Notes under the pieces: model-generated | Databases searched by the model: none | Seen by the model: only the letters and a program-made list of their open reading frames with translations | What the model was told of the DNA's origin: nothing | Part shown: piece after piece, positions 1 to 64,000 of the stretch | Layout: every line of letters starts with the position of its first letter | How positions within the stretch are numbered: position 1 is the stretch's first letter | Assembly (NCBI GenBank): GCA_900323505.1 | Contig: OOIN01000006.1 | Location: 186,001-250,000, forward strand | Source: Ustilago trichophora | Lineage: Eukaryota > Basidiomycota > Ustilaginomycetes > Ustilaginales > Ustilaginaceae | Length of the DNA stretch: 64,000 nucleotides | Direction of reading: 5' to 3' | Position numbers and translations under genes: made by a program

Positions 1-1050
1 AGTGGGGATCGCCTCTGCCAAGAAACACTTGTGGTGGGCACACTTCACTTGCAGCCACCTACTTTTCGTGGCCTAGCGGATATCGCCACCACCGGTCGTG
101 CAAGCCGGTAACGGATGCTTTCTCAGCGCCGCCCTAGTGAAATGGTGACATCAATTGCACAAGTGCGTGCTAGCTGGGCGGTAGCTTCAAATTCGGGGTT
201 GGGACGGCAGCCCACACCACGGACTCGCGCTGCATATGAGTTGCCATTGATGGTGATGGTATTGGTGGGGACTGCTGAGGGACGCAGCAGTGGGCACGGT
301 GGATCGGATTCGGAATCCCACACCGCTAACCTCAAACAAAAGCGAGAACCTTGAGGCAGCGGATTTGCGCCGCTCTGTGGTGACATTAATACTGCGGTGA
401 CGATGCGAAGTCGAGTGGAGACGTGCAGCCATGTATGCACAACCTCGACCCTGTGGCATGTCACACCGGTGTGTCAGACAGTTTCGTCCCGCAAAACAAA
501 ATAGGCACCCTAGGTGCCGTATTGCACCCCTCATCACTAGAAACTAGCGGTGGTTGCGTCGTCACTGCAAGTCGCGCAGATGGCGTACCACCATGCTGTG
601 TGCCGAGATTGCAGATTGGAGACCATACGACGTTCCAGGTGGCAACTTCTGGGATTCACGCTTGCATTCATCTATTCAATCACGCTTGGATCTCTCTATT
701 CAGTCGAGTGCCCTTTCATCAGAGTTTTCTGTCCGCTCCCACACTGCGATCTCACACGCAAACATCAGGGCTATGCAGCATTGCAGCCACACAGGATTAC
801 ATTTCACACTCGGGGGCCCAGAAAGGATGCGAAAGGATTAGGTTTATGGTTGTGAACAGGAGAATTGGAAAAGGTGCAGAAGACCAAAAGGATACTAGAA
901 AGCCCTCTTCAAGGTTTCACATAAGAGATCCCAGAAATCGGTCTATGATGGATAGCAAGCACAGAAGGGTCTTGAAGCTCACGATGCAAAGGTTGTGCTT
1001 CGACGCTTGGAATCGCGATGATTGCGAGGAGAGGAGAGATCCGGGCAAGA
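1..1050. other. Left-edge spacer with no supported gene
   Basis: Open frames exist on both strands, the longest about 214 codons on the plus strand, but none has a recognisable domain, signal peptide or clean start context. Around 203-222 the sequence TGGGACGGC followed by CCCACACC resembles the spacer text near 7257 inside the secreted-protein array. This stretch could therefore be the 5' flank of a further array copy lying left of the window. That is inference from short similarity only. Confidence 0.5.
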
Positions 1051-1464
1051 TTAGGGCCACGCAGTGACTTGGAAGATGTCAGAAGGGATTTCGGTGCCAT
1101 CGTCGTTGAGTGTCAGGACAATCTGATAGCTTCCTAGATCTTGATCTTTATTCAAATTGTCGATGACAAAGCTGACTCGTCCGCATTCGCCACCGCAGGA
1201 GTTGGCAGCTGGAGCATTTACAGCAACAACTCGTTTAGGAACAAGAAACTCCAAAGCTGTGTTTGGAGCCGGTTGAAACGTCACATTTACCGTTCCTGTT
1301 TCATAGAGGACATTATTCCACTCAACTTCAACAGGGTCGCCAATATGCCACACTGATTCTTTGGTAGGAGAAGTGAAGTAGGGAGGATATTCCGGGTTGA
1401 TCTTAGCAAAGCTTAAAACCGCCAGGAGGAGAGCGGCGAAGACAGTGTTTAGGAGACGGACCAT
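1051..1464 (-). CDS. Small secreted Kre9/Knh1-like protein, array copy 1
   Basis: The product is a predicted 137-residue extracellular protein. Residues 1-20 form a signal peptide (MVRLLNTVFAALLLAVLSFA). The rest is one beta-sandwich resembling the Kre9/Knh1 N-terminal family: a YFTSPT strand with VWHIGD near 30-43, an EVEWNN strand at 47-51, and GSYQIVLTL at 111-119 followed by SDIFQV. Cys90 and Cys94 (C-x3-C, then GR) are the array's cysteine pair. The start at 1464 is chosen because the signal peptide begins there and all paralogs start MVR/MAR/MV. The closest relative is copy 2, which shares INPE(Y/F)PPYFT. A TATA/TTGAAAGCT promoter lies about 90 bases upstream. Function is unknown; a cell-wall or host-interaction role is inferred. 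Confidence 0.82.
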   Translation of the reverse strand: MVRLLNTVFAALLLAVLSFAKINPEYPPYFTSPTKESVWHIGDPVEVEWNNVLYETGTVNVTFQPAPNTALEFLVPKRVVAVNAPAANSCGGECGRVSFVIDNLNKDQDLGSYQIVLTLNDDGTEIPSDIFQVTAWP

Positions 1465-1548
1465 CTTTGCTGGAGTGCTGGAGTGAGAAAAAACTGAAAA
1501 GTGGTGAGATGTCGAAAGGTAGACGATCAAGAACCCAAAAAGTCGAAG

Positions 1549-1571
1549 TTTAAATAGATGACAGCTTTCAA
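1549..1571 (-). promoter_or_regulatory. Core promoter of array copy 1
   Basis: On the minus strand TTGAAAGCT (1571-1563) is followed by GTCAT and a TATA-like CTATTTAAA (1557-1549), about 85 bases before the ATG at 1464. The short insertion between the two blocks is shared in kind with copy 7. Confidence 0.5.
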
Positions 1572-2037
1572 GAAGTCGTTGGCGTGGCAAAGGAGTCCTG
1601 TGACGGATGCACTCATATGCGCAGTAACTTGCCTTTGTCGCGGACGGACGGGTCTCTTTACAACAATTGCGCACGACATTGCTCTCAACACATCTTGGGC
1701 AGGTTAAATGGTGGGGCGCCGAGAGGGTCACCGCACGAGGGCCACAATACAAATTTGCGCCCGTATGAACTCACAATCCAGATACGTCAGAGTCGAGACC
1801 GTGTACTGTACTCTGTCCAATGTCTCAGTTCCACAAGTATTCACAAGCACATCACGGCAGCATAACGCAACTCATTGAACAGTCAATTTCATACCAAGGC
1901 TGGAAGAGTGCCTTCTGCCATGTCATAGAGAGATGTGTAAGAGAAGATCGAGACCTGATCTGACATGATGAAACCGACCGAGCTCCCTATGGACGCTCTC
2001 CACCGATGATCTTGGTGCAAATGACCTTTAGATAGGC

Positions 2038-2433
2038 TCACTTCGTGATGGCAAATTTGTCAGAAAGGAATCGAATGTTGTCGTCGGGGAGGTACATCAC
2101 GACTTGATAGGTGCCCGCCGGGTTATCCCCAATATTGACAGTCCAAGCGAAGCGACCACAACCACCCCAGCAAGAGTCAGCGGCGGCTGCACCTTCGGTG
2201 ATGGTAATTGACCTAACAGTCTGAGCACTTGATGTGCCTTCAGCCCCCTGGAGAATGAGATTGACACTTCCCGAAAGAACATTATGCCATTCAATGTTGA
2301 CATAGTCTCCAGGGCCCCACGTCATACCACTGGTTGGATAAGTGAAGTAGGGTGGGAATTCTGGATTGATCATAGCGACGCTCACAGCGGCGAGGAGGAA
2401 GGCAGTGGAGAGGGAGGTGAGGAGGCCGAGCAT
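2038..2433 (-). CDS. Small secreted Kre9/Knh1-like protein, array copy 2
   Basis: The product is 131 residues. A signal peptide occupies about 1-20 (MLGLLTSLSTAFLLAAVSVA). Residues 21-131 form the array's single beta-sandwich: INPEFPPYFTYPTSG, TWGPGD at 38-43, NIEWHN, then GRFAWTV, GTYQVVMYL at 108-115 and SDKFAI at the end. The cysteines are Cys88 and Cys92, the C-x3-C variant shared only with copy 1, so the two are probably the most recent pair at this end. The start at 2433 is supported by the signal peptide and by a TATA box about 75 bases upstream. The protein is expected to be secreted; its function is unknown. Confidence 0.82.
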   Translation of the reverse strand: MLGLLTSLSTAFLLAAVSVAMINPEFPPYFTYPTSGMTWGPGDYVNIEWHNVLSGSVNLILQGAEGTSSAQTVRSITITEGAAAADSCWGGCGRFAWTVNIGDNPAGTYQVVMYLPDDNIRFLSDKFAITK

Positions 2434-2509
2434 CTTGATAAGAACAGGAGTGTTCAGAACAATGGTAGAACATCGAGGGGTGGATGACAAAGAAGCCGGA
2501 CGGAGGTGC

Positions 2510-2523
2510 TATATAGCTTTCAA
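2510..2523 (-). promoter_or_regulatory. Core promoter of array copy 2
   Basis: Minus-strand TTGAAAGCTATATA is a fused TTGAAAGCT block and TATA box, 75-90 bases before the ATG at 2433. It is one of the best matches to the array consensus. Confidence 0.6.
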
Positions 2524-3024
2524 GACAATGCCGACTTAGCTGAAGACCCTCTAGAGAAACGCTTGACAAGCACAGCCACCTAGCTTCCCGGTGGGACAGT
2601 GGGGCTTTCTCGTCCCGCTTGCAATGACTGTTACTACCTCCACCACACCAATTGCAGGCGCGCCTGCACGGTCGGGGTTTCTGGCTCAAATGAAGTCAGG
2701 GGCTCAAACGCAGTCAGGGGTCAGGCAATGGTTGCTCGAGGTTGGGGACACACTACCTCATTGCTAGCCCCAAACGTTCTCAAGAGACTCAAGGCAGCGA
2801 AGCCATATCAGCACGAGTCCCACGTCGATAGCGAAAGCACGTGACGCGATTTGTCTGATCATAGCGCAGAGGAGAAGAACAGGAGCTCGAGGATTGATAC
2901 GAGAAAGTGATAAGTCATGATCTGGAGTTGACCTGGGATTGCAGAAGGATCTCGACGATCGCGATGCGAAGCAATCAAGGCCGTGGCTTGAGGGTTAAGA
3001 CGGCGATATCGCGCAAGGAGACAT

Positions 3025-3444
3025 TCATTCACCCTTAGGAACGATCGTGAATTCGTCAGAAAAGAATTTCTGGGTGGTTCCTGAAGCACGACCTTAGGAT
3101 CCTGGAGGGTCGTATGCATCTTCAGGGACCCACCAGAAAGTCGCGCAAGGTTCTTTCAGCTTGCCTCGGTTGCAGGCCTTCATTTCTGGGTCAAACCTGC
3201 CTGAATAACTAGGAGCAATCCAAGTGGGCGTAGCATCCGGAGTCTGAGTAGAGACTAGTCCAATGTCGACACGAGACTCGGGGCCATTGCGCCAATCAAT
3301 GGTAACTTCATTGTCGATATGCCATACATCCCACTTACGAGGATGAGTGAAGTAGAGTTTGGGAGGGGAGGTGGTGGGACCAGCTGCAACGTACATGACG
3401 GCCACGGGAATGATGCTGAAGAGGATGTTGAGGACGCGGACCAT
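3025..3444 (-). pseudogene. Array copy 3, truncated by an in-frame stop
   Basis: The open part (3094-3444) encodes 116 residues: a signal peptide at about 1-21, LYFTHPRKWDVWHIDNE, TIDWRNGPES, the pair Cys91/Cys100 (C-x8-C) and FWWVPEDAYDPPGS. Every intact paralog continues with Tyr and two more strands ending in SDxF(T/S)(I/L). Here the codon after PPGS is TAA (3096-3094), where the others have Tyr. Downstream in the same frame the text FFSDEFTIVPKGE is still readable, ending at a TGA at 3025. The stop therefore removes a conserved C-terminus that once existed. A slight length difference after the stop suggests small indels as well. It is either a decaying copy, a short secreted form, or a sequencing error. 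Confidence 0.7.
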
Positions 3445-3548
3445 CTTGACGTCTCTTTGGTATGACTTGGTGAGGACAAAGAAAAGCAGAAGAAGAAAGG
3501 GCTGTAGGATACGGAAAAGCAGACCACCGAGGACAAGAATGTACGACC

Positions 3549-3563
3549 TTATGTAGCTTTGTT
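3549..3563 (-). promoter_or_regulatory. Core promoter of array copy 3
   Basis: Minus-strand AACAAAGCTACATAAG is a degenerate form of the TTGAAAGCT/TATA block, about 105 bases before the ATG at 3444. Its divergence fits the damaged state of the gene. Confidence 0.4.
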
Positions 3564-3706
3564 GGCCACAAAAGAAGCAGAGGACAAAAGTCCATCGGGT
3601 GGGACTGGATGCACTTCCTCGCACTCACAGTTGGATCGCAGAAGGGGGTTGGCACACTTCTAGAGTCTCAGCTAGCAAAAGGAAAACGTTTATCGCCACA
3701 CAATAA

Positions 3707-3802
3707 CATGATGGCGGTACAAGCTGTCCTTCAACGTGTGGGACCCTTCCCACAACGACATGATGGCGGTGCAAGCTGTCCTTCAAGATGTGGGACCCTT
3801 CC
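3707..3802. repeat. Tandem 52-base duplication in the copy 3/4 spacer
   Basis: A 44-base segment at 3707-3750 recurs at 3759-3802 with about three differences, giving a 52-base period. Each copy contains CATGATGGCGG, AAGCTGTCCTTCAA and GTGGGACCCTTCC. The first copy ends in a perfect inverted repeat, GTGGGA-CCCT-TCCCAC (3738-3753). Confidence 0.85.
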
Positions 3803-4066
3803 TACCTCTGGTGGTGGAACGCACAGCCCTCGGTACCACCGGTTGCGTGCATGACTTTCATATCACGGAAAAATAGAGTAAAGGGTTTCATTATTTCGTA
3901 GCTCGGGGTCGAGTTGAAGAGACACAGGAGAGAAAAGACTTGGAGAGCTCAGAAGAGCTTAAGGTCTGATCTACTTGAAAGGAAGAATCACAGGGAAGTC
4001 ATGGAATGATAGCCACTTGTCGATACTTGAATCACTGAACACCGAATAAGAAAGCGTTGTGCAAGA

Positions 4067-4501
4067 CTAGACGACGATGGTGAATGATTTGGATGTGGCC
4101 ACATGGCCGTGTTCGAGGACCAGAACAGCTTCGTATAGTCCAGTCTCGAGAGACTTGGTCTGAGTCACGGGATCCTTGTCATCAACGACCCAAGTGAAGC
4201 GTGCGCAAGGTTCGTCCGCTGGGCCCCGATCGCAGGGGGGATCACCTTCAACGAACCTGCCTTTAGTACCTGTCGTGACTACCATAGGTGGCACAACTCG
4301 AGCAATAGGCGTGTTCGCAACCGGACGAACCACGATGCCTACATTGCCGACGGCAGCATTCCTCCACTCAAACAAGAGGCTGTCACCAACATGCCAAGTG
4401 CCACCGGTTGGGAGAGAGAATTTGACATCGTCAGGCTCGCAAGAGACCCTCAAAGAGGCAATGAGGACAACGGTGGAAAGGATGGTGACGAGGCGGGCCA
4501 T
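4067..4501 (-). CDS. Small secreted Kre9/Knh1-like protein, array copy 4
   Basis: The product is 144 residues with an N-terminal hydrophobic signal peptide (about 1-20, MARLVTILSTVVLIASLRVS). The fold markers are KFSLPTGGTWHVGD at 27-40, LLFEWRNAAVGNV at 42-54, the pair Cys90/Cys99 (C-x8-C) in a CDRGPADEPCARFTW segment, then GLYEAVLVLE and SFTIVV at the C-terminus. A seven-residue insertion before GLYE (about 110-118) lengthens the last loop relative to copies 7 and 8. The start at 4501 matches the paralogs, and a TATA box lies about 70 bases upstream. It is predicted secreted; no enzymatic motif is present. Confidence 0.82.
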   Translation of the reverse strand: MARLVTILSTVVLIASLRVSCEPDDVKFSLPTGGTWHVGDSLLFEWRNAAVGNVGIVVRPVANTPIARVVPPMVVTTGTKGRFVEGDPPCDRGPADEPCARFTWVVDDKDPVTQTKSLETGLYEAVLVLEHGHVATSKSFTIVV

Positions 4502-4571
4502 CGTACAAAGTGGAAGTGAGTCGGATAAGAGTTGGAGTGCCAAAAGGCAAACTTCGAGGGACCAGAGGAGA

Positions 4572-4586
4572 TTATAAAGCTTTTGG
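4572..4586 (-). promoter_or_regulatory. Core promoter of array copy 4
   Basis: Minus-strand CCAAAAGCTTTATAA keeps the AAAGCT-TATA arrangement of the array consensus, 70-85 bases before the ATG at 4501. Confidence 0.45.
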
Positions 4587-5085
4587 CCTGCATCGAAAAA
4601 GGAGTTGACGGCGGGGCAAAGACTCTTGATAATTCTCTTCACACACGCCACTTTGTCGTGGACCGGCCTCCCGTTTCACTCTCTACACCTCAGTGGGCTT
4701 GTGGGTTGGGGCCACCAAATGAAGTCCACACTACAGCGTTTTGTAGACCCACGACTCGTGATCATGCTTCGCACGTCATTGTCGCACACTTTTGCCCACA
4801 AGGAGAACGTTTTGGCCGCACAACGCTGCTGCATGGACACCCACTTTACATTGGGGCTAGAACGACCTGAACCACTTCATTCGATCATCGCGCGGAGGAT
4901 AGAAGCAAATGAAACATATTCGAAAGAAGGTTCGAGGCTGACGCGAGAGAAGAGGAAGGCTGAAAAGAGTCATGACAGTAACGATGCAATGCGATAAAGG
5001 TTGAGAAACAATGCGAGACTGAGTGTTTACCGCCTGTCGACGATTCAAGATTGCAAGCATTGCCCAGGATGATATTAGGATAGAT

Positions 5086-5535
5086 TTACGAGTCGGCTTC
5101 GATGGTGAAAACGTCAGAGTAGATCTTTTCGTTGGACCCTTCGACAACTAGTTCGGCTCGGTAGCTTCCAGTCGGGAAAGGCTTTTTGGGGTCACCGGTA
5201 TAAACTTCCCAAGTGCAGCGCCCACAAGGTGGATTCTCCGGGCCTCCATCACATTGGCCGTTTTCGTTTTTGATCCTGGCGACAAGTTTCTTAGCGACGA
5301 TGACCGGAGGGACGTTAGGTCCATTCGGGGCAGGAACAACCGAGAGCTGGACATTTCCGACAGGAGCGTTACGCCAGCTAAAGTAAACTTTGGCACCGTC
5401 GTGCCATTTGGCCGTGCTCGTAGGGTAAGAAAAGTAGATGCCCTCGGGGTTCTGGTCGGAGCCAGCGGGGAGAGCAGCGACGCTCATAGCGGCTACAATC
5501 GCTGTGGAAAAGAGCATGTTGAAGAAACGGGCCAT
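5086..5535 (-). CDS. Small secreted Kre9/Knh1-like protein, array copy 5
   Basis: The product is 149 residues with a signal peptide at about 1-21 (MARFFNMLFSTAIVAAMSVA). It then has IYFSYPTSTAKWHDG, VYFSWRNAPVGNVQL at 50-64, and the pair Cys95/Cys104 (C-x8-C) within CDGGPENPPCGR. An additional Cys107 is unique to this copy, so one cysteine may be unpaired or allow dimerisation. The C-terminal strands are GSYRAELVVEG and SDVFTI. The closest relative is copy 6 (WRNAP, VVPA, GPEN). The start at 5535 fits the paralogs, and a TATA/TTGAAAGCT promoter lies about 100 bases upstream. Confidence 0.82.
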   Translation of the reverse strand: MARFFNMLFSTAIVAAMSVAALPAGSDQNPEGIYFSYPTSTAKWHDGAKVYFSWRNAPVGNVQLSVVPAPNGPNVPPVIVAKKLVARIKNENGQCDGGPENPPCGRCTWEVYTGDPKKPFPTGSYRAELVVEGSNEKIYSDVFTIEADS

Positions 5536-5634
5536 CTTGTTGATAGGAATGAGAGAATTGAAGACAAGATGGGATGACAAAGATACTGTGCTATACAGTA
5601 AACATTGAAGGTGAAGAATCCAAACGGAGGAGAC

Positions 5635-5648
5635 TTTATAGCTTTCAA
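5635..5648 (-). promoter_or_regulatory. Core promoter of array copy 5
   Basis: Minus-strand TTGAAAGCTATAAA combines the TTGAAAGCT block with a TATA box about 100 bases before the ATG at 5535. Confidence 0.6.
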
Positions 5649-5875
5649 TCCCCATCACAAAAGGCGTCGTAGGATCCCTCAGCGGGACACGCTTCACACG
5701 CACAGCCACTGGGCTCCACCGTACTTCAAGGATCCCCACCGTTGGCTCTTGCACGGCCTCTCAGCTTTACCTTGGAGGACTGGTGGGGTGAGTACGCAAC
5801 ACGCTGAAGAAAGGCAGGATAGACGGCCAAGGTACCAGCCCAAAAAACGGACTTGCACTCCAACCGAAGAACTGG

Positions 5876-5929
5876 GCGAGGCAGCGAGCACTTCTGTCAC
5901 AGACCTGGACGAGGCAGCGAGCACTTCTG
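5876..5929. repeat. 33-base tandem repeat in the copy 5/6 spacer
   Basis: CGAGGCAGCGAGCACTTCTG occurs at about 5877-5896 and again at about 5910-5929, a 33-base period. No open frame supports it as coding. Confidence 0.75.
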
Positions 5930-6252
5930 ACATCGTTCTACACTACTAGCCTTAAGCACACATGAAAGGCTTGCCGCAACGCAGCAGCACCACAAACCAA
6001 AACTATCTGAAGCAATTCATTCAATCATAAGGGTGGAAAGAGATAAAATGCGAGAGAAAAAACTTGATAAGGGAGGCGACATGAAGAAGATTCGAGAGAT
6101 GCTACGAGAGAGCATGAAAGGTTGTGTTCGTCAAAGAACGCGTGACAGCGTCAGGAAAGTAACGATATGAAGCGACGTTATACTGGTCCGCGGTTAAGTG
6201 CTAGGCATTTACCAACTCGTTGAGGTATTTGAGCATTCGGCGGCACGCAAGC

Positions 6253-6867
6253 TTAAGCAGTGACGTCGCTGTTAACGTAACCCTGCTTGGTACCGTAAAG
6301 TCTGCTCTGGCGATGGCGGTCGTCATCGTCATCGTCATCATCGTCGTCGTCGTCGTCATCACCGTCGTTGTCGTCATCGTCGTCTCCGCCATATTCATTG
6401 GTATTCTTCTTGATGGTAAACTCGTCAGAGTAGGAAGGCCCAATGGAAGGCGCGTGGTTGAGCTGCAGGATTGCCTGGTACTTTCCAGTAGGCAGGAAAT
6501 CAGGAACAGTCCAGACGGCACGTCCGCACGCTTGGTTCTCCGGGCCACGATCGCATTGGCAGTTGCTGTTTCCATTTCTGGCGTCAACACTTTCGAAGGC
6601 TTCAACCGGATCGAAGTGGGGTCCATCCTTGGCAGGCACTACATAGATTTTCACAGTTCCTTCGGGAGCGTTGCGCCAATTGAAGACGAATTGGGCACCC
6701 GATTCACCTACAGAACTTGCTTTGGGTGAAGAGAAGTAGGGGAGCGTGGCGGGGTCGTAGTTGCCAGGTCCCTGGTCGTTGGAATCGCCAGAGTAGTAGG
6801 GCAGAGCAGAGACGCTCATAGCGACCACCAGAACGGCGACAGAGAGGGTGTTGATGATGCGAACCAT
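6253..6867 (-). CDS. Secreted Kre9/Knh1-like protein with Asp-rich tail, array copy 6
   Basis: The product is 204 residues, the longest in the array. It has a signal peptide at about 1-21, LPYFSSPKASSVGESG, FVFNWRNAPEGTVKIYVVPA at 61-79, and a cysteine segment with Cys103, Cys105 and Cys114 (Cys105/Cys114 keep the C-x8-C spacing). It continues with GKYQAILQL at 128-136 and SDEFTIKK at 147-154. Unlike the others it continues for 50 residues: a tract with 20 Asp in residues 162-183, including 14 in a row, then RHRQSRLYG and a short end. The Asp codons mix GAC and GAT. The tail could bind divalent cations or basic surfaces; this is inference. The start at 6867 is the signal-peptide Met. Confidence 0.82.
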   Translation of the reverse strand: MVRIINTLSVAVLVVAMSVSALPYYSGDSNDQGPGNYDPATLPYFSSPKASSVGESGAQFVFNWRNAPEGTVKIYVVPAKDGPHFDPVEAFESVDARNGNSNCQCDRGPENQACGRAVWTVPDFLPTGKYQAILQLNHAPSIGPSYSDEFTIKKNTNEYGGDDDDDNDGDDDDDDDDDDDDDDRHRQSRLYGTKQGYVNSDVTA

Positions 6868-6978
6868 CTTGATAAGAGTAAGAGTGTACGAGTGTATGAA
6901 TGTGAGAGAGTAAGAGAATTGTTGAGTGAAAAGGCTTTGATGTCGAAAAGTAGACGAGTAAGAGCTGGAAAAGTTAAG

Positions 6979-6994
6979 TTTATATAGCTTTCAA
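6979..6994 (-). promoter_or_regulatory. Core promoter of array copy 6
   Basis: Minus-strand TTGAAAGCTATATAAA is the fullest match to the array consensus, 112-127 bases before the ATG at 6867. Confidence 0.65.
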
Positions 6995-7584
6995 CCTCGC
7001 TCGCCACCGTTTCCATAGCCACAGTGAAAGAGCTTGGTTGCTCTGGCAAAAGCTCGTCAGGTGGGGACGAGGATGGGAACGAGGGGGAACCACTTCATTA
7101 GCACAGCCACTGATCGTTGTTGAGGACTGATGTGTCTCCCCACCACTTACTGAGCAAAGCACGTCATGGTATCCCGCTCAGGCTCGATCCGGTGGGAAAG
7201 TGCCACACTTGGTAACATCATCTGTGGGCCATCTGGCACGGTCGAGACAACAGGATGGGACGGCCCACACCAACAATGTGTGACTGCAAATAAGGTCAGG
7301 GGCGCGATATTGGAAACCTGAAAGGAGGTGGGTTGCCTAGGTGCCTGTCCCACACTGCTTCAGAAACAACGAGAAGCTTGTCAAAGAGCGAGCAATGCAG
7401 TACCATAGTCTCACGTCGAGGCCAAAGAAAGTGAAGTATTTCATTCAATCACAACGGAAAGGAGCAAAAGCAGACATCGATTTTTTATTCGCAAAGAGAG
7501 ATTTGATTGAACTCGAGTGCTACTTGTTCGTGGACGCTTTCTTACCGTGGCCATTGCATGATACAGAATGAGGCTCGTGTGACC

Positions 7585-8004
7585 TTATGAAACGAGGCTG
7601 AACGCATCAGACACGTAAATGGATTGCCCATCATTGAAGTCGAAAAGGGCTTGATAGCTTCCACTTGGAGTATCTTGGTCAAAGATCCAATTGTAGCGTG
7701 CGCAAGGTTCGTGCTTGTCGCCTGGGTCGCAGTACCCATCAGTTTTTCCAGTGAACCTGCTTTTGGCGTTTTTAGTAACGGTTATATCCTTAGCCACAGG
7801 TCCTGTCGGAGCGGAGATGAGATAGAGCGCTACCTCGCCATTGGGAGGATTGCGCCACTCGAAGAAGACATGATCCTTACGATGCCAGACAGACTTGCTA
7901 TTTGGCGAGGAGATGTAGAAAGGATGATCAGGCTTGTCGGAGTCAGCAACGGTCAGAACGGCCAGGAGAACGGCCGCGCAGAGGGTGGCAAAGAGGGAAA
8001 CCAT
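7585..8004 (-). CDS. Small secreted Kre9/Knh1-like protein, array copy 7
   Basis: The product is 139 residues with a signal peptide at 1-20 (MVSLFATLCAAVLLAVLTVA). The fold markers are FYISSPNSKSVWHRKDHVFFEWRN (in parts, 29-52), the pair Cys92/Cys101 (C-x8-C) in YCDPGDKHEPCARYNW, GSYQALFDF at 115-123 and SDAFSL at the end. It is the close partner of copy 8: both share DHVF(F/Y)EWRN, KSRF, DGYCD and EPCARY, and their 3' flanks also align. This suggests a recent duplication. It is predicted secreted with no catalytic motif. Confidence 0.82.
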   Translation of the reverse strand: MVSLFATLCAAVLLAVLTVADSDKPDHPFYISSPNSKSVWHRKDHVFFEWRNPPNGEVALYLISAPTGPVAKDITVTKNAKSRFTGKTDGYCDPGDKHEPCARYNWIFDQDTPSGSYQALFDFNDGQSIYVSDAFSLVS

Positions 8005-8071
8005 CTTGATGAGAGCAAAAGGTGTCGAAAGAAACCATGTCTGAGTTGTTGAAGAGGTAGACAATCAAGCG

Positions 8072-8101
8072 CTTAAAAAGATGAGTGGCTACAGCTTTCA
8101 A
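8072..8101 (-). promoter_or_regulatory. Core promoter of array copy 7
   Basis: Minus-strand TTGAAAGCTGTAG is followed, after CCACTCATC, by the TATA-like TTTTTAAG. As in copy 1, an insertion ending in CATC separates the TTGAAAGCT block from the A/T-rich box. Confidence 0.45.
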
Positions 8102-8615
8102 CCGCGGTCAGGACAGAGTCGTCAGCGTAGCAAAGACGCAGCTAGTGAGAACGTTTGATACGTATAGCGACTGAGCTCCATTGTGCACAGCCTCCTCTCA
8201 ACAGGTTGTATAAAGTGCAGCTTGAGCGGGACGATTCAGTGGGTAGACAGTGGGATCGTGGGACCATCTCTTGCGTCCCACTTTACGTGATAGCCAGCAG
8301 GGTCGGGGCAACAGGACGTGGCATCGGTCCACGCCAACGATTCACACCCAGATGAAGTTAATGGGCGCAATAGCGCAGACCTGAGAGGATATCTAGTCGC
8401 CTGTCTCACACTGGGCTTGTCAAAGTGCGGCAAAACCAGCATGACTTCACAACGAGGCCAAAGGAAAGCAAAACATTTGATTCGATTGCAATGGAGACGA
8501 GCAAGAGACAAGGAATCTTGATTCGCAAGGAAAGACCAGACAAAAAGGAATGCCACACATTTGTGGACGTTTCGCAAGGGAAGTGTGGCAAGGGGAGAGG
8601 CTTATGTGGCCTTGA

Positions 8616-9011
8616 TCAATTGATCAAGAATTCGTCAGAATGGATAATTTCGTCTCCTTTCTGGTTTAGCACGGCAAAATAGCTTCCAGATTCAATATCG
8701 GCGGGAACGACCCAGCTGTAGCGTGCGCAAGGTTCCTTGTTGACACCTCCGTCGCAGTATCCATCACGTCTGGAGACGAACCTGCTTTTGATGTTTGTGG
8801 CGACGCTTATACCGTAGCTTGGCCAGTCCACCGGATAGAGGTAGATATCACCTTGACCACGAGGAGCATTGCGCCATTCATAGAAGACATGATCACCTGA
8901 TTTCCATGAAGCTCCCGAAGCCGGGGAGGAGAAGTAAGGGTCAGACTGGTCCGCGACCGTCAGAGTGGCCAGGAAAACAGTGGTGCTGAGAATGGAAAAG
9001 AGGCAAACCAT
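8616..9011 (-). CDS. Small secreted Kre9/Knh1-like protein, array copy 8
   Basis: The product is 131 residues with a signal peptide at about 1-20 (MVCLFSILSTTVFLATLTVA). It continues with PYFSSPASGASWKSGDHVFYEWRN (in parts, 25-48), the pair Cys86/Cys95 (C-x8-C) in YCDGGVNKEPCARYSW, GSYFAVLNQKGDE and SDEFLI. It is the most compact intact copy and the nearest relative of copy 7. The start at 9011 is set by the signal peptide; a longer in-frame upstream extension contains a short repeated SDTLS text that comes from 5' untranslated sequence. Confidence 0.82.
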   Translation of the reverse strand: MVCLFSILSTTVFLATLTVADQSDPYFSSPASGASWKSGDHVFYEWRNAPRGQGDIYLYPVDWPSYGISVATNIKSRFVSRRDGYCDGGVNKEPCARYSWVVPADIESGSYFAVLNQKGDEIIHSDEFLIN

Positions 9012-9114
9012 ATCGATGAGAGCAAAAGTGTCGAGAGAAAGGGTGTCTGATATGTCGACAGAAAGGGTGTCTGAGATGTCGAAAGGACAGACGGTCAAGT
9101 ATGCGAAAGGGGCT

Positions 9115-9130
9115 CTTATATGGCCTTCAA
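9115..9130 (-). promoter_or_regulatory. Core promoter of array copy 8
   Basis: Minus-strand TTGAAGGCCATATAAG keeps the consensus with two changes in the upstream block, about 105 bases before the ATG at 9011. Confidence 0.5.
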
Positions 9131-9480
9131 CTGCAGAGTCGTCAGCGTAGCAAAGACCCACCCGGTGGGGAACCTGGACGCCCGACAACTGTACAACGTC
9201 GTTGGAAGAGCAGGCCTTTCCCCCCACGGGCTGTGCAAACGCAGCGCGATGCAGTGGGGTAGGCAGTGGAACTGTGGGTACACTTTACATCCTCGTCATA
9301 TTATCTTCAACGCTGTGACATAGCGAATTGGAAAACTGCTGAATTGAACATGTCAAAGAAGAGAAAAACAAAAGTAACCATGCTGTACTGTAGGAAGAAA
9401 TGATGCTGAATGCGAATTATGTCTATGCAAAGGATGCCTTGAAAGCGAAAAAAAAAACTACCTCTTTACTACTGAACACC

Positions 9481-9972
9481 TTATTCCTGCAACCTCTCGA
9501 CGGCGTGTCTCTTTCCCTTCTTTCCACTTTTCTTGATCACTACGGTATCGGTGTAACCCACATGTTGAGGCTGAGCCAAGCTCGTCACCACCACCTCGTA
9601 CTTGCCTTCCTTGACGTTGGAAGGTACTGTCCAATCGAATCGACCGCACTTGGCACCGATTCCCATGTCGTTGCACTTCTTATCTTTCCAGCCGTGAATG
9701 CTTCCGACTTTGTCGGTGATGGTGTAGGTCTTCAGGCCCGTAGTGCCTTCCTCGGGCACGAGCTGGATTTTGAGGCCTCCAGCGGGTGCGTTGAGCCAAT
9801 TGACGTAAACCGACTGGTTAGGGTGCCAGATTACTTGGCATTTCCAGTGATCACACGATGGATAGTTGACATATAGGATCTTGCCGCGTGGATCGTCATT
9901 GGACGCTTGGGCAAAGACGGTAGCAGACAAGGCCAGAACGGTGGTGGCGAGGTAGGTGAGAAGTCGGACCAT
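9481..9972 (-). CDS. Secreted Kre9/Knh1-like protein, divergent array copy 9
   Basis: The product is 163 residues and the most divergent copy. A signal peptide covers about 1-21 (MVRLLTYLATTVLALSATVF). Extra cysteines Cys40 and Cys45 lie in the first loop, before the standard pair Cys100/Cys109 (C-x8-C, then GRFDWTVP). The fold markers VYVNWLNAPAGGLKIQLVPE (in parts, 55-74) and GKYEVVVT at 123-130 are clear. The C-terminus is basic (KKSGKKGKRHAVERLQE) and contains a Lys-Arg that a Kex2-type protease could cut. No TTGAAAGCT/TATA block was found upstream. Because it sits at the array edge with a different promoter, it may be the ancestral or a differently regulated member. Confidence 0.8.
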   Translation of the reverse strand: MVRLLTYLATTVLALSATVFAQASNDDPRGKILYVNYPSCDHWKCQVIWHPNQSVYVNWLNAPAGGLKIQLVPEEGTTGLKTYTITDKVGSIHGWKDKKCNDMGIGAKCGRFDWTVPSNVKEGKYEVVVTSLAQPQHVGYTDTVVIKKSGKKGKRHAVERLQE

Positions 9973-11185
9973 GATGAGAGAATGTATGCGGTGGACAGGA
10001 TGCTGACGAGCTGTGTTGGATGCAATCAAGGGACACCTTGAGCGGGTAGCGGGCTGGAAAGGGAAAGATAAGCAGGAAAAGAGTAATGGTGACGAGGTAG
10101 AAAGGGAAACAAGGGGAAAACGATTGAGATGGTGGTACGAAAAGTCTCGGTATTTGTACGAGTCCAACATTGCGGGGACAGCGCTGACCCTACCTCATAA
10201 GCTTCCCTGTGTGACGGTCGCATATGTCCCACCAGTGACAAGGGGTGGGTGGGTAGACCATGCAGCTGAAAGGGGCTGTTGTTTCCCGACTTCGGAAGTG
10301 CGCAGATCTGCAGGCAAGACAACAATGGCACCCCGACGGTCCGGGCGTGCACGAGTCTAAGGCCATTTTTTTACTCTCTTTCTTTCTCCCATCACTTGAC
10401 ACCCCAATGCGATGCCTTGTGTCCGGCGATCATCCTCACACGAGCAAGGGAAAAGCGTCGAAGCACCGAAAATAGCCCAAAAGATGCTGTACGATGATAA
10501 ACGAGCATGTGCGTACAGGTTGCATGAGAGGTGTTGATCTGCAATGCATCGCCGGCGGAAAACCTTTTGAAGTGAGCGCGAAAGTATTTTGAATCGCCGC
10601 TCGGCGAAAAAACAATGCCAATTTGGTGCAGAATGGAAGCTTTCGCTTGCATGACAAAGTTTGCCTCTCTCGTGTCTCTAACAGAGCCCAGTTTTGCCGA
10701 GACGAGTCGATCTGTTTTGTCATGCAACTAGCTTCAGTTGAGCTCATTATGTTGAAAGAAGAGAAGAGTTCTTCGTACGTAACAAGGGAAGCGGTTTGAG
10801 CGCTCACCGCGGTACTTGGCCCTTGGACCTCTTGGGGCCGGTGGTCACGGCCGACCAGGACACTATGTGGTGGTAAGTTTCGCCTGACCTCACCGCGAAC
10901 GGTCTTATAGCACTGTATAGCTTTGCAATCTCATCGAGACAAGGTATTGCGGGTTGGGGATGACTTGTGTTCGAGAGCGAGAAAGAGAAGTGGAACCTTT
11001 GAACGTCGTCTATGACCAATGGATTGGTACACGGACGAGAGGTGCCTTTTCTCCGACTTCCGAGATTCTCCCCCCTTTCTCCACATACACACACACATTT
11101 TTTGCTGTGCAAGGACCACCACCACCACCGACCTTGTCAACTCCATTCAACCGTCACTTTGACCCCATTGCCAAGAGACAGAACC
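9973..11185. other. Divergent spacer between array copy 9 and the PITH gene
   Basis: About 1.2 kb separates two divergently transcribed genes and must contain both promoters. No convincing coding frame or structural RNA is seen. A GTCCCACCAGTGAC motif near 10228 resembles GTGGGAC elements of the array spacers. A short CA run lies near 11088-11097. Confidence 0.5.
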
Positions 11186-11977
11186 ATGTCGCACAATCAC
11201 TCGCACTCTGGTCCCTGTGGACACGATCATCATCATGATGATGATTCTCATGTCAAGCCCGATGAGGTATGTATCTCCTCGCAACCTCTTCTTTCAGCCA
11301 CGTTTGTTGCATCACCACTAATCTCTCTCTATCTACTGTATGTGTACATTTTTGACTCTCATATGGGCGAACGGTAGGGAGATCAAGATCTTCTCTATTC
11401 CAGTATCGATCGAGACCGCATCCTCACCCTTAACGAGACCGTCCCCGGCAGTGGCGCTTCGATCTTCAAACCATGGGATCGAAGACTCGACCCGCTCCCC
11501 GAACTCGTATCCGATGCCGATGATCAACTAATCATCCATATCCCCTTCACCTCTTCCGTCAAATTATCAACTCTCCTCTTCCGTCCTTCTCCCAATCCTC
11601 CCTTCACACCTGAATCCATAAAACTCTACAAAAACCTCCCAGAATCATCCATATCCTTCGATGACCTCCCCTCCCTTACCCCCAACAAAATCACCACCAC
11701 CCTCAACAGCATCCCCACAATCTCCGACACTTCCCAAATCATCTCCTTCCCCCTAGCCCCCGTCAAATGGTCAAACACAGACTCGGTCACAATCTTCATA
11801 GAATCTAGTCTCGGAGGAGACCATTCAGGAATCCAATTCTTGGGTTTCAAAGGAAAATCTTCAGGTTACACACGTCAGGCTCCCCAAAACATCGTCTACG
11901 AAAGCGCTCCTCAGCTCAAAGATCATTCCAAAGTTGGCACCGATAGCCTCTCTTCCGCTCACGGATTCGGTCATTAA
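11186..11977 (+). CDS. PITH-domain protein, two exons
   Basis: The exons are 11186-11266 and 11378-11977. The 111-base intron starts GTATGT and ends GGTAG, and the joined frame gives 226 residues. Residues 1-27 are rich in His and Asp (MSHNHSHSGPCGHDHHHDDD), then GDQDLLYSSIDRDRILTLNE opens a PITH domain filling about 30-200. Typical markers are the ASIFKPWDRR segment, a strand run LIIHIPFTSSVKLSTLLFRP, and GIQFLGFKG near the end. PITH (proteasome-interacting thioredoxin) domains occur in TXNL1-like and PITHD1-like proteins. No thioredoxin CxxC domain is attached here, so it is the stand-alone PITHD1 type. It converges on HMG1 with only about 190 bases between the stops. Confidence 0.88.
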
Positions 11978-12098
11978 GGGAAGAAAGCACAACAACGCCA
12001 CCGAAACCGGCTTCAAGTCCGAACGATGCGCGGATGAATCGATAGTTCTTTCTTTGTGTATGACTTGATGCGTATGTATGATATTTACAAAAACAAAA

Positions 12099-12129
<31 letters not shown>

Positions 12130-12154
12130 CGTGCGTGTGTGTGTTTGTGTGTGC
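12099..12154. repeat. GT microsatellite
   Basis: An uninterrupted (GT)11 run is followed by imperfect GT/GC/TT units. It lies between the converging PITH and HMG1 stop codons, in their 3' untranslated region. Confidence 0.9.
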
Positions 12155-12169
12155 GGGTCAGGCTTGCAT

Positions 12170-15100
12170 TCACTGATTCTGCGAAAGCGAAGCAGCCCGT
12201 CCAGTGCTGTCGGACGCAGGAATGCTCAAATTGGTCATCGACATGGTCCGTGTACCCGTTGGCGAGCCACGATTCGACTGTCCCACCGGTGGGGCAACGA
12301 GCGGTGTCATCGAGGCAGCAAAGTGCTTGGGTGTCTCTGGTCTCGGCAAAGGTGTCATGGTACCTGGTGTCGAAGGCACGGAGCGGTTGTGCTTCATGTG
12401 CGCCTGGATCAAGTGTCCTGCGCAGAGAGCACCCATAAGGGACAGCTCACCAGCCATGACTGAAGCTGCAATGATACGCGCCAGTCTCTGCGCGTTGGCA
12501 CCTGGCGTAGACGAGTGTGCGCCGGCGATTCCCATCATCTCGAGCATCGATCGCTGTGGTGGCAGCACAGTTCCTCCACCAACGGTACCGACTTCAATGC
12601 TGGGCATCGAGACAGTGATCAGCAGATCCTGATCGTCGTTGATGGCTTCCATGAGCGTAATACAGTTGGACGATTCGACGTTCTGAGCTGGATCCTGACC
12701 CGTAGCAAGGTAGATGGCAGTCAAAATGTTGGCAGCGTGGGCGTTGAATCCACCGACGGATCCAGCCATGGCCGAACCGATCAGGTTCTTCTTGTTGTTG
12801 AGGTTGACCAAATCACGAACGTTGCACTTGAGCACCGACTTGACCACATTACCAGGCACGACAGCCTCAGCGACAACGCTCTTACCACGTCCCTCGATCC
12901 AGTTGATGGCGGCGGGCTTCTTATCCGTGCAGTAGTTGCCCGAAAGCGACAAGACCTTCATCTCGGGGAAGTAGTCCTCGGTCATCATGCCCAGCGCCTT
13001 CTCGACACCCTTGGAAATCATGTTCATGCCCATAGCATCACCGGTCGAAGTAGCAAATCGGACGTAGAGCGTTCGGCCAGCAAGAACACAACGCAGCGAC
13101 GACAGTCGTGCAAAGCGAGAAGTCGAGTCGAAAGCAGCCTTGATGATGGAAGCACCTTCCTGCGAGTCGATCCATCGCTTGGCCTTGGCTGCCTGCACAA
13201 CGCTGGGGAATTCGAGAGCGGGTCCACGAGTCATGGCATCCTGCGTCAACACTGTCGTCACTCCACCACCAGCGTTGAGAGCCTTGCATCCTCGCGAGGT
13301 CGAAGCAACCAGAGTACCTTCAGTAGTGGCCATGGGAATAGGCATGATCTGTCCGTCAATGTTGAGTGGACCTGCGATACCAACCGGGATGGGCATGTAA
13401 CCGACCACGTTCTCGCAGCAAGCACCCATGACCTTTCCGTAGTCGTAATCGCGGTGAGGCAGGAGTGAGCTCTCGAGCGTCTTGGTCGCCGAAGCACGCG
13501 AGACGAGCGCTCGTCGCACGCGAACAGCGCGTTCGTGATCCTGAAGAACCTTCTCCAAGGCGTAGGCGGCGATCTTTCCGTTCTGGCTGAGAGTGATGAT
13601 CTCCTCATCGGTCAAGAAGAAGACACCAGCACCGCCGGCATAGATGTCGATAAGCTCCTCGAGAGGTCGAATGACCGCCTCACCATCGGGTCCAACATAG
13701 GTAGCAGCCTGGAGACGAATCTGCTGTCCACGCTGTTCGGGAGCAGCGACGGCACCGGTACCGTCGGAGCTGGGTGCAACATCCGACTTCTTGATGGTCT
13801 CCATAGCATCGGGCTTGACAGCCGCAGCAGGAACAGCGTTGACACCAGCGCCCTGAGCCGAAGCATCCTTGGACGCCAGCTTGTCGTTCTCCCGTGCGAG
13901 CTTGGAGAGAGGAGACGAAGCGTGAGCGGCCGACATCTGAGCGAGCTTGCTGTGGTAATCCGAGATCTCATCTGCGCTCTTGCCACGCACCTGGACGGTC
14001 GGCCTGCCGTTCTCGCCACGAGAGCTCCATCTTCTGCGGTTGCGTTCGCTGTGCTCCTCGATGGCCTTGGCTTCGCTGTCGAGGTGAGCGCCAATAAATC
14101 GAGCTGCGGCGTAGGCGGCGGCGCCAGCCGCGTTACCTTCCGACAGAGCGGCATTGCCGGTAGCGATACCCTTGAGCAGGTAGGCATTCAGGAAGATGCT
14201 GATACCAAGAGCCAGAGACATCCACTTGCTGATGACGGGGTCACCGACGATGATGGTCCATCCGCTCATGAGGCTGTCAAGAACGGCAAGCGACGAGCTG
14301 CCTCGGCCGACGGGAACAGGTCGCACTCCGGCAGAAGTGATCTGTGCATAGACACCAGAAGCGTTGAGGGCGGCACTGGCGAGAGCGCTGCGCGATGCAG
14401 AGACCGACTCGTTGGCCTCGAGCAGAATGAGGATGGTAGGCTCCGAGATGCGAGCAACGAGGTCAATGTCGGCAGGCTGCGACTGCGAGAGCTGAGCAAG
14501 GAGAGGAGCGATGGCAGAGGAAGCAGCGGGACCAAAGATGGGTGACTGCTCAGCGACAATCTGGTAAGGCGAGGGCTCGTAGGTGGCGTGGTGACGGGTG
14601 ATGGCCGACTGCCTGGTCAGGGTCGAGATCAGGTTGAACGAGTGCAAGACGAGGAACGAGGTGATGAGGAGGAGCTTGAGACGTCCGAGAGGGTTTTCGG
14701 ACTTGCGGCGCTTCTCGGAAGGTGCCGAGCCAAAGAGAGTCTGGCAAACCTTCTTCCAAAGAGGACGGCTGGAAGGCGTAGGGCTTGAGTCGCGTGAAGT
14801 CGAGCTGTCGGAAGTTGGGCTGGCAGGGGCCGAGTCCGAGTCTAAGCTGAGCTCGGCGCTGAGCTTGGGCTTGCGAAGGCCGCGCTTAACCTTGATCCGG
14901 TGCACCTCGACCATGACGGTGAGGATCGAGACGTAGAATGCAAAGAGGAAGATGCAGTCGAAAAGCAGGATGAGAGCGGCAAGTTGGCAAAACTCGCGAA
15001 GACCGCTGACACCGCTGGTGGCGCCAACGGCCATGACAGCGATCTCGATGAGGTAGTCGCGGATGATGGGGACGCCGACACGGTTGACAGCCGAAACAAC

Positions 15101-16630
15101 GATCTCGTGCGCGGGCATGGGAGTCGGCTCGGCCCAGCGCAGGCTGTCCTCGCTCTTGAGTCGCTCGGTCAAGGCACGGACGAAAGATTCCTCGCGCGAC
15201 ATGGCAGCAGCGCCGTTGGTAGCCGCAGCTGGGGATTTGCCAAGAGTACCGATCTCGGGCTTAGCAGCGTGGTCAAGGTTGCTGAGGATGAGCTCGGAGC
15301 GCTCCTTGTTGCTGAGTACGTTGGCCGAAGGAGTAATCTCGGGGTGAGTGAAGATGGCACGCGTTAGCAGGTAAGGTTTTTCGAATCCGACGAGGATGAC
15401 GAGGAAGGGCAGCGCTTCGGAGAGGCAGATGGGGTCGACCGTGACACCGAGGAGGTAGGCGAAGGTGATGGCCAGGAGGAAAGCAAAGATGGACGACATG
15501 AGGACGGAAGCGCCGAGCCAAAAGTTGCTGCCAAACTTGCGCATCGAGAGGAAGAGGTTGACAAAGGTGCCGTGCATCAGAATGTAGGCCGAGAGCATGA
15601 CAAAGATGTCGGCGGAATCGGCTTTCTTGAGCAGAGCCCAGAAACGAATGACGAGTGCCTTGACGGCGTAAGCCATCCAACGGATACGCTGAATCTCCTC
15701 GTTGTTGCCCATGGCACCGCGCTTTCCCTTGAGGTTGTTGGGTGCGTACGGGTTGAACTCGCCATCCGGGACAAGAGGAATGACACGAAGACCGTCGTAA
15801 AGCTCGTTGAGCTCTGCAGCGGAAGCTTTGGCGACGGTGGCAGGACGGGGTACCGAGTTGACGGCGTTGGAGAGCGACTTGGAAAGGAGCGATGGATCGA
15901 CGACGTTGCCGAGGAATTCGTTGCGAAGGACAGCTTCGTCGGCAGCGGTGCTGGCAGAGCTGGACGCAGCAGCCGAAGTGTCAGCAAAGGTCTTTGCGAA
16001 AACGTAGGCCGAGTGCTGCGAGTCGTCGTCCTTGATCAAGGTAGCAGCAGAATTGCGACCGACGAGATTGTTGACAAGGTTATGTGAGAGGGCAGGGAGA
16101 ATGGCGTCCTGAATCTGAGAGGCCATGTAGGATTCCCTTGCGCTGGTGAGGAGGACAGGCTCGACGAAGAAGGTGTGTGACGAAGAGTCGACTTGGGTAG
16201 CTGCGACCTCGGCACCGTTGTGAGAAAGCTGGCTGAGAGGCTGCCAGATGTTGGCAGCACCGGCTTTTCGAACGTAGACGGTGTCGGCATCGTTGTGAAC
16301 AGAGGTGAGAGTGGCTGCAGTGTTTGGTGCGGGGGCGGCGTCGTTGTTACCGGCACCTGCCCACTTGAAGAGACCGGACGAGGAACTGGAAGCGAGGCTG
16401 GTAGCCTCGATGGAGATGGGCTCGAAAAAGTTGGAGTGGGTGACAGCATGGAGAAGCTGAAAGTAGGCGAGGGTGACAATGATGAAGATGGTGACGATGA
16501 CCTCGATGGGGTTCTGGGAAGCAGCGCGAGCCAAGCGTCTGAGCATGACCTTGGGCAGGGAGAGGGGCTGAGCGGTGATGCCGATGGAAGAGGAACCGCT
16601 GGTATACGAGGAAGCCGAAGCGGACGACAT
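12170..16630 (-). CDS. HMG1: 3-hydroxy-3-methylglutaryl-CoA reductase
   Basis: This is the rate-limiting mevalonate/ergosterol pathway enzyme of the ER membrane, 1486 residues and without introns. An N-terminal membrane segment lies near 38-60, and a sterol-sensing-type group of helices spans about 325-430 with further segments to about 600. The linker to about 1000 is low in complexity. The class I catalytic domain follows (about 1010-1415). Its motifs are [17 protein letters not shown] with the catalytic Glu (about 1074), [11 protein letters not shown] (about 1197), a [11 protein letters not shown] segment with the catalytic Lys (about 1232), [12 protein letters not shown] with the catalytic Asp (about 1308) and HMKHNRS with the catalytic His (about 1409). 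A 70-residue Ser/Thr/Pro-rich tail follows. It is larger than yeast Hmg1 (about 1050 residues), mainly through long linkers. Confidence 0.97.
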
Positions 16631-16713
16631 GGTGGCTGACGACTAGATGGCGAGCCGAAGCTGCTTGCGAGGTGGAAAGTCGACGATCAAGGATCACAAG
16701 GAGGTTTTTGAGG

Positions 16714-16716
<3 letters not shown>

Positions 16717-16762
<46 letters not shown>
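16717..16762. repeat. GA microsatellite near the HMG1 start
   Basis: (AG)n runs almost perfectly for about 46 bases, roughly 90 bases upstream of the HMG1 ATG, so it lies in the 5' untranslated region or core promoter. On the transcribed strand it reads CT. Confidence 0.9.
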
Positions 16763-16764
<2 letters not shown>

Positions 16765-17336
16765 GAGTTGAAACGACAATGCTGAGAGACGGAATTTACA
16801 AGGGGTAGACCAACGAATCCAAGATTAGCACGTCGATGGAAGAGGGGGCGTAGGAGAAGATTCGGGTTTGCCTAAAATCGTTATCTGCAATCCAGTGATC
16901 GTTATGGCGGAGGGGAGAGGTTTTGCAGAAGAAAGCGAAGCGTAATCCGAAGGTTGAAACCAGCAAGCCAAGTTGAGAAGGCTTTGGCAAAGAAACCAGC
17001 AAACGAATGCGGTTTTGAGAAAGATGGACGGAGTTGAGTCGGTCCTTGTTGTTTTCTGAGCTCGAGGTGGTTAGGGAAGCTCGAGAAAGCGGTGGGATCG
17101 ACGCAACACGAAGAGCAAGCGATCCTTCAATGATCCACTTGGATGTGGGGAAGGATAGAGATGCTCGCCTGCGAAGAGGTGGTGATGAAGATGATGATGA
17201 AGAGAAGGTAAAAGTGAGAGGAAGGGGGAAGAGTGGCACCACTGATGATTGCGGCAGAGGCACTTTTGCGTCGAAGAAAAGGAACGGACTGGCAGGTGCA
17301 GCAAAGCGGCGTGTGACAGGACACAAGGAACACGGA

Positions 17337-17396
17337 GAGAGGGAGAGGGAGAGGGAGAGAAAGAGACCAACAGAGAGAGAGAGAGAGAGAGAGTAG
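17337..17396. repeat. GA-rich imperfect repeat
   Basis: GAGAGGGAGAGGGAGAGGGA-type units end in a pure GA run, followed by a short GT run at about 17397-17409. Confidence 0.8.
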
Positions 17397-18241
17397 TGTG
17401 TGTGTGTGCAAGTGCAGGCAGGCAGAGAGGAAAGGATCGTCGAGAGGCAGCAGCGGCTTCTGTTCTCGCTCCCACTCTGAGAGAGAGAGATGTGGTGTCT
17501 GTCTGTGTGCTATCGGATTGGCTAACGAGATATACAGTAAAGAAGAAGCTTTTCTTTTTTTTTTTTTTTTGTGAATTTTGAGAAGAATTCAAGAACAAGC
17601 ACAAGCGCAAGAGCACAGAGCGTACGGCAAAGTGAATCATTTTCCCCAAAAAAATTGCTCTTGTGGCGCTGTACCTTTTGAATTTTTACGTGTCGAGGGA
17701 GAGAGAGAGGCGCGTTCGCGTGGGCGGTCAACCGGTCGTGTGCGATCAGCACCAAAAAAAAAGAAGAAAAAAAAAAAAAAGGGCAAAGAAAGTGGGGCCA
17801 CTTTGGTCCACCGCCTGTGTGCCTCTTTCCATATCCAAATCGACAAGAGAGACAGGACACAGCCGCGTCCTTTTGTGCGTGTGTCTAAATCGGGCTAAAT
17901 TTCGGGGCGAATTTCTTACGCTCTGCAAACGACTCGCTTGTAGAGCCTCTCTTTTGCCATTCAAAGCATCGCGGTCTTCGTCTGCGCCTTTGGTGGTCCG
18001 CAAATACCGTTTGTGCCAAATGGACTTGCTGGAGTGTGACCGAGTAGCTAGGCGAAGCAACAGATGCTTGTCATATCTGTATTCATTCCCTTTCTTTTCT
18101 TCTGGCGAAGCTGCAAAGTGTCAGCACTCATTTCAACTCGTCAACCCGCCGACACACATCTCTGTCTGAGTTTTGAATTTTGCACAGGCAAGGGACACTC
18201 TCTTGCTTGCAGCTTCTGAAACCGACACAAACCGCAACCAG

Positions 18242-18244
<3 letters not shown>

Positions 18245-18287
<43 letters not shown>

Positions 18288-18288
18288 C
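18245..18288. repeat. CA microsatellite
   Basis: A pure (CA)22 tract in the spacer between CLU1 and HMG1. Confidence 0.95.
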
Positions 18289-18867
18289 CTCTCTTCTTGG
18301 TTGTAATCAGCGTTGACATGGTGGAAAATTGCGATTCGGTGTATCGCCGATATCCATGAGGAGAACAGCCGAACATGCCCTTTTGACTGTATATGTCACC
18401 GTCGGTTATGGGACGTCTTTTTGTCCCCATAGCCGGAGCAGCACACAAGCCGACCTTGGTGGCGTGTCTTCGTCATTAGATTACACAAAACTCCCGCCAG
18501 CTGACCCGGTCTTGATCCCTTCTTCTGGTTCATTTGCCGTGACAACTGTGGGGTTCGACACAGAGCTTCTCAGGGTCCATCACCTCGTGTCAGGCCACAT
18601 CCGACCCTCGACTCGACAAAAAGGTCTCAACTTACCCCACAATTCGACACAGTACCGCCCTAATCTCCTGTCTTCATCGGCCCACTCTCGCTCCTACGGG
18701 CACTGCCACATCGCACCACCCTCTACCAACATCAACACCTCACATTCCGCCTTCGCACCCATAATAAAGGTAAAACTGTAAAAGAGGTGGTGCGATTCTT
18801 TTCATGGGACGATACTAACATCGTCGTCCTGCATGTATTCGTACAAGACATTTGGATTTTGTGATAT

Positions 18868-18890
18868 GCTGCTGCTGCTGCTGCTGCTGT
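18868..18890. repeat. CTG trinucleotide run downstream of CLU1
   Basis: Seven GCT/CTG units lie about 65 bases beyond the CLU1 stop, in its 3' flank. Confidence 0.9.
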
Positions 18891-18953
18891 TTTGTTCTCA
18901 TAGATCATCATCCTTTCCTATCCCATGTCTATGAGGCTGTCTTGATGCCAGGC

Positions 18954-21900
18954 TTACTTGCGTCCCGCCTTGCTCTTTCCTTTGGCCTTGCCGGGTGTAC
19001 CGTTCGACCCGCCCTGAATGAAGCGAACAATCTCGTCGAGCGATTTGCCCGAGTTACCGTTGGCTCCAGCCCCACCCGCGCGTGTGGCACTCGGTACAAT
19101 GCCACTTGGTGCAGCGTTACCACGTCTTACGTTGGGCAATCCAAATACACCCTGACGAGCTTCACGTGCGCTTGCCTCCTTCTCCAGCTTAGCTACTCGC
19201 ACTGCCGAAGCGGCCAGGCTCAGGCAAAACGCCTCGCTCTCCTTGGTCTGAGCGTCTTCCTTACCCAGTCTCTCCTCGAACACGCGCCAGGCCTCCTTCT
19301 CGACAGCCAGGGCGGTCTTGAGATCACCAGCCAGCGTGTATGCCTGACTGAGCTCGTGCGCCAAGTTGGCAGTGTGGATGCTGTCAGCGCCAAACAGCGA
19401 GAGCGCCAGTTCGTGAGCCGATCGGTAGACACGCAGGGATGCTTCGAACAACCTAGCGTTCTGAAGTGTCAGCGCCACGTTGGAGAGCGCGTTGATGCAG
19501 TCAGGGTGCTCCTGGCCGTACAGCAAACTCCAGAGCTCGAGCACTCGGCGCTGGCAGAGCAACGACTCACGCGTGTTGCCGGCAGATCGCTCCAGGACGG
19601 CCAAATTCATATAGTGGTTGAGTGTCTCTGGGTGATCCAAGCCGAGCGTGCGCTCAGAGACCGTCACAGCTTGCCTCTGGTACCGAACGGCGTTGGCCAT
19701 GCTAACGTGCTCGTTGACAACTGGAAGGTCCGCCTCGGTGATCTCCTTGTTCTCCGACTTGGCCTGGTTGATCAGCTCTGCACGCTCCATGGCCACCATA
19801 CCGGCAAGGTGGTGTACGATGGTAGCAAACAGTGCATAGCATCGAGCCACCTCGGGGTGCACTAGACCGTACACCTGCTCGTGGAAGCTGACGCCCTCGA
19901 GCATCAGCTCCAATCCGAGGTCGCGGTCACCGCGGCTGATCGAGATCCTTCCAGCCTCGAATGCCTCCTCGGCCAATGTGCTCTTGGGTGTCGAGTCCTT
20001 GACTACAGGCACCAGGTTGACAATGTCCTCAGCCTCAAAGCTCGTCGAGCGAGCTGCCTTGACGGGCTTCTTATCGGCAACAGCGGCACCGTTGGCCTTC
20101 TTGGCACCATTCTGCTCGTTGCTGCCCTTCTTTTTGCCCTTGTTCTTCTTACTAGCGGCGCTGTTCTCCTTAGCGTGACCGTTGGCCTGCGACTCACCAT
20201 GCGAGTCATCAGAGACGGCACCATCTACTTCGGCCAGCTTGCCTTCCAGCACGTAGTCCTGCAGCTTGAGCTGGATACCCGTGCGCAGAGCAACCTCACG
20301 AAGCAGCTGAGCACGTCGCAGCTCCTGATCAAAGAAGGAGGCGGGCAGCTCGAAACGGAAGCGCTTGCGGATCTCGGCGGTGAGCTTCTCCTTGAGCGAC
20401 TCGGGTGTCAGCTTGGTCCACTCGGCATCGGTTGCATCCGAAAGGGGCGAAGAAACGGGACGAGCCTCGGGGCTGGCGTTGACCTTGTCGCCGACGAGGC
20501 AGTTGAGGAAGTGGGAGACGCAAGCCGCAACGTTGGTCTGCTCAACGTCGCGGATGAGTTCACGCAGGATGCGCTTGCTTGCTCGGAGTACCATCTCCTG
20601 CAACACGGTCAGTCGGAAGGTGTTGAGGAAGCCCTCGTGGCCAGGGCCGGCCTTCTTGATGAGGTCTTGGTCCAGCTCTACCTTGGCCTCAGCGGCACAG
20701 AGACGGGCGACGTAGCCCAGGTATCGGATGTTGATACCGCGAGCGTGCATCTGGCGGCTCAGTGCAGCACCATCAGCAGCGGTGAAGAGACCAGCAGCCA
20801 CATCGGTGACGAAGCGAGGGATGGCAACCTTGCGGAGGAAGTCGGAGGCCTGGCGAACAGCTGCAATGCTGGCATCAGACTCGTCGGTGATGGGAGTGAT
20901 GACCTTGGAGCCGTCCTCGACCGAGGCATCGGCCACCTTGAACTCGACAAAGGCGTCAGGGTTGAAGGTCAGCTTGAACTCGGATGAGTCGAGACGCTCA
21001 GGCTCCTCCTCGGTCTCAGCGGCCTCTACCTTTTCGCCATCTTCCTTGCCTTCGGCCTCCTTAGCTTCAGCCTCCTTGGCGGCCTTGGCCTCCTGGCGAG
21101 CAGTGAGCTTTGCGCGGGCCCACTTGCGGAATTCGCTGTCCCAGTAGATCTCGAGGAGCTCGGGACGCAACAGGGTCATGCGGTGCGGATAGCGAGCCTC
21201 ATTTTTGGTGGATTGCTCACCGCCGTGGACAGCTCCAACAATGTCGTTCTCAAGCCAGTTGATGTCGACGGGGTTGAGACGGGCAAGATCAAGCACGTAC
21301 CTGCGGCCGTCGGCGCCTCGGAGACCCTTGGAGTCGACACTGAGCCAGAGAGGGTGCTTCTTGCCGTTGGCATCCTCGACGTCGTGTTCGTTGAGGTGAA
21401 GCGTTTGAGCGACCTGGTTGAAAAGCTTGTGGAAAGCAGCGTTGTCACGGATGACTTCGGGACCCTCAACACCGCCGTAGACGACTTGAGTGTCGTCGTT
21501 GAGGTCGGCCTTGCCCGACTTGCTCTCCTTGGGCTCGACGGCCTTCTTGTCGGCAGCATCGTCGTCACCCACCTCAGCCTTGGACTCGGCAGCGTCGAGC
21601 TCGGCGTCAGTGTCGTCACGCCTTCGGAAAAGACCGGGGACGACGCTCTGGGCCACCCATCGCTCACCCTTCCAGTCGACAACAATGGTACCAAGGAGGC
21701 AGAGACCGCCAACGTCGAGGCTGTTGAGCGTCTTGACACCCTGAATGTCCTTTCCTACGGCTACGTGTGCGGCCTCGTCACCACCCATGTGAGGGTAGAG
21801 GTCGACGCCGTCGGCACCCTTGGAGATGAAGAGGTTGTTGATGATGAACATCTGAGCATCGCGCTTGTCCATGGGGTTCATGGCCTGCACCTCACCTGCG

Positions 21901-23204
21901 GCGACCTTGGGAATGGCGCGAGCGGCAGCTTGAGTGAACTCCGAGTAGATGCGGTTGAGAACGCGGTCTCGCATGAGTCGCTCGGGAAGCGTAGTGCGAG
22001 GCAGCTCTCGGGCGGACTGCAGCTCGTCGTTCCAGTCCCTGGTGCCCTCGAGAGTGTCGGCTGAAGTAGCGCCTGTGAGGAGGAAAGCGGCCTGAGACCG
22101 AAGTGGGTCGGCATTGTGGGTGTGGATGCGAGCGAGCCAGGGGAAGGCGGGCAATGCGTTGGTGACGGGGACAGCCGAGAAGTAGTCGCGCGACGAGAGG
22201 GGATCGTTGAAGAGCTTGGAGAAGGTGGAAAGGAAGAGGGGCGAGAAACCGCAGAGGAGGTCAAAGAGCGAGCAAGAGGCAAAGTCCTGGCCAGCAGCGC
22301 GGGGCGAAGGGTCGAATCGAGCACCGGACGAGCGGTTGACGTAGAATCCATGGGTGGAAGCAGTGATGAAGATGACCTCGCCTTCAAGCGTGCCGACCTG
22401 GAGGTAGAGAAGGTGTCCATTGAGCTTGCAGTGCTGCGGTGGGGGGTTCCAGGATGCGAGCGAGAGTTGGCGGAGGCAGAGAGGAAGCTGACGGGGTCGT
22501 CGAGCCACCTGTGGGATGAGATCGACGGCTGTGACAGCCGGCCAGCCTTGCCAGTCGGCAAGAGGGAGCTGGTTCTCTTGCTCGGCAGCCTCGTCGACGC
22601 CCTTCTTGGCGGCAGCGCGGCCGTTTCCGTTGTGACGAGCGCTGTCGTTCTCCCACTCCTGCGGATTCCTGACGGCATCCTGAACACTGAGAGCAGCATC
22701 GACGCCGATAGCACTTGGGTCAGCAGCACCACCGCTGAGCAGATCACGGAGACGCTGAACATGTGCGCGGGCATCGGCCTCGTTGAAGGCAACATGGGTG
22801 ACGTGAAGCTCGCGCTTGTCCTTGGGAACGTCTTGGAAAATCTCGCGGAGCTCGGTCCATTCTGGAACACGCTCGCTGAGCTGCACCTTGGCCCCCTTAC
22901 CGGTCGAGGTGGCACCGGCGAGAGGCTTGCGGAAGCAGAAGGCGCCGAGCCAGTAACCCTCTGGGCTGTCTGTGATGGTGACGCGGAGGTCGTTGAGGGT
23001 CTCCTGTGGTGTCACGGCGACCTTGAGGGGCGAAGGCGTCTCGGGCAATCCATTTGCAGCGGCGGCTGCGGAAGGGATGAGGGGCCGCTTGGGGAGGTAG
23101 AGGCTGATCTCGAAAGGCTGAAGCGACTCGTCTATCTCGACTGCGTCGACACCCTCTGGGGCAGGTGCCTGGGTGATGGCGGCGTCGGGCTGCTCCTGTG
23201 CCAT
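18954..23204 (-). CDS. CLU1: Clustered mitochondria protein Clu1/CluA
   Basis: This cytosolic protein of 1416 residues belongs to the CLU family, which keeps mitochondria distributed and binds mRNAs for mitochondrial proteins; yeast Clu1 also co-purifies with eIF3. The order is: an N-terminal ubiquitin-like/CLU_N part (about 25-150); the central CLU domain with RDWNDELQSARELP near 388 and MNPMDKRDAQMFIINNLFIS near 435; an eIF3-p135-like segment (about 780-960); a Lys/Asn-rich linker (about 1000-1040); and C-terminal tetratricopeptide repeats (about 1060-1310) with LGLDHPETLNHYMNLAVLE. The start at 23204 is chosen over a frame opening 17 codons earlier because ACAAAATGG is a strong initiation context. 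It is divergently arranged with VPS36. Confidence 0.95.
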   Translation of the reverse strand: MAQEQPDAAITQAPAPEGVDAVEIDESLQPFEISLYLPKRPLIPSAAAAANGLPETPSPLKVAVTPQETLNDLRVTITDSPEGYWLGAFCFRKPLAGATSTGKGAKVQLSERVPEWTELREIFQDVPKDKRELHVTHVAFNEADARAHVQRLRDLLSGGAADPSAIGVDAALSVQDAVRNPQEWENDSARHNGNGRAAAKKGVDEAAEQENQLPLADWQGWPAVTAVDLIPQVARRPRQLPLCLRQLSLASWNPPPQHCKLNGHLLYLQVGTLEGEVIFITASTHGFYVNRSSGARFDPSPRAAGQDFASCSLFDLLCGFSPLFLSTFSKLFNDPLSSRDYFSAVPVTNALPAFPWLARIHTHNADPLRSQAAFLLTGATSADTLEGTRDWNDELQSARELPRTTLPERLMRDRVLNRIYSEFTQAAARAIPKVAAGEVQAMNPMDKRDAQMFIINNLFISKGADGVDLYPHMGGDEAAHVAVGKDIQGVKTLNSLDVGGLCLLGTIVVDWKGERWVAQSVVPGLFRRRDDTDAELDAAESKAEVGDDDAADKKAVEPKESKSGKADLNDDTQVVYGGVEGPEVIRDNAAFHKLFNQVAQTLHLNEHDVEDANGKKHPLWLSVDSKGLRGADGRRYVLDLARLNPVDINWLENDIVGAVHGGEQSTKNEARYPHRMTLLRPELLEIYWDSEFRKWARAKLTARQEAKAAKEAEAKEAEGKEDGEKVEAAETEEEPERLDSSEFKLTFNPDAFVEFKVADASVEDGSKVITPITDESDASIAAVRQASDFLRKVAIPRFVTDVAAGLFTAADGAALSRQMHARGINIRYLGYVARLCAAEAKVELDQDLIKKAGPGHEGFLNTFRLTVLQEMVLRASKRILRELIRDVEQTNVAACVSHFLNCLVGDKVNASPEARPVSSPLSDATDAEWTKLTPESLKEKLTAEIRKRFRFELPASFFDQELRRAQLLREVALRTGIQLKLQDYVLEGKLAEVDGAVSDDSHGESQANGHAKENSAASKKNKGKKKGSNEQNGAKKANGAAVADKKPVKAARSTSFEAEDIVNLVPVVKDSTPKSTLAEEAFEAGRISISRGDRDLGLELMLEGVSFHEQVYGLVHPEVARCYALFATIVHHLAGMVAMERAELINQAKSENKEITEADLPVVNEHVSMANAVRYQRQAVTVSERTLGLDHPETLNHYMNLAVLERSAGNTRESLLCQRRVLELWSLLYGQEHPDCINALSNVALTLQNARLFEASLRVYRSAHELALSLFGADSIHTANLAHELSQAYTLAGDLKTALAVEKEAWRVFEERLGKEDAQTKESEAFCLSLAASAVRVAKLEKEASAREARQGVFGLPNVRRGNAAPSGIVPSATRAGGAGANGNSGKSLDEIVRFIQGGSNGTPGKAKGKSKAGRK

Positions 23205-24409
23205 TTTGTGCGATCTTGGTATGTATGAGGTGTTGGAAGGAGTGGTTCTAAACACGGATCCTCCTTAACCTTTTGGGAGTTGCGAGAGACGACTCTCAGC
23301 GAAAGACGTAAATGTCTAGACCAACTTTGCGTCACGAGAGGGTGGTGTAATGTGCGAGCCTGCGAAAAGTGACGTCGATGTGGTAGGTAGTGACCGAAAG
23401 AGTCTCTTCGTGCAAGGAGCTGGAAGAGAGTTTAGATGTGATGGTGGTCCACAAGAAGAGAGAGAAGGAGACCAAGTACCGAAAGAGCAACACACAGGCT
23501 TTCGAGCGGACTGGCGGACAGAAAGAAGAAAGACCTTCTTGCTGGCTTCGGAAGTGTCTCGAGTCGAGTTAGTCAGACGAGGTCGACTCTCGACTTTTTT
23601 TTTTTTTTTTTTTGTGTGTGTCTGTTCAGCCGGGCCGGTCAAAAGATCGGGAAGAAGACTTGGACTCTTGGCTCGCATTCCAGAGTGCGAGAAGAGTGTT
23701 GCTCTTTGTCTTCTCTTTCTTCTTTTTCATGGCCTCCATTTTTTGCCTAAATATATTTTTCATTCCTTGTGTTGGCAAAGGCTCGTGCTTAGGAAATCCC
23801 TTCTTTCCACCGCCATCTTCTCCGCAAAAAAATGAAAAAGAAGCTTTTTCCAGAAAATGGGTCTCTAGCCAATGAGACTCGTCCCGATGGTGACCCTCGA
23901 TTGCATTTGTTGCAGCAAACATTCCATCAAGATAGCCTTCTGTACGTCGAGTGAGCGCTCACATCATCGTCGAGCACTAACCAGAAAGCCTCTCAACGAC
24001 CTCTTAAGGCATGGTGAAGAGCGAGATCATGGTCAACAAGGTCAACTTGCAACCGGCGCCTTCCGAAAATGGCTTCCATTAGCCACGGTCTCTGAAATGA
24101 AAATATAAAAAAACAAAGTCGGACCCGCGTGACCTTAGTTTTCAGCCCAAGCTCACAGTGTTAGAGCTTGCGTTGATGCCCGACTTCCGCATTTTTGAGG
24201 GCAACTCCCGCACAGGCCGCGCCTAGAAACGCCGATTCTCTCTCGAGAGGGTGTGGAGGAACAAGAGGACCCTGAGTGTGAGTGTCCTTCGTATCACCTT
24301 TGCTCATCCGTATCCTCGACTCATACAGCCAAGTCCTTTCAACTTCACTCAACAGGCACCTCCATTCTGGTCGCCGCCTTCACTTGCTGTTCGAGGCAGT
24401 ATTGATGGC
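23205..24409. other. Divergent CLU1/VPS36 spacer
   Basis: About 1.2 kb contains both promoters. A 17-base T run lies at about 23597-23613. Several small frames are present but none is recognisable. An ATG at 24404 just upstream of the VPS36 start is in another frame and could slightly reduce VPS36 initiation. Confidence 0.5.
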
Positions 24410-26566
24410 ATGGATCGCTTCAAGCAGATCGACGCCAGCAACTCGTCCATCGGTGCACTTCTCTTCCACGATGAGGAGGTAGTCAGCTTGCAAGACAGCA
24501 TCGGCCTTTACGACGGCAAGGAAAAGACGCTGCATCAGAACAACGGTACCGTCTATCTCACATCGCATCGTCTTTTGTACGTTGACGATCTCGAGCCGCA
24601 TCGATACTCGTGCAGCTTGGATCTCTCGCTGGTCAAGCAGAGCGAGTACTATGCCGGTTTTCTAAAAAGCAGCCCGAAGATCACCCTTACACTTGCCAAA
24701 TCAGAATCAAACGATGACGATGCCGAAGCAAATAGCGACCCACAGCAACAACAGCAACAACAGCAACAACAGCAGCAGCGGCGACCAAGCCCGCTGTCCA
24801 CACAAACAGATGCTCCGCTAAGCAAAATTTCAAGCAGGGACTGGAGGATCAACGCCTCCGCTGCGGACTCGACACCTGCCGATGCATCTGGATCCAACTG
24901 GATCTGTGCCATATGCGGCTTCAGTAATGCTGCAAGTAGGTCAGTCTGTGAATTGTGTGGTGTAACCAAGGAGCCAGCCCGACCCACTCCCAAACGAGCC
25001 ACTCTCCCTGAACGCACCTTTCCATCTCAACCGATAGGACCCGATCCCTTCGCCAGTCCAATCAGAGCTCCATCAATACCGCAGTCTTCTGCCAACTCCT
25101 CCACACCGAAAACGAAGGGCAAAGATGGCCTAGCATGCGATATTTGCACTTTCCTCAACCATCCTTCTATGAACAAATGCGAGATGTGCGGTTCCAACCT
25201 CGGCCGCAGTTGGCAGCAAGAACAACAGTCCTCCGCCGCAGCCTCTACCACCTCTCTTGCCACCCCAAGCACACCGGCACGGAAGAGTGTCGAAGCCGAC
25301 GCGCTCTCCCTCCGTGCCAGCACTGCCACTAGCAGATCGTCTACCCCCGCCTCCGCCTCCGCCTCCTTGCCACCACCAACCGACTCGGTCAAGCTCAGTT
25401 TCCGAAAAGGAGGCGACAAGGCTTTCTACAACTTGCTCAAGTCGACGCTCAAGGCCAAAGCTTGGGCGAGCGGCGCAAAAAATGCGTCCAGTGGGACTGC
25501 TTCCACAGGCAACGTTGGGGGAGCGATGCGCGTTTCGGCAGGTATGGTGGATCTGGACGGCCGTTCGGCTGCGCTCAAGAGAGTTGGAATCGATGGCATT
25601 CTCTCTTCTGTCGACTCGACGAGCCGTGCGCAGAATGACGACATGCAAGGGGCACTCAAGGATCTCGAAGCGCTCATGCGAAAAGCCAAGCAGATGGTCG
25701 AATTCGCCGAAGCTCTCAATGCAAAACTCACCAAGCAGGAACAAGCCGCAGCAGCTGCTCGCGAGGCAGGCTTGCCAGAATCTGCTGCTGCACAGCCTGA
25801 CCAGGAGGCTGCCACGCTCATCCGCTCATCTCTGGTACAACTCGGTCTACCCGCGCCAGCTGTCACCGAAGACATGGCCAAAGATCAAGAAGAGTATCAC
25901 CGCGAGCTGGCACGCGAACTCGCCGGTCTGCTGCTTGGCAACCCTTCCGGAGGTCAAAGAACAGGCTTGATGGGCGCTGGAAAGATCGCTGCCAAGGGCA
26001 AAACCAAGGACACTCTGCCAAGAGTATCCGACGACGAGCTCAAGGGTCGAGGTCTGGTGGGACTCGACGAAGTCTGGTGCGTCTGGAACCGAGCTCGTGG
26101 AGTAGCTCTTATCCCCCCACAAGCACTTCGCTCGGCAGCAGCATTCTTGCCCGACATCACATCACCTTCCGTCCGTATCAAGACGTTCAGATCCGGTCTT
26201 TCGGTGCTTCACACACCCAGATACAGCGATGACGCATTTGCATCCCGCATCCTGCACTTCTTGGACACGCTGGAATGGGAACACAAGATGAAGCGCATCG
26301 AACAGGCACAGTCGCTCAGAATCTCGGATGCAAGATCTACACCAGCAACACAGTCGACTTTGCCCCAAGAGGTGAGCTACGGAGACAATCTGTCTCCCTG
26401 GGGATCAGGTGCTTCGATACTGGAAATCGCCGAAAAGGAGGACGTACCGATACTGCTGATCAACGAAATGATGGAGATGATAGAGACAAAGACAGGGATG
26501 GTGGTCCGGGATGAAGGTGGACCTAACGGTACACGGTGGTTTGTCAACCACTTTTCGAGAGCCTAG
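24410..26566 (+). CDS. VPS36: ESCRT-II subunit Vps36
   Basis: The product is 718 residues. It binds ubiquitinated cargo and endosomal phosphoinositide and joins Vps22/Vps25 for multivesicular-body sorting. The GLUE domain starts at residue 1 (MDRFKQIDASNSSIGALLF, VYLTSHRLLYVDD) and is split. After about residue 100 comes a polyGln stretch, then two NZF fingers, C166/C169/C180/C183 and C243/C246/C257/C260 (both C-x2-C-x10-C-x2-C). The second GLUE half then resumes at about 325 (VKLSFRKGGDKAFYNLLKST). The EAP30/Vps36 winged-helix part fills about 460-718. Yeast Vps36 has the same insertion of two NZFs into GLUE. The start at 24410 is the first Met of the domain. Confidence 0.95.
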   Translation: MDRFKQIDASNSSIGALLFHDEEVVSLQDSIGLYDGKEKTLHQNNGTVYLTSHRLLYVDDLEPHRYSCSLDLSLVKQSEYYAGFLKSSPKITLTLAKSESNDDDAEANSDPQQQQQQQQQQQQRRPSPLSTQTDAPLSKISSRDWRINASAADSTPADASGSNWICAICGFSNAASRSVCELCGVTKEPARPTPKRATLPERTFPSQPIGPDPFASPIRAPSIPQSSANSSTPKTKGKDGLACDICTFLNHPSMNKCEMCGSNLGRSWQQEQQSSAAASTTSLATPSTPARKSVEADALSLRASTATSRSSTPASASASLPPPTDSVKLSFRKGGDKAFYNLLKSTLKAKAWASGAKNASSGTASTGNVGGAMRVSAGMVDLDGRSAALKRVGIDGILSSVDSTSRAQNDDMQGALKDLEALMRKAKQMVEFAEALNAKLTKQEQAAAAAREAGLPESAAAQPDQEAATLIRSSLVQLGLPAPAVTEDMAKDQEEYHRELARELAGLLLGNPSGGQRTGLMGAGKIAAKGKTKDTLPRVSDDELKGRGLVGLDEVWCVWNRARGVALIPPQALRSAAAFLPDITSPSVRIKTFRSGLSVLHTPRYSDDAFASRILHFLDTLEWEHKMKRIEQAQSLRISDARSTPATQSTLPQEVSYGDNLSPWGSGASILEIAEKEDVPILLINEMMEMIETKTGMVVRDEGGPNGTRWFVNHFSRA

Positions 26567-29371
26567 CAATACAGTCATTGTTTTTGGGATGTCGCCTATC
26601 CAATCTTGAACTGCGATGGACACCGCCAATAGCAAAGATCAGTAACCTTTTATCCAGTTGAGTTGATAATAGTAAGACCGATCGAACGAGCAAGAGCTTG
26701 CTGGACAGGACGATAGCTCGAAAGCCGCGATGCTGACGATACTACACAAGCGGCCAAGGTGCGGGTGGATCTGTCGGAGCCGAAAACGAGAGTCGAAACA
26801 TTGTTGGGGTTGATATCACAGCCAAGTGTGTGGGGGCATGCAGAATGGTGGGGCGCGGCGCAGCGCAGATTCTTGGTTCTCAACGTGATTGTTTGGAAGG
26901 GCCGAATGTCGGGTCAGGCTACAGTATATGCAGCCAAGACACGCACAACAATGGTCATTGTAAGCAGATCAACGGCTGCAGAGTGTGTAAGCGTTTCCCT
27001 ATTTTCGCCCGAAAGTCGACATCTGGCGACGACCGGCGAGCGACTCCACGACCGGCAACACCAGAGCATGGTATCAACGTGCCTCCAACCAACCTCATAC
27101 GAAAACCCACTTTGACTCGACCTCTTTCCCATGCCCACACGTGCTTCACAGCAACTGCAACGATATGCAAGCCATCCGGATGGTTGAGCATGATCATGGA
27201 TGCATCGCCGGCCGGAGCATCGCTGGCCAGTTCAAGGTTGCGGGAGCCGGACCGTCAACCGCGGCAAACATGTGTCGCGTGAAGCATATCGCCACTGCGT
27301 CGTTCCTGAGCAGAGGCAATCAGATTATGCTCAACCACCGCCGATTCATAGCAAAGATAAGTGTCATGCACATAAAGAAAATGACGACATCATCAGGAAC
27401 AACGCTGTGTGGCGGACCGGAAGCGGGACCACGTTGTCTCTATCGCGTGTAGCCCCACTTCGGCGGCTATGGCGCGAAAGAATCTTGCGCTGGTGACAAT
27501 ATGATGCACTGCAGCATCTTGTGTCGTGCGAGGTGGGACCTGTCTTGGAGAGATAGCCGACTTGGCGATGCAGGGAGACGATCAAGATTTAGCCTCAGTC
27601 TCAGCCTCAGCCTGAGCCTCAATCTTAGCAACATCCGATTTGTCACGGATACCCACCCAAAGCCAGGGAGCCGTGGGTACATAGCATAGGAGCGATCTAG
27701 ACAATGACTTTTGAACGAATGTCAATGCTGTTCTGTACTAGTCGAGCTCTTCGAGGAGGCAAGGATGAGCCAAGGACGCCACCCGCTGGCTTGGCAAATG
27801 TACCACGTTTAATGTACCACGTTATCGGTCCGAGTCGTCCGAAGTCTGTCTTCTGAGAATGACCCTGCGGCTCATTGCAAGCCTCATCGGAAGGCCCAGA
27901 AGATGCGACAGAGTTAACACGCCTTATCGCCACGGCCTCTGAACCGAGCGCTCGAGCTTAAGCTTAATATCTTTTAGGCTCATCCTCATCCTCAGCTACG
28001 AGATGCGACCGAAACCAAGACGAGCCGCAGGTCAATGTTTCGATCGATCGCAATCGCCGTTTCCTGCTGACATAGCCATCTGAGCGGCAAATGCTCTCGC
28101 TGAATTTGATGACACAACCATAGAAGCTTAGACTCGGTGTCGTCATCGGCAAATTGCTCGGTGTCGTCATCCGTCCCAATTCTAAGTGTGGGTAGAAGCA
28201 CAGCTGAGCACAACAACCATGCCTCGGTCCTTTTACGTCCCGATCGTTCCTGTTTCAAGGCTCCATCTTCGAGCAGTGTGCCTGAATGGTGGAGAAGCTG
28301 GCGGGGATTCTCTCTGGTCCATTGTGACCCTCCACAGCCGCAATTGGTGGTGCGAGGGGCCCCAAACAGATCAGGACCGTTCGCTGGAATGTCCCATCAC
28401 TATCATTGTCCTCATCCTCAGAGACTCGACATTGTGTCCTTTGCCCCCGCTGAAAGTTCACATGTGTGCATGAGGCTGGGCCTCCAGCATGACCAACAAT
28501 GGTCGGCCTCAATGCCGAGCAATGTGACTTGGTACGATTGCGTGCACTTCGAGCCTGAGCCAAAGCTATCGGACCGTCCACTTCATCTCGCGGGTGGGTG
28601 ACTCTCTTTGCCTGCTCGACGGGCTAGGAGGCTGGTCACATGCCTTTCCGACGGAACCCATTCGACCGACCCCTTCCCCGCCTCAGTGGGGCATCAACTG
28701 CAATACCAGCGTTCCACCACGTTCCTACTTGGCAGGGGTTTCGGTTATCTTTTGTTCCGAAGTGCCCCGCCGTTGCTGGGCGCTTTTGGGTGGGTGACTG
28801 GGAAGCGCGCATGTGATCCCACAACGATCCGTGGGACGCTGCCTGCCGTGTTCATGCGGCGTGTGCAACGTGAGACTGTACGAGGCAGTCTCAGGGTCAA
28901 GGAGGGGAACCACACCCATTCGACGCCCACGAGATGCTTATCGCTGCACGCAATGGGATGGATGCTTTGAGATGGGCAAAAGGTACATATAGACGTGGTT
29001 TTCGTCACCGTTCTCCCCAGATTCAAGACACACCTTTACATCATCACAGCCTACAGTCTACATTCTTCCCCGTCACAAAAGCGTTTCTGCGAAATAGCTG
29101 CTTCTTGCCTTCTCCCACAAGCCCATCGTCAGAGACCCTGTTTTTTCCCCCTTTTTCTGGCTCTTTCCGTTACTTGCTTTGCAAACAAAACCCTAGGGTC
29201 CTTCGAACAGTCCTGTCAAATCTTCCACGTCAGCGTCAGCTATACCCTCGATACCCACACGCACCCACCTCATCAAAGCGTGCCGGTCACGTTGTCAAGC
29301 AGACCTGAGAACATTTCCGACGCCCAAGCCAAGCCACTTTTTTTTGTGTTCATTTCCCACAATCTTCCAGG
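26567..29371. other. 2.8 kb spacer without a recognisable gene
   Basis: This stretch lies between the VPS36 stop and the small secreted-protein gene. Frames of up to about 154 codons exist on both strands but none shows a domain, a signal peptide or a credible splice model. Short repeats are present: an AGCCTC-type hexamer run (about 27591-27621), ATGTACCACGTT twice near 27800, and GGTGTCGTCATC twice near 28140. A TATA-like CATATA at about 28985-28990 could serve the downstream gene. Confidence 0.5.
27591..27621. repeat. AGCCTC-type hexamer repeat
   Basis: About five imperfect units of (A/C)TCAGC/AGCCTC lie within non-coding sequence. Confidence 0.7.
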
Positions 29372-29611
29372 ATGAAGTCCCACTTTGTAATCTCTTCCCT
29401 CATCGCACTCGTGCTCATGGTGCAAGGGGCCACCAGCGCCCCAATCCCGAACCCAAAGCCGATTGAGGACATCTACCCCACTCAATTTCCGGACCCCAAC
29501 CTCTTTGCGTCCACTGCGTCTGCCGACAACAGTGCCTTTCTGACACTGCTCGCAAGTAGCTTCAACATCAACGACAATTCAGCTATGAACAGCACACCCA
29601 AGAAGGGCTGA
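29372..29611 (+). CDS. Very small secreted protein, 79 residues
   Basis: A clear signal peptide (residues 1-23, MKSHFVISSLIALVLMVQG then ATSA) is followed by a mature part of about 56 residues. This part is rich in Pro, Asn, Ser and Ala and begins PIPNPKPIEDIYPTQFPDP. There is no cysteine and no known domain. The ATG sits directly after TTCCAGG, so the 5' leader may itself be spliced; a TATA-like box lies about 385 bases upstream. Its size and composition fit an uncharacterised secreted peptide or effector candidate. Whether it is expressed cannot be judged from sequence. Confidence 0.65.
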   Translation: MKSHFVISSLIALVLMVQGATSAPIPNPKPIEDIYPTQFPDPNLFASTASADNSAFLTLLASSFNINDNSAMNSTPKKG

Positions 29612-29984
29612 AGAAAAGGCAGCCGCAAGCTTTCTGCCTTCTCTGTCTTTCAACGACTCTCAAGTCTTGTCTCCCTCCGTCGGCTCTTGTCGACCAGCTT
29701 CGGGTCGCATCCACGCAGCTACCTCACGATCTCATGATGAATGGTGTTTCCAGTGTTCTAGTGTTTCCAGTGTTTCAAAGTTTCCCAGTTTTACGGTGTC
29801 ACGGGCGACATAATCCGCAGGTGCGATTCTCTTCTGGATCGATCCAGTCGCTGTAGGATCGATTTGTTGTTTTTGTATATGAATGTTTCAAACGGTGCGA
29901 ATAATGATACAAAGGGGTCCAGATATACATCAAAGCTTGTGTCCGATGCGATTGAAAAAATGAGCAAATGACCAAGGCTGTCCA
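29612..29984. other. Convergent 3' spacer
   Basis: This spacer separates the small secreted-protein gene from the amidohydrolase stop. GTGTTTCCAGTGTTTC is a short internal repeat near 29752-29775. No gene is seen. Confidence 0.5.
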
Positions 29985-31760
29985 TCAAAGCACAGTGCAT
30001 CCTCCCTTCTTCTTGTCCTCCTTCTGACCCTCTTCGGATCTCTGATAGACCTTCTCGCCCTGAAGCCAAGTCTGCAAGATCTTGGTCTTCAAGATGGTCT
30101 GTTCCTTGTCTCCCTCCCCGTATTCCTTGAACAGATCCGTGTCCATGACGACAAAGTCAGCGCTCTTGCCCTGCTCCAAGGTACCCGACCACTTTTCAGC
30201 CTTGCAGCTGTGGGCTGCTCCGTAAGTCGCGGCAGCCACGGCCATGGCGAGCGGTAGTGCAAACTGAGGTGTCGTCCTACCTTCCATCTCAGGCTCCCTA
30301 CCCGAGCGTCTCGTCACAGCGGTGTACAAGTTCGGCAAGATCCAGTGATGCGCAGTGGGTGCGTCCGAGCCCAGTGCGATGGGAGCTCCTGCTTCGACAA
30401 ACTCGCGAAAGGCAAACGCTCTCGCGCAACGACCTTCGTTGACGGGATCACCCAGCATCTTGCACCACCCTTCCATGATGCTTGGGTCGCAGTGGACGCC
30501 TTGGATACTAGCAGTGATGCCGAGCTTACCGAGCTTCTCGACGTCCTTGGGATCGGTGAGCTCGAGGTGTTCAATGCGATGGCGGCGGTCGCGGATCGAG
30601 AGCCCTTTCTCGGCCAGCTTTTCGCCTAGTGTGGCGATGGCTTCGACCGCGGTGTGGACAGCCTGATCGCCGATGGCGTGGACAGCAACCTGCAGGTCGA
30701 GCGAATCAGCGCACTGGATGGTGGGTGCGAGCAGGGATAGCGGCCACATGACCTCGGCATTTGTCTTGTTGTAGTAAGGCTCCTTGAGCGCAGCTGTGCA
30801 GCTGTCGATGACGCCGTCGCAGACGAGCTTGATGCCGACGACACGGAACCATTCATCGTTGTGCTTCTGACTGAGCTCGTGCGCGTGCCTGACCTGTTTG
30901 AGACACTCATCGAGGTTCGCGTCGGGTCTAACGAGCCAGTGGGCGGCGACACGGATCGGAAGGCGGCCGTTCATCTTTTCCTTGATGCGGAGGATGCAGT
31001 CAAGCGAGAGCGGGTCGAGGGCCATGTCGATACCGCCAGTGAAGCCACTCTCGTGGTACGAATCGCAGGCACGGTGGAAGCTAGCCTCCTGCTCCTCCTT
31101 TGTGGCCAGATTGGCGAGTTTGGGCCAGACAAAGATGATGTTGGCCATCTCGAGTAGCAAACCTGAAGCTTTTCCTGTCTCGGGATCGCGCACGATCTCA
31201 CCTCCTTCCGGGTTGGGCGTGTCATCTGTAATACCGAGTTCTTTGAGCGCCGCCGTGTTGCACCAGTGCGAGTGGAGATCAAAGGATTCGACATAGACAG
31301 GTCGGTCAGGCACGACCTCATCGAGCCACGAAGCCAGCGCCTTGCCATCGGTGCTGTTCTGCATCCAGACCGCGGCGAGGATTCGTGGTGCATCGGGCTT
31401 TGCCTCGGCCGCCTCCTTGATCTTTTGCTGGATCTGGGCGAGGTTCTTGCACTTGCCGACGTCGACCTTGTCGAGCGACTGGCCAAAGTTGAGCAGATGC
31501 GTGTGGCCGTCGATAAAGCCTGGGACGACAAGCTTTCCGATGCCGAGATCGACCTCCTCTGCAACCTTGGCAAGTTCGGCAGGGATGCTAGCAACATCTC
31601 CAACGTGGGCGAGCTTGCCGTCCTGCACCACGATACATTCTGCAAAACGGTTAGCTATCGCTGACGCATCTGTGTAGTCCTGCTTGAGCAACGAGGCTGC
31701 GTCAAGCTCCTCGGCTTGGGCTGTGAAGAAGAGAGCTCCCTTGAAAAGCTTTACTGCCAT
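29985..31760 (-). CDS. Amidohydrolase family 3 protein with C-terminal CaaX box
   Basis: The product is 591 residues, a metal-dependent hydrolase of the YtcJ/LAF3-like amidohydrolase-3 type acting on an unknown C-N substrate. The metal-site motifs are VVPGFIDGHTHLLNFG near 80-95 (HxH), AVHAIGDQAVHTAVEA near 350-365, HRIEHLELT near 390 and ALGSDAPTAHHW near 475. The length is typical for the family. The protein ends KKKGGCTVL: Cys-Thr-Val-Leu fits a CaaX prenylation box with Leu last (geranylgeranyl type), preceded by three lysines. That would tether an otherwise soluble enzyme to a membrane. It is divergent from the four-TM gene to its right. Confidence 0.9.
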   Translation of the reverse strand: MAVKLFKGALFFTAQAEELDAASLLKQDYTDASAIANRFAECIVVQDGKLAHVGDVASIPAELAKVAEEVDLGIGKLVVPGFIDGHTHLLNFGQSLDKVDVGKCKNLAQIQQKIKEAAEAKPDAPRILAAVWMQNSTDGKALASWLDEVVPDRPVYVESFDLHSHWCNTAALKELGITDDTPNPEGGEIVRDPETGKASGLLLEMANIIFVWPKLANLATKEEQEASFHRACDSYHESGFTGGIDMALDPLSLDCILRIKEKMNGRLPIRVAAHWLVRPDANLDECLKQVRHAHELSQKHNDEWFRVVGIKLVCDGVIDSCTAALKEPYYNKTNAEVMWPLSLLAPTIQCADSLDLQVAVHAIGDQAVHTAVEAIATLGEKLAEKGLSIRDRRHRIEHLELTDPKDVEKLGKLGITASIQGVHCDPSIMEGWCKMLGDPVNEGRCARAFAFREFVEAGAPIALGSDAPTAHHWILPNLYTAVTRRSGREPEMEGRTTPQFALPLAMAVAAATYGAAHSCKAEKWSGTLEQGKSADFVVMDTDLFKEYGEGDKEQTILKTKILQTWLQGEKVYQRSEEGQKEDKKKGGCTVL

Positions 31761-32942
31761 TGCGATGCAGACGATTGGATGTTGAAGGTCGCGGGTCGAG
31801 GTTGAATCAGGAGGAATGGCGCGGAAGGGCTAGCAGCAATCCGGTGGAACGTATCATTTATAGAAAGAGAGCAAGGGCAGAACCTTTGTTATCGCTCCTT
31901 CAAGGGGGCCTCCACGAAAGCTGCGGAAAGGATTGTCGTGAGTCAGGTTTTAAGCGCCCTTCGCGCCAGTCACCGCATGGCAAAGCGACACACTCGGCAT
32001 TTCTTCAGCTTGCTCGACAGCGTACGACGTCGCCTCGAGGGTAGTGGTCATCCAGCCGACGCCTCAGATTGGATTGCGACTGACCAAGCGGTTGACGTGA
32101 GGCTGGCGTGGCAGGATAAGGAGCTCCTCGTCAAGGATCAATCTGGACGGAGCGGAACGCCAGCGGACATTGGCTACATAAAGCTCGTTTGGCACCCTCG
32201 ACCGAATAGAGCGTTGCCGTCTTGCCCGGCGTCCAACCCTTCAAGACGCTGTGACAGGCTCTTGTGATGCTTGGCTGTGGATTGCGGCCTCCGCTTGGAC
32301 AAGGTGAGCATGCAAAGGACGGCTAGCGCCAAGCGCGGCTATTTGTTTCGGCGTAAGCGGACAGCCTGTTAGGTTTCCAGATGAACAGATGAAGTTGGTC
32401 GAAATCAAGGCAGCTCGGGTCTAACATCATTGGAGGCTGAGAAAATCGCAGAGGGGCGGCTGTAATCATGCGGCATGTCGGTTGACTGCAGCATCTCTCG
32501 CATGTCCGCCAACAGCTAGCAAAAAAAATAAAAAAATAAAAAAATAAAAAAATAAAAAAATAAAAAAATAAAAAAATAAAAATAAAACAAAAACAAAAAC
32601 AAAAAGAAAGCTGTGTCGAGATGCGAGGGTGCCGAAATAGTAAAGCCGAAAAGAAAGAGATTGTGACTTTAGACAGGAGACGGTGCACAGCCCACCACAG
32701 ATTTCCTTTGTGTGCCAATTTGGCTGAGCTTGGACCCTAGAACGTTCTCGGACTTCATAAGACCTCTCTCTATCTTCTTGTTCATCACCATCGTCTCATC
32801 CTTCTTTTTCATCGCCACGGCCACCGAATAGAGCAGGGCATCCGCTCCCACCTAAGCCACGAGCGGCGTTGCTACGAGGCATTCATCAACCGATACTCTT
32901 TCACTACACGGTACTGTGGCATCTCCACAAGCTCAGCACACC
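31761..32942. other. Divergent spacer with an A-rich octamer repeat
   Basis: This 1.2 kb spacer holds the promoters of the amidohydrolase and the four-TM protein. The main feature is the A7T repeat described separately. The small frames present carry no recognisable domain. Confidence 0.5.
32521..32605. repeat. A7T octamer repeat with A5C extension
   Basis: Seven units of AAAAAAAT with an 8-base period (T at 32529, 32537, 32545 and onward to 32577) pass into AAAACA-type units up to about 32605. It is strongly A-rich on the plus strand and lies about 340-420 bases upstream of the four-TM gene. Confidence 0.9.
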
Positions 32943-34076
32943 ATGTCTGGCCGAGAGCACCAGCAGGTGCCAGAACTCTCTTACCTTCCCACCTATTCGC
33001 AGACCAGGCCACCTCCTGATTCAGGCCCGCCGCCCGCCTACGCCAATGTCATCGGCAGGGTCTATCCATACTCGCTTCGACCGGTGCTGCTGGTCACTAC
33101 CTTCTGCACGTTCCTCTATCTGCTTCTCGTCTCCATCTCCAACTTTAAGGACATTGGTCATTCGGGCAACAACACGATGATGAACATCTTTGACATCCTC
33201 ACAGGTGCGCTTCTGATGGCAGTTGCTGTCATCGAAGTGCTTGGGTTTGCTGGCGCACTGAAAGCCAACCTCAAGATGGCGACGCTCTACTCGAAGCTCA
33301 CCCTGCCTGGTTTCGCTCTGGTGATTGCCTGTGAGATCCTCAGCATCGTTGGACACTACATGTTCAAAAATCGAATCATCAACGACTGTATTTCGAGGAA
33401 CACGGGTCAAGTCGCACCTTCCTCGGGCTTTGGCTGGTTCGGCCAGTCTACCAGCAATAGGGTCATGTCGGCTGCCGACGCCGAAAACTACTGCAACAGC
33501 TCGTGGAAGTACGACTCCACATGGGAGATCGTCTGGCTCGTCGTTACCATCCTGGTCGGTGTACCTTTTGTCATGTTCAGTTTTGCATTCGTTCGCCAGC
33601 TCCGCGACCCAGCTTCGGTGCGAGTCCGCGAGTCCAACATGGGCTGGTGGAATCGCCGCAACAACCAACAACCTCCCAGTGCACAGTATGCCAATCAATA
33701 CAGCTCCGGCCCATACGACCCACATTCGCAGGCCCAGGCCTACTCTTACCCGCCTGCTCCCTACGGAGCCGGTGCCTATGCTCCTCCCACCGGCCCACCG
33801 CCCGGTCCCTACAGCGCAGACGGCCATCGCGACCTGCCAGGCTACGAACGCGGTGACTTGGAGGGCGACTTTGATGACCGCAAGAGCCCTGCCACGAGCC
33901 CCACTGGATACGGTTACAGCGGAGCGGGTCGTCCAAGCACGAGCAGAGATCGCGATCCAAGGCAGAACGACGCTGCCAAGGACTCCCAGGTCACCATCAA
34001 GCTCGACGACGACGCCGATGCCAAGACGAAGGGTTTCGCCAGGAACTCGCATGATGCTGGTACGCCAAGGATCTAA
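32943..34076 (+). CDS. Four-TM membrane protein with PY motifs
   Basis: The product is 377 residues and the specific family is not recognised. The N-terminal cytosolic part contains LPTY (15-18) and PPAY (30-33), both forms of the PY motif bound by WW domains of Rsp5/Nedd4 ubiquitin ligases. Four hydrophobic segments lie at about 47-67, 83-106, 119-141 and 194-217. The loop between the third and fourth contains two Cys and an N-glycosylation-type NSS. The C-terminal 150 residues are rich in Pro, Tyr, Gly and Gln (YPPAPYGAGAYAPPTGPPPG). The topology resembles MARVEL/SUR7-like tetraspan proteins. The ATG at 32943 (CACACCATGTCTGG) is the first in-frame Met. Confidence 0.8.
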   Translation: MSGREHQQVPELSYLPTYSQTRPPPDSGPPPAYANVIGRVYPYSLRPVLLVTTFCTFLYLLLVSISNFKDIGHSGNNTMMNIFDILTGALLMAVAVIEVLGFAGALKANLKMATLYSKLTLPGFALVIACEILSIVGHYMFKNRIINDCISRNTGQVAPSSGFGWFGQSTSNRVMSAADAENYCNSSWKYDSTWEIVWLVVTILVGVPFVMFSFAFVRQLRDPASVRVRESNMGWWNRRNNQQPPSAQYANQYSSGPYDPHSQAQAYSYPPAPYGAGAYAPPTGPPPGPYSADGHRDLPGYERGDLEGDFDDRKSPATSPTGYGYSGAGRPSTSRDRDPRQNDAAKDSQVTIKLDDDADAKTKGFARNSHDAGTPRI

Positions 34077-34716
34077 TGCATGCGCAGTTTCGCTCTGGAC
34101 GATATGATGATCAACGACAGCTTCTCTCTCTGCTGAGCGAACAGACCTTTTCTTATGCTCGATGCTTTCTGCCCAACCCCCTCCTCCCAACTTGCTAGTC
34201 CAACGAGTCTAGCTTTCGGTGATCTTCTTCCACCCTGTATTGTGCTTGTTCCCTCACCGTTATTGTGTTCGCATGTGTCGCATCGCTGTAGTTCCCACGT
34301 CTTTTTACGCAATCGTGTTGTTATGGTCTATTCTAGCAAAGTGATGAGTGTCTCCGAGTCTCGTGACTGACTGCATAGCGAGTGTCGAGGCTTCGAGGCT
34401 TCGAGGCTTGGCTCAGATTGTGCCGAGCAAAGTGACAGAAAGAGTGACTCGCATCAAAGTCACACGGGCCACATCAGGTGGAGGAAATGCATCGTTTCGA
34501 AAGAGAGCAACTTTCAGGGTTCCGCCCAAAATTCCATGCACGGGTCAGTAGTGTCCATTTCCAAGTTCGCAAACTTCGTGTCTCCGCCGTTGGGAGATTT
34601 GGTAAGACTCACATCCCGTTTCCATTTCAATCCAACCTCACTTCCATCCCTTGGCCTTGTGTCTCCCACACCACCAACCCGAATCGACCGATTACAGTAT
34701 CACGGCACCATAGCCG
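34077..34716. other. Spacer upstream of the PNPOx gene
   Basis: This holds the 3' flank of the four-TM gene and the promoter of the PNPOx gene. The octamer CGAGGCTT is repeated three times in tandem at 34386-34409. No gene is seen. Confidence 0.55.
34386..34409. repeat. CGAGGCTT octamer, three copies
   Basis: Three perfect tandem copies lie within the PNPOx upstream region. Confidence 0.85.
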
Positions 34717-35607
34717 ATGTTTTTCACTGTCACGAAAAGAGCTCTTCGACCATCCGTTCGCATCTGCCTACCTACACAGCTTGTCCCTACCCGCCATCTC
34801 ACCCTCTCTACATCTGTTCTTCATCCGGCACCGACCAGAACCAATATGGATGCCCAGGTCAAGTCCTCCGACCCCTCCAAGACGGCAATCACGTCGCATA
34901 ACCAGTACAAAACGGCCGGACTCGAACGCGACGAGCTATCGCCAAGCCCTATCGTCCAATTCAACAACTGGTTCAAGCATGCCTCCGAGAACGGGGTGCC
35001 AGAACCCGAGGCGATGACCATCTCAACCGTTGCCCTCGATAAGGCCACTGGAGTCGCAAGACCTTCGTCTCGAGTGGTGTTGCTGAAGCAAGTGGATCCG
35101 CAAGGATTCCTGTTCTTCTCCAATTACAGCTCGAGGAAAGGCCGCGAATTGGAAGGGAACCCTTACGCCTCGCTTGCATTCTACTGGAAGGAGCTTTCTC
35201 GCTCGGTGCGTGTCTGCGGTCGGGTGGAGAAGCTCACTGCTGCCGAGAGCAAAGAGTACTACGATTCGCGACCGCTAGGCAGTCGCATTGGTGCATGGGC
35301 AAGTCCACAGTCCACCACGATCGGTTCGCGACAGGAGCTGGAACAGAAAGTCAAGGACGTAGAGACAAAGTTCAACGTGCCCAACGCAGCAGGTTTGGAA
35401 GAAGGCAAGAAGTGGGAAGGGGACGAGAAGAAGGTTGATGTACCACTGCCAGACTTTTGGGGTGGATACAGAATTGTACCCGATGAAGTCGAGTTCTGGT
35501 GCGGAAGGCCCAACAGGCTACATGACAGATTCAGATATACAAGGAGCATCGAGAGTACAGTCGCGGCTAATGAGGATCAGTGGACGATTGACCGATTGGC
35601 TCCTTGA
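34717..35607 (+). CDS. PDX3: Pyridoxamine 5'-phosphate oxidase
   Basis: The product is an FMN enzyme oxidising pyridoxamine/pyridoxine phosphate to pyridoxal phosphate. The 296-residue form has an N-terminal extension of 43 residues with seven basic and no acidic residues (MFFTVTKRALRPSVRICLPT), typical of a mitochondrial presequence. A second Met at 34846 (MDAQVKSSDP) would give the usual cytosolic length of 253. Family markers are FNNWFKHA, SSRVVLLKQVDPQGFLFFSN (FMN/phosphate contacts), RVCGRVEKL, SRIGAWASPQS, and the C-terminal FWCGRPNRLHDRFRY and WTIDRLAP, which contact substrate. Two starts suggest dual targeting. It converges on DAP1. Confidence 0.95.
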   Translation: MFFTVTKRALRPSVRICLPTQLVPTRHLTLSTSVLHPAPTRTNMDAQVKSSDPSKTAITSHNQYKTAGLERDELSPSPIVQFNNWFKHASENGVPEPEAMTISTVALDKATGVARPSSRVVLLKQVDPQGFLFFSNYSSRKGRELEGNPYASLAFYWKELSRSVRVCGRVEKLTAAESKEYYDSRPLGSRIGAWASPQSTTIGSRQELEQKVKDVETKFNVPNAAGLEEGKKWEGDEKKVDVPLPDFWGGYRIVPDEVEFWCGRPNRLHDRFRYTRSIESTVAANEDQWTIDRLAP

Positions 35608-35763
35608 TCGTCTCAACTGCTACGCACTGTAGCTTTGCTGTGTGTTCTACGAGTCAATACAGAATAACATGAGCCATTCTTTCAGGCATGCGACCTCGAG
35701 GTATATGTGCTCTGTTGTGTATTGAAGCTGATGCGATTATGGATTGACATGATTTGGCCATGT

Positions 35764-36417
35764 TCAAGATTGCGAAACCTTGCCGACAATGTTGTATCGT
35801 TTGGTGTAATACGAGTGCTGTTACGAGATGGTATGCGCGACAGTGCTGTGGTCAGTATTGGCTCCGACCCTTCGTACACAACATTACTAAAGCCGTATTG
35901 AAAACGTACCCAGTCATCAAGAACCTTGAGCTGCTTGTCGTCGAGTGTGCTGTAGTCAGGAATGGCGTCTTCGGGCTTGAGCGAAGACATGCCGAGACCG
36001 CGCGATCCGTCCTTGCCGGCGAAGATGTGGTAGCCTTTACCGGGAGCTGCACAATTGCAGATCATTAACATGGAGGAAGAGGTAATCAGAAAAAAGGTGT
36101 CAGCGAGGGGACTGCAAAGGTACTGCGAGGTTGTGTGGTTGCAGTGGACTTACCGTACATCTCGCGCTTGGGCGAGACATCAAAGACGGTTCCCTTGACA
36201 GCGACGTAAACGGGCTTAGACTCGTCGGTGCCGTTGTACTGCTTGAGGTCCTCGACCGAGATTGGGTCGTCCTTGGGGGGGCTGTTACCGAGGGGCCATG
36301 CAGAAATGAGGTATTGGTCAGCTACCGAATCGCCCTCAACTGAAGATCGTGATGCTCTCGACCACTTGAGCTGTGCAGTCTGACTTACTGAGTGGGCTTT
36401 GTCGATGGCTCCATCAT
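35764..36417 (-). CDS. DAP1: Dap1/MAPR haem-binding cytochrome b5-like protein, four exons
   Basis: The exons are 36389-36417, 36154-36281, 35910-36046 and 35764-35817. The introns are 107, 107 and 92 bases, all GT-AG, and the joined frame gives 115 residues. This membrane-associated progesterone receptor family member binds haem and supports P450s such as Erg11 (lanosterol demethylase) in yeast. It is a single cytochrome b5-like domain: PISVEDLKQYNG, PVYVAVKGTVFDVSP, MYAPGKGYHIFAGKDGSRGL with Tyr58 aligned to the family's haem-ligand Tyr, and a closing YNIVGKV. No N-terminal membrane helix is present. ATGATG at 36417 offers two adjacent starts. The first exon codes for only nine full codons, so frame-only searches would miss it. 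Confidence 0.9.
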
Positions 36418-37079
36418 CTTGTATAGTTGTCTTTCAGCGTTGTGTGGTCAAGAAGGAACCGAGAAAAGCCTGGCTTCCAAAGAGAGGGTCTGATTTGAGA
36501 TTTGCCCGTTGGCTGTAGCGCGGCTTTTCTCCACTCTCTCTTTCTGATAGCGCCTTATTGCCCCGGATATTGCGAGCCTCGACTTCGGCGACGCGGCCCA
36601 TTTTCCTCATGATGTTAGACCGTGAATTCACATTTAAATATTTTGCGGATTTGGGATGGTGCATCTGGACGTCACTTGACATTTTTTACTCTTTTTTTCT
36701 TGTCGTGCGGAAGGTGATCGAAATTTTTCCCGCTGCTCAGAAGCTTTGCCTTTTTGCCTCTGCATTTGCTTGTGCAGCTCCACACTTTGACTCTTCACCA
36801 TCAAGCAGCTGCTTTGCTCGCATCTCTTCACCTAGTCCTATACACACTCGCACACACACTCGCACACACACTCGCACACACGCTCGCACACACGCTCGCA
36901 CACACGCTCGCACAGGCTGGTTCCAACCACCACATTCAACGTTGAGAACACGCACCCTCTCTGTCGCCTTTATCCGCGGAACCTCGCTAGGACAGCGCAA
37001 CTCACACGACACATACCTTTTCCTCTAACACCTCAATCACTCGCGCCGGACTGATTCCGAGCAAAACCCATTCGCCAAC
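36418..37079. other. Divergent DAP1/DRG1 spacer
   Basis: This spacer holds the promoters of both genes and includes a 12-base minisatellite about 165-240 bases upstream of the DRG1 ATG. Confidence 0.55.
36843..36915. repeat. 12-base minisatellite upstream of DRG1
   Basis: CTCGCACACAC(A/G) units begin at 36847, 36859, 36871, 36883, 36895 and 36907, an exact 12-base period. The last three carry the G variant, so the array has two sub-blocks. Confidence 0.9.
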
Positions 37080-38186
37080 ATGACGACGGTGCAAAAGATC
37101 AAGGAGATCGAAGATGAGATGAACAAGACGCAAAAGAACAAGGCTACGTCCTACCATTTGGGTCAGCTGCGTGCCAAGTTGGCCAAGTTGAAACGAGAGC
37201 TCATCACTCCATCGGGCGGTGGAGGTGGTGGACCGGGTATCGGATTCGATGTGGCCAAGACGGGTGTTGCTTCGGTTGGATTCGTTGGATTCCCTTCGGT
37301 TGGTAAATCGACGCTCATGTCGGGTCTGACGGGGACGACGTCGGAGGCGGCAGCGTACGAGTTCACTACGTTGACGTCGGTGCCAGGAACGATGAAGGTT
37401 CACGGTGCGCCGATTCAGATTATCGATTTGCCGGGTATCATTGAAGGCGCCAAGGATGGTAAAGGTCGTGGTCGACAAGTCATCGCTGTGGCGCGTACAT
37501 GCAACTTGATCTTTATCGTGCTCGACGTAGGCAAGCCGCTCAAGGACAAGGCCATCATCGAGAATGAATTGGAAGGATTCGGCATCCGACTCAACAAGAA
37601 GCCACCCAACATTGTCGTTCGCAAGAAGGAGAAGGGAGGTATCGCCATCACCAACACTGTCCCCCTCACCAAGCTCGACCACGACGAAGTCAAAGCCGTA
37701 CTCTCCGAATACCGCATCAGCAACGCCGACGTCTCCTTCCGTCAGGACGCCAACATCGAAGAGCTCATCGACGTTATCGAGGGCAACCGAATCTACGTCC
37801 CCGCCATCTACGTTCTCAACAAGATCGACTCGATCAGCATCGAAGAGCTCGACTTGCTCTACAAGATTCCCAACAGCGTCCCCATCTCTTCGCAGCACTG
37901 GTGGAACGTCGATGATGAGCTGGTGGAGAAGATGTGGCAGGAGCTCTCGCTCGTTCGAGTCTACACCAAACCAAGGAAGGCGACACCGGACTACTCGTCA
38001 CCCGTCGTACTCAAGACTGGTCGAAGCACGGTCGAGGACTTCTGTAACGCCATTCACAAGGAGATCATCAAGCAGTTCAAGTTCGCCATGGTCTGGGGTA
38101 AGAGTGCCAAGCATCCAAGGGGTCAGCGTGTCGGAGCGGATCACGTTCTCGAGGACGAGGATTGCGTGACCATCTTCAAGCGCTAG
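37080..38186 (+). CDS. RBG1: Developmentally regulated GTP-binding protein Drg1/Rbg1
   Basis: This 368-residue cytosolic GTPase of the Obg/DRG family binds ribosomes with a DFRP partner (Tma46 in yeast) and aids translation. An N-terminal helical part (1-50) has the [20 protein letters not shown] signature. G1 is GFPSVGKS (about 69-76), G2 is around the TTLTSVPG segment, G3 is DLPGIIEGA (about 115), and G4 is NKID (about 248). A C-terminal TGS domain covers about 290-366, ending CVTIFKR. The length equals human DRG1 (367). There are no introns, and the start context CCAACATGACG is good. Confidence 0.97.
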
Positions 38187-38788
38187 ACAAGCACCAAAAG
38201 CATCCTCGTACCTCTCCTCTTGGTAGTGGCAGACACCCACGTTCGAGTTTCGCCCTAGTAGCGATCCAACGTCTTTGTAATCTGCCAGTCGATCGGTATC
38301 AACACTCACTACGGTCTGTTCAAGTGCTGAACTGTCCATTCCTCCTCCTTGCACCAGCATTTGATTCGAATCTTATTTGTGACCTTTCCCAACGCATGCA
38401 ACCTTTCCATCTGTACTTTTGCTCTTTTCGCTATCATACTCTCTTCACTTCTTTTCATTTCAAGGTCCATTGCATTCATACAATCTGTTCAAGGGTGTGC
38501 CTTAAGATCGATGTTGGAAGGGGCTTTTTCCTCATCGTGCTGTTTCTGCACTGAAATGGACTTTTGTTGGCTACGCAACGCTCAACTGCACTGTGCCTTT
38601 AGCACTTCACGATCCCAAGCAGGTCGCGGAACACCCCTCTCTCACTTTGCCAATCCATCCAAGAAGCGTCGTCTGACACACATGCGAATGGAAAGCACGA
38701 TGGTATTCAATCGGTCACATTGATCCTCAACAATTCCGTGATTGAACGAATCTGAACGACAAGAATGTTTCACCTTGGCAGCGTTTTT
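38187..38788. other. Convergent DRG1/AKR spacer
   Basis: This is the 3' flank of both converging genes. Only short unsupported frames are present. Confidence 0.5.
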
Positions 38789-39811
38789 TCAAAAAGCGCA
38801 AACCTTCATAAACTCGGCAGGGTATCTAGAACCGGAGACTTTGAAACTGTTGATAACTGCATCGATCTCGTCGACCTCGTCCTTGGTCAACTTGACCTCT
38901 GCGGCCTTGTTATTCTCCTCGAGGTATTTTTCTTTCTTTGTACCTGGGATGGGGAGGATGATGGGTGATTTCTGAAGGAGCCAAGCCAGGGCGATTTGAC
39001 CAGGGGTGACGTTCTTTTTCTCGGCGATTTTGCGAATGTCTTGGACCAACTCGAGGTTCTTTTCAAAGTTTTCACCTTGGAAGCGTGGATTGTAGCGTCT
39101 CCAATCGCCTTGTTCGAAATCTTCGATTGATTTGTAGCTTCCCGTGAGGAATCCGCGACCGAGAGGACTGTAGGCTACCAGGGCAGTGTTGTTCTTCTCA
39201 CACCAGGCTAGAATGCCGTTGGTGAGCGCTTCGGGGGTCCAGGGAGAAACTTCAATTTGGACGGCATCAATGTGAGCCACCTTGTTGGCGGCTTCCAACT
39301 GGTCCAGGTTGTATTCGCTTACACCGATGTATCGAATCTTGCCCTGATCTTTGAGCTCCTTCATCGCCTTGACGGTCACGGTGACGTCGACTTTGGGATC
39401 AGGTCGATGGGCGTAGTACAGATCGATCGTGTCCACACCGAGTCTCTGGAGCGAATCGTTGCATGCCTGATGACACCATTCAGGAGAAGCATCCATAGCT
39501 CGCTCTCCCTTCTCATTGACTCGATTGACAAACTTGGTAGCCAAGAAAACTTTGCCACGAGCCTCGGGGTTCTTTTTGAAAAAGGCACCAATCTGCTCTT
39601 CGTTGTAACCCAACTTTCCCGAAGTCATGGGTGAGTAGATATCGGCAGTGTCCCAAAACGTGACTCCATCCGAGAGACAACGGGAAAGAATGGTGTCGAC
39701 GGTGGATTGCGGAACGGGCTCACCATAGAAGGCGGCGAGACCCATGGCACCGTAGCCGATGCAACCGACTTTTTCGCCCGTGTTGGCAAATTCTCGTGTG
39801 GGGATGGGCAT
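38789..39811 (-). CDS. Aldo-keto reductase, AKR13/YakC-like
   Basis: This 340-residue NADPH-dependent oxidoreductase has a TIM barrel; the substrate is unknown. After MPIPTREFANTGEKVGCIGYGAMGL it shows the catalytic tetrad: Asp and Tyr in FWDTADIYSP, Lys in FLATKFV, and His in YYAHRPDP. The cofactor-binding end is SPLGRGFLTGS followed later by an ILPIPGTKKEKYLEEN segment. The start at 39811 is chosen because the barrel begins there, and a TATA box (CTATATAT at about 39922-39929) lies about 110 bases upstream. A longer in-frame extension upstream is 5' leader. The C-terminus ends SRYPAEFMKVCAF. Confidence 0.93.
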   Translation of the reverse strand: MPIPTREFANTGEKVGCIGYGAMGLAAFYGEPVPQSTVDTILSRCLSDGVTFWDTADIYSPMTSGKLGYNEEQIGAFFKKNPEARGKVFLATKFVNRVNEKGERAMDASPEWCHQACNDSLQRLGVDTIDLYYAHRPDPKVDVTVTVKAMKELKDQGKIRYIGVSEYNLDQLEAANKVAHIDAVQIEVSPWTPEALTNGILAWCEKNNTALVAYSPLGRGFLTGSYKSIEDFEQGDWRRYNPRFQGENFEKNLELVQDIRKIAEKKNVTPGQIALAWLLQKSPIILPIPGTKKEKYLEENNKAAEVKLTKDEVDEIDAVINSFKVSGSRYPAEFMKVCAF

Positions 39812-41124
39812 GATGATCAATGATACTTGGTTTGGGTCGATGGGTGATGTGTGGTCGTGAAGTATTGGTTTGGGGAGGGGGGTGGAACGAGAGTTTGGCA
39901 GGAAGCTGTGATCTTTGGTCCCTATATATGTCTTCTCAGCTTGGAAGGTGGTACGTGCCAAGAGGGATGGCAACCGGCAATGCAACTCTGTGTCTCCATA
40001 GTTGGAATAGCCCCGCGCGGGAGCTGAGTTGAATGCTCAACCTTTCTCACGAGGGCCACATCAATGCTGCACAGTATCGCTCTTTTCTTTTCTTCCCTTT
40101 CGCACTCGTCACCAGCAGCCTCCACCGCCAGGTTCGCCAGAACCGCTCACCGTGCCGAACCAAGGCAAAATAGCAACCCTTTCGGCGAACAAGCCCGGTT
40201 ATGGCTCGTGCCTCGTGTCGCACAAGGATCTCACGTCCCCCTTTGTGCGTGTGGAGGTGGAGCTACCAAAAAGGCAAAAACAAAAAGCAGTTCCGGCGGA
40301 ACACTTGCGTGTGTCTTTGCGCGTCAAAAATGTGATCTTGTGAGGAGGACTGGATTGAAAGTTTGACTTGTGCTTCAAAAGCTGAGATGATGGTGGAGGA
40401 GTGGATAGCGACGGCGCTACTCGAAAAGGTGGATCCGCGGACTTGATGAATGAGAACGGTGGTGCGAATGAGAATGGGGGTGAAAGAATGAGACGAGACG
40501 AGGTGGCGTCAAAAGGCTAATCATGTTTATCCCGCACAATGTCGCTGCGAGCCAAGCCCTTGATGTGCGCATCCTACACCACGAAAAAGTCCGAGATTCG
40601 CTCGATGTACTCGCACTGACTGTGCCTGAGGCGCATAACGCCGACCCGAAACAGAACTGAGACGCTGGTCAACCGCAGCAAGAACCGCAAGACCGTTAGT
40701 CCACACACAAGCGTAGAGGTCCAGAGGAGCGTGAACAACCCACGTTACCAGCCGTTTCTGGGCGATAGCAACTGAGTATGCGTGAGAACCTCGTACTACA
40801 GTAGAAGGCGATGATGTTGATCCTGCACATCTTGCAACCTAACCTTTTTCGAACCAAGAGGCGGCTGCTTGGACCACAACACACCGCGCATCGTTCAGAA
40901 TGTACAGAGGATTTAGACGTTTGTAAAGTAAGGCGACGCCGCGATCAACCTTCACTTTCCATGTCACGCCAACAGGGTGCTAAACCGACAGATCCAACCA
41001 GCTCAAGTCCGTCGCAAAGTCGGCCTTCTCTCGCTCACCACTGCACAGAGTTACAAGCATGTAATTATAGTATTAAAAGAGCGACGAAACAGTATGTATG
41101 CTGCTGGGTAGAAGGCAAAACTGT
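39812..41124. other. Spacer between AKR and SCP2 genes
   Basis: This 1.3 kb stretch holds the AKR promoter on its left and the 3' flank of the SCP2-domain gene on its right. No coding frame with a domain, no tRNA-like sequence and no long repeat is seen. Confidence 0.5.
39922..39930 (-). promoter_or_regulatory. TATA box of the AKR gene
   Basis: Minus-strand CATATATAG lies about 110 bases before the ATG at 39811. Confidence 0.55.
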
Positions 41125-42189
41125 TTAGAGCTTGGCCTTCTGGGCCTTGAGGACACCGTCGAGCTTGGTGGCGAGCATGATGTTGCCCTTGACCTTGAGC
41201 TTGCCCGACATGAAGGCCTTCTGGCCGTTGACCTTGCCGTCGGCAAGGTCGATGAAGGTGTCGTCAGAGAGGTTGATGGTGACATCGGCCTTGCCCTTGG
41301 CCTTGCCCTCGTAAGCCTCGGCGTTCTGTGCGGCGGTGAAAAGGGGTTGAGAGTGAGTTAAATGTCAGTAAGAAGTGCTGTGTATGGGAGGGTCAGGTGG
41401 CATCCGCTCTGGGTCATCGTCGAACAAGGCATTCCGAGGATGTGGAAATCGTAGCACTGTGCAGCTTGGAAACGGATCGTTCCGAGTCAATGGTAGTATG
41501 CGGCGTCCATCCATAGCCATGAAGGCCAGAGAGATCAGCATCGCTACCACCAGTGACTCGTCGCACCGCTTCGTTACTGCCGAGGTCCACATGCGCCTTG
41601 AGAATGCCCGTATCGCGGAAACTTCGGAGAGGTGGCCGGTTATCGGAGGGAAACGTACCTTCTTGAGGTCAATGGTCCAGACGAGCTCCTTGCCGCCAGC
41701 GTTCTTGACGTGCATCTCGAAGACACCGTTGGTCTATTGTGTTGGGAGGGTGGGAACCAAAAATAGGACGAGACACGGGGTCGCAGTGTATCAGAAGGTG
41801 TGGTGGGAGGTAGCAGGAGGAAAGCAATGGTAGATAGATTGGAAAGGAGGGAGGAATGGTCAGCAAATGGCGATTCAGGTGATGTTTGCGTTGTCGACGA
41901 TGTTGTGAATAGAGGCTGCTAGCCATCGTGGCAGTGTTGTCCGCAGCTAGCTGGGTAGGAGTAGACAGCGACTCCGGGGCCCGATGCTGTCGAGCATCAC
42001 GACTCGAGAGCAACCAGAGCTGGTGATGAATGCTCTGCATAGCTAGCAAGCAAGGCAATGGAGCACGCTGAGCTCGTCGAGAGGGGTTGAACGTACCTTC
42101 TTCTGGATGTCCTTCTTCTCCTTCTCATCCATGGTCTTGAGACCCTCGGTGATCTGCTCGAAAAGAGCCTGGGACTTGAAGTCAGACAT
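41125..42189 (-). CDS. Sterol carrier protein 2 domain protein, peroxisomal, three exons
   Basis: The exons are 42097-42189, 41659-41733 and 41125-41325. The introns are 363 and 333 bases, both starting GTACGT, and both junctions are phase 0; the protein is 122 residues. It is a stand-alone SCP2/SterolCP lipid-transfer domain: MSDFKSQALFEQITEGLKT, VFEMHVKNAGGKELVWTIDL, KADVTINLSDDTFIDLADG, QKAFMSGKLKVKGNIMLATK. It ends KAKL, a peroxisomal targeting signal type 1 (AKL). It resembles the small fungal SCP2 protein that carries fatty acyl or sterol ligands inside peroxisomes. Both introns are three to four times the length of the others in this window. Confidence 0.94.
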
Positions 42190-44008
42190 TGTGAATGTGT
42201 GTGGTGGGGTGTTTTGGTTGGTGAAGGGGAGAAAGGTTTTGGATGATAGACGTGGTGGTGAAAGAAAGTCGAATCGAAGAATGCGGGGAGGTTTATGTAG
42301 TTCTGTCAACGGCAGGATCGGCGTCGAGACTCTTTTTGTTTTTCACACCGACGCGCAGGACACAGACTTCAAGATCGCTGAGATGAAGGGGAAAAGTGCA
42401 GCCTAGAGTCCGTTGAACCGATCGAACACACTAGAGAACGGACGAGGGCTGGATGGGAAACGAATGGGCATCGCGGCGGCATGCACAGAGAGAGAGAGAG
42501 GGAGAGGGTTGCACAAGCGAACAGACGAGCGAGGAGGACAAAGCATGAACGATTCAACTCCACTCTCTTGCAGGGCAGGCAGATGTGATTTTCTCGATTT
42601 TCCAAAAGCAGCGTGAAAGAGGCGTCGCTGCATGTCTGAAATCACCGCTGCTATTTCTCTGATGCCGGTGCCCGTGTGAGTGTGTGCACTTCTCCACTCT
42701 CACCTAAAGCCGGTCCTAACTCTCCTCGAGCAATACAAATCAGCAAACACATCCAAATTCACTCCGCAATCCAGCACGGCCATACCAGATTTTCCTTTTG
42801 AAATCAAAATGCGGAGGGAACCACTTTGAAACGCCCACAACACTGTCCTGTGACGGCTTTGGTGCTCCGATCCCAGCTTCAACCTCGAAAAAATGAACGC
42901 ATCGTGCTGCGTTTCTCTTTCTTGCTCTCTTTCTGTTCGGCGCATGACTTCCAGCAGCTCGCAACGTCGCGAGGTCACACTCACACTCCCTCGTTTTGGT
43001 TTTGAGCGTGAAATGTCTGAACTGTTCGCATAACGTACCCCATGCTTCCCCAGACTCGTGGATGGCAGCGTATCGCAATGCTTGCCTAGCTAAGAGTAAA
43101 GTGTCCACCCTCTCGACGCTGACGTAGATCGTTTCCATCGACATGGCCTTCTCAGCGTCCCTTGTGCTTCTTTCTTGAGCCCGATTCAAGTTGGGTAGGC
43201 ACTCACTTTCGTATACTCAAAATAGCTCTGAGTTTGTCTGTTGTTTGGCTGTGTCTTCAGAGTAGAGCTTCGATGATCATGAGGCACCATTCTATCAGGC
43301 CAAGCTCACACAAGGTTCAAGCCAAACGGCAAAGCGAGATACTTGGCTGGCAATGGGAGCACGCTGAATGTGAAACCAGCGAGCAAAATCAAGCGAGACC
43401 CCACACTCCTTTACCGGCATTGCATTCATCTTTGCTTCCGTGGCCCGCCCAACAAAAGTCTTCTCTCTCTCTCTAGCTCTTCCCTCACCATTGCCAATTC
43501 CCTTGTCCTTCCCGTGCGAGTGTCATTTGCTGCTCTTCTTACCCATGGAGAAGCCCTTCTCCCTCTCTCTCTCTCTCTCATGTCATTCTTCTTGCTGCAC
43601 TTTGCAATTCAGGCTCATGCTTGCCTAGAGATTCGAGACCCTGCAGCAACATCCTGTAATCGTGTCTCGTGAGCAGTGTCGCATCAGCGATCTACTAGCG
43701 TGATATACCCGATCGAGCCCAGATCCTGCACCGTCACATGCTCGCATGACAGAGCCTACGTTCTAAAGAACAAAGCTGCCGATCCGTTCGTTGCAGGATG
43801 CTGGTCAATCAACATCCCTTTCTTGAGTTCTCATCCCCATCCCAGAACGCACGAGATCCAACAGCTGCGGACCGCTCTGCTGAATTTGAACGAGGAAGCG
43901 ATGATTGCAGGCGTGATAGTGTACAAAATTGACCGAGAACAAAGCGGATATCGTGTGAGAATGGAAGCAAAGTTGGAGCAAAAGCGAGAGTCACAGTGGT
44001 AGCAAATT
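42190..44008. other. 1.8 kb spacer between SCP2 and AP-1 sigma genes
   Basis: This holds the SCP2 promoter. Small GA (about 42488-42507) and CT (about 43560-43582) runs occur. Frames of up to about 149 codons exist, but no domain, signal peptide or convincing splice pattern supports any. One plus-strand frame at 43676-44002 begins with GTG and lacks an upstream ATG. Confidence 0.5.
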
Positions 44009-44704
44009 TACCCTGATCTGCTACCGATCCTTGCCAATGACTGTTTTCGCGAGGACGGGAGATGAATGAAGGATGAAAGACGAGGGATCAGCAACCAGCT
44101 CGAATCCGTCACAGACAGTGGCAGTCTCAACGAAAAGACAGTGGAATCAACTTACATCTTCAGACTGTTCCGCCTCCTCAATGGCATCGCTCTGGCTGAC
44201 GGTTCGCAGCACCGACTTTTTCGACGACTCTTGCATCTCTCCTGCAATGATCAGCTCGTCCAAGATCGCATAGGCCTTTTGAAAGTTGAAGATGAGATCC
44301 AGCTCGCATACGTTGCCGAAATATCGATCGAGTACCTCGACGTATCTATGAATAATCTCGAGCGTCACCAATTCGTTGTCTCCTTGACTGATGCCCGTCA
44401 CGAAAAAAAGCGATGCATATCTGCGGTAGACCACTTTGCTATCCTTGTACTCGAGAAAGTTGCACATTCGCGTCCGACGCGCAAGGACGAGTTGGGTTAC
44501 ATCCTTGGTGATCTTGAGCTTCGCCTTGGGCGACATGGTCGTGAACCATTTTGCGAGCCGCACTTTGCCTTGTCGGCTGATGAGGAGGATCCAGTTGATC
44601 TGTTGTTGCCGGCAGCCGACATAGTTCGATGTTAGGGTAGAGAGTTGAGCTATCTTGTACGGCTACATTCAGATCTGCGTTGGATCCAGGATACTCACCG
44701 CCAT
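44009..44704 (-). CDS. APS1: AP-1 clathrin adaptor small subunit sigma-1, three exons
   Basis: The exons are 44699-44704 (ATGGCG only), 44156-44599 and 44009-44041. The introns are 99 and 114 bases, starting GTGAGT and GTAAGT. The joined protein has 160 residues. This sigma subunit of the trans-Golgi/endosome AP-1 complex is a longin-type fold: INWILLISRQGKVRLAKWFT, VLARRTRMCNFLEYKDSKVV, YRRYASLFFVTGI, LEIIHRYVEVLDRYFGNVCE, FNFQKAYAILDELIIAGEMQ. The first coding exon holds just two codons, needed because the domain begins right after an acceptor at 44600. The last exon (SLARIGSRSG) is the least certain part. It is divergent from GUP1. Confidence 0.9.
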
Positions 44705-45090
44705 GCTTGAGACTGTCACCGGGGTATGCTTGCCAACGAGTCAAAGTTGATGATGACGAGAAGAAGGTGTTGATGTCGATGCAGCAGGTGCCAAATGTGT
44801 CCCGAGCGTCGAATTCCAGCAACCTCAAATTGCAACACTCGCACGCGTCAGGCTGACTAAGCAAAAGACCAACACCTCCTCAGAGTGTCAAAAGGGTTCG
44901 TGCGTGCAGCACGCGAGCCAACTTCGAGGTGCACACTTGGAAGGCTGTCCTTCTCTGTACTGCTTGACCCTGCCTACCTTCGCATACTATCCTCGTATCA
45001 CCTCCTCACCCTCACTCACGTGTAGGTCCACACAACCAGACGTAGACTCGCTCTACTGTGCTGAAACGCTGTCAGGGCGCGGCATTTTTA
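44705..45090. other. Divergent AP-1 sigma/GUP1 spacer
   Basis: This 386-base spacer holds both promoters. No gene is seen. Confidence 0.5.
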
Positions 45091-47061
45091 ATGCAAACGA
45101 GCACAGACCGGCAGGGTATGCTCCCAACACACTTTGCCAGCCCTGCCCTCTCCCCGCAGCATGCTGACGATATGACGGCAGCGACAAACAGCAGCACGAA
45201 TGGGCGTCAGAATGGGCACACTAGCTATCCTCCCTCTGCACCATCTGGTAGCAGTCGTGCGGTCAACACTGCACCTTCCAACCCGACTGTCAAGCGGATT
45301 TTAGGATCTCGTGGCATCGCTTCACTCACTATCGACACCGGTCCTTTGTCTGGCCAGCCCTCCGCCAAGAATGCATCCACGACCACTCCATCACCGATCG
45401 CATCGACGACAGCGAAAGTCAAGAGAGGACGATGGCACACGCTCGAGTTCAAGTTCTACTACCTCGTCTTTGCAGTCATGGTACCGTTGATGGTCTACGT
45501 ACCTGTCCGGCTCAGCACACCCTCCAACCCAAACTACTACTCCTACTCGAATCACCTCAAAGCAGGCTGGATCGCAGGCAGGCTGCGCGATGACAGCGAC
45601 TTTCAATACCGCTCCTTTCGCGACTACGTCCCCGCATTGATAGGCATCATGGGCCTCTACCTCGTTCTCTCGAAACTGTTCACCATCCTCCCTTCGTCCA
45701 CTTCGGCACGCTATACCCGCATTGACAGCACCTCTGCCCTTGCACCAAAGCAGAACAGGAGTCCCTTTCTCACCGTCTTCACCACCATCTTCATCTTCGC
45801 CCTGCACGGATTCAACTCGCTCAAGCTGCTCCTCGTTCTCTTCACCAACTACGGTCTGGCCAAAGCACTGGGTGGGATGAAGGTGGCACCGGCGATAGCA
45901 TTCGCGTTCAACATTGGGGCGCTATTTGCTGTGCATTGGAATGATGGGTTTGAGTACAGTCACATCTCTCCTGTGCTAGGCTTTTTGGAGGTTTTCAAGG
46001 GGTTGCTGCCGAGATGGCAGATCAACTTCAACATCACGATGCTTAGGCTGGTTTCGTTTGCGATGGACTACCATTGGGCAAAGCGCGAAGCCGACGCAGG
46101 TGGTCAAGCGGGGCGAGCCATGGGGGAGGTCGAACGAGAAGACCGCGAAGCAACGTATCAAGAACGTACCAGGCTCACCCAGCACTTGGAAGAGTACAGC
46201 ATCTCCAACTACCTCCTCTACGCCCTCTACCCGCCGCTCTTCATCGCTGGGCCCATCATGACTTTCAACGATTTCGCGCATCAACTTCGCCGACCCTGCC
46301 GCATCGAAACGGGCACAGTGATTCGATACGGCCTCCGCTTCATCATCTCGCTGATGACGATGGAGCTCATTCTCCACTTTATCTACGTCAACGCGATCAA
46401 AGACGCCAAAGCCTGGGTGGGAGCTACCCCACTTGAACTGTCGATGATTGGATTCTGGAACTTGATCATTGTCTGGCTGAAACTCTTGATCCCTTGGCGA
46501 TTCTTCCGCCTCTGGGCGATGGCAGACGGCGTCGAAGCGCCCGAGAACATGGTCCGATGCATGGCCAACAACTACTCGACCTTGGGATTCTGGCGCTCCT
46601 GGCATCGCTCGTACAATCTTTGGATCGTACGCTACATCTACGTCCCGCTTGGCGGATCGCGCAACCAGATCCCATCCACGCTGCTCGTGTTCACCTTTGT
46701 GGCTCTCTGGCACGATCTTAGCCTCAAATTGCTCGCCTGGGGTTGGCTGATTACGTTCTTCATCGTCCCCGAGGTGGTGGCGCGGAAGACTCTGCCGTAT
46801 AGCCAGTACGGTGATAGATGGTGGTTCCGACACGTAGCAGCAGTGGGAGGTGTTGGGAACGTATTGATGATGATGACGGGCAACTTGGTCGGGTTTGCTA
46901 TTGGGATGGATGGGATGAAGTATATGGTAGAGCAGCTATTGGGCAGTACTGAAGGGGTCAAGTTCATGCTCGGGGCTTGCGCGACGCTGTTCGTGGGAGT
47001 ACAGGTCATGTTTGAATACAGGGAGGAAGAATTGCGGCGTGGCATTGATCGCAAGTGCTAG
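45091..47061 (+). CDS. GUP1: MBOAT O-acyltransferase Gup1
   Basis: This ER multi-pass acyltransferase adds a long fatty acid to the GPI-anchor lipid in yeast. It has 656 residues from the ATG at 45091. Other in-frame starts at 45118 and 45172 would shorten only a disordered N-terminus. The conserved part begins LEFKFYYLVFAVMVPLMVYV and continues with SQYR-like FQYRSFRDYVPAL. The MBOAT core includes LYPPLFIAGPIMTFNDF, FWRSWHRSYNLWIVRYIYVP with the conserved His, and FVALWHDLSLKLLAW with the catalytic-type His at about 541. A four-codon upstream frame (ATG at 45161) ends with a TGA overlapping the ATG at 45172. Confidence 0.95.
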   Translation: MQTSTDRQGMLPTHFASPALSPQHADDMTAATNSSTNGRQNGHTSYPPSAPSGSSRAVNTAPSNPTVKRILGSRGIASLTIDTGPLSGQPSAKNASTTTPSPIASTTAKVKRGRWHTLEFKFYYLVFAVMVPLMVYVPVRLSTPSNPNYYSYSNHLKAGWIAGRLRDDSDFQYRSFRDYVPALIGIMGLYLVLSKLFTILPSSTSARYTRIDSTSALAPKQNRSPFLTVFTTIFIFALHGFNSLKLLLVLFTNYGLAKALGGMKVAPAIAFAFNIGALFAVHWNDGFEYSHISPVLGFLEVFKGLLPRWQINFNITMLRLVSFAMDYHWAKREADAGGQAGRAMGEVEREDREATYQERTRLTQHLEEYSISNYLLYALYPPLFIAGPIMTFNDFAHQLRRPCRIETGTVIRYGLRFIISLMTMELILHFIYVNAIKDAKAWVGATPLELSMIGFWNLIIVWLKLLIPWRFFRLWAMADGVEAPENMVRCMANNYSTLGFWRSWHRSYNLWIVRYIYVPLGGSRNQIPSTLLVFTFVALWHDLSLKLLAWGWLITFFIVPEVVARKTLPYSQYGDRWWFRHVAAVGGVGNVLMMMTGNLVGFAIGMDGMKYMVEQLLGSTEGVKFMLGACATLFVGVQVMFEYREEELRRGIDRKC

Positions 47062-48096
47062 CCTTCACATACGCACAAGATGTTTTTTGTTGCAAAGATT
47101 AGAAACTCATGCTGTGACAACGAGTGTAGTTTTCGATTTGTGATGAAGCCGATCTGACACATAGAGGGCAACCAACGCAACTATCTCGCAAGATGTAGCA
47201 TCGGTTCTGGGCAGTTGCAGTAGCATCAAACAAAACATGCTTCAGCCCCGACTAGAAATGCGTGCCAACTCCGCACTCTTTTTACTCTGTTACGAGAGGG
47301 GATGTGTGAATGAGTGCGGGGAGACTTTTGTTTTCTTTTATTTTTTATTCTTTTCAAAAAAAGCAAAGAGAGATGTCGACGCTAGATTGCATATCCCGTT
47401 GAATCTGTGATTGGAAAATGCCCCGCATGTGTACTGTACACTGCTCGAATGCGTGAAGGAGCAAAATGCAAGCGCTCTGCCGATCCTTGAATTTCTCTCC
47501 TCGCACGCAAAGCATTTTTGTCCACTCAACCACATAGATATTGGTCCACATCTTTCGCAAAGATTGTCGAAATCGTTGAAGCTCATCGCTACATATCATG
47601 AGCGGGGTAGAGAGGGGTGCTACTGACCGCCTGAGCGATGCTGGAAGGCAGATTGTAGTGATATGGGAAACAAGAGTGTGTAAAACTTAGCTTCGGCAGT
47701 TGAAAATATCGTCTTGACCTCGGCTACGAGGGTCTGTGTTCCTGCCCTGAACTCTTTGGTTTCCCCATCCGTTACTTGGCTCTCGTCAGTGAAGCTGTGA
47801 AGGTAGAAGGAGGACAAGGGAGGAGGAGGAAAAGGAGCCGCCTGTGCTTGGATCCCATGCAAACGTTTGTATGTGTGGTCCTGAGCGTATCTGTTCCATC
47901 TGCCCTTTCTGCTCGCCATCCGTTGCGACTTTCTCTCATCACCATCCCTCAATCGCTCCTCTCCAACTGACTCCAGCTGAGGCATCCTACGTTCTTTTCA
48001 GCACGCACGACTTGGTACCATCCAACACCAGTCACCGGGTCATCATCCACTCCATCCACCACCGCCTTAGCTCAGATTTGAGCCTCACCGTCCACC
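47062..48096. other. Spacer upstream of the second four-TM gene
   Basis: This 1.0 kb stretch holds the 3' flank of GUP1 and the promoter of the next plus-strand gene. An A/T-rich patch lies at about 47330-47365. The frames on both strands lack recognisable features. Confidence 0.5.
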
Positions 48097-48939
48097 ATGG
48101 CGCCTCCGCACTCGCGCCCACCTTTTGCACCTCAACTCCTCGAGATCCCGCTCCAACTCGCCATCGTCGCATTCTCCGTAACCCTACTCGGCCTCACCGC
48201 ATGGGACTATTCACGATGGCAGATTCTCCGCGAGAAATCCCGCATCAACGGTCTCATCGAGATCCAAGATAACGGCATGTTGAACGTCGTTCTCGCCGGT
48301 ATGATCATCTCTGCCATCGGTTTCGCCTTTGGAAACTTGGCCGCCTTTTTGGCCTGTGCACAGTTCCCAAAGCGTCGCGGTGAGAGGACTGGAAAGGGCA
48401 CCTACGGTTACATTCTCGTGGGTCTGGTCGAACTGATCCTCAGCGGTGCTTACTTGGGTATCGCTGCAGCTATCACGGCTTTCAGCGTGCAAAAGTATCC
48501 CACTTTTTCTCGTGGCCCCAACTATCAGGAACCCTTCACAAACGGTCAGAAAACTTTCCTCCGCGCCATCTACGAGATGTTCAAAAACGGCCAGAATGGT
48601 GACCCCCCAACATCCACAACCCAGTCTCTAGGTGCTCTGGGCCCTTGGGCAAACATCAACACCATCGAACAGGCAAATGCTTTCCTGGCTTCCAACAGAT
48701 ATCTCAACTACAAACACTACAGAGTCACCACCGCCATCGCCTGGATCACCTTGGCAACAACCTTCTTCGTCATGGCCGTCCACTTTGCACTGCCCCTCGT
48801 CCTCAAAGCTCTCGGCATGACGAGGCCTCCCAAGGGCCAAGAACCTGCAAGAGCCAGCTCGAGAGCTCCCCTCGGCTACGGAGACAAGAGAAACCGCGCT
48901 GCTGGCTACCGCAAGGAGGAGGAGTACGGCGAATACTAA
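48097..48939 (+). CDS. Four-TM membrane protein of unknown function
   Basis: The product is 280 residues without introns. Four hydrophobic segments lie at about 17-36, 61-87 (NVVLAGMIISAIGFAFGNLA), 103-130 (YILVGLVELILSGAYLGIAA) and 210-237 (AWITLATTFFVMAVHFALPL). A roughly 80-residue soluble loop lies between the third and fourth, and a basic-then-acidic tail ends KEEEYGEY. The layout is MARVEL-like, but no family motif is certain. The start context is strong (CCACCATGGC). It converges on the 817-residue gene. Confidence 0.82.
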   Translation: MAPPHSRPPFAPQLLEIPLQLAIVAFSVTLLGLTAWDYSRWQILREKSRINGLIEIQDNGMLNVVLAGMIISAIGFAFGNLAAFLACAQFPKRRGERTGKGTYGYILVGLVELILSGAYLGIAAAITAFSVQKYPTFSRGPNYQEPFTNGQKTFLRAIYEMFKNGQNGDPPTSTTQSLGALGPWANINTIEQANAFLASNRYLNYKHYRVTTAIAWITLATTFFVMAVHFALPLVLKALGMTRPPKGQEPARASSRAPLGYGDKRNRAAGYRKEEEYGEY

Positions 48940-49419
48940 AACGCCATCCTTACTCTTATCGTCAATGAGGCGGCGTCGGCGCCTCGATGGGATACAGTCT
49001 GACTTTCTCACGGCCCCACCTCCTCCACGAATTCCATCGCGCCCCCATCCATGCTCTCTTTGACATCACACTCTTTTATACTAGTATCTGACGATACATC
49101 ATCTTTATCCTCCCACCTTTCCACCCTTTTGTGCCGTGTTGTTGCTCCCCTTCTCGACTTTTAGCATCATCTGTACCCTTAACTCTCGTATTCCCCCCAC
49201 TTTCTTTTACTTTTCAATTTGTTTAATGGTATCCTGGTCAACGTGATTGACGCTTCCAATGCATCTGCGGTGAGAGTATGACAAGTTGCTGTCATCCATA
49301 CGCTTTGATATTGGCGAGTCTGCCACATTCTCATATCAAGATCAGATGCAAGCTGAGAATTGGTCGCGATTGCAGGAAGAGGGTATCTATGTGAATGCAG
49401 TGTGAGGGGAAAGCCGAAT
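48940..49419. other. Convergent 3' spacer
   Basis: This is the 3' flank of two converging genes, pyrimidine-rich on the plus strand near 49020-49210. No gene is seen. Confidence 0.5.
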
Positions 49420-51873
49420 CTATGCACCGGTGAGGATGCTAAAAAGGCGTCGAATGAGGAGGACAGGCATACTCAGCAGATCTTGCAACCAAGTCGAGAC
49501 AAAGTGTGCCAAGTCTGCTCCGGCAGCATCTGGTTGCAGCTGTGCCTCATGTTGAGAAACGTCGTCTGGCCTCAAGGCGCTTGCTTCGGCCAGCTGGTCG
49601 CTTGTGTAAAAAGAGTCTGTGTGCGATGGCTCGAATGTGTCGAGGACCGTCCTTGGCTCTGATTCCACGACTGGCTTTGATGGCACGCTTGATGCTATAG
49701 GGAGTACTGAAGAGAAGACGCCCTTCACTTCTTCGATGTCGCTCTTCGACTGGGCTGTCTGGGCGTTCTGGCGTGCCGAAGCCTCGACAATGCGCGAGAG
49801 CTCGTCCAACTTGGCGGAGAGGGCACGATTGGCGTTCTGACTAGCATTGAACAGGACAAAGATCATTGCGGTGAGGAAGAGCGTCCAAAGCAAATGCGAC
49901 GCGCGCAAGACCCAACCGCTGCCTATTTTCTTCTCTCCTCGACGAGTTTGGCTGGCCTGTGCCGAGGCCAGCACAAGGCGGCCGTTCGGGTCAGACAAGG
50001 ACTCGTTGTGTGCGGCGATGATGGCAAGCGCTTGGCGGAGGATGTCGTCGATGTTTGCATCGCCATTCGGTTTTGGACTTTGCAATGACAGTCCCTGCTT
50101 TTCCTGCTGCTGCTGAACAGTTTCTCGCGAGTCTTCGAGCGACTCCCGCTGCTGATCTGCTGAATGCAGCTGTAGCGATCTTGTTTCGATAGGAGCGAGG
50201 GATGGTTGTGTGTACTCGTGGGCTAGCGCTGCAGGAACGAACAGGCCTTTGGGGAGCTGGTCAAGTTTGAGATATGGCGTGGTGCTGGCGAGCATGTTGT
50301 CGGACGAGATTGTACCACGCACCGATATAGTAATTGGCTCATTGCTTTGCAAGATGGGCAGCAAGGTAAATGCAAGCATGAGCACCTTTGAAGGGGCACT
50401 ACCTGGCTCTGACAGCTCGGACAGTGGCTGAGACGGTATTGGCTTGCTGCTGCTAGAAGATTGCAGCGAGAACCTTCGTTGCTTGACGGGAGGAGCGGCG
50501 ACATTGTCGAGTGAAAAGTCAAAGTCGGCATCGTTGATGCCCTTGGGAGGAGCGGTCTTGAGCAAGTCTTCCTCCTCAGCTCCATGTTGATTTGGTTCGG
50601 GTAGGACGACCAGATCGCCAATCTCAAACGTGGGAGATCTGCGCAGCAGGTTTTCGCTTGCAGTCGTCGGCTGCTGAGCAGGGGAGGATCTCTCCGACAT
50701 GACCGGACTGTAGGACCAGCTGAGAATGCCTCGAGATGCATCAACCGCTACTGGTTGCCAGTCCGCGACGGATGTCTCGGGATCAAGTTGAACGTATAGG
50801 AGTACTTCGCGGTCGAGTCCTGGGAAGAATAGGCCTTCCAGCTGGATATTCGCCTCAAAGTCGATTTCGCCTGCAGATTCTTCAGATGTTCGTGGTCGGT
50901 ATGCTATGGAGCTGCGAGCTTTCTTCGCACGCAGCGCATTGGGTAGGACTCGAAAGGGAGGACCAGGCAGGACGAGGTCACCCGCTTGCTGCGCAGCGAT
51001 GCGGATCACCAAGGCTTCGCATGCTTGGAAAGGACCCACGATCGATGTGTCGTCTTGTTCGGCACCCGAGTCGTCGACAGAGGCTGAACCGAGTAGGGTC
51101 ACATCAGCTTCATCATCATCAGAATGAGAGGCGATGCTGTGTGCTCGGTGCGATGAGGCTGCTGAAGATCTTCTTCGTGGCGATCTGCGCTGACTAGAGA
51201 CGGGCAAGATGGGAGGGTCGACTTCGACGGTGATTCCATCCATCCCTGGCTCGGCTTCCATCGACTCGTCGACTGTGAAGCCCATGAAATTATTCAGGCA
51301 GAAAGGAACAGCTAGCCGGACCGAGAACGGCGCAGTGGGTGGTGCGGATGTGACAGCAGCAAAGAGATGAAGCGTCACCATATAAGAAGTGCCACTCACC
51401 TGAGAGGCTGTGGCATTCTGGGGTCTTGGACTAGAGCGGGCAGAGGAGCGCAGCATGACCTTACCGTCATCGCCTCGTACGACGGCTGGGAGATGCGAGT
51501 GATCATTCGAGACCGAGGCTCTGCGCTGCCTGGTCCTCCCAGGCTTAAAATCGATGAAACTATCGTTCAGCTCGTTATCAATCGAGAGCGGGATGCCGAG
51601 CGAGCTTGCTGCGGTTGCAGCTGAGGCGGACAGTGCCGGCGCCGCACCCGAAGGATCAAGCTTGTGTACGACAGCATCTTGAAGCTCGACTGCCGGGTCA
51701 GTTAGAAGCGTATACGACTCATCGTGCTCGCTCGCGGGTAGCTGGACCTTCAGAAAGAGTGTGTAAGAGGCACCGGAGCTAGAAGCATGACCTTTGACGA
51801 CGAGCTTCTTGCAGATCCTCAGCTTGGAAGGAGAGCTGCCTGGGCCTGGCGTCGTAGGCGTTGGCATTGACAT
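49420..51873 (-). CDS. Unrecognised 817-residue protein with C-terminal membrane segment
   Basis: I do not recognise a family. The N-terminal 300 residues contain strand-rich pieces that look like two related beta-modules: RICKKLVVKGHASSSGASYT then LFLKVQLP, and a TSYMVTLHLFAAV piece followed by FSVRLAVPFCLNNFMGF. The middle is disordered and Ser/Pro-rich, with a VQQQQEKQG stretch. A single membrane segment lies at about 655-680 (LLWTLFLTAMIFVLFNASQN). A helical stretch follows (ANRALSAKLDELSRIVEASA), and the end is an amphipathic hydrophobic piece, WLQDLLSMPVLLIRRLF. The first true ATG in frame is at 51873 (MSMPTPTTPGPG). It may be an ER or nuclear-envelope anchored scaffold, but that is inference. 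Confidence 0.8.
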   Translation of the reverse strand: MSMPTPTTPGPGSSPSKLRICKKLVVKGHASSSGASYTLFLKVQLPASEHDESYTLLTDPAVELQDAVVHKLDPSGAAPALSASAATAASSLGIPLSIDNELNDSFIDFKPGRTRQRRASVSNDHSHLPAVVRGDDGKVMLRSSARSSPRPQNATASQVSGTSYMVTLHLFAAVTSAPPTAPFSVRLAVPFCLNNFMGFTVDESMEAEPGMDGITVEVDPPILPVSSQRRSPRRRSSAASSHRAHSIASHSDDDEADVTLLGSASVDDSGAEQDDTSIVGPFQACEALVIRIAAQQAGDLVLPGPPFRVLPNALRAKKARSSIAYRPRTSEESAGEIDFEANIQLEGLFFPGLDREVLLYVQLDPETSVADWQPVAVDASRGILSWSYSPVMSERSSPAQQPTTASENLLRRSPTFEIGDLVVLPEPNQHGAEEEDLLKTAPPKGINDADFDFSLDNVAAPPVKQRRFSLQSSSSSKPIPSQPLSELSEPGSAPSKVLMLAFTLLPILQSNEPITISVRGTISSDNMLASTTPYLKLDQLPKGLFVPAALAHEYTQPSLAPIETRSLQLHSADQQRESLEDSRETVQQQQEKQGLSLQSPKPNGDANIDDILRQALAIIAAHNESLSDPNGRLVLASAQASQTRRGEKKIGSGWVLRASHLLWTLFLTAMIFVLFNASQNANRALSAKLDELSRIVEASARQNAQTAQSKSDIEEVKGVFSSVLPIASSVPSKPVVESEPRTVLDTFEPSHTDSFYTSDQLAEASALRPDDVSQHEAQLQPDAAGADLAHFVSTWLQDLLSMPVLLIRRLFSILTGA

Positions 51874-52449
51874 CTTTCGGATGGTCGATGTCGACAGAGA
51901 GGTCAAGCTGCCTTGTACCAGGGTGCTGGGGTGCTTCCGGACAATTGGGACGATGTGGTCGTTCAAACAGTTGTACAAGATGGCATGGCGTGTTTTCAGT
52001 GAAGATATCAGAGTGGTAGTGAGGCGAGAGAAGACACAATCGAAGTCGTCGATGCAGAGTTTTCAATGAAATGCTGAGCGGAACAATTCCGTGGAGGCTG
52101 AGTCGCAAGACCGCAATTCGTGGTGGCCAAGCCCAATGTGACAATGTGGCGCGATGTGAGGTTGAACGGCTGTGTGACAGTTCAGATGATAGCGAGAAGT
52201 GGTGATTTCTGGAAAGTAACACTTCTTCACACTTCTTCGGAAGTCGCGTCATTCAAGCCAAATCTCGGAACCGAACAGGCCTCTCTGCTTACCGCACGTG
52301 AGATTGGCTGGGCGGCCAATTTTGGAAGAAATTGTTTTTTCTGTCGAACAGGGTGATACCAGCTCGTGTGGTGCTCACTTCAATCCTTCCTTCAATCCAC
52401 ACCATCCGCCCTGTCTTCACCTCCCTCGACCTGTCTGAGCTTGATCACT
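51874..52449. other. Divergent spacer upstream of mS45
   Basis: This 576-base spacer holds the promoters of the 817-residue gene and the mS45 gene. An in-frame open extension of the former reaches 51978 but begins with TTG, not ATG. No further gene is seen. Confidence 0.5.
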
Positions 52450-53618
52450 ATGGCATTTGCATCAAGATCAGCATCCTTCTCTGCTTTGCGGCAGCTTGGC
52501 TCTGGCCCTGCTATCGCCTCTAGCTCGCGAAGCGTCGCCGTTGCCTTTTCCACCTCATCTACATCACACGCAGCACCACAAGAGGCCACTGCACGAAAAG
52601 GCCCATTCACATCCGCAGCTGAAGCTTCACCATCACCCACTGAGACCAATGCCATCGGCCGTGGACGCAAGTCGGCCGGACGAGGGCGCCCGAAGATGCT
52701 GGCACCCTTCGACGAGTGGATCCAATCTGACGCACGCATATACAAGCAGCCCAAGCCAGGTATGGGCCCCAACTGGATTGGCGAGACTCCCTTCCCCCTC
52801 AACCCCTCCTTCAACCCACCAGCCCCTGTCCGACAAAGCACCAAGACCGAGATCTGGCGCCTACACTCGAGCAATCCATCGCAGTGGACCATCCGCGCTC
52901 TTTCTGAAAAGTTTTCGGTTGGCCTGCAGAGGATGGAGGCCATCTTGAGGCTCAAGGCGCTCGAAGTGGAATGGACATCACAGGTAAGTTCTCAGGCAAG
53001 GATAGCAGGCTCTCGATGTTGCTTTGAATGATGAGTAAACAAATTTTTCGATTAGTCTTGAAGACATCCACATGGTTACCAAATTTTACAATCCTTACTA
53101 TACTGAAACCCAACATCGAGAGCTGCTTCTGACAAAGAGCCAAGTAGCATGGTTGCTGACACTCTGACCTCATATGCATCATCTTTATTGCTGCACGCTA
53201 GGACAAGCCACTGCAGAGCGAATTTCAGTCCAACATGGACCGCCTTCTCGGTGCGCAGGACCGCAAGCGCGCACCCGAGCCTGAGCCTTCCGTCCAATCC
53301 ACCGACAATTCGGTGCGTGGAACGCAGCACGAAGAGTTCTCCGAAGCATCTCCATTGAATGCACCCTCGGTGATCGCGCCAGCATTGCGAGAGGAGAGCC
53401 GTAAGCGAGCTGACATGATTGCTGCCCTCCCAAGCGGTGGTCCCGACGTCGAGGCCAAGGGCTCCAGTAAGGTCATCTCGACAAACAGAGCACCTTTGTC
53501 CATCACCAACGTCGCGGGTGACTCTTACAAGGGTGCCGGTCGTGTCGACCGAAACGTGCGCCGGGCTGAGAAGAGGAAAGGCGCCAAGGTCAAGCCTGTC
53601 GCCAAGAAGAAGAACTAA
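52450..53618 (+). CDS. Mitoribosomal small-subunit protein mS45 (Bot1-like), two exons
   Basis: The exons are 52450-52983 and 53202-53618. The 218-base intron starts GTAAGT and ends GCTAG, phase 0; the product is 316 residues. The N-terminal 60 residues are rich in Ser, Ala and Arg without acidic residues at the start (MAFASRSASFSALRQLGSGP), a mitochondrial presequence. The Bot1p/eukaryotic mitochondrial regulator region shows RIYKQPKPGMGPNWIGETPFP, EIWRLHSSNPSQWTIRALSE and KFSVGLQRMEAILRLKALE. The second exon gives a basic tail ending KPVAKKKN. Bot1/mS45 is needed for mitochondrial translation in yeasts. It converges on EMC3. Confidence 0.87.
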
Positions 53619-53789
53619 AGCACTTGTGCTTCCATCATTGTAACAACACAAACTTGCCAATGCCACACTGGATACCACTTTTTTCTATTCTGTTTGCCAT
53701 ATGCTATTGAGGGCTAAGTGCCGTGAGATGAGGTTTATGCTTGTTGAGCTGCTATCCCAAATTCATGAACGAACAGGGTGCCGATGGAT

Positions 53790-54892
53790 CTACGAGTAGA
53801 GTGCAAGTACGCGGTCCTCGATACCGTCACCGATCCAACGGATCTTGGAGTCTTCGAGACCAACAAGCTCGAGGTTGTCGCGCTCGGCGTGGTGGAGCTT
53901 CTCAAAGTCGGGTGCCTGGCCTGGTGCTGCTGGGTTCATTGCTTGCATCGGAGCGGCGGCGCCCGACATGGCAGCCATGTCGCGTGTTCCATCGGCGGCT
54001 GCAGATACCAAACGAAAGTGGAAGGAAGAATCGACATTAGTATGATGATTCGTTGGGATGGTGCCAAGTCCAATACGAGAACAAACACTCACCATTGTCA
54101 TCACCAAGAACGAGTCGGTAAACAGCGTTGAGACCGAAAAGCGTCAAAAAGTACCAGCTCAACGACGACACCCAAGTGACGTCGAGATCGGGCGTCTCGA
54201 TGCCCCTCTGAAGCATCACCTTGAACCTCACAGTGAGTGGAAAGGGGAGCTTGACTGTATCGTAGAAGCCAAGCCGAGCAGAGTGCGTCAATAAGAGGGG
54301 ATGGCGATCAGTCTATGAGATGCCTTGATCTTTGCTAGCAAGAGACTGCTGCAAGAACTTACGCAGAACGAATCCGGAGAAGAAAAAGTTGATCCAGCCC
54401 ATGATGACGGTTTGTGGGATCATCATGACCATCTGCTTCTTCATGCCGTCCATCATGTTGTCCATGCCGCCTGCAGGTTCGAAAGGATTCTTGGGTCCTT
54501 CCTTCTCCTCCTTCTCCTTGGGCTGCAAATACGATCCGTTCGACAGTGCCTCGGTGAGGAAAGCCTTGCGAGAGGTGAAAGAGGTGGGTGGGAGCTGGAA
54601 GTAGTTCTGGCGCAATGCACCTGCTCGAGCCATCACTCGCCTGTGGTGATGCCATGCATCCATGGAATGGAGACGTATGATTAGCTTTCATTGCTGCTTG
54701 ACTGCTGAGCCGCCAGGTGCTGTGTACTCACTGTTCTCGAAGTGCAGGCGCAGAGATGGGCTTGGGTGCCGAGTTGAGAAGGCTGATGACATTGTGTCGC
54801 AATACACCGACGAGGATCATGACCACCAGAATGGGGATCAAGACCCAGTCGCGAATGGCGCTGTCCAGAAACAGAGCTTGTTCAAGCGCCAT
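53790..54892 (-). CDS. EMC3: ER membrane protein complex subunit 3, four exons
   Basis: The exons are 54732-54892, 54363-54640, 54093-54254 and 53790-53998. The introns are 91, 108 and 94 bases, all GT-AG, and the frame closes to 269 residues. EMC3 is the Oxa1/YidC-like insertase subunit of the EMC, which inserts tail-anchored and multi-pass proteins into the ER membrane. Markers are [20 protein letters not shown] (first helix, about 11-30), [43 protein letters not shown] (second helix region), [19 protein letters not shown] across the second intron, and [19 protein letters not shown] (third helix). The C-terminus ends RVLALYS. Confidence 0.94.
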
Positions 54893-55366
54893 CTTGTCTG
54901 CCACTCGCCGAATGAGGATGATGGTAGTGCCTTGTGATTCTCAGAAGACTTGGTCTGACCGAGAGAAGACATGTCTGTGCTTTTTGCCTTTGCGTTGCTA
55001 CGTGCGCGCGTTTCAGCCAAATGACAACAACCTAACAATCAGCCCAAAAAAAACCCGAGCTTATCACGCGCCCGATTCTTCTCCACATCGGTGTCTTTAC
55101 GCATATCGAGCGCCGTTTTCGCCTGAGCTTCTCCGCTCTTCCTGTCAACCGTGCTTGGCCAGTGCATTTAGCCATCAGCTGCCTGGCCTTTTCCCATATC
55201 AACGCTGATCATCAACTTGGCCTTATGAGCCTCTGCTGCCGCTCCGCATCCTAACTTCAACACAAACACCATGCTGCTCTTGTGACCTCTCAACGTTCAA
55301 TAGCGGTCAAGCTCGCCATTTAGAAGGAAAGAGCTTCGGGCACCGTGTCTCGAGCATACTCGCACC
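54893..55366. other. Divergent EMC3/NPR3 spacer
   Basis: This 474-base spacer contains both promoters. No gene is seen. Confidence 0.55.
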
Positions 55367-58300
55367 ATGGCGGAGCCATTGCTTGGTGTCATCTTGGCGA
55401 CATCCTCCTCACGAGGGTCGCATATCGTCTTTCGCTGGCCCAACAATCCCAAGCTCTTTAAGCGCTACTCCAAGGTCAAATACTATACCGAGTCCCGACC
55501 CTCTCATCTCAACCGTGCCCACCTCGACGACGATCTCGACCCTGTGCGTCAAAAAGCAAAGTGGGATCGACACGATGAGGATGACGATGACCACGCCGAC
55601 GCCAACTCTGACGGCGCAGGCCAGAGTGATACACCTTCCTCTTCCGATGTCGAAGACTCGGACGGCACCATGGCCGATGAGGATGAAAACCGATCCGTCC
55701 GCGACCGCGCAGAGACAATAGCCTCCCACGGCCGATCCAAAGCAGGCGCTGCACCCTCTACAAGCCGCTCCAAGAGCAAACCGAGACGACCGCTTGTTGG
55801 CTTTGAAGAATCCAATCAGAGCGTACGCTCTGCAGATCGACAGACGGCAGCGCACAAAGATGCAACAGATACACACGACAAGGCGCCAGATTCCGATGCT
55901 GGCACATCAAAAGAGCTCTCGCCTGAAGAGAAAGCGAGGCGAGAAGAGAGAGCTGCTCGAGCATACAAGTCCTACCTCGGATACGATATCGAGATTCTCG
56001 CCAGCATTCTCAATCCTCGACCCGAGCTAGCGCATCAGAAATTCGAGCTCATTGTCGACGATCTTGCCTTTCTGGGCCATCCAGTGACCGCCGGCAAGGG
56101 CGGAACTTGGGGCGAGCCAGATGAGCAGCCCAACGACAACAAGGACGATGTCGCTGACGGAAACGAGACGTCAGCAGGTCAGACACAGCAACGCGGTCGG
56201 TCCGGTCTTCGCAAAGAGATCCGGCCATATGACCTTCCAGAAGGAGAAGGTGCCCCAAAGGACGCAGCGGCAGCATCCTCCAAGAACGGAAAGCCGGATA
56301 CAAATCCATCTGCAAAGTCAAGAAGCATCTCACAATCTCGGTCGGAGCAGACTACCGACTCCTCAACCTCCCGTTCATTTGCACCCTTGACGCAATTCCA
56401 TCTTGTCCTGGTACTCGACCGACCCGATCCGTCAACAGCCATGTCTGGTATGGATCTTTCCTCGTGGCTTCAGCTCTTCTACGACAACATTGTCTTCAAG
56501 ATGACTGCCGCCCTTTTTGCTGAGCAATCCAAATCCGACTATGTCGGACGCGAGACGGAAAAGCTCCTTGCCCTCCGAGAACGTTGCATGGACGACGGAC
56601 AGGCTTACGCTGCTTACGCTGCGCAATGCCTTGGTATCTCCTCGCTTGCTCGATGCATTCGAGATCTTCACAAAAGCATCAGCACCTCTTCCGACGCCTT
56701 CCTCACCATCAACGATCGGATAGAGGTCCATCTTCAGCTCCCGCCTATCCTCCAAGATCCCAGCAACCTGCCAAAGACAGTCGACATCGAGACCGAGCTC
56801 GATCCCAACGACCCCATCTTCCTATCCGGTGGCGGATTCGCAGGCTTGGGCAAAGAGGGTGCGGATGAGGATGGCGGCGGAGGAACATACGACAGGCTGT
56901 TGGATCTCGCTCCGCACCAACTCAGCTTTGAGGAATGGTGCAGGACTACAGGCCCATATCTGCTACCCTGGAAGACTCTGCTTCTGCTGCACGATCAAGC
57001 CGAAGAAGCACCGGGACGAGGTCGACAGACGCCGGGACATTCCAGTCCAGCAGGCTTGGCTTCGCCCGGAGGAGGGCCAGCACCAGAGGCGCACGGATTC
57101 GAGCAACTTGCGCGCAACTTTACGTCATTGTTCAGGCCAAACTTGTACCACTCGCTCAACTTTAGCGAGGTGGCAGACATGCTCGGCTGGGACCTGTACG
57201 AAGACGTCTATCCTATGATTCGACACTTGATCTACTACAGACAGGCCAGAGTGATCGACATCCCGCGCCCCGGACACGTCTATGCCATTTCGCCGCTCTT
57301 CGACTTTGGTCGTCTCGGTCCACTCTCGCGCATTTGGGCGCAGACGTTCCCTGACGTCGCACCACTGCCGGTATTCCTTTCGCAGTTGTCGTCTTCATCG
57401 CGGGCTCTCAGTACACTCTTCCCTGCCAGACACCAGAGGGAGCTCGCTCTGGATGTACTCATCTGGTTGTTGCGCAGGGAGGTGGTCGTCAAGATGCATA
57501 TCAGGCTGCGACTGATTGCGACCGAGAGTGTCAAGAGGCGCACGGCAGAAAGGAGACTGGAGCGACACGAACGGCACAGGGCCAAGAAGGAGAAGAAACG
57601 CAAGAGGGCGGCCAAAGCTGAAGCCAGACGGATGAAAAAGTCGCAGTCGGAAGAGCAGCAACGAAGGAAAGCGGCAGAACAGGCCAGGCGGAAAGAGAAG
57701 CAAGAGGAAGCACGGAAGGCAGGTTTGCAGGAGGACAGGGGAAGGAGCAGAGACAGAGACCGATCGCGCTCCGCCGAAGCAAGGCAGCAGGGTAGAGAGG
57801 TTGCAAAGGTGGAGGCTGGAGAGGATCGAGAGATCGGTGCTACCGACAATGTCACAGCCGGAGAGACGCAGACATCGGGTCTGAGTGTCTCGAGACCGCC
57901 GATCTTGGCTCACCCGGACAGTGTTGCTGAGGCAGCTGCGGCCGCAGCTGCCATTGCCGGATCTATCGGAGAGGAGCACAGGTCGGCATCTCGTGAACAT
58001 GGTCATCACCACCATCACCACCATCATCATCATCATCACCATCATCATCGCCACCATCACCGTGATCACAAGCACGCGACTGACTCGAATGGAGGCAATG
58101 AATCCAGTGCATCTGCTGCTGAGAAGGTTCCGATCCCCATTGCTGCCCGCCCACCCTTTGACGAGCTCAAGTTCGAGCGTCGTCCTGTCCTACGCTCTCG
58201 TTCGCCGTCGACAGCGATGATGGTGACATCGGCCAACCCCGGTCTCTCGGTCAGCTTCAGCAACCTCAGCGAGCGTGGTGAGCTTGGCCGCCGTGCTCGT

Positions 58301-59407
58301 GCTGACACGACTGGGTCTTCTTCGTCTGGAGGTGGCCTAGCACATGGCAAGAATCGCAGTGATGGGCTCAGTATGACGCCCACGACTTCGCAGCAGCAAA
58401 GTCGGCCGACTACGCCCAACGTTGTCGGGAGAAATATCCCTTTGCATGTTCGAGACCGATCGATCGGGGCAGCTGGGTCGAATATCTCGTCAAGTGCAGA
58501 GGGTAGCTTGCCGCGCCGTGCACGCAGAGCGACCAGTTCAGCCGGCTGGGGTGGAAGGAAAGGTGTTGCTCGGTCGCGATCGCCTTCCAGAGCACGCATG
58601 AGGGTGAAAGGTTTTGGTGTGGGTGCCGAGGTCGAGATTGACGAAGACAAGAGCGGCGAGGAGGATGACGAGGGCGATGATGAAGCTAAAGCCAACAAAG
58701 ATGCAGCAGATGAGATTAGAGTCAAGTCAAGTGAGCTTGCCTCCAAAATCGATTCTCTGCAATTGGAGAAACGGGAGAAGAGGGAGATGACCAAACGCCG
58801 TATCTCGACTGCGAGCGAAAGACCAGACCTTCCTCCGCCATCCGAAAGCGAGGCTAGCGATCGTGAACATTCGAGCGGATGTTCATGCTCCAAGCACTCG
58901 CACACGCATTCGTCCTCTTCCTCTCCCTCTTCCTCATCTTCATCTGCGGATATTTCGACCAGCGACTTTTCCTTGTCGTCCGAATTCTCCTCTTCTTCCT
59001 CTTCTTCTTCCGCCGGTCACAAGCGGACCCCACGACGACGACGAAACACACACGACTCCCCCTCAAGCTCCGACTCTGACTCTGACTCACACCCGCCTTA
59101 CAGCCGCAACAACACCCGCACCTCCACCACCACCACCAACAATCCCACCGCCACCGCCAACGAGACTTTTATCGAATCCTTGATCATCGAACCCGCCCGA
59201 GCCTCCCGTCAGGAAAACGAATACATTGCTACAATGGTCGCTGACAAAGACCCGGCAACAGTCAAGAATTTCTTCAGACTGTTACCCTACTTGAACGGCA
59301 AACATACCATCGACGAGATCGAATATAGGGTGAAAATGCGAAGGAGAGACATCAGAAGGTTGCTCTCGGTGTTCCGGGAGTTCATCGTCACTTTTATGCA
59401 CCCTTAG
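55367..59407 (+). CDS. NPR3: Npr3, SEACIT/GATOR1 subunit (nitrogen permease regulator 3)
   Basis: The product is 1346 residues. With Npr2 and Iml1 it restrains TORC1 on the vacuole when amino acids are scarce. It starts GVILATSSSRGSHIVFRWPN, the family's longin-like N-terminus. The conserved core then comes in blocks: YLGYDIEILASILNPRPELA and FELIVDDLAFLGHPV near 205-245, FHLVLVLDRPD near 345, ENNIVF-like YDNIVFKMTAALFAEQ, FRPNLYHSLNFSEVADMLGW near 585, and the closing winged-helix-type VKNFFRLLPYLNGKHTIDEI and MRRRDIRRLL. It is much longer than human NPRL3 because of inserted low-complexity parts: an Arg/Lys-rich coiled stretch (about 725-820) and a run of 15 His near 880. There are no introns. 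Confidence 0.93.
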   Translation: MAEPLLGVILATSSSRGSHIVFRWPNNPKLFKRYSKVKYYTESRPSHLNRAHLDDDLDPVRQKAKWDRHDEDDDDHADANSDGAGQSDTPSSSDVEDSDGTMADEDENRSVRDRAETIASHGRSKAGAAPSTSRSKSKPRRPLVGFEESNQSVRSADRQTAAHKDATDTHDKAPDSDAGTSKELSPEEKARREERAARAYKSYLGYDIEILASILNPRPELAHQKFELIVDDLAFLGHPVTAGKGGTWGEPDEQPNDNKDDVADGNETSAGQTQQRGRSGLRKEIRPYDLPEGEGAPKDAAAASSKNGKPDTNPSAKSRSISQSRSEQTTDSSTSRSFAPLTQFHLVLVLDRPDPSTAMSGMDLSSWLQLFYDNIVFKMTAALFAEQSKSDYVGRETEKLLALRERCMDDGQAYAAYAAQCLGISSLARCIRDLHKSISTSSDAFLTINDRIEVHLQLPPILQDPSNLPKTVDIETELDPNDPIFLSGGGFAGLGKEGADEDGGGGTYDRLLDLAPHQLSFEEWCRTTGPYLLPWKTLLLLHDQAEEAPGRGRQTPGHSSPAGLASPGGGPAPEAHGFEQLARNFTSLFRPNLYHSLNFSEVADMLGWDLYEDVYPMIRHLIYYRQARVIDIPRPGHVYAISPLFDFGRLGPLSRIWAQTFPDVAPLPVFLSQLSSSSRALSTLFPARHQRELALDVLIWLLRREVVVKMHIRLRLIATESVKRRTAERRLERHERHRAKKEKKRKRAAKAEARRMKKSQSEEQQRRKAAEQARRKEKQEEARKAGLQEDRGRSRDRDRSRSAEARQQGREVAKVEAGEDREIGATDNVTAGETQTSGLSVSRPPILAHPDSVAEAAAAAAAIAGSIGEEHRSASREHGHHHHHHHHHHHHHHHRHHHRDHKHATDSNGGNESSASAAEKVPIPIAARPPFDELKFERRPVLRSRSPSTAMMVTSANPGLSVSFSNLSERGELGRRARADTTGSSSSGGGLAHGKNRSDGLSMTPTTSQQQSRPTTPNVVGRNIPLHVRDRSIGAAGSNISSSAEGSLPRRARRATSSAGWGGRKGVARSRSPSRARMRVKGFGVGAEVEIDEDKSGEEDDEGDDEAKANKDAADEIRVKSSELASKIDSLQLEKREKREMTKRRISTASERPDLPPPSESEASDREHSSGCSCSKHSHTHSSSSSPSSSSSSADISTSDFSLSSEFSSSSSSSSAGHKRTPRRRRNTHDSPSSSDSDSDSHPPYSRNNTRTSTTTTNNPTATANETFIESLIIEPARASRQENEYIATMVADKDPATVKNFFRLLPYLNGKHTIDEIEYRVKMRRRDIRRLLSVFREFIVTFMHP
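58003..58073 (+). repeat. CAC/CAT run encoding polyhistidine in NPR3
   Basis: Mixed CAT and CAC codons give 15 consecutive His, then R-HHH-RDHKH. The codon mixture means it is not a pure trinucleotide slippage product. Confidence 0.9.
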
Positions 59408-59856
59408 TCCAACCAACTCGTAATCAAGTTTTCAGCTTGGATGGCGAACGCATTCATGTTTTTTTTTGGGAGAGCTTTGAGCTGTCTGTGCTTCGCCAAA
59501 TGGCTCATCGCGAACCAACCCTTGTGAGCACGGTCCTAATCCGCAAGAACGATGATCGGGAAGAACCACCCTGGGATGGCATGTAGAGCGAGAAGATGAT
59601 GTGATTCGGATTTAATTGATTGCTTGCTTATTAGGATTTACAGTTGTGCATGGTTGCTTGAAAGTGTTTTTTTTGTTTGTTTGTGATCTGATCTTGTGGA
59701 AGGGGTCAAAAGATGAAACCAGGCGTCGAACCTGAGGCTCAAAGCATTTAAGAGGTTTCTTTTGCTAGTTGGCTCCTTGTGGAAAGGATCATTCTTCTCT
59801 TCAGAATGCTTTTCTGATCTACTGGTGGGGATTTTTGGGCTCCTGCTTGAATCGGA
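59408..59856. other. Convergent NPR3/CHO2 spacer
   Basis: This is the 3' flank of both converging genes, with short T runs near 59458-59467 and 59668-59675. No gene is seen. Confidence 0.55.
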
Positions 59857-62800
59857 TCAGCTCATCAAAGGAGCAAATCCAGGCCTTAGAACTCTCCTAC
59901 CTTGCACGACATCTCTTGCCAATCTTCCAACGTTGGCCTCGGCAACTACAACTTCGGAACTCAACTCGAGGTCAAAAGCCCATTTGATGGCACTCGAAAT
60001 TCGACTTGCCTGTTGCATGTCCCAAATGGTGAAATCTCCCTCTTTGTCGGTCGCCGCTCTCGGTACCAGTGGCGAGGCGCTGCTGCCGGTTTCAGAGTTG
60101 ATATCGACGGCCTCTTCATTGTCAGCGGTAAAAATGCCGTCTGACGACCGAGTTGCGGCTGAAGCAGGCTGGGGAGACGAAATCGATAAACGGGTAGGTT
60201 TGGTGGTAGGCGTCGAGTAGTGGACAATGTTGCGGATGATTTCTTCGGTCTGAACCAACTCTTCGGTTTCAGAGAGGCTCTCAGGCTGCGTCAAAGTGCC
60301 GACAAAGATCTCGATGGGTGAGGAACGCGCAAGGACGTTGTGCTTGCCATCGTGGTGATATCGGAATTCGTACACTCCGGGCACCCAGGGTAACTTGGAA
60401 TCGGTGAATACGCTTACTCCGCTAGTGACTGCTTCTTTGGAAGTCTGATCGGAAGAGGACGTAGTAGAGGAGGACGAGGAAGATTGATGGACATCCCCGA
60501 CCCACTCCTCCTCTGCGACACCTAGCCATTTTCCTTGACTGCTAATCTTGGTCACCAACGAAGCTTCATCCGCCCCTCGCGGCCCACCAAACCTCGAAAG
60601 CAGATAAACACCAATCCAATCCCTCCTCGAATGATTCGCCGCCGCACGCCATTCGACCGCAATCGGCTGACCCAAATGAAACCTAGCCATACTTTTACCC
60701 TCAGCACCACTGCTGCTGCTGCTTCGAACGTTCAAGCTGTATTTACTCTTATCCACCCCTTCCGAACGCAACTTCTGATCGTCTTCCACCCTGACGATCA
60801 ACAGACGATCTTTGCTCTGCTGCAAGAGCACTTTGGTCTCCTCGAGCATTCCTTCGAATCGAGGCTTGGATTGGCGGAAAAACTCTTCGAACGCCTCTGC
60901 TGCATCGCGCTGCACTTTCTCGATGGTCCCCTGTACATTTTTGATGGTCGGGTGCTCCTGGGCCAGACGGAAGAGGTCGGAATCTTTGGCGGCAACCCAT
61001 TGCGATTTGAGCTGTCTGGTCAGGCCAGAATCCTTGCGGAGAGCGGCCTCGCCGTAGAGCTTGCGCATGTGGGGTCCTTCGACGTAGCTCAAGAATCCCC
61101 AATGGGCCACGTAGGATACGATGGCCATGACGAGTGTCAGTTTGCTACCTGCGATCAGGGCGAGACCGAAAAATGCCGCACCGCCCATACTTCGCTCCGG
61201 ATTGTTGAGGAAGCGATAGATGCCAGTATAGTAGAGCTGATGCGGGTATTCATCGACGAAAAAGTCACCGTACAACCAACCAAAGGGACCCAACACATCA
61301 TACGACGAGTTGGCAGTCCACACGTGCAGTGCGATCAGGAGGATTCCGAGGGTGTGACGCAAAAGTTCGGGCCCCACGGTCCAGTCGGGATGACCGATGG
61401 GCGTGTAGCAGTTCCACGCGAGCGCACCAAACGAGATGTAGGTCATGACGAGCGAAGTGTTGTAGATGACTTTCCAGTGGGAGAAGGCTTCAAAGACGGC
61501 ATCTTGGGGTTGGGTGTAGTGGTAGTGTTTGAGAAAGTGGCGGACGATCCATTTGGATCCGGATTGGCGGGAGAGAGCCATTCCGAGCCCGAACGAGTGG
61601 AAGGTGCGCCATACGAGGGCGTTGATGAAGAGCAGTGTCAGGCGAGGGTGACGACCGAGAGATGGGAGGATGAGTGGGAAGAGGGCGTAGAGGGATGCTA
61701 CGACGAGGAGGAAATCGTTGGATCGCATCAGGTCGAGGTTGCGGAAAACCACATTGTCCTTGCGAAAGATGCGATGGTGGAGGTCGTGGAGGGTTGTGAC
61801 GGGGCGCTGCTGTTGCGATGCGGGGTCGATACCGGAGAGGCGCTGCTTGATGGCGTCGTTGGAGGAGGAAGACGCGCGGAGAGCATCGCGCTTAAAGGCT
61901 CGGCGCTGTTCATCATCAGACATCTCGTCATCGGTGGTGAGAGCGGTCGATCCCTCAGTTTGGCTCGGAGTGGGGCCTTCAAAGTCCTGATCGCTTGATC
62001 GAGAGTTACGATTCGCAGCCGCAGCCTTGGACCGTGAGCCAGCGGTATCATGCTCTTGCGTGATAGTGTCAGCATCATCGGTAGCGTGAGCCGCCTTGCG
62101 AGAAGCAGCATTGAAGGGAGCCTGTCGAAGCGGCACACGAGCAGCGATCGGCTTCCTCTCTCCATAGGTGCGGTCGATGTGCGGACCCTCGAAGAAGGTC
62201 ATGAAGAGGAACTGGGCAAAGTGGGCTGCCAGCGAGACAAAGAGTACAGCATAGCTACCGCTGACTAGCGACAGACCGTAGTATCCCGCATAGCCAATCG
62301 AGTACATAGGATCGGGGGCAATCTCGTAGACACCGTCGAAAACGAGACTCTGCAGGCAAAGGAAGAAGCAGTCGCCCCAATACCATGCATAATCCTTTAC
62401 GACACGATGCGCATCGATCTTGACCCAGAGATTGAAGAAGATGAGCGTCCATCCTGCAATCCAGCGCAGGACATGCATGGCGACCGAGTGACCCTCTGGC
62501 AAGCGAGTGCAGCTGAAAGCAAACAGGGAATAGGCGACAAAGTCGTTGAGCAAGATCACATCGACGATGCTGCGGAACATGAGCCAGACATTGTAGTCGA
62601 GGGGCATGGCGTCAAATACGTAGTCCTTGTCCATCTTGGTGACGAGTTGCTGTTTGACCCAGTTGTGTACACGTGGGCGGCGTTGGGCGTCCATCCAGCC
62701 ATGTTGCTTGACTTGGCGGATGATCCAACCTCTCTCACTCTGCTGCTTGAGGATCCAGCCGAGACCGGCGTTGTAGGAGGCTCGCCAGAAGGCAAAATAG

Positions 62801-63575
62801 AGGAAGAAGAAGATCTGGGCGGCGCGACGGGAGAGGGCGAAGTAGAGGACGATCTGGAGGGAGAGGGATGCGACGGTGACAATGTCGAGGGGAGTTTTGG
62901 GTTGACGAGGGTCAAAGATGGACGAGAGCATGTCTGGGGTGTGGGGGACGGTGAAGACTGGGATAAGAGACGTCGATGGTCATGATCGGCACGACGAAGC
63001 ATATTCGGATGCACATTCGGGAGCAGATTGAACGAAAGAAGCCGAATGATTCGGGAAGGAGGAGTAGAAGGGGGGAGGGAGAGATGTCAGTCGGGATGTC
63101 GCTTTACACAGCTTGCCACGCGAGCTTCAGTCGGAACGGAAGCTTGAATTGGCCGACGTGCGGACCTAAGGCAACGTCCAAAGATAGGGAGAGGGAGCCA
63201 AGCAGAGCACAGAGAATGCATTGGGACATGCCAAGGGGAAGGAGGAGAGCGAGGGAGAGGTCGAAACTTTTCTTGCAGTGATGCCGAGAGTTAACCCGCG
63301 GCACGACTTTGGACATGCACGAGCCGAAAGTGGGGTACAAAGTGGGGAGAGGGGAAGAGTGGACACTTACCAGTTCCATCAGGCGTCCTACCGAGCACCT
63401 TTGCCTGTGCATCTGGAGCGTCCTTGACCTTTTGGTCCTGTTGACCTTTATCTAGGGATGGAGTGGTGGCAAGTTCGGTAGAATCTGAGCGAGGGGAATC
63501 GCTACGAGCGGGCTGCTTGACGCGGTTGCGCAGCCCTTCGGATGAAGGTGTGCCCATCGGGTCAAGTGAAGCCAT
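59857..63575 (-). CDS. CHO2: Phosphatidylethanolamine N-methyltransferase Cho2, two exons
   Basis: The exons are 63371-63575 and 59857-62957. The 413-base intron starts GTAAGT and ends ATCCCAG, and the protein has 1101 residues. Cho2 carries out the first methylation of PE toward phosphatidylcholine in the ER. Exon 1 gives a polar N-terminus (MASLDPMGTPSSEGLRNRVK) up to TPDGT. Exon 2 restores VFTVPHTPDMLSSIFDPRQP, the conserved family entry. Two methyltransferase-type membrane repeats each end in an E-G-P-H motif: FFEGPHIDRTYGERKP near 320 and SYVEGPHMRKLYGEA near 684. A C-terminal beta-domain follows (IAVEWRAAANHSRRDWIGVY, VPGVYEFRYHHDGKHN). Length and layout match fungal Cho2. Confidence 0.93.
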
Positions 63576-64000
63576 CCTTGGAGACTGTACAGCTGTGAGC
63601 CAGTCAGGTGTAGGATGTACTTGTAAGAGATGGAGATGGAGATGGAGATGGAGATGGTGGTAATGGTCAGTGGCACGTTGAGGGAGACACAGGGCGGATC
63701 CGGATTCCATCTCACTCGCACACATACTACTGTACTGTACACACGCAGAGAGCTTTCTTTTGTCTTTTGACATCCTCGTGGCCTTTTTTTTTTCCTTTCT
63801 TTTTTTTTGGCTGGAATTCTTGCTGAGACGTCTCATTTTTGCTTTGCACCCTGAAAGCTCTTGTCGAGCCTTTCTTCTCAACCTTGACCGGCCAAGGGCG
63901 AAATTGATTTCAAGAAGAAAGCAAGACAGACGACGCTCAACAAGATCAAAAGCTTTTCTTCTTTCACAGTCTGTGCGGTGAGCAACGCGCTTCTTTGGCT
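63576..64000. other. CHO2 upstream region at the window edge
   Basis: This contains a GGAGAT hexamer run (63630-63658) in the presumed CHO2 5' untranslated region, and T runs near 63785-63810. No gene starts can be supported before the window ends. Confidence 0.5.
63630..63658. repeat. GGAGAT hexamer repeat upstream of CHO2
   Basis: About five perfect GGAGAT units lie 55-85 bases before the CHO2 ATG on the minus strand (there ATCTCC). Confidence 0.9.

What the first reader, a model, noticed from the sequence alone, without database searches (positions are those of the whole stretch)
1051..9972. Nine-copy tandem array of small secreted Kre9/Knh1-fold proteins
Seen: nine consecutive minus-strand genes whose start codons are 961-1332 bases apart. 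All encode a signal peptide plus one domain with the order (Y/F)-(F/I)-x-x-P, W-x-x-G-D, (E/N)-W-R-N-x-P, Cys pair, G-S-Y, S-D-x-F-(T/S)-I. Known: PF10342-type domains occur in cell-wall proteins such as Kre9/Knh1 and in Ser/Thr-rich GPI proteins, usually with long Ser/Thr tails. Smut fungi often keep effector genes in tandem clusters. Inferred: these stand-alone domains without Ser/Thr or GPI tails form a lineage-specific secreted family, possibly host-interaction effectors. This is the best candidate for an undescribed system in the window.
Basis: partly seen in the sequence, partly recalled or inferred. Interest (0 to 1): 0.9.

Follow-up and report, generated by a model that had tools for sequence, protein, structure and literature searches.

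The report
Tandem family of small secreted smut proteins
A smut fungus carries a row of ten related genes for small, apparently secreted proteins built on one immunoglobulin-like fold; one is well conserved among smuts while others change and disappear quickly, as proteins at the boundary with a host plant often do, but no function has been shown.

Summary
In detail: nine minus-strand genes, 961-1332 bases apart, encode one family with secretion leaders (leave-one-out profile scores 70-133 bits; best of 300 shuffles per copy at most 8.9). A tenth copy lies just outside the window. Copy 3 ends at an in-frame stop.

The window belongs to an assembly labelled Ustilago trichophora that holds two diverged copies of the region. 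The partner locus has four intact copies plus a decayed relic: birth and death.

The copies are not alike. c9 is conserved (dN/dS 0.05 between partners), and the 26 outside proteins found are all of its type, some from yeasts with no known plant host. c2, c6 and c10 evolve faster (0.28-0.40; flanking median 0.09, maximum 0.28), and seven of ten copies share a promoter core that c9 lacks.

The Kre9/KNH link is real but weak: 0 of 9 window copies pass the PF10342 cut-off; copy ten and its partner do. Two models show an Ig-like sandwich. Ser/Thr and GPI tails are absent; a tailed GPI-type paralogue exists elsewhere in the genome.

Best reading: tail-less derivatives of a surface-protein domain working outside the cell, probably at the plant interface. 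Host function is inferred. New member of a known kind.

The parts
9481..9972 (-). c9: conserved-type protein, 163 aa, two Cys pairs, Lys-rich tail; the array gene nearest to the HMG-CoA reductase gene
   Evidence: orthologue on C7 92.6% identical, dN/dS 0.045
8616..9011 (-). c8: array copy, 131 aa; a decayed c7/c8-type relic stands at the matching place on C7
7585..8004 (-). c7: array copy, 139 aa; structure model mean pLDDT 87; no intact orthologue on C7
6253..6867 (-). c6: array copy, 204 aa, Asp-rich tail; orthologue on C7
5086..5535 (-). c5: array copy, 149 aa; absent from C7
4067..4501 (-). c4: array copy, 144 aa; absent from C7
3094..3444 (-). c3: broken array copy, frame ends at an in-frame TAA after 116 aa; absent from C7
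2038..2433 (-). c2: array copy, 131 aa; orthologue on C7; best PF10342 score of the nine (22.0 bits, cut-off 24.6)
1051..1464 (-). c1: array copy, 137 aa, paralogue of c2; absent from C7
1549..1568 (-). promoter core before c1 (AAAGCT, then TTTAAA)
2510..2520 (-). promoter core before c2 (AAAGCTATATA)
3547..3560 (-). promoter core before c3 (AAAGCTACATAA)
4572..4583 (-). promoter core before c4 (AAAGCTTTATAA)
5635..5645 (-). promoter core before c5 (AAAGCTATAAA)
6980..6991 (-). promoter core before c6 (AAAGCTATATAA)
8093..8098 (-). AAAGCT before c7, without a TATA-like run by the pattern used
12170..16630 (-). HMG-CoA reductase gene (named by recall of its conserved catalytic region, not by a family search), a syntenic neighbour on both subgenomes; one small conserved frame (11378-11974, +) lies between it and c9

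Best explanation
The locus is a birth-and-death array of small exported proteins, each one Ig-like beta-sandwich domain related to the fungal KNH/Ser-Thr-rich GPI-protein domain (PF10342) but without the Ser/Thr stalk and GPI anchor. c9 is the conserved member, found in many smuts and related yeasts, and probably has a general job at the fungal surface. The other copies (c1-c8, c10) are divergent duplicates, seven of them with AAAGCT and most of those with a TATA-like run after it, which change quickly and are lost between close relatives. Most likely they act soluble in the wall space or the plant apoplast, by binding a glycan or protein there, as diversified effector-like proteins. Shown: array, homology, copy-number difference, loss of at least one lineage in the partner region, different evolutionary rates, promoter difference. 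Inferred: secretion (leaders by eye), fold (models only), apoplastic action, ligand, any effect on a plant.
For: Family and copies. Fold: two all-beta models (mean pLDDT 81 and 87) whose nearest solved structures are Ig-like sandwiches. PF10342: c10 26.9 and c10h 25.6 bits, over the 24.6 cut-off; 18 of 31 members of alignment A2 match it at E<=1. Link to tailed GPI proteins: c9 matches GPI-type proteins on C1 and C2 at E 1.6e-14 (sequences; profile comparison probability 98). Conservation of c9 versus the rest: 26 of 26 proteins not encoded by the window are c9-type; c7 finds only itself. Rates: dN/dS 0.045 for c9, 0.39, 0.40 and 0.28 for c6, c2 and c10, flanking median 0.086 over 23 frames. 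Birth and death: six genes absent from C7, relic of a c7/c8-type gene there, tree placing c5 and c1 outside the c6/c6h and c2/c2h pairs. Promoter: AAGCTA(C/T)ATA occurs six times in 184 kb, and six are the sites before c2, c3, c6, c2h, c6h and c10h.
Confidence: 0.55

Rival explanations
1. Wall or surface proteins with no host role: the domain helps build or coat the fungal wall, and the array only adds dose or stage-specific variants.
For: Kre9/Knh1-type proteins are counted among wall-related families (passage of PMC7105643); the GPI-type paralogue looks like an ordinary surface protein; c9 is kept in yeasts with no known host (host status partly recalled).
Against: The 13 array proteins counted lack the stalk and anchor, and c2, c6 and c10 evolve several times faster than c9 and the GPI pair (dN/dS 0.045 and 0.035).
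Confidence: 0.3
2. Diversified look-alikes of an elicitor: plants sense a 22-residue segment (SNP22) at the start of the PF10342 domain of SGP1. Array copies may keep that segment's frame while differing at most of its required residues, so they may escape recognition or compete for the receptor.
For: SNP22 facts: PMC8079714 (abstract and passages), including that 18 of 50 tested genes of the family triggered cell death, at least one each from U. maydis and S. reilianum. Counted back from the conserved Trp without gaps, the 14 array copies have 2-3 of the 8 required residues, while another KNH protein of this genome (L005) has 6 of 8.
Against: The register was set by me from residue numbers, not from an alignment with SGP1, whose sequence I did not have, and the Trp matches by construction. 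The GPI paralogue and the five outside c9-type proteins checked also have 2-3 of 8, so this is not special to the fast copies. No receptor data.
Confidence: 0.08
3. Decaying duplicates under relaxed constraint, with no present function.
For: c3 is broken; six genes are missing from C7 and a relic remains.
Against: Nine of ten C6 copies and four C7 copies keep open frames and the Cys pair although the 11 paralogue pairs computed differ by dS 0.76-2.03; pairwise dN/dS stays below 1; promoter cores are kept.
Confidence: 0.07

Closest known systems
[quoted passage not shown]
   Same: Ig-like domain behind a leader; c10 and c10h pass the curated cut-off; shared Trp and, in 10 of 14 array copies, Gly of the first strands
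   Different: The nine window copies are below cut-off; no Ser/Thr stalk or GPI tail; an invariant Cys pair of their own
Kre9/Knh1 proper (yeast beta-1,6-glucan assembly, PF05390; role recalled)
   Same: Shares only the N-terminal Ig-like domain type
   Different: No PF05390 match listed; single short domain
Clustered small secreted effector genes of smuts (for example the Pleiades cluster, PMC8224859, seen as a search listing and abstract start)
   Same: Tandem, small, with leaders, fast-evolving, smut lineage
   Different: No infection-induced expression or virulence role tested here; one member is conserved in yeasts with no known host
Conserved hypothetical Ustilago-specific protein (P0029, Melanopsichium) and uncharacterised proteins of Sporisorium, Kalmanozyma, Testicularia and Pseudozyma
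   Same: c9-type relatives
   Different: No relatives of c1-c8 seen in those species by this search, which is limited to shared five-residue words

Membership tests
PF10342 (Kre9_KNH) | profile score at or above the curated cut-off of 24.6 bits | tested here: not met
   0 of 9 window copies reach it (best 22.0); outside the window c10 (26.9) and c10h (25.6) do, the other 3 C7 copies do not
PF10342 (Kre9_KNH) | Ig-like beta-sandwich | tested here: met
   models of c9 and c7 only (2 of 9), pLDDT 81 and 87, nearest folds Ig-like; predicted, not solved
Kre9/Knh1 glucan-assembly proteins | C-terminal PF05390 region | tested here: not met
   no such match listed among 9 proteins at E<=10 or 31 at E<=1
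[quoted passage not shown]
   13 array proteins examined (c3 left out) have 3-11 Ser+Thr in the last 60 residues and no hydrophobic tail by eye; the C1/C2 paralogues have 20-21 and such a tail
SGP1-type elicitor | the eight SNP22 residues required for activity (PMC8079714, passages) | tested here: inconclusive
   2-3 of 8 in 14 of 14 array copies, the anchoring Trp included; register set by residue spacing only
Smut clustered effectors | tandem cluster of small secreted proteins | tested here: met
   ten copies in 10.6 kb; leaders judged by eye, no signal-peptide program available
Smut clustered effectors | induced in the plant and contributing to infection | not testable with these tools
   no expression or infection data
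NIS1-like effectors | NIS1 fold | tested here: inconclusive

The most novel reading that the evidence does not exclude
A smut has turned the domain of a plant-recognised surface protein into a diversifying set of soluble, tail-less variants under their own promoter, which work in the apoplast as receptor decoys or glycan shields; the two genomes in this apparently hybrid smut assembly carry different repertoires of them.
Probability: 0.08. Interest if true: 0.75.

Novelty: new member of a known kind. Interest (0 to 1): 0.42.

Why it matters
It gives a clean natural comparison: one conserved and many fast-evolving versions of the same small fold side by side, with two diverged copies of the locus in one genome assembly differing in copy number (ten, one of them broken, against four plus a relic). 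If the fast copies act on plants, it would show how a cell-surface domain, one type of which plants can recognise, is recycled into effectors; if they do not, it shows how far wall-type proteins can diversify without host pressure. No paper naming or describing this family came up in the listings, and the six locus tags searched are in no held paper.

Tried and rejected
Sequence search of the Protein Data Bank with the family profiles gave nothing convincing (best E 1, 0.018 to an antibody light chain). Fold search gave general Ig-like sandwiches; no solved KNH domain is among the rows shown. Genome DNA searches with 20-kb pieces were insensitive (one long C7 match, none), although fetched C7 DNA proved collinear over the window; I therefore give no weight to the empty result. 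Gain of the six extra genes on C6 was considered and judged less likely than loss on C7: the 11 array paralogue pairs computed have dS 0.76-2.03, above the flanking median of 0.38 (range 0.22-0.67); the tree puts c1 and c5 outside the orthologue pairs; and C7 keeps a relic. Against this: c9/c9h has dS 0.91 and c6/c6h 0.67, so dS in the array is not clock-like and c7/c8 (0.76) need not be older than the split; c2/c2h support is only 92/71; c1, c3, c4 and c5 are long branches; the tree used 11 of the 26 outside relatives and c3 up to its stop. In one search the flanking median leaves out 4 of 27 frames with dN/dS over 0.35 as probably non-coding, and of overlapping frames keeps the one with lowest dN/dS, which favours low values. 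The stop-to-stop frames, which include leader DNA upstream of the start codons, give c2 0.47, c6 0.34, c10 0.39 and c9 0.14; I quote the coding-sequence values. Literature searches that could have shown the two-genome nature of the assembly listed no paper describing it; PMC8951962 (passages) marks other doubled assemblies in this family as diploid or contaminated. In PMC8159752 (passages) 'UTRI' stands for U. tritici, not this genome.
Full report
What is there. Nine uninterrupted ORFs lie on the minus strand at the stated coordinates, with starts 961-1332 bases apart. They align over the whole domain with eight invariant columns, among them the Trp and Asn of the W-x-N segment and a Cys pair. 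With each copy left out in turn, a profile of the other eight scores it at 69.6-132.5 bits, while the best of 300 shuffles of the same copy scores 2.8-8.9. A profile of the nine, run over stop-to-stop frames of the window and nine other stretches, gave 14 strong hits (E 1.5e-54 to 8.6e-25) and then nothing better than 0.0084; five of the 14 were not in the profile: a tenth copy, c10, at C6:185347-185784, and four copies on contig C7. A genome-wide search with c7 found the same 14 places (ten on C6, four on C7). Copy c3 ends at an in-frame TAA; whether this is a real lesion or an assembly error cannot be told here.

Where it is from. Two of the proteins are held in public collections as UTRI_03818_B and UTRI_03818 of Ustilago trichophora, on contigs whose lengths (1,507,999 and 1,539,439) equal C6 and C7. 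The assembly has 38.8 Mb in 45 contigs, against 20.7 Mb for two published U. trichophora assemblies (abstract of PMC4966473; table passage of PMC8951962). The window and 20 kb to its left are collinear with C7 in inverted order; of 22 flanking pieces of at least 150 bases, 20 are 76-89% identical and two 66 and 72%. Synonymous divergence of 23 flanking frames has median 0.38. Other loci appear paired too: C1/C2 and C3/C5, C1/C2 again, C21/C27, and by score and place C3/C4 and C19/C24, with one of five matches unpaired. This looks like two species' genomes in one assembly; hybrid, dikaryon or mixed culture cannot be told apart here.

Copy number and history. C7 has four intact copies, orthologues of c9, c6, c2 and c10, in the same order. 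The DNA that carries c1, c3-c5 and c7-c8 has no aligned counterpart of that length there. Between c9h and c6h, C7 keeps a 140-base stretch 75% identical to the start of c8 and a 184-base overlapping one 71% identical to the start of c7 (the first also); its three-frame translation shows a c7/c8-type leader and domain start split between frames and then a stop: a relic, so at least this lineage was lost there. The tree places c5 outside c6/c6h (support 99/97 for the pair) and c1 outside c2/c2h (92/71), again pointing to duplication before the split and loss on C7; c1, c3, c4 and c5 are long branches, so this is only moderately secure. Paralogue dS of 0.76-2.03 in the 11 array pairs computed agrees for most pairs, but c9/c9h itself has 0.91, so these values are not a clock.

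Two classes. c9 is 92.6% identical to its C7 partner with dN/dS 0.045. c6, c2 and c10 are 61.7, 71.5 and 80.7% identical with dN/dS 0.39, 0.40 and 0.28, against a flanking median of 0.086 with a maximum of 0.28 among the 23 frames kept. A profile search of 5.8 billion proteins returned 29 proteins: three encoded by the window and 26 others, all 26 of c9 type by the PSC-x4-C segment read in their sequences. One of them, P0002, differs from c9h at only three places by eye and may come from the same species. Named ones come from Kalmanozyma brasiliensis, three Sporisorium species, Testicularia cyperi, Pseudozyma hubeiensis, Pseudozyma flocculosa and Melanopsichium pennsylvanicum; 23 of the 26 were aligned with c9 and are 48-92% identical to it. 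c7 alone found only itself, and an alignment without c9 found only this genome's proteins and one weak outsider at E 0.016 (where only the 7,996 candidates sharing most words were scored). These searches need shared five-residue words, so fast copies in other smuts could be missed. Upstream, AAAGCT stands 82-124 bases before the start codon in 7 of 10 C6 copies (c1-c7) and 2 of 4 C7 copies, where 0.024 per 60 bases is expected; AAGCTA(C/T)ATA occurs six times on both strands of 184 kb, the number of sites seen before c2, c3, c6, c2h, c6h and c10h; c8 and c10 have a related TATA segment; c7 has AAAGCT but no TATA-like run by my pattern; c9 and c9h have neither within 350 bases.

How it may work. 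A leader plus a compact sandwich with a conserved Cys pair and no anchor predicts a soluble exported protein. The related SGP1 of Ustilaginoidea virens is a surface protein whose 22-residue segment SNP22, near its N-terminus, is sensed by plants; residues I25, Y26, I34, G37, Y40, T41, V42 and W44 matter for cell death, and at least one family protein each of U. maydis and S. reilianum triggers cell death (PMC8079714, abstract and passages). Counted back from the conserved Trp, which matches by construction, 10 of 14 array copies also have G37 and all 14 have 2-3 of the 8 residues, whereas the KNH protein on C21 has 6 of 8. I take an apoplastic binding role as most likely, a wall role as the main rival, and receptor decoy as an open, testable minority view. 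No expression or host data support any of these.

Verdict. A real, well-defined tandem family, correctly seen and in part correctly read. Its domain type and its kind of gene cluster are known; the family itself, the split between a conserved member and a fast array, and the copy-number difference between the two genome copies did not appear as described in the search listings made.

Noticed in passing
whole window versus G000:C7:1283800-1364961: The assembly holds two collinear, diverged copies of this region (flanking dS median 0.38); other loci look paired on C1/C2, C3/C4, C3/C5, C19/C24 and C21/C27, so it looks like two species' genomes in one 38.8-Mb assembly labelled U. trichophora (two published ones are 20.7 Mb).
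   Followed up: partly
window 9481-9972 against L017 3069-3560: c9 has unusually high synonymous divergence (dS 0.91; flanking range 0.22-0.67) although the protein is 93% identical; no explanation found.
   Followed up: no
window 3699-3802: A 52-base unit is tandemly duplicated (90% identical) upstream of the broken copy c3.
   Followed up: no
window 6307-6399: The Asp-rich tail of c6 is encoded by a GAT/GAC repeat; 30 of the 36 genome matches are to this simple-repeat DNA, and the tail differs in length on C7.
   Followed up: no
L031 2974-3561 and L032 1687-2271: A 195-aa KNH-type protein with a leader and no GPI tail, 85% identical between C21 and C27; on C21 it keeps 6 of 8 SNP22-type residues, a candidate plant-recognised protein of this smut.
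   Followed up: partly
window 11378-11974 (+): A small frame conserved between the two genome copies (90% identical, dN/dS 0.11) lies between c9 and the HMG-CoA reductase gene; a His-rich start stands just before it. Not identified.
   Followed up: no
window 18954-59407: Much of the rest of the window is ordinary housekeeping: CLU/eIF3-135 protein, Vps36, amidohydrolase, MMR_HSR1/TGS GTPase, aldo-keto reductase, MBOAT acyltransferase, NPR3 (7 of the 9 long ORFs scanned have Pfam matches; one search lists 15 ORFs of 300 aa or more).
   Followed up: partly
P0023: The Pseudozyma hubeiensis c9-type protein is named 'ATP-dependent RNA helicase DBP5' in its source, evidently a wrong label.
   Followed up: no
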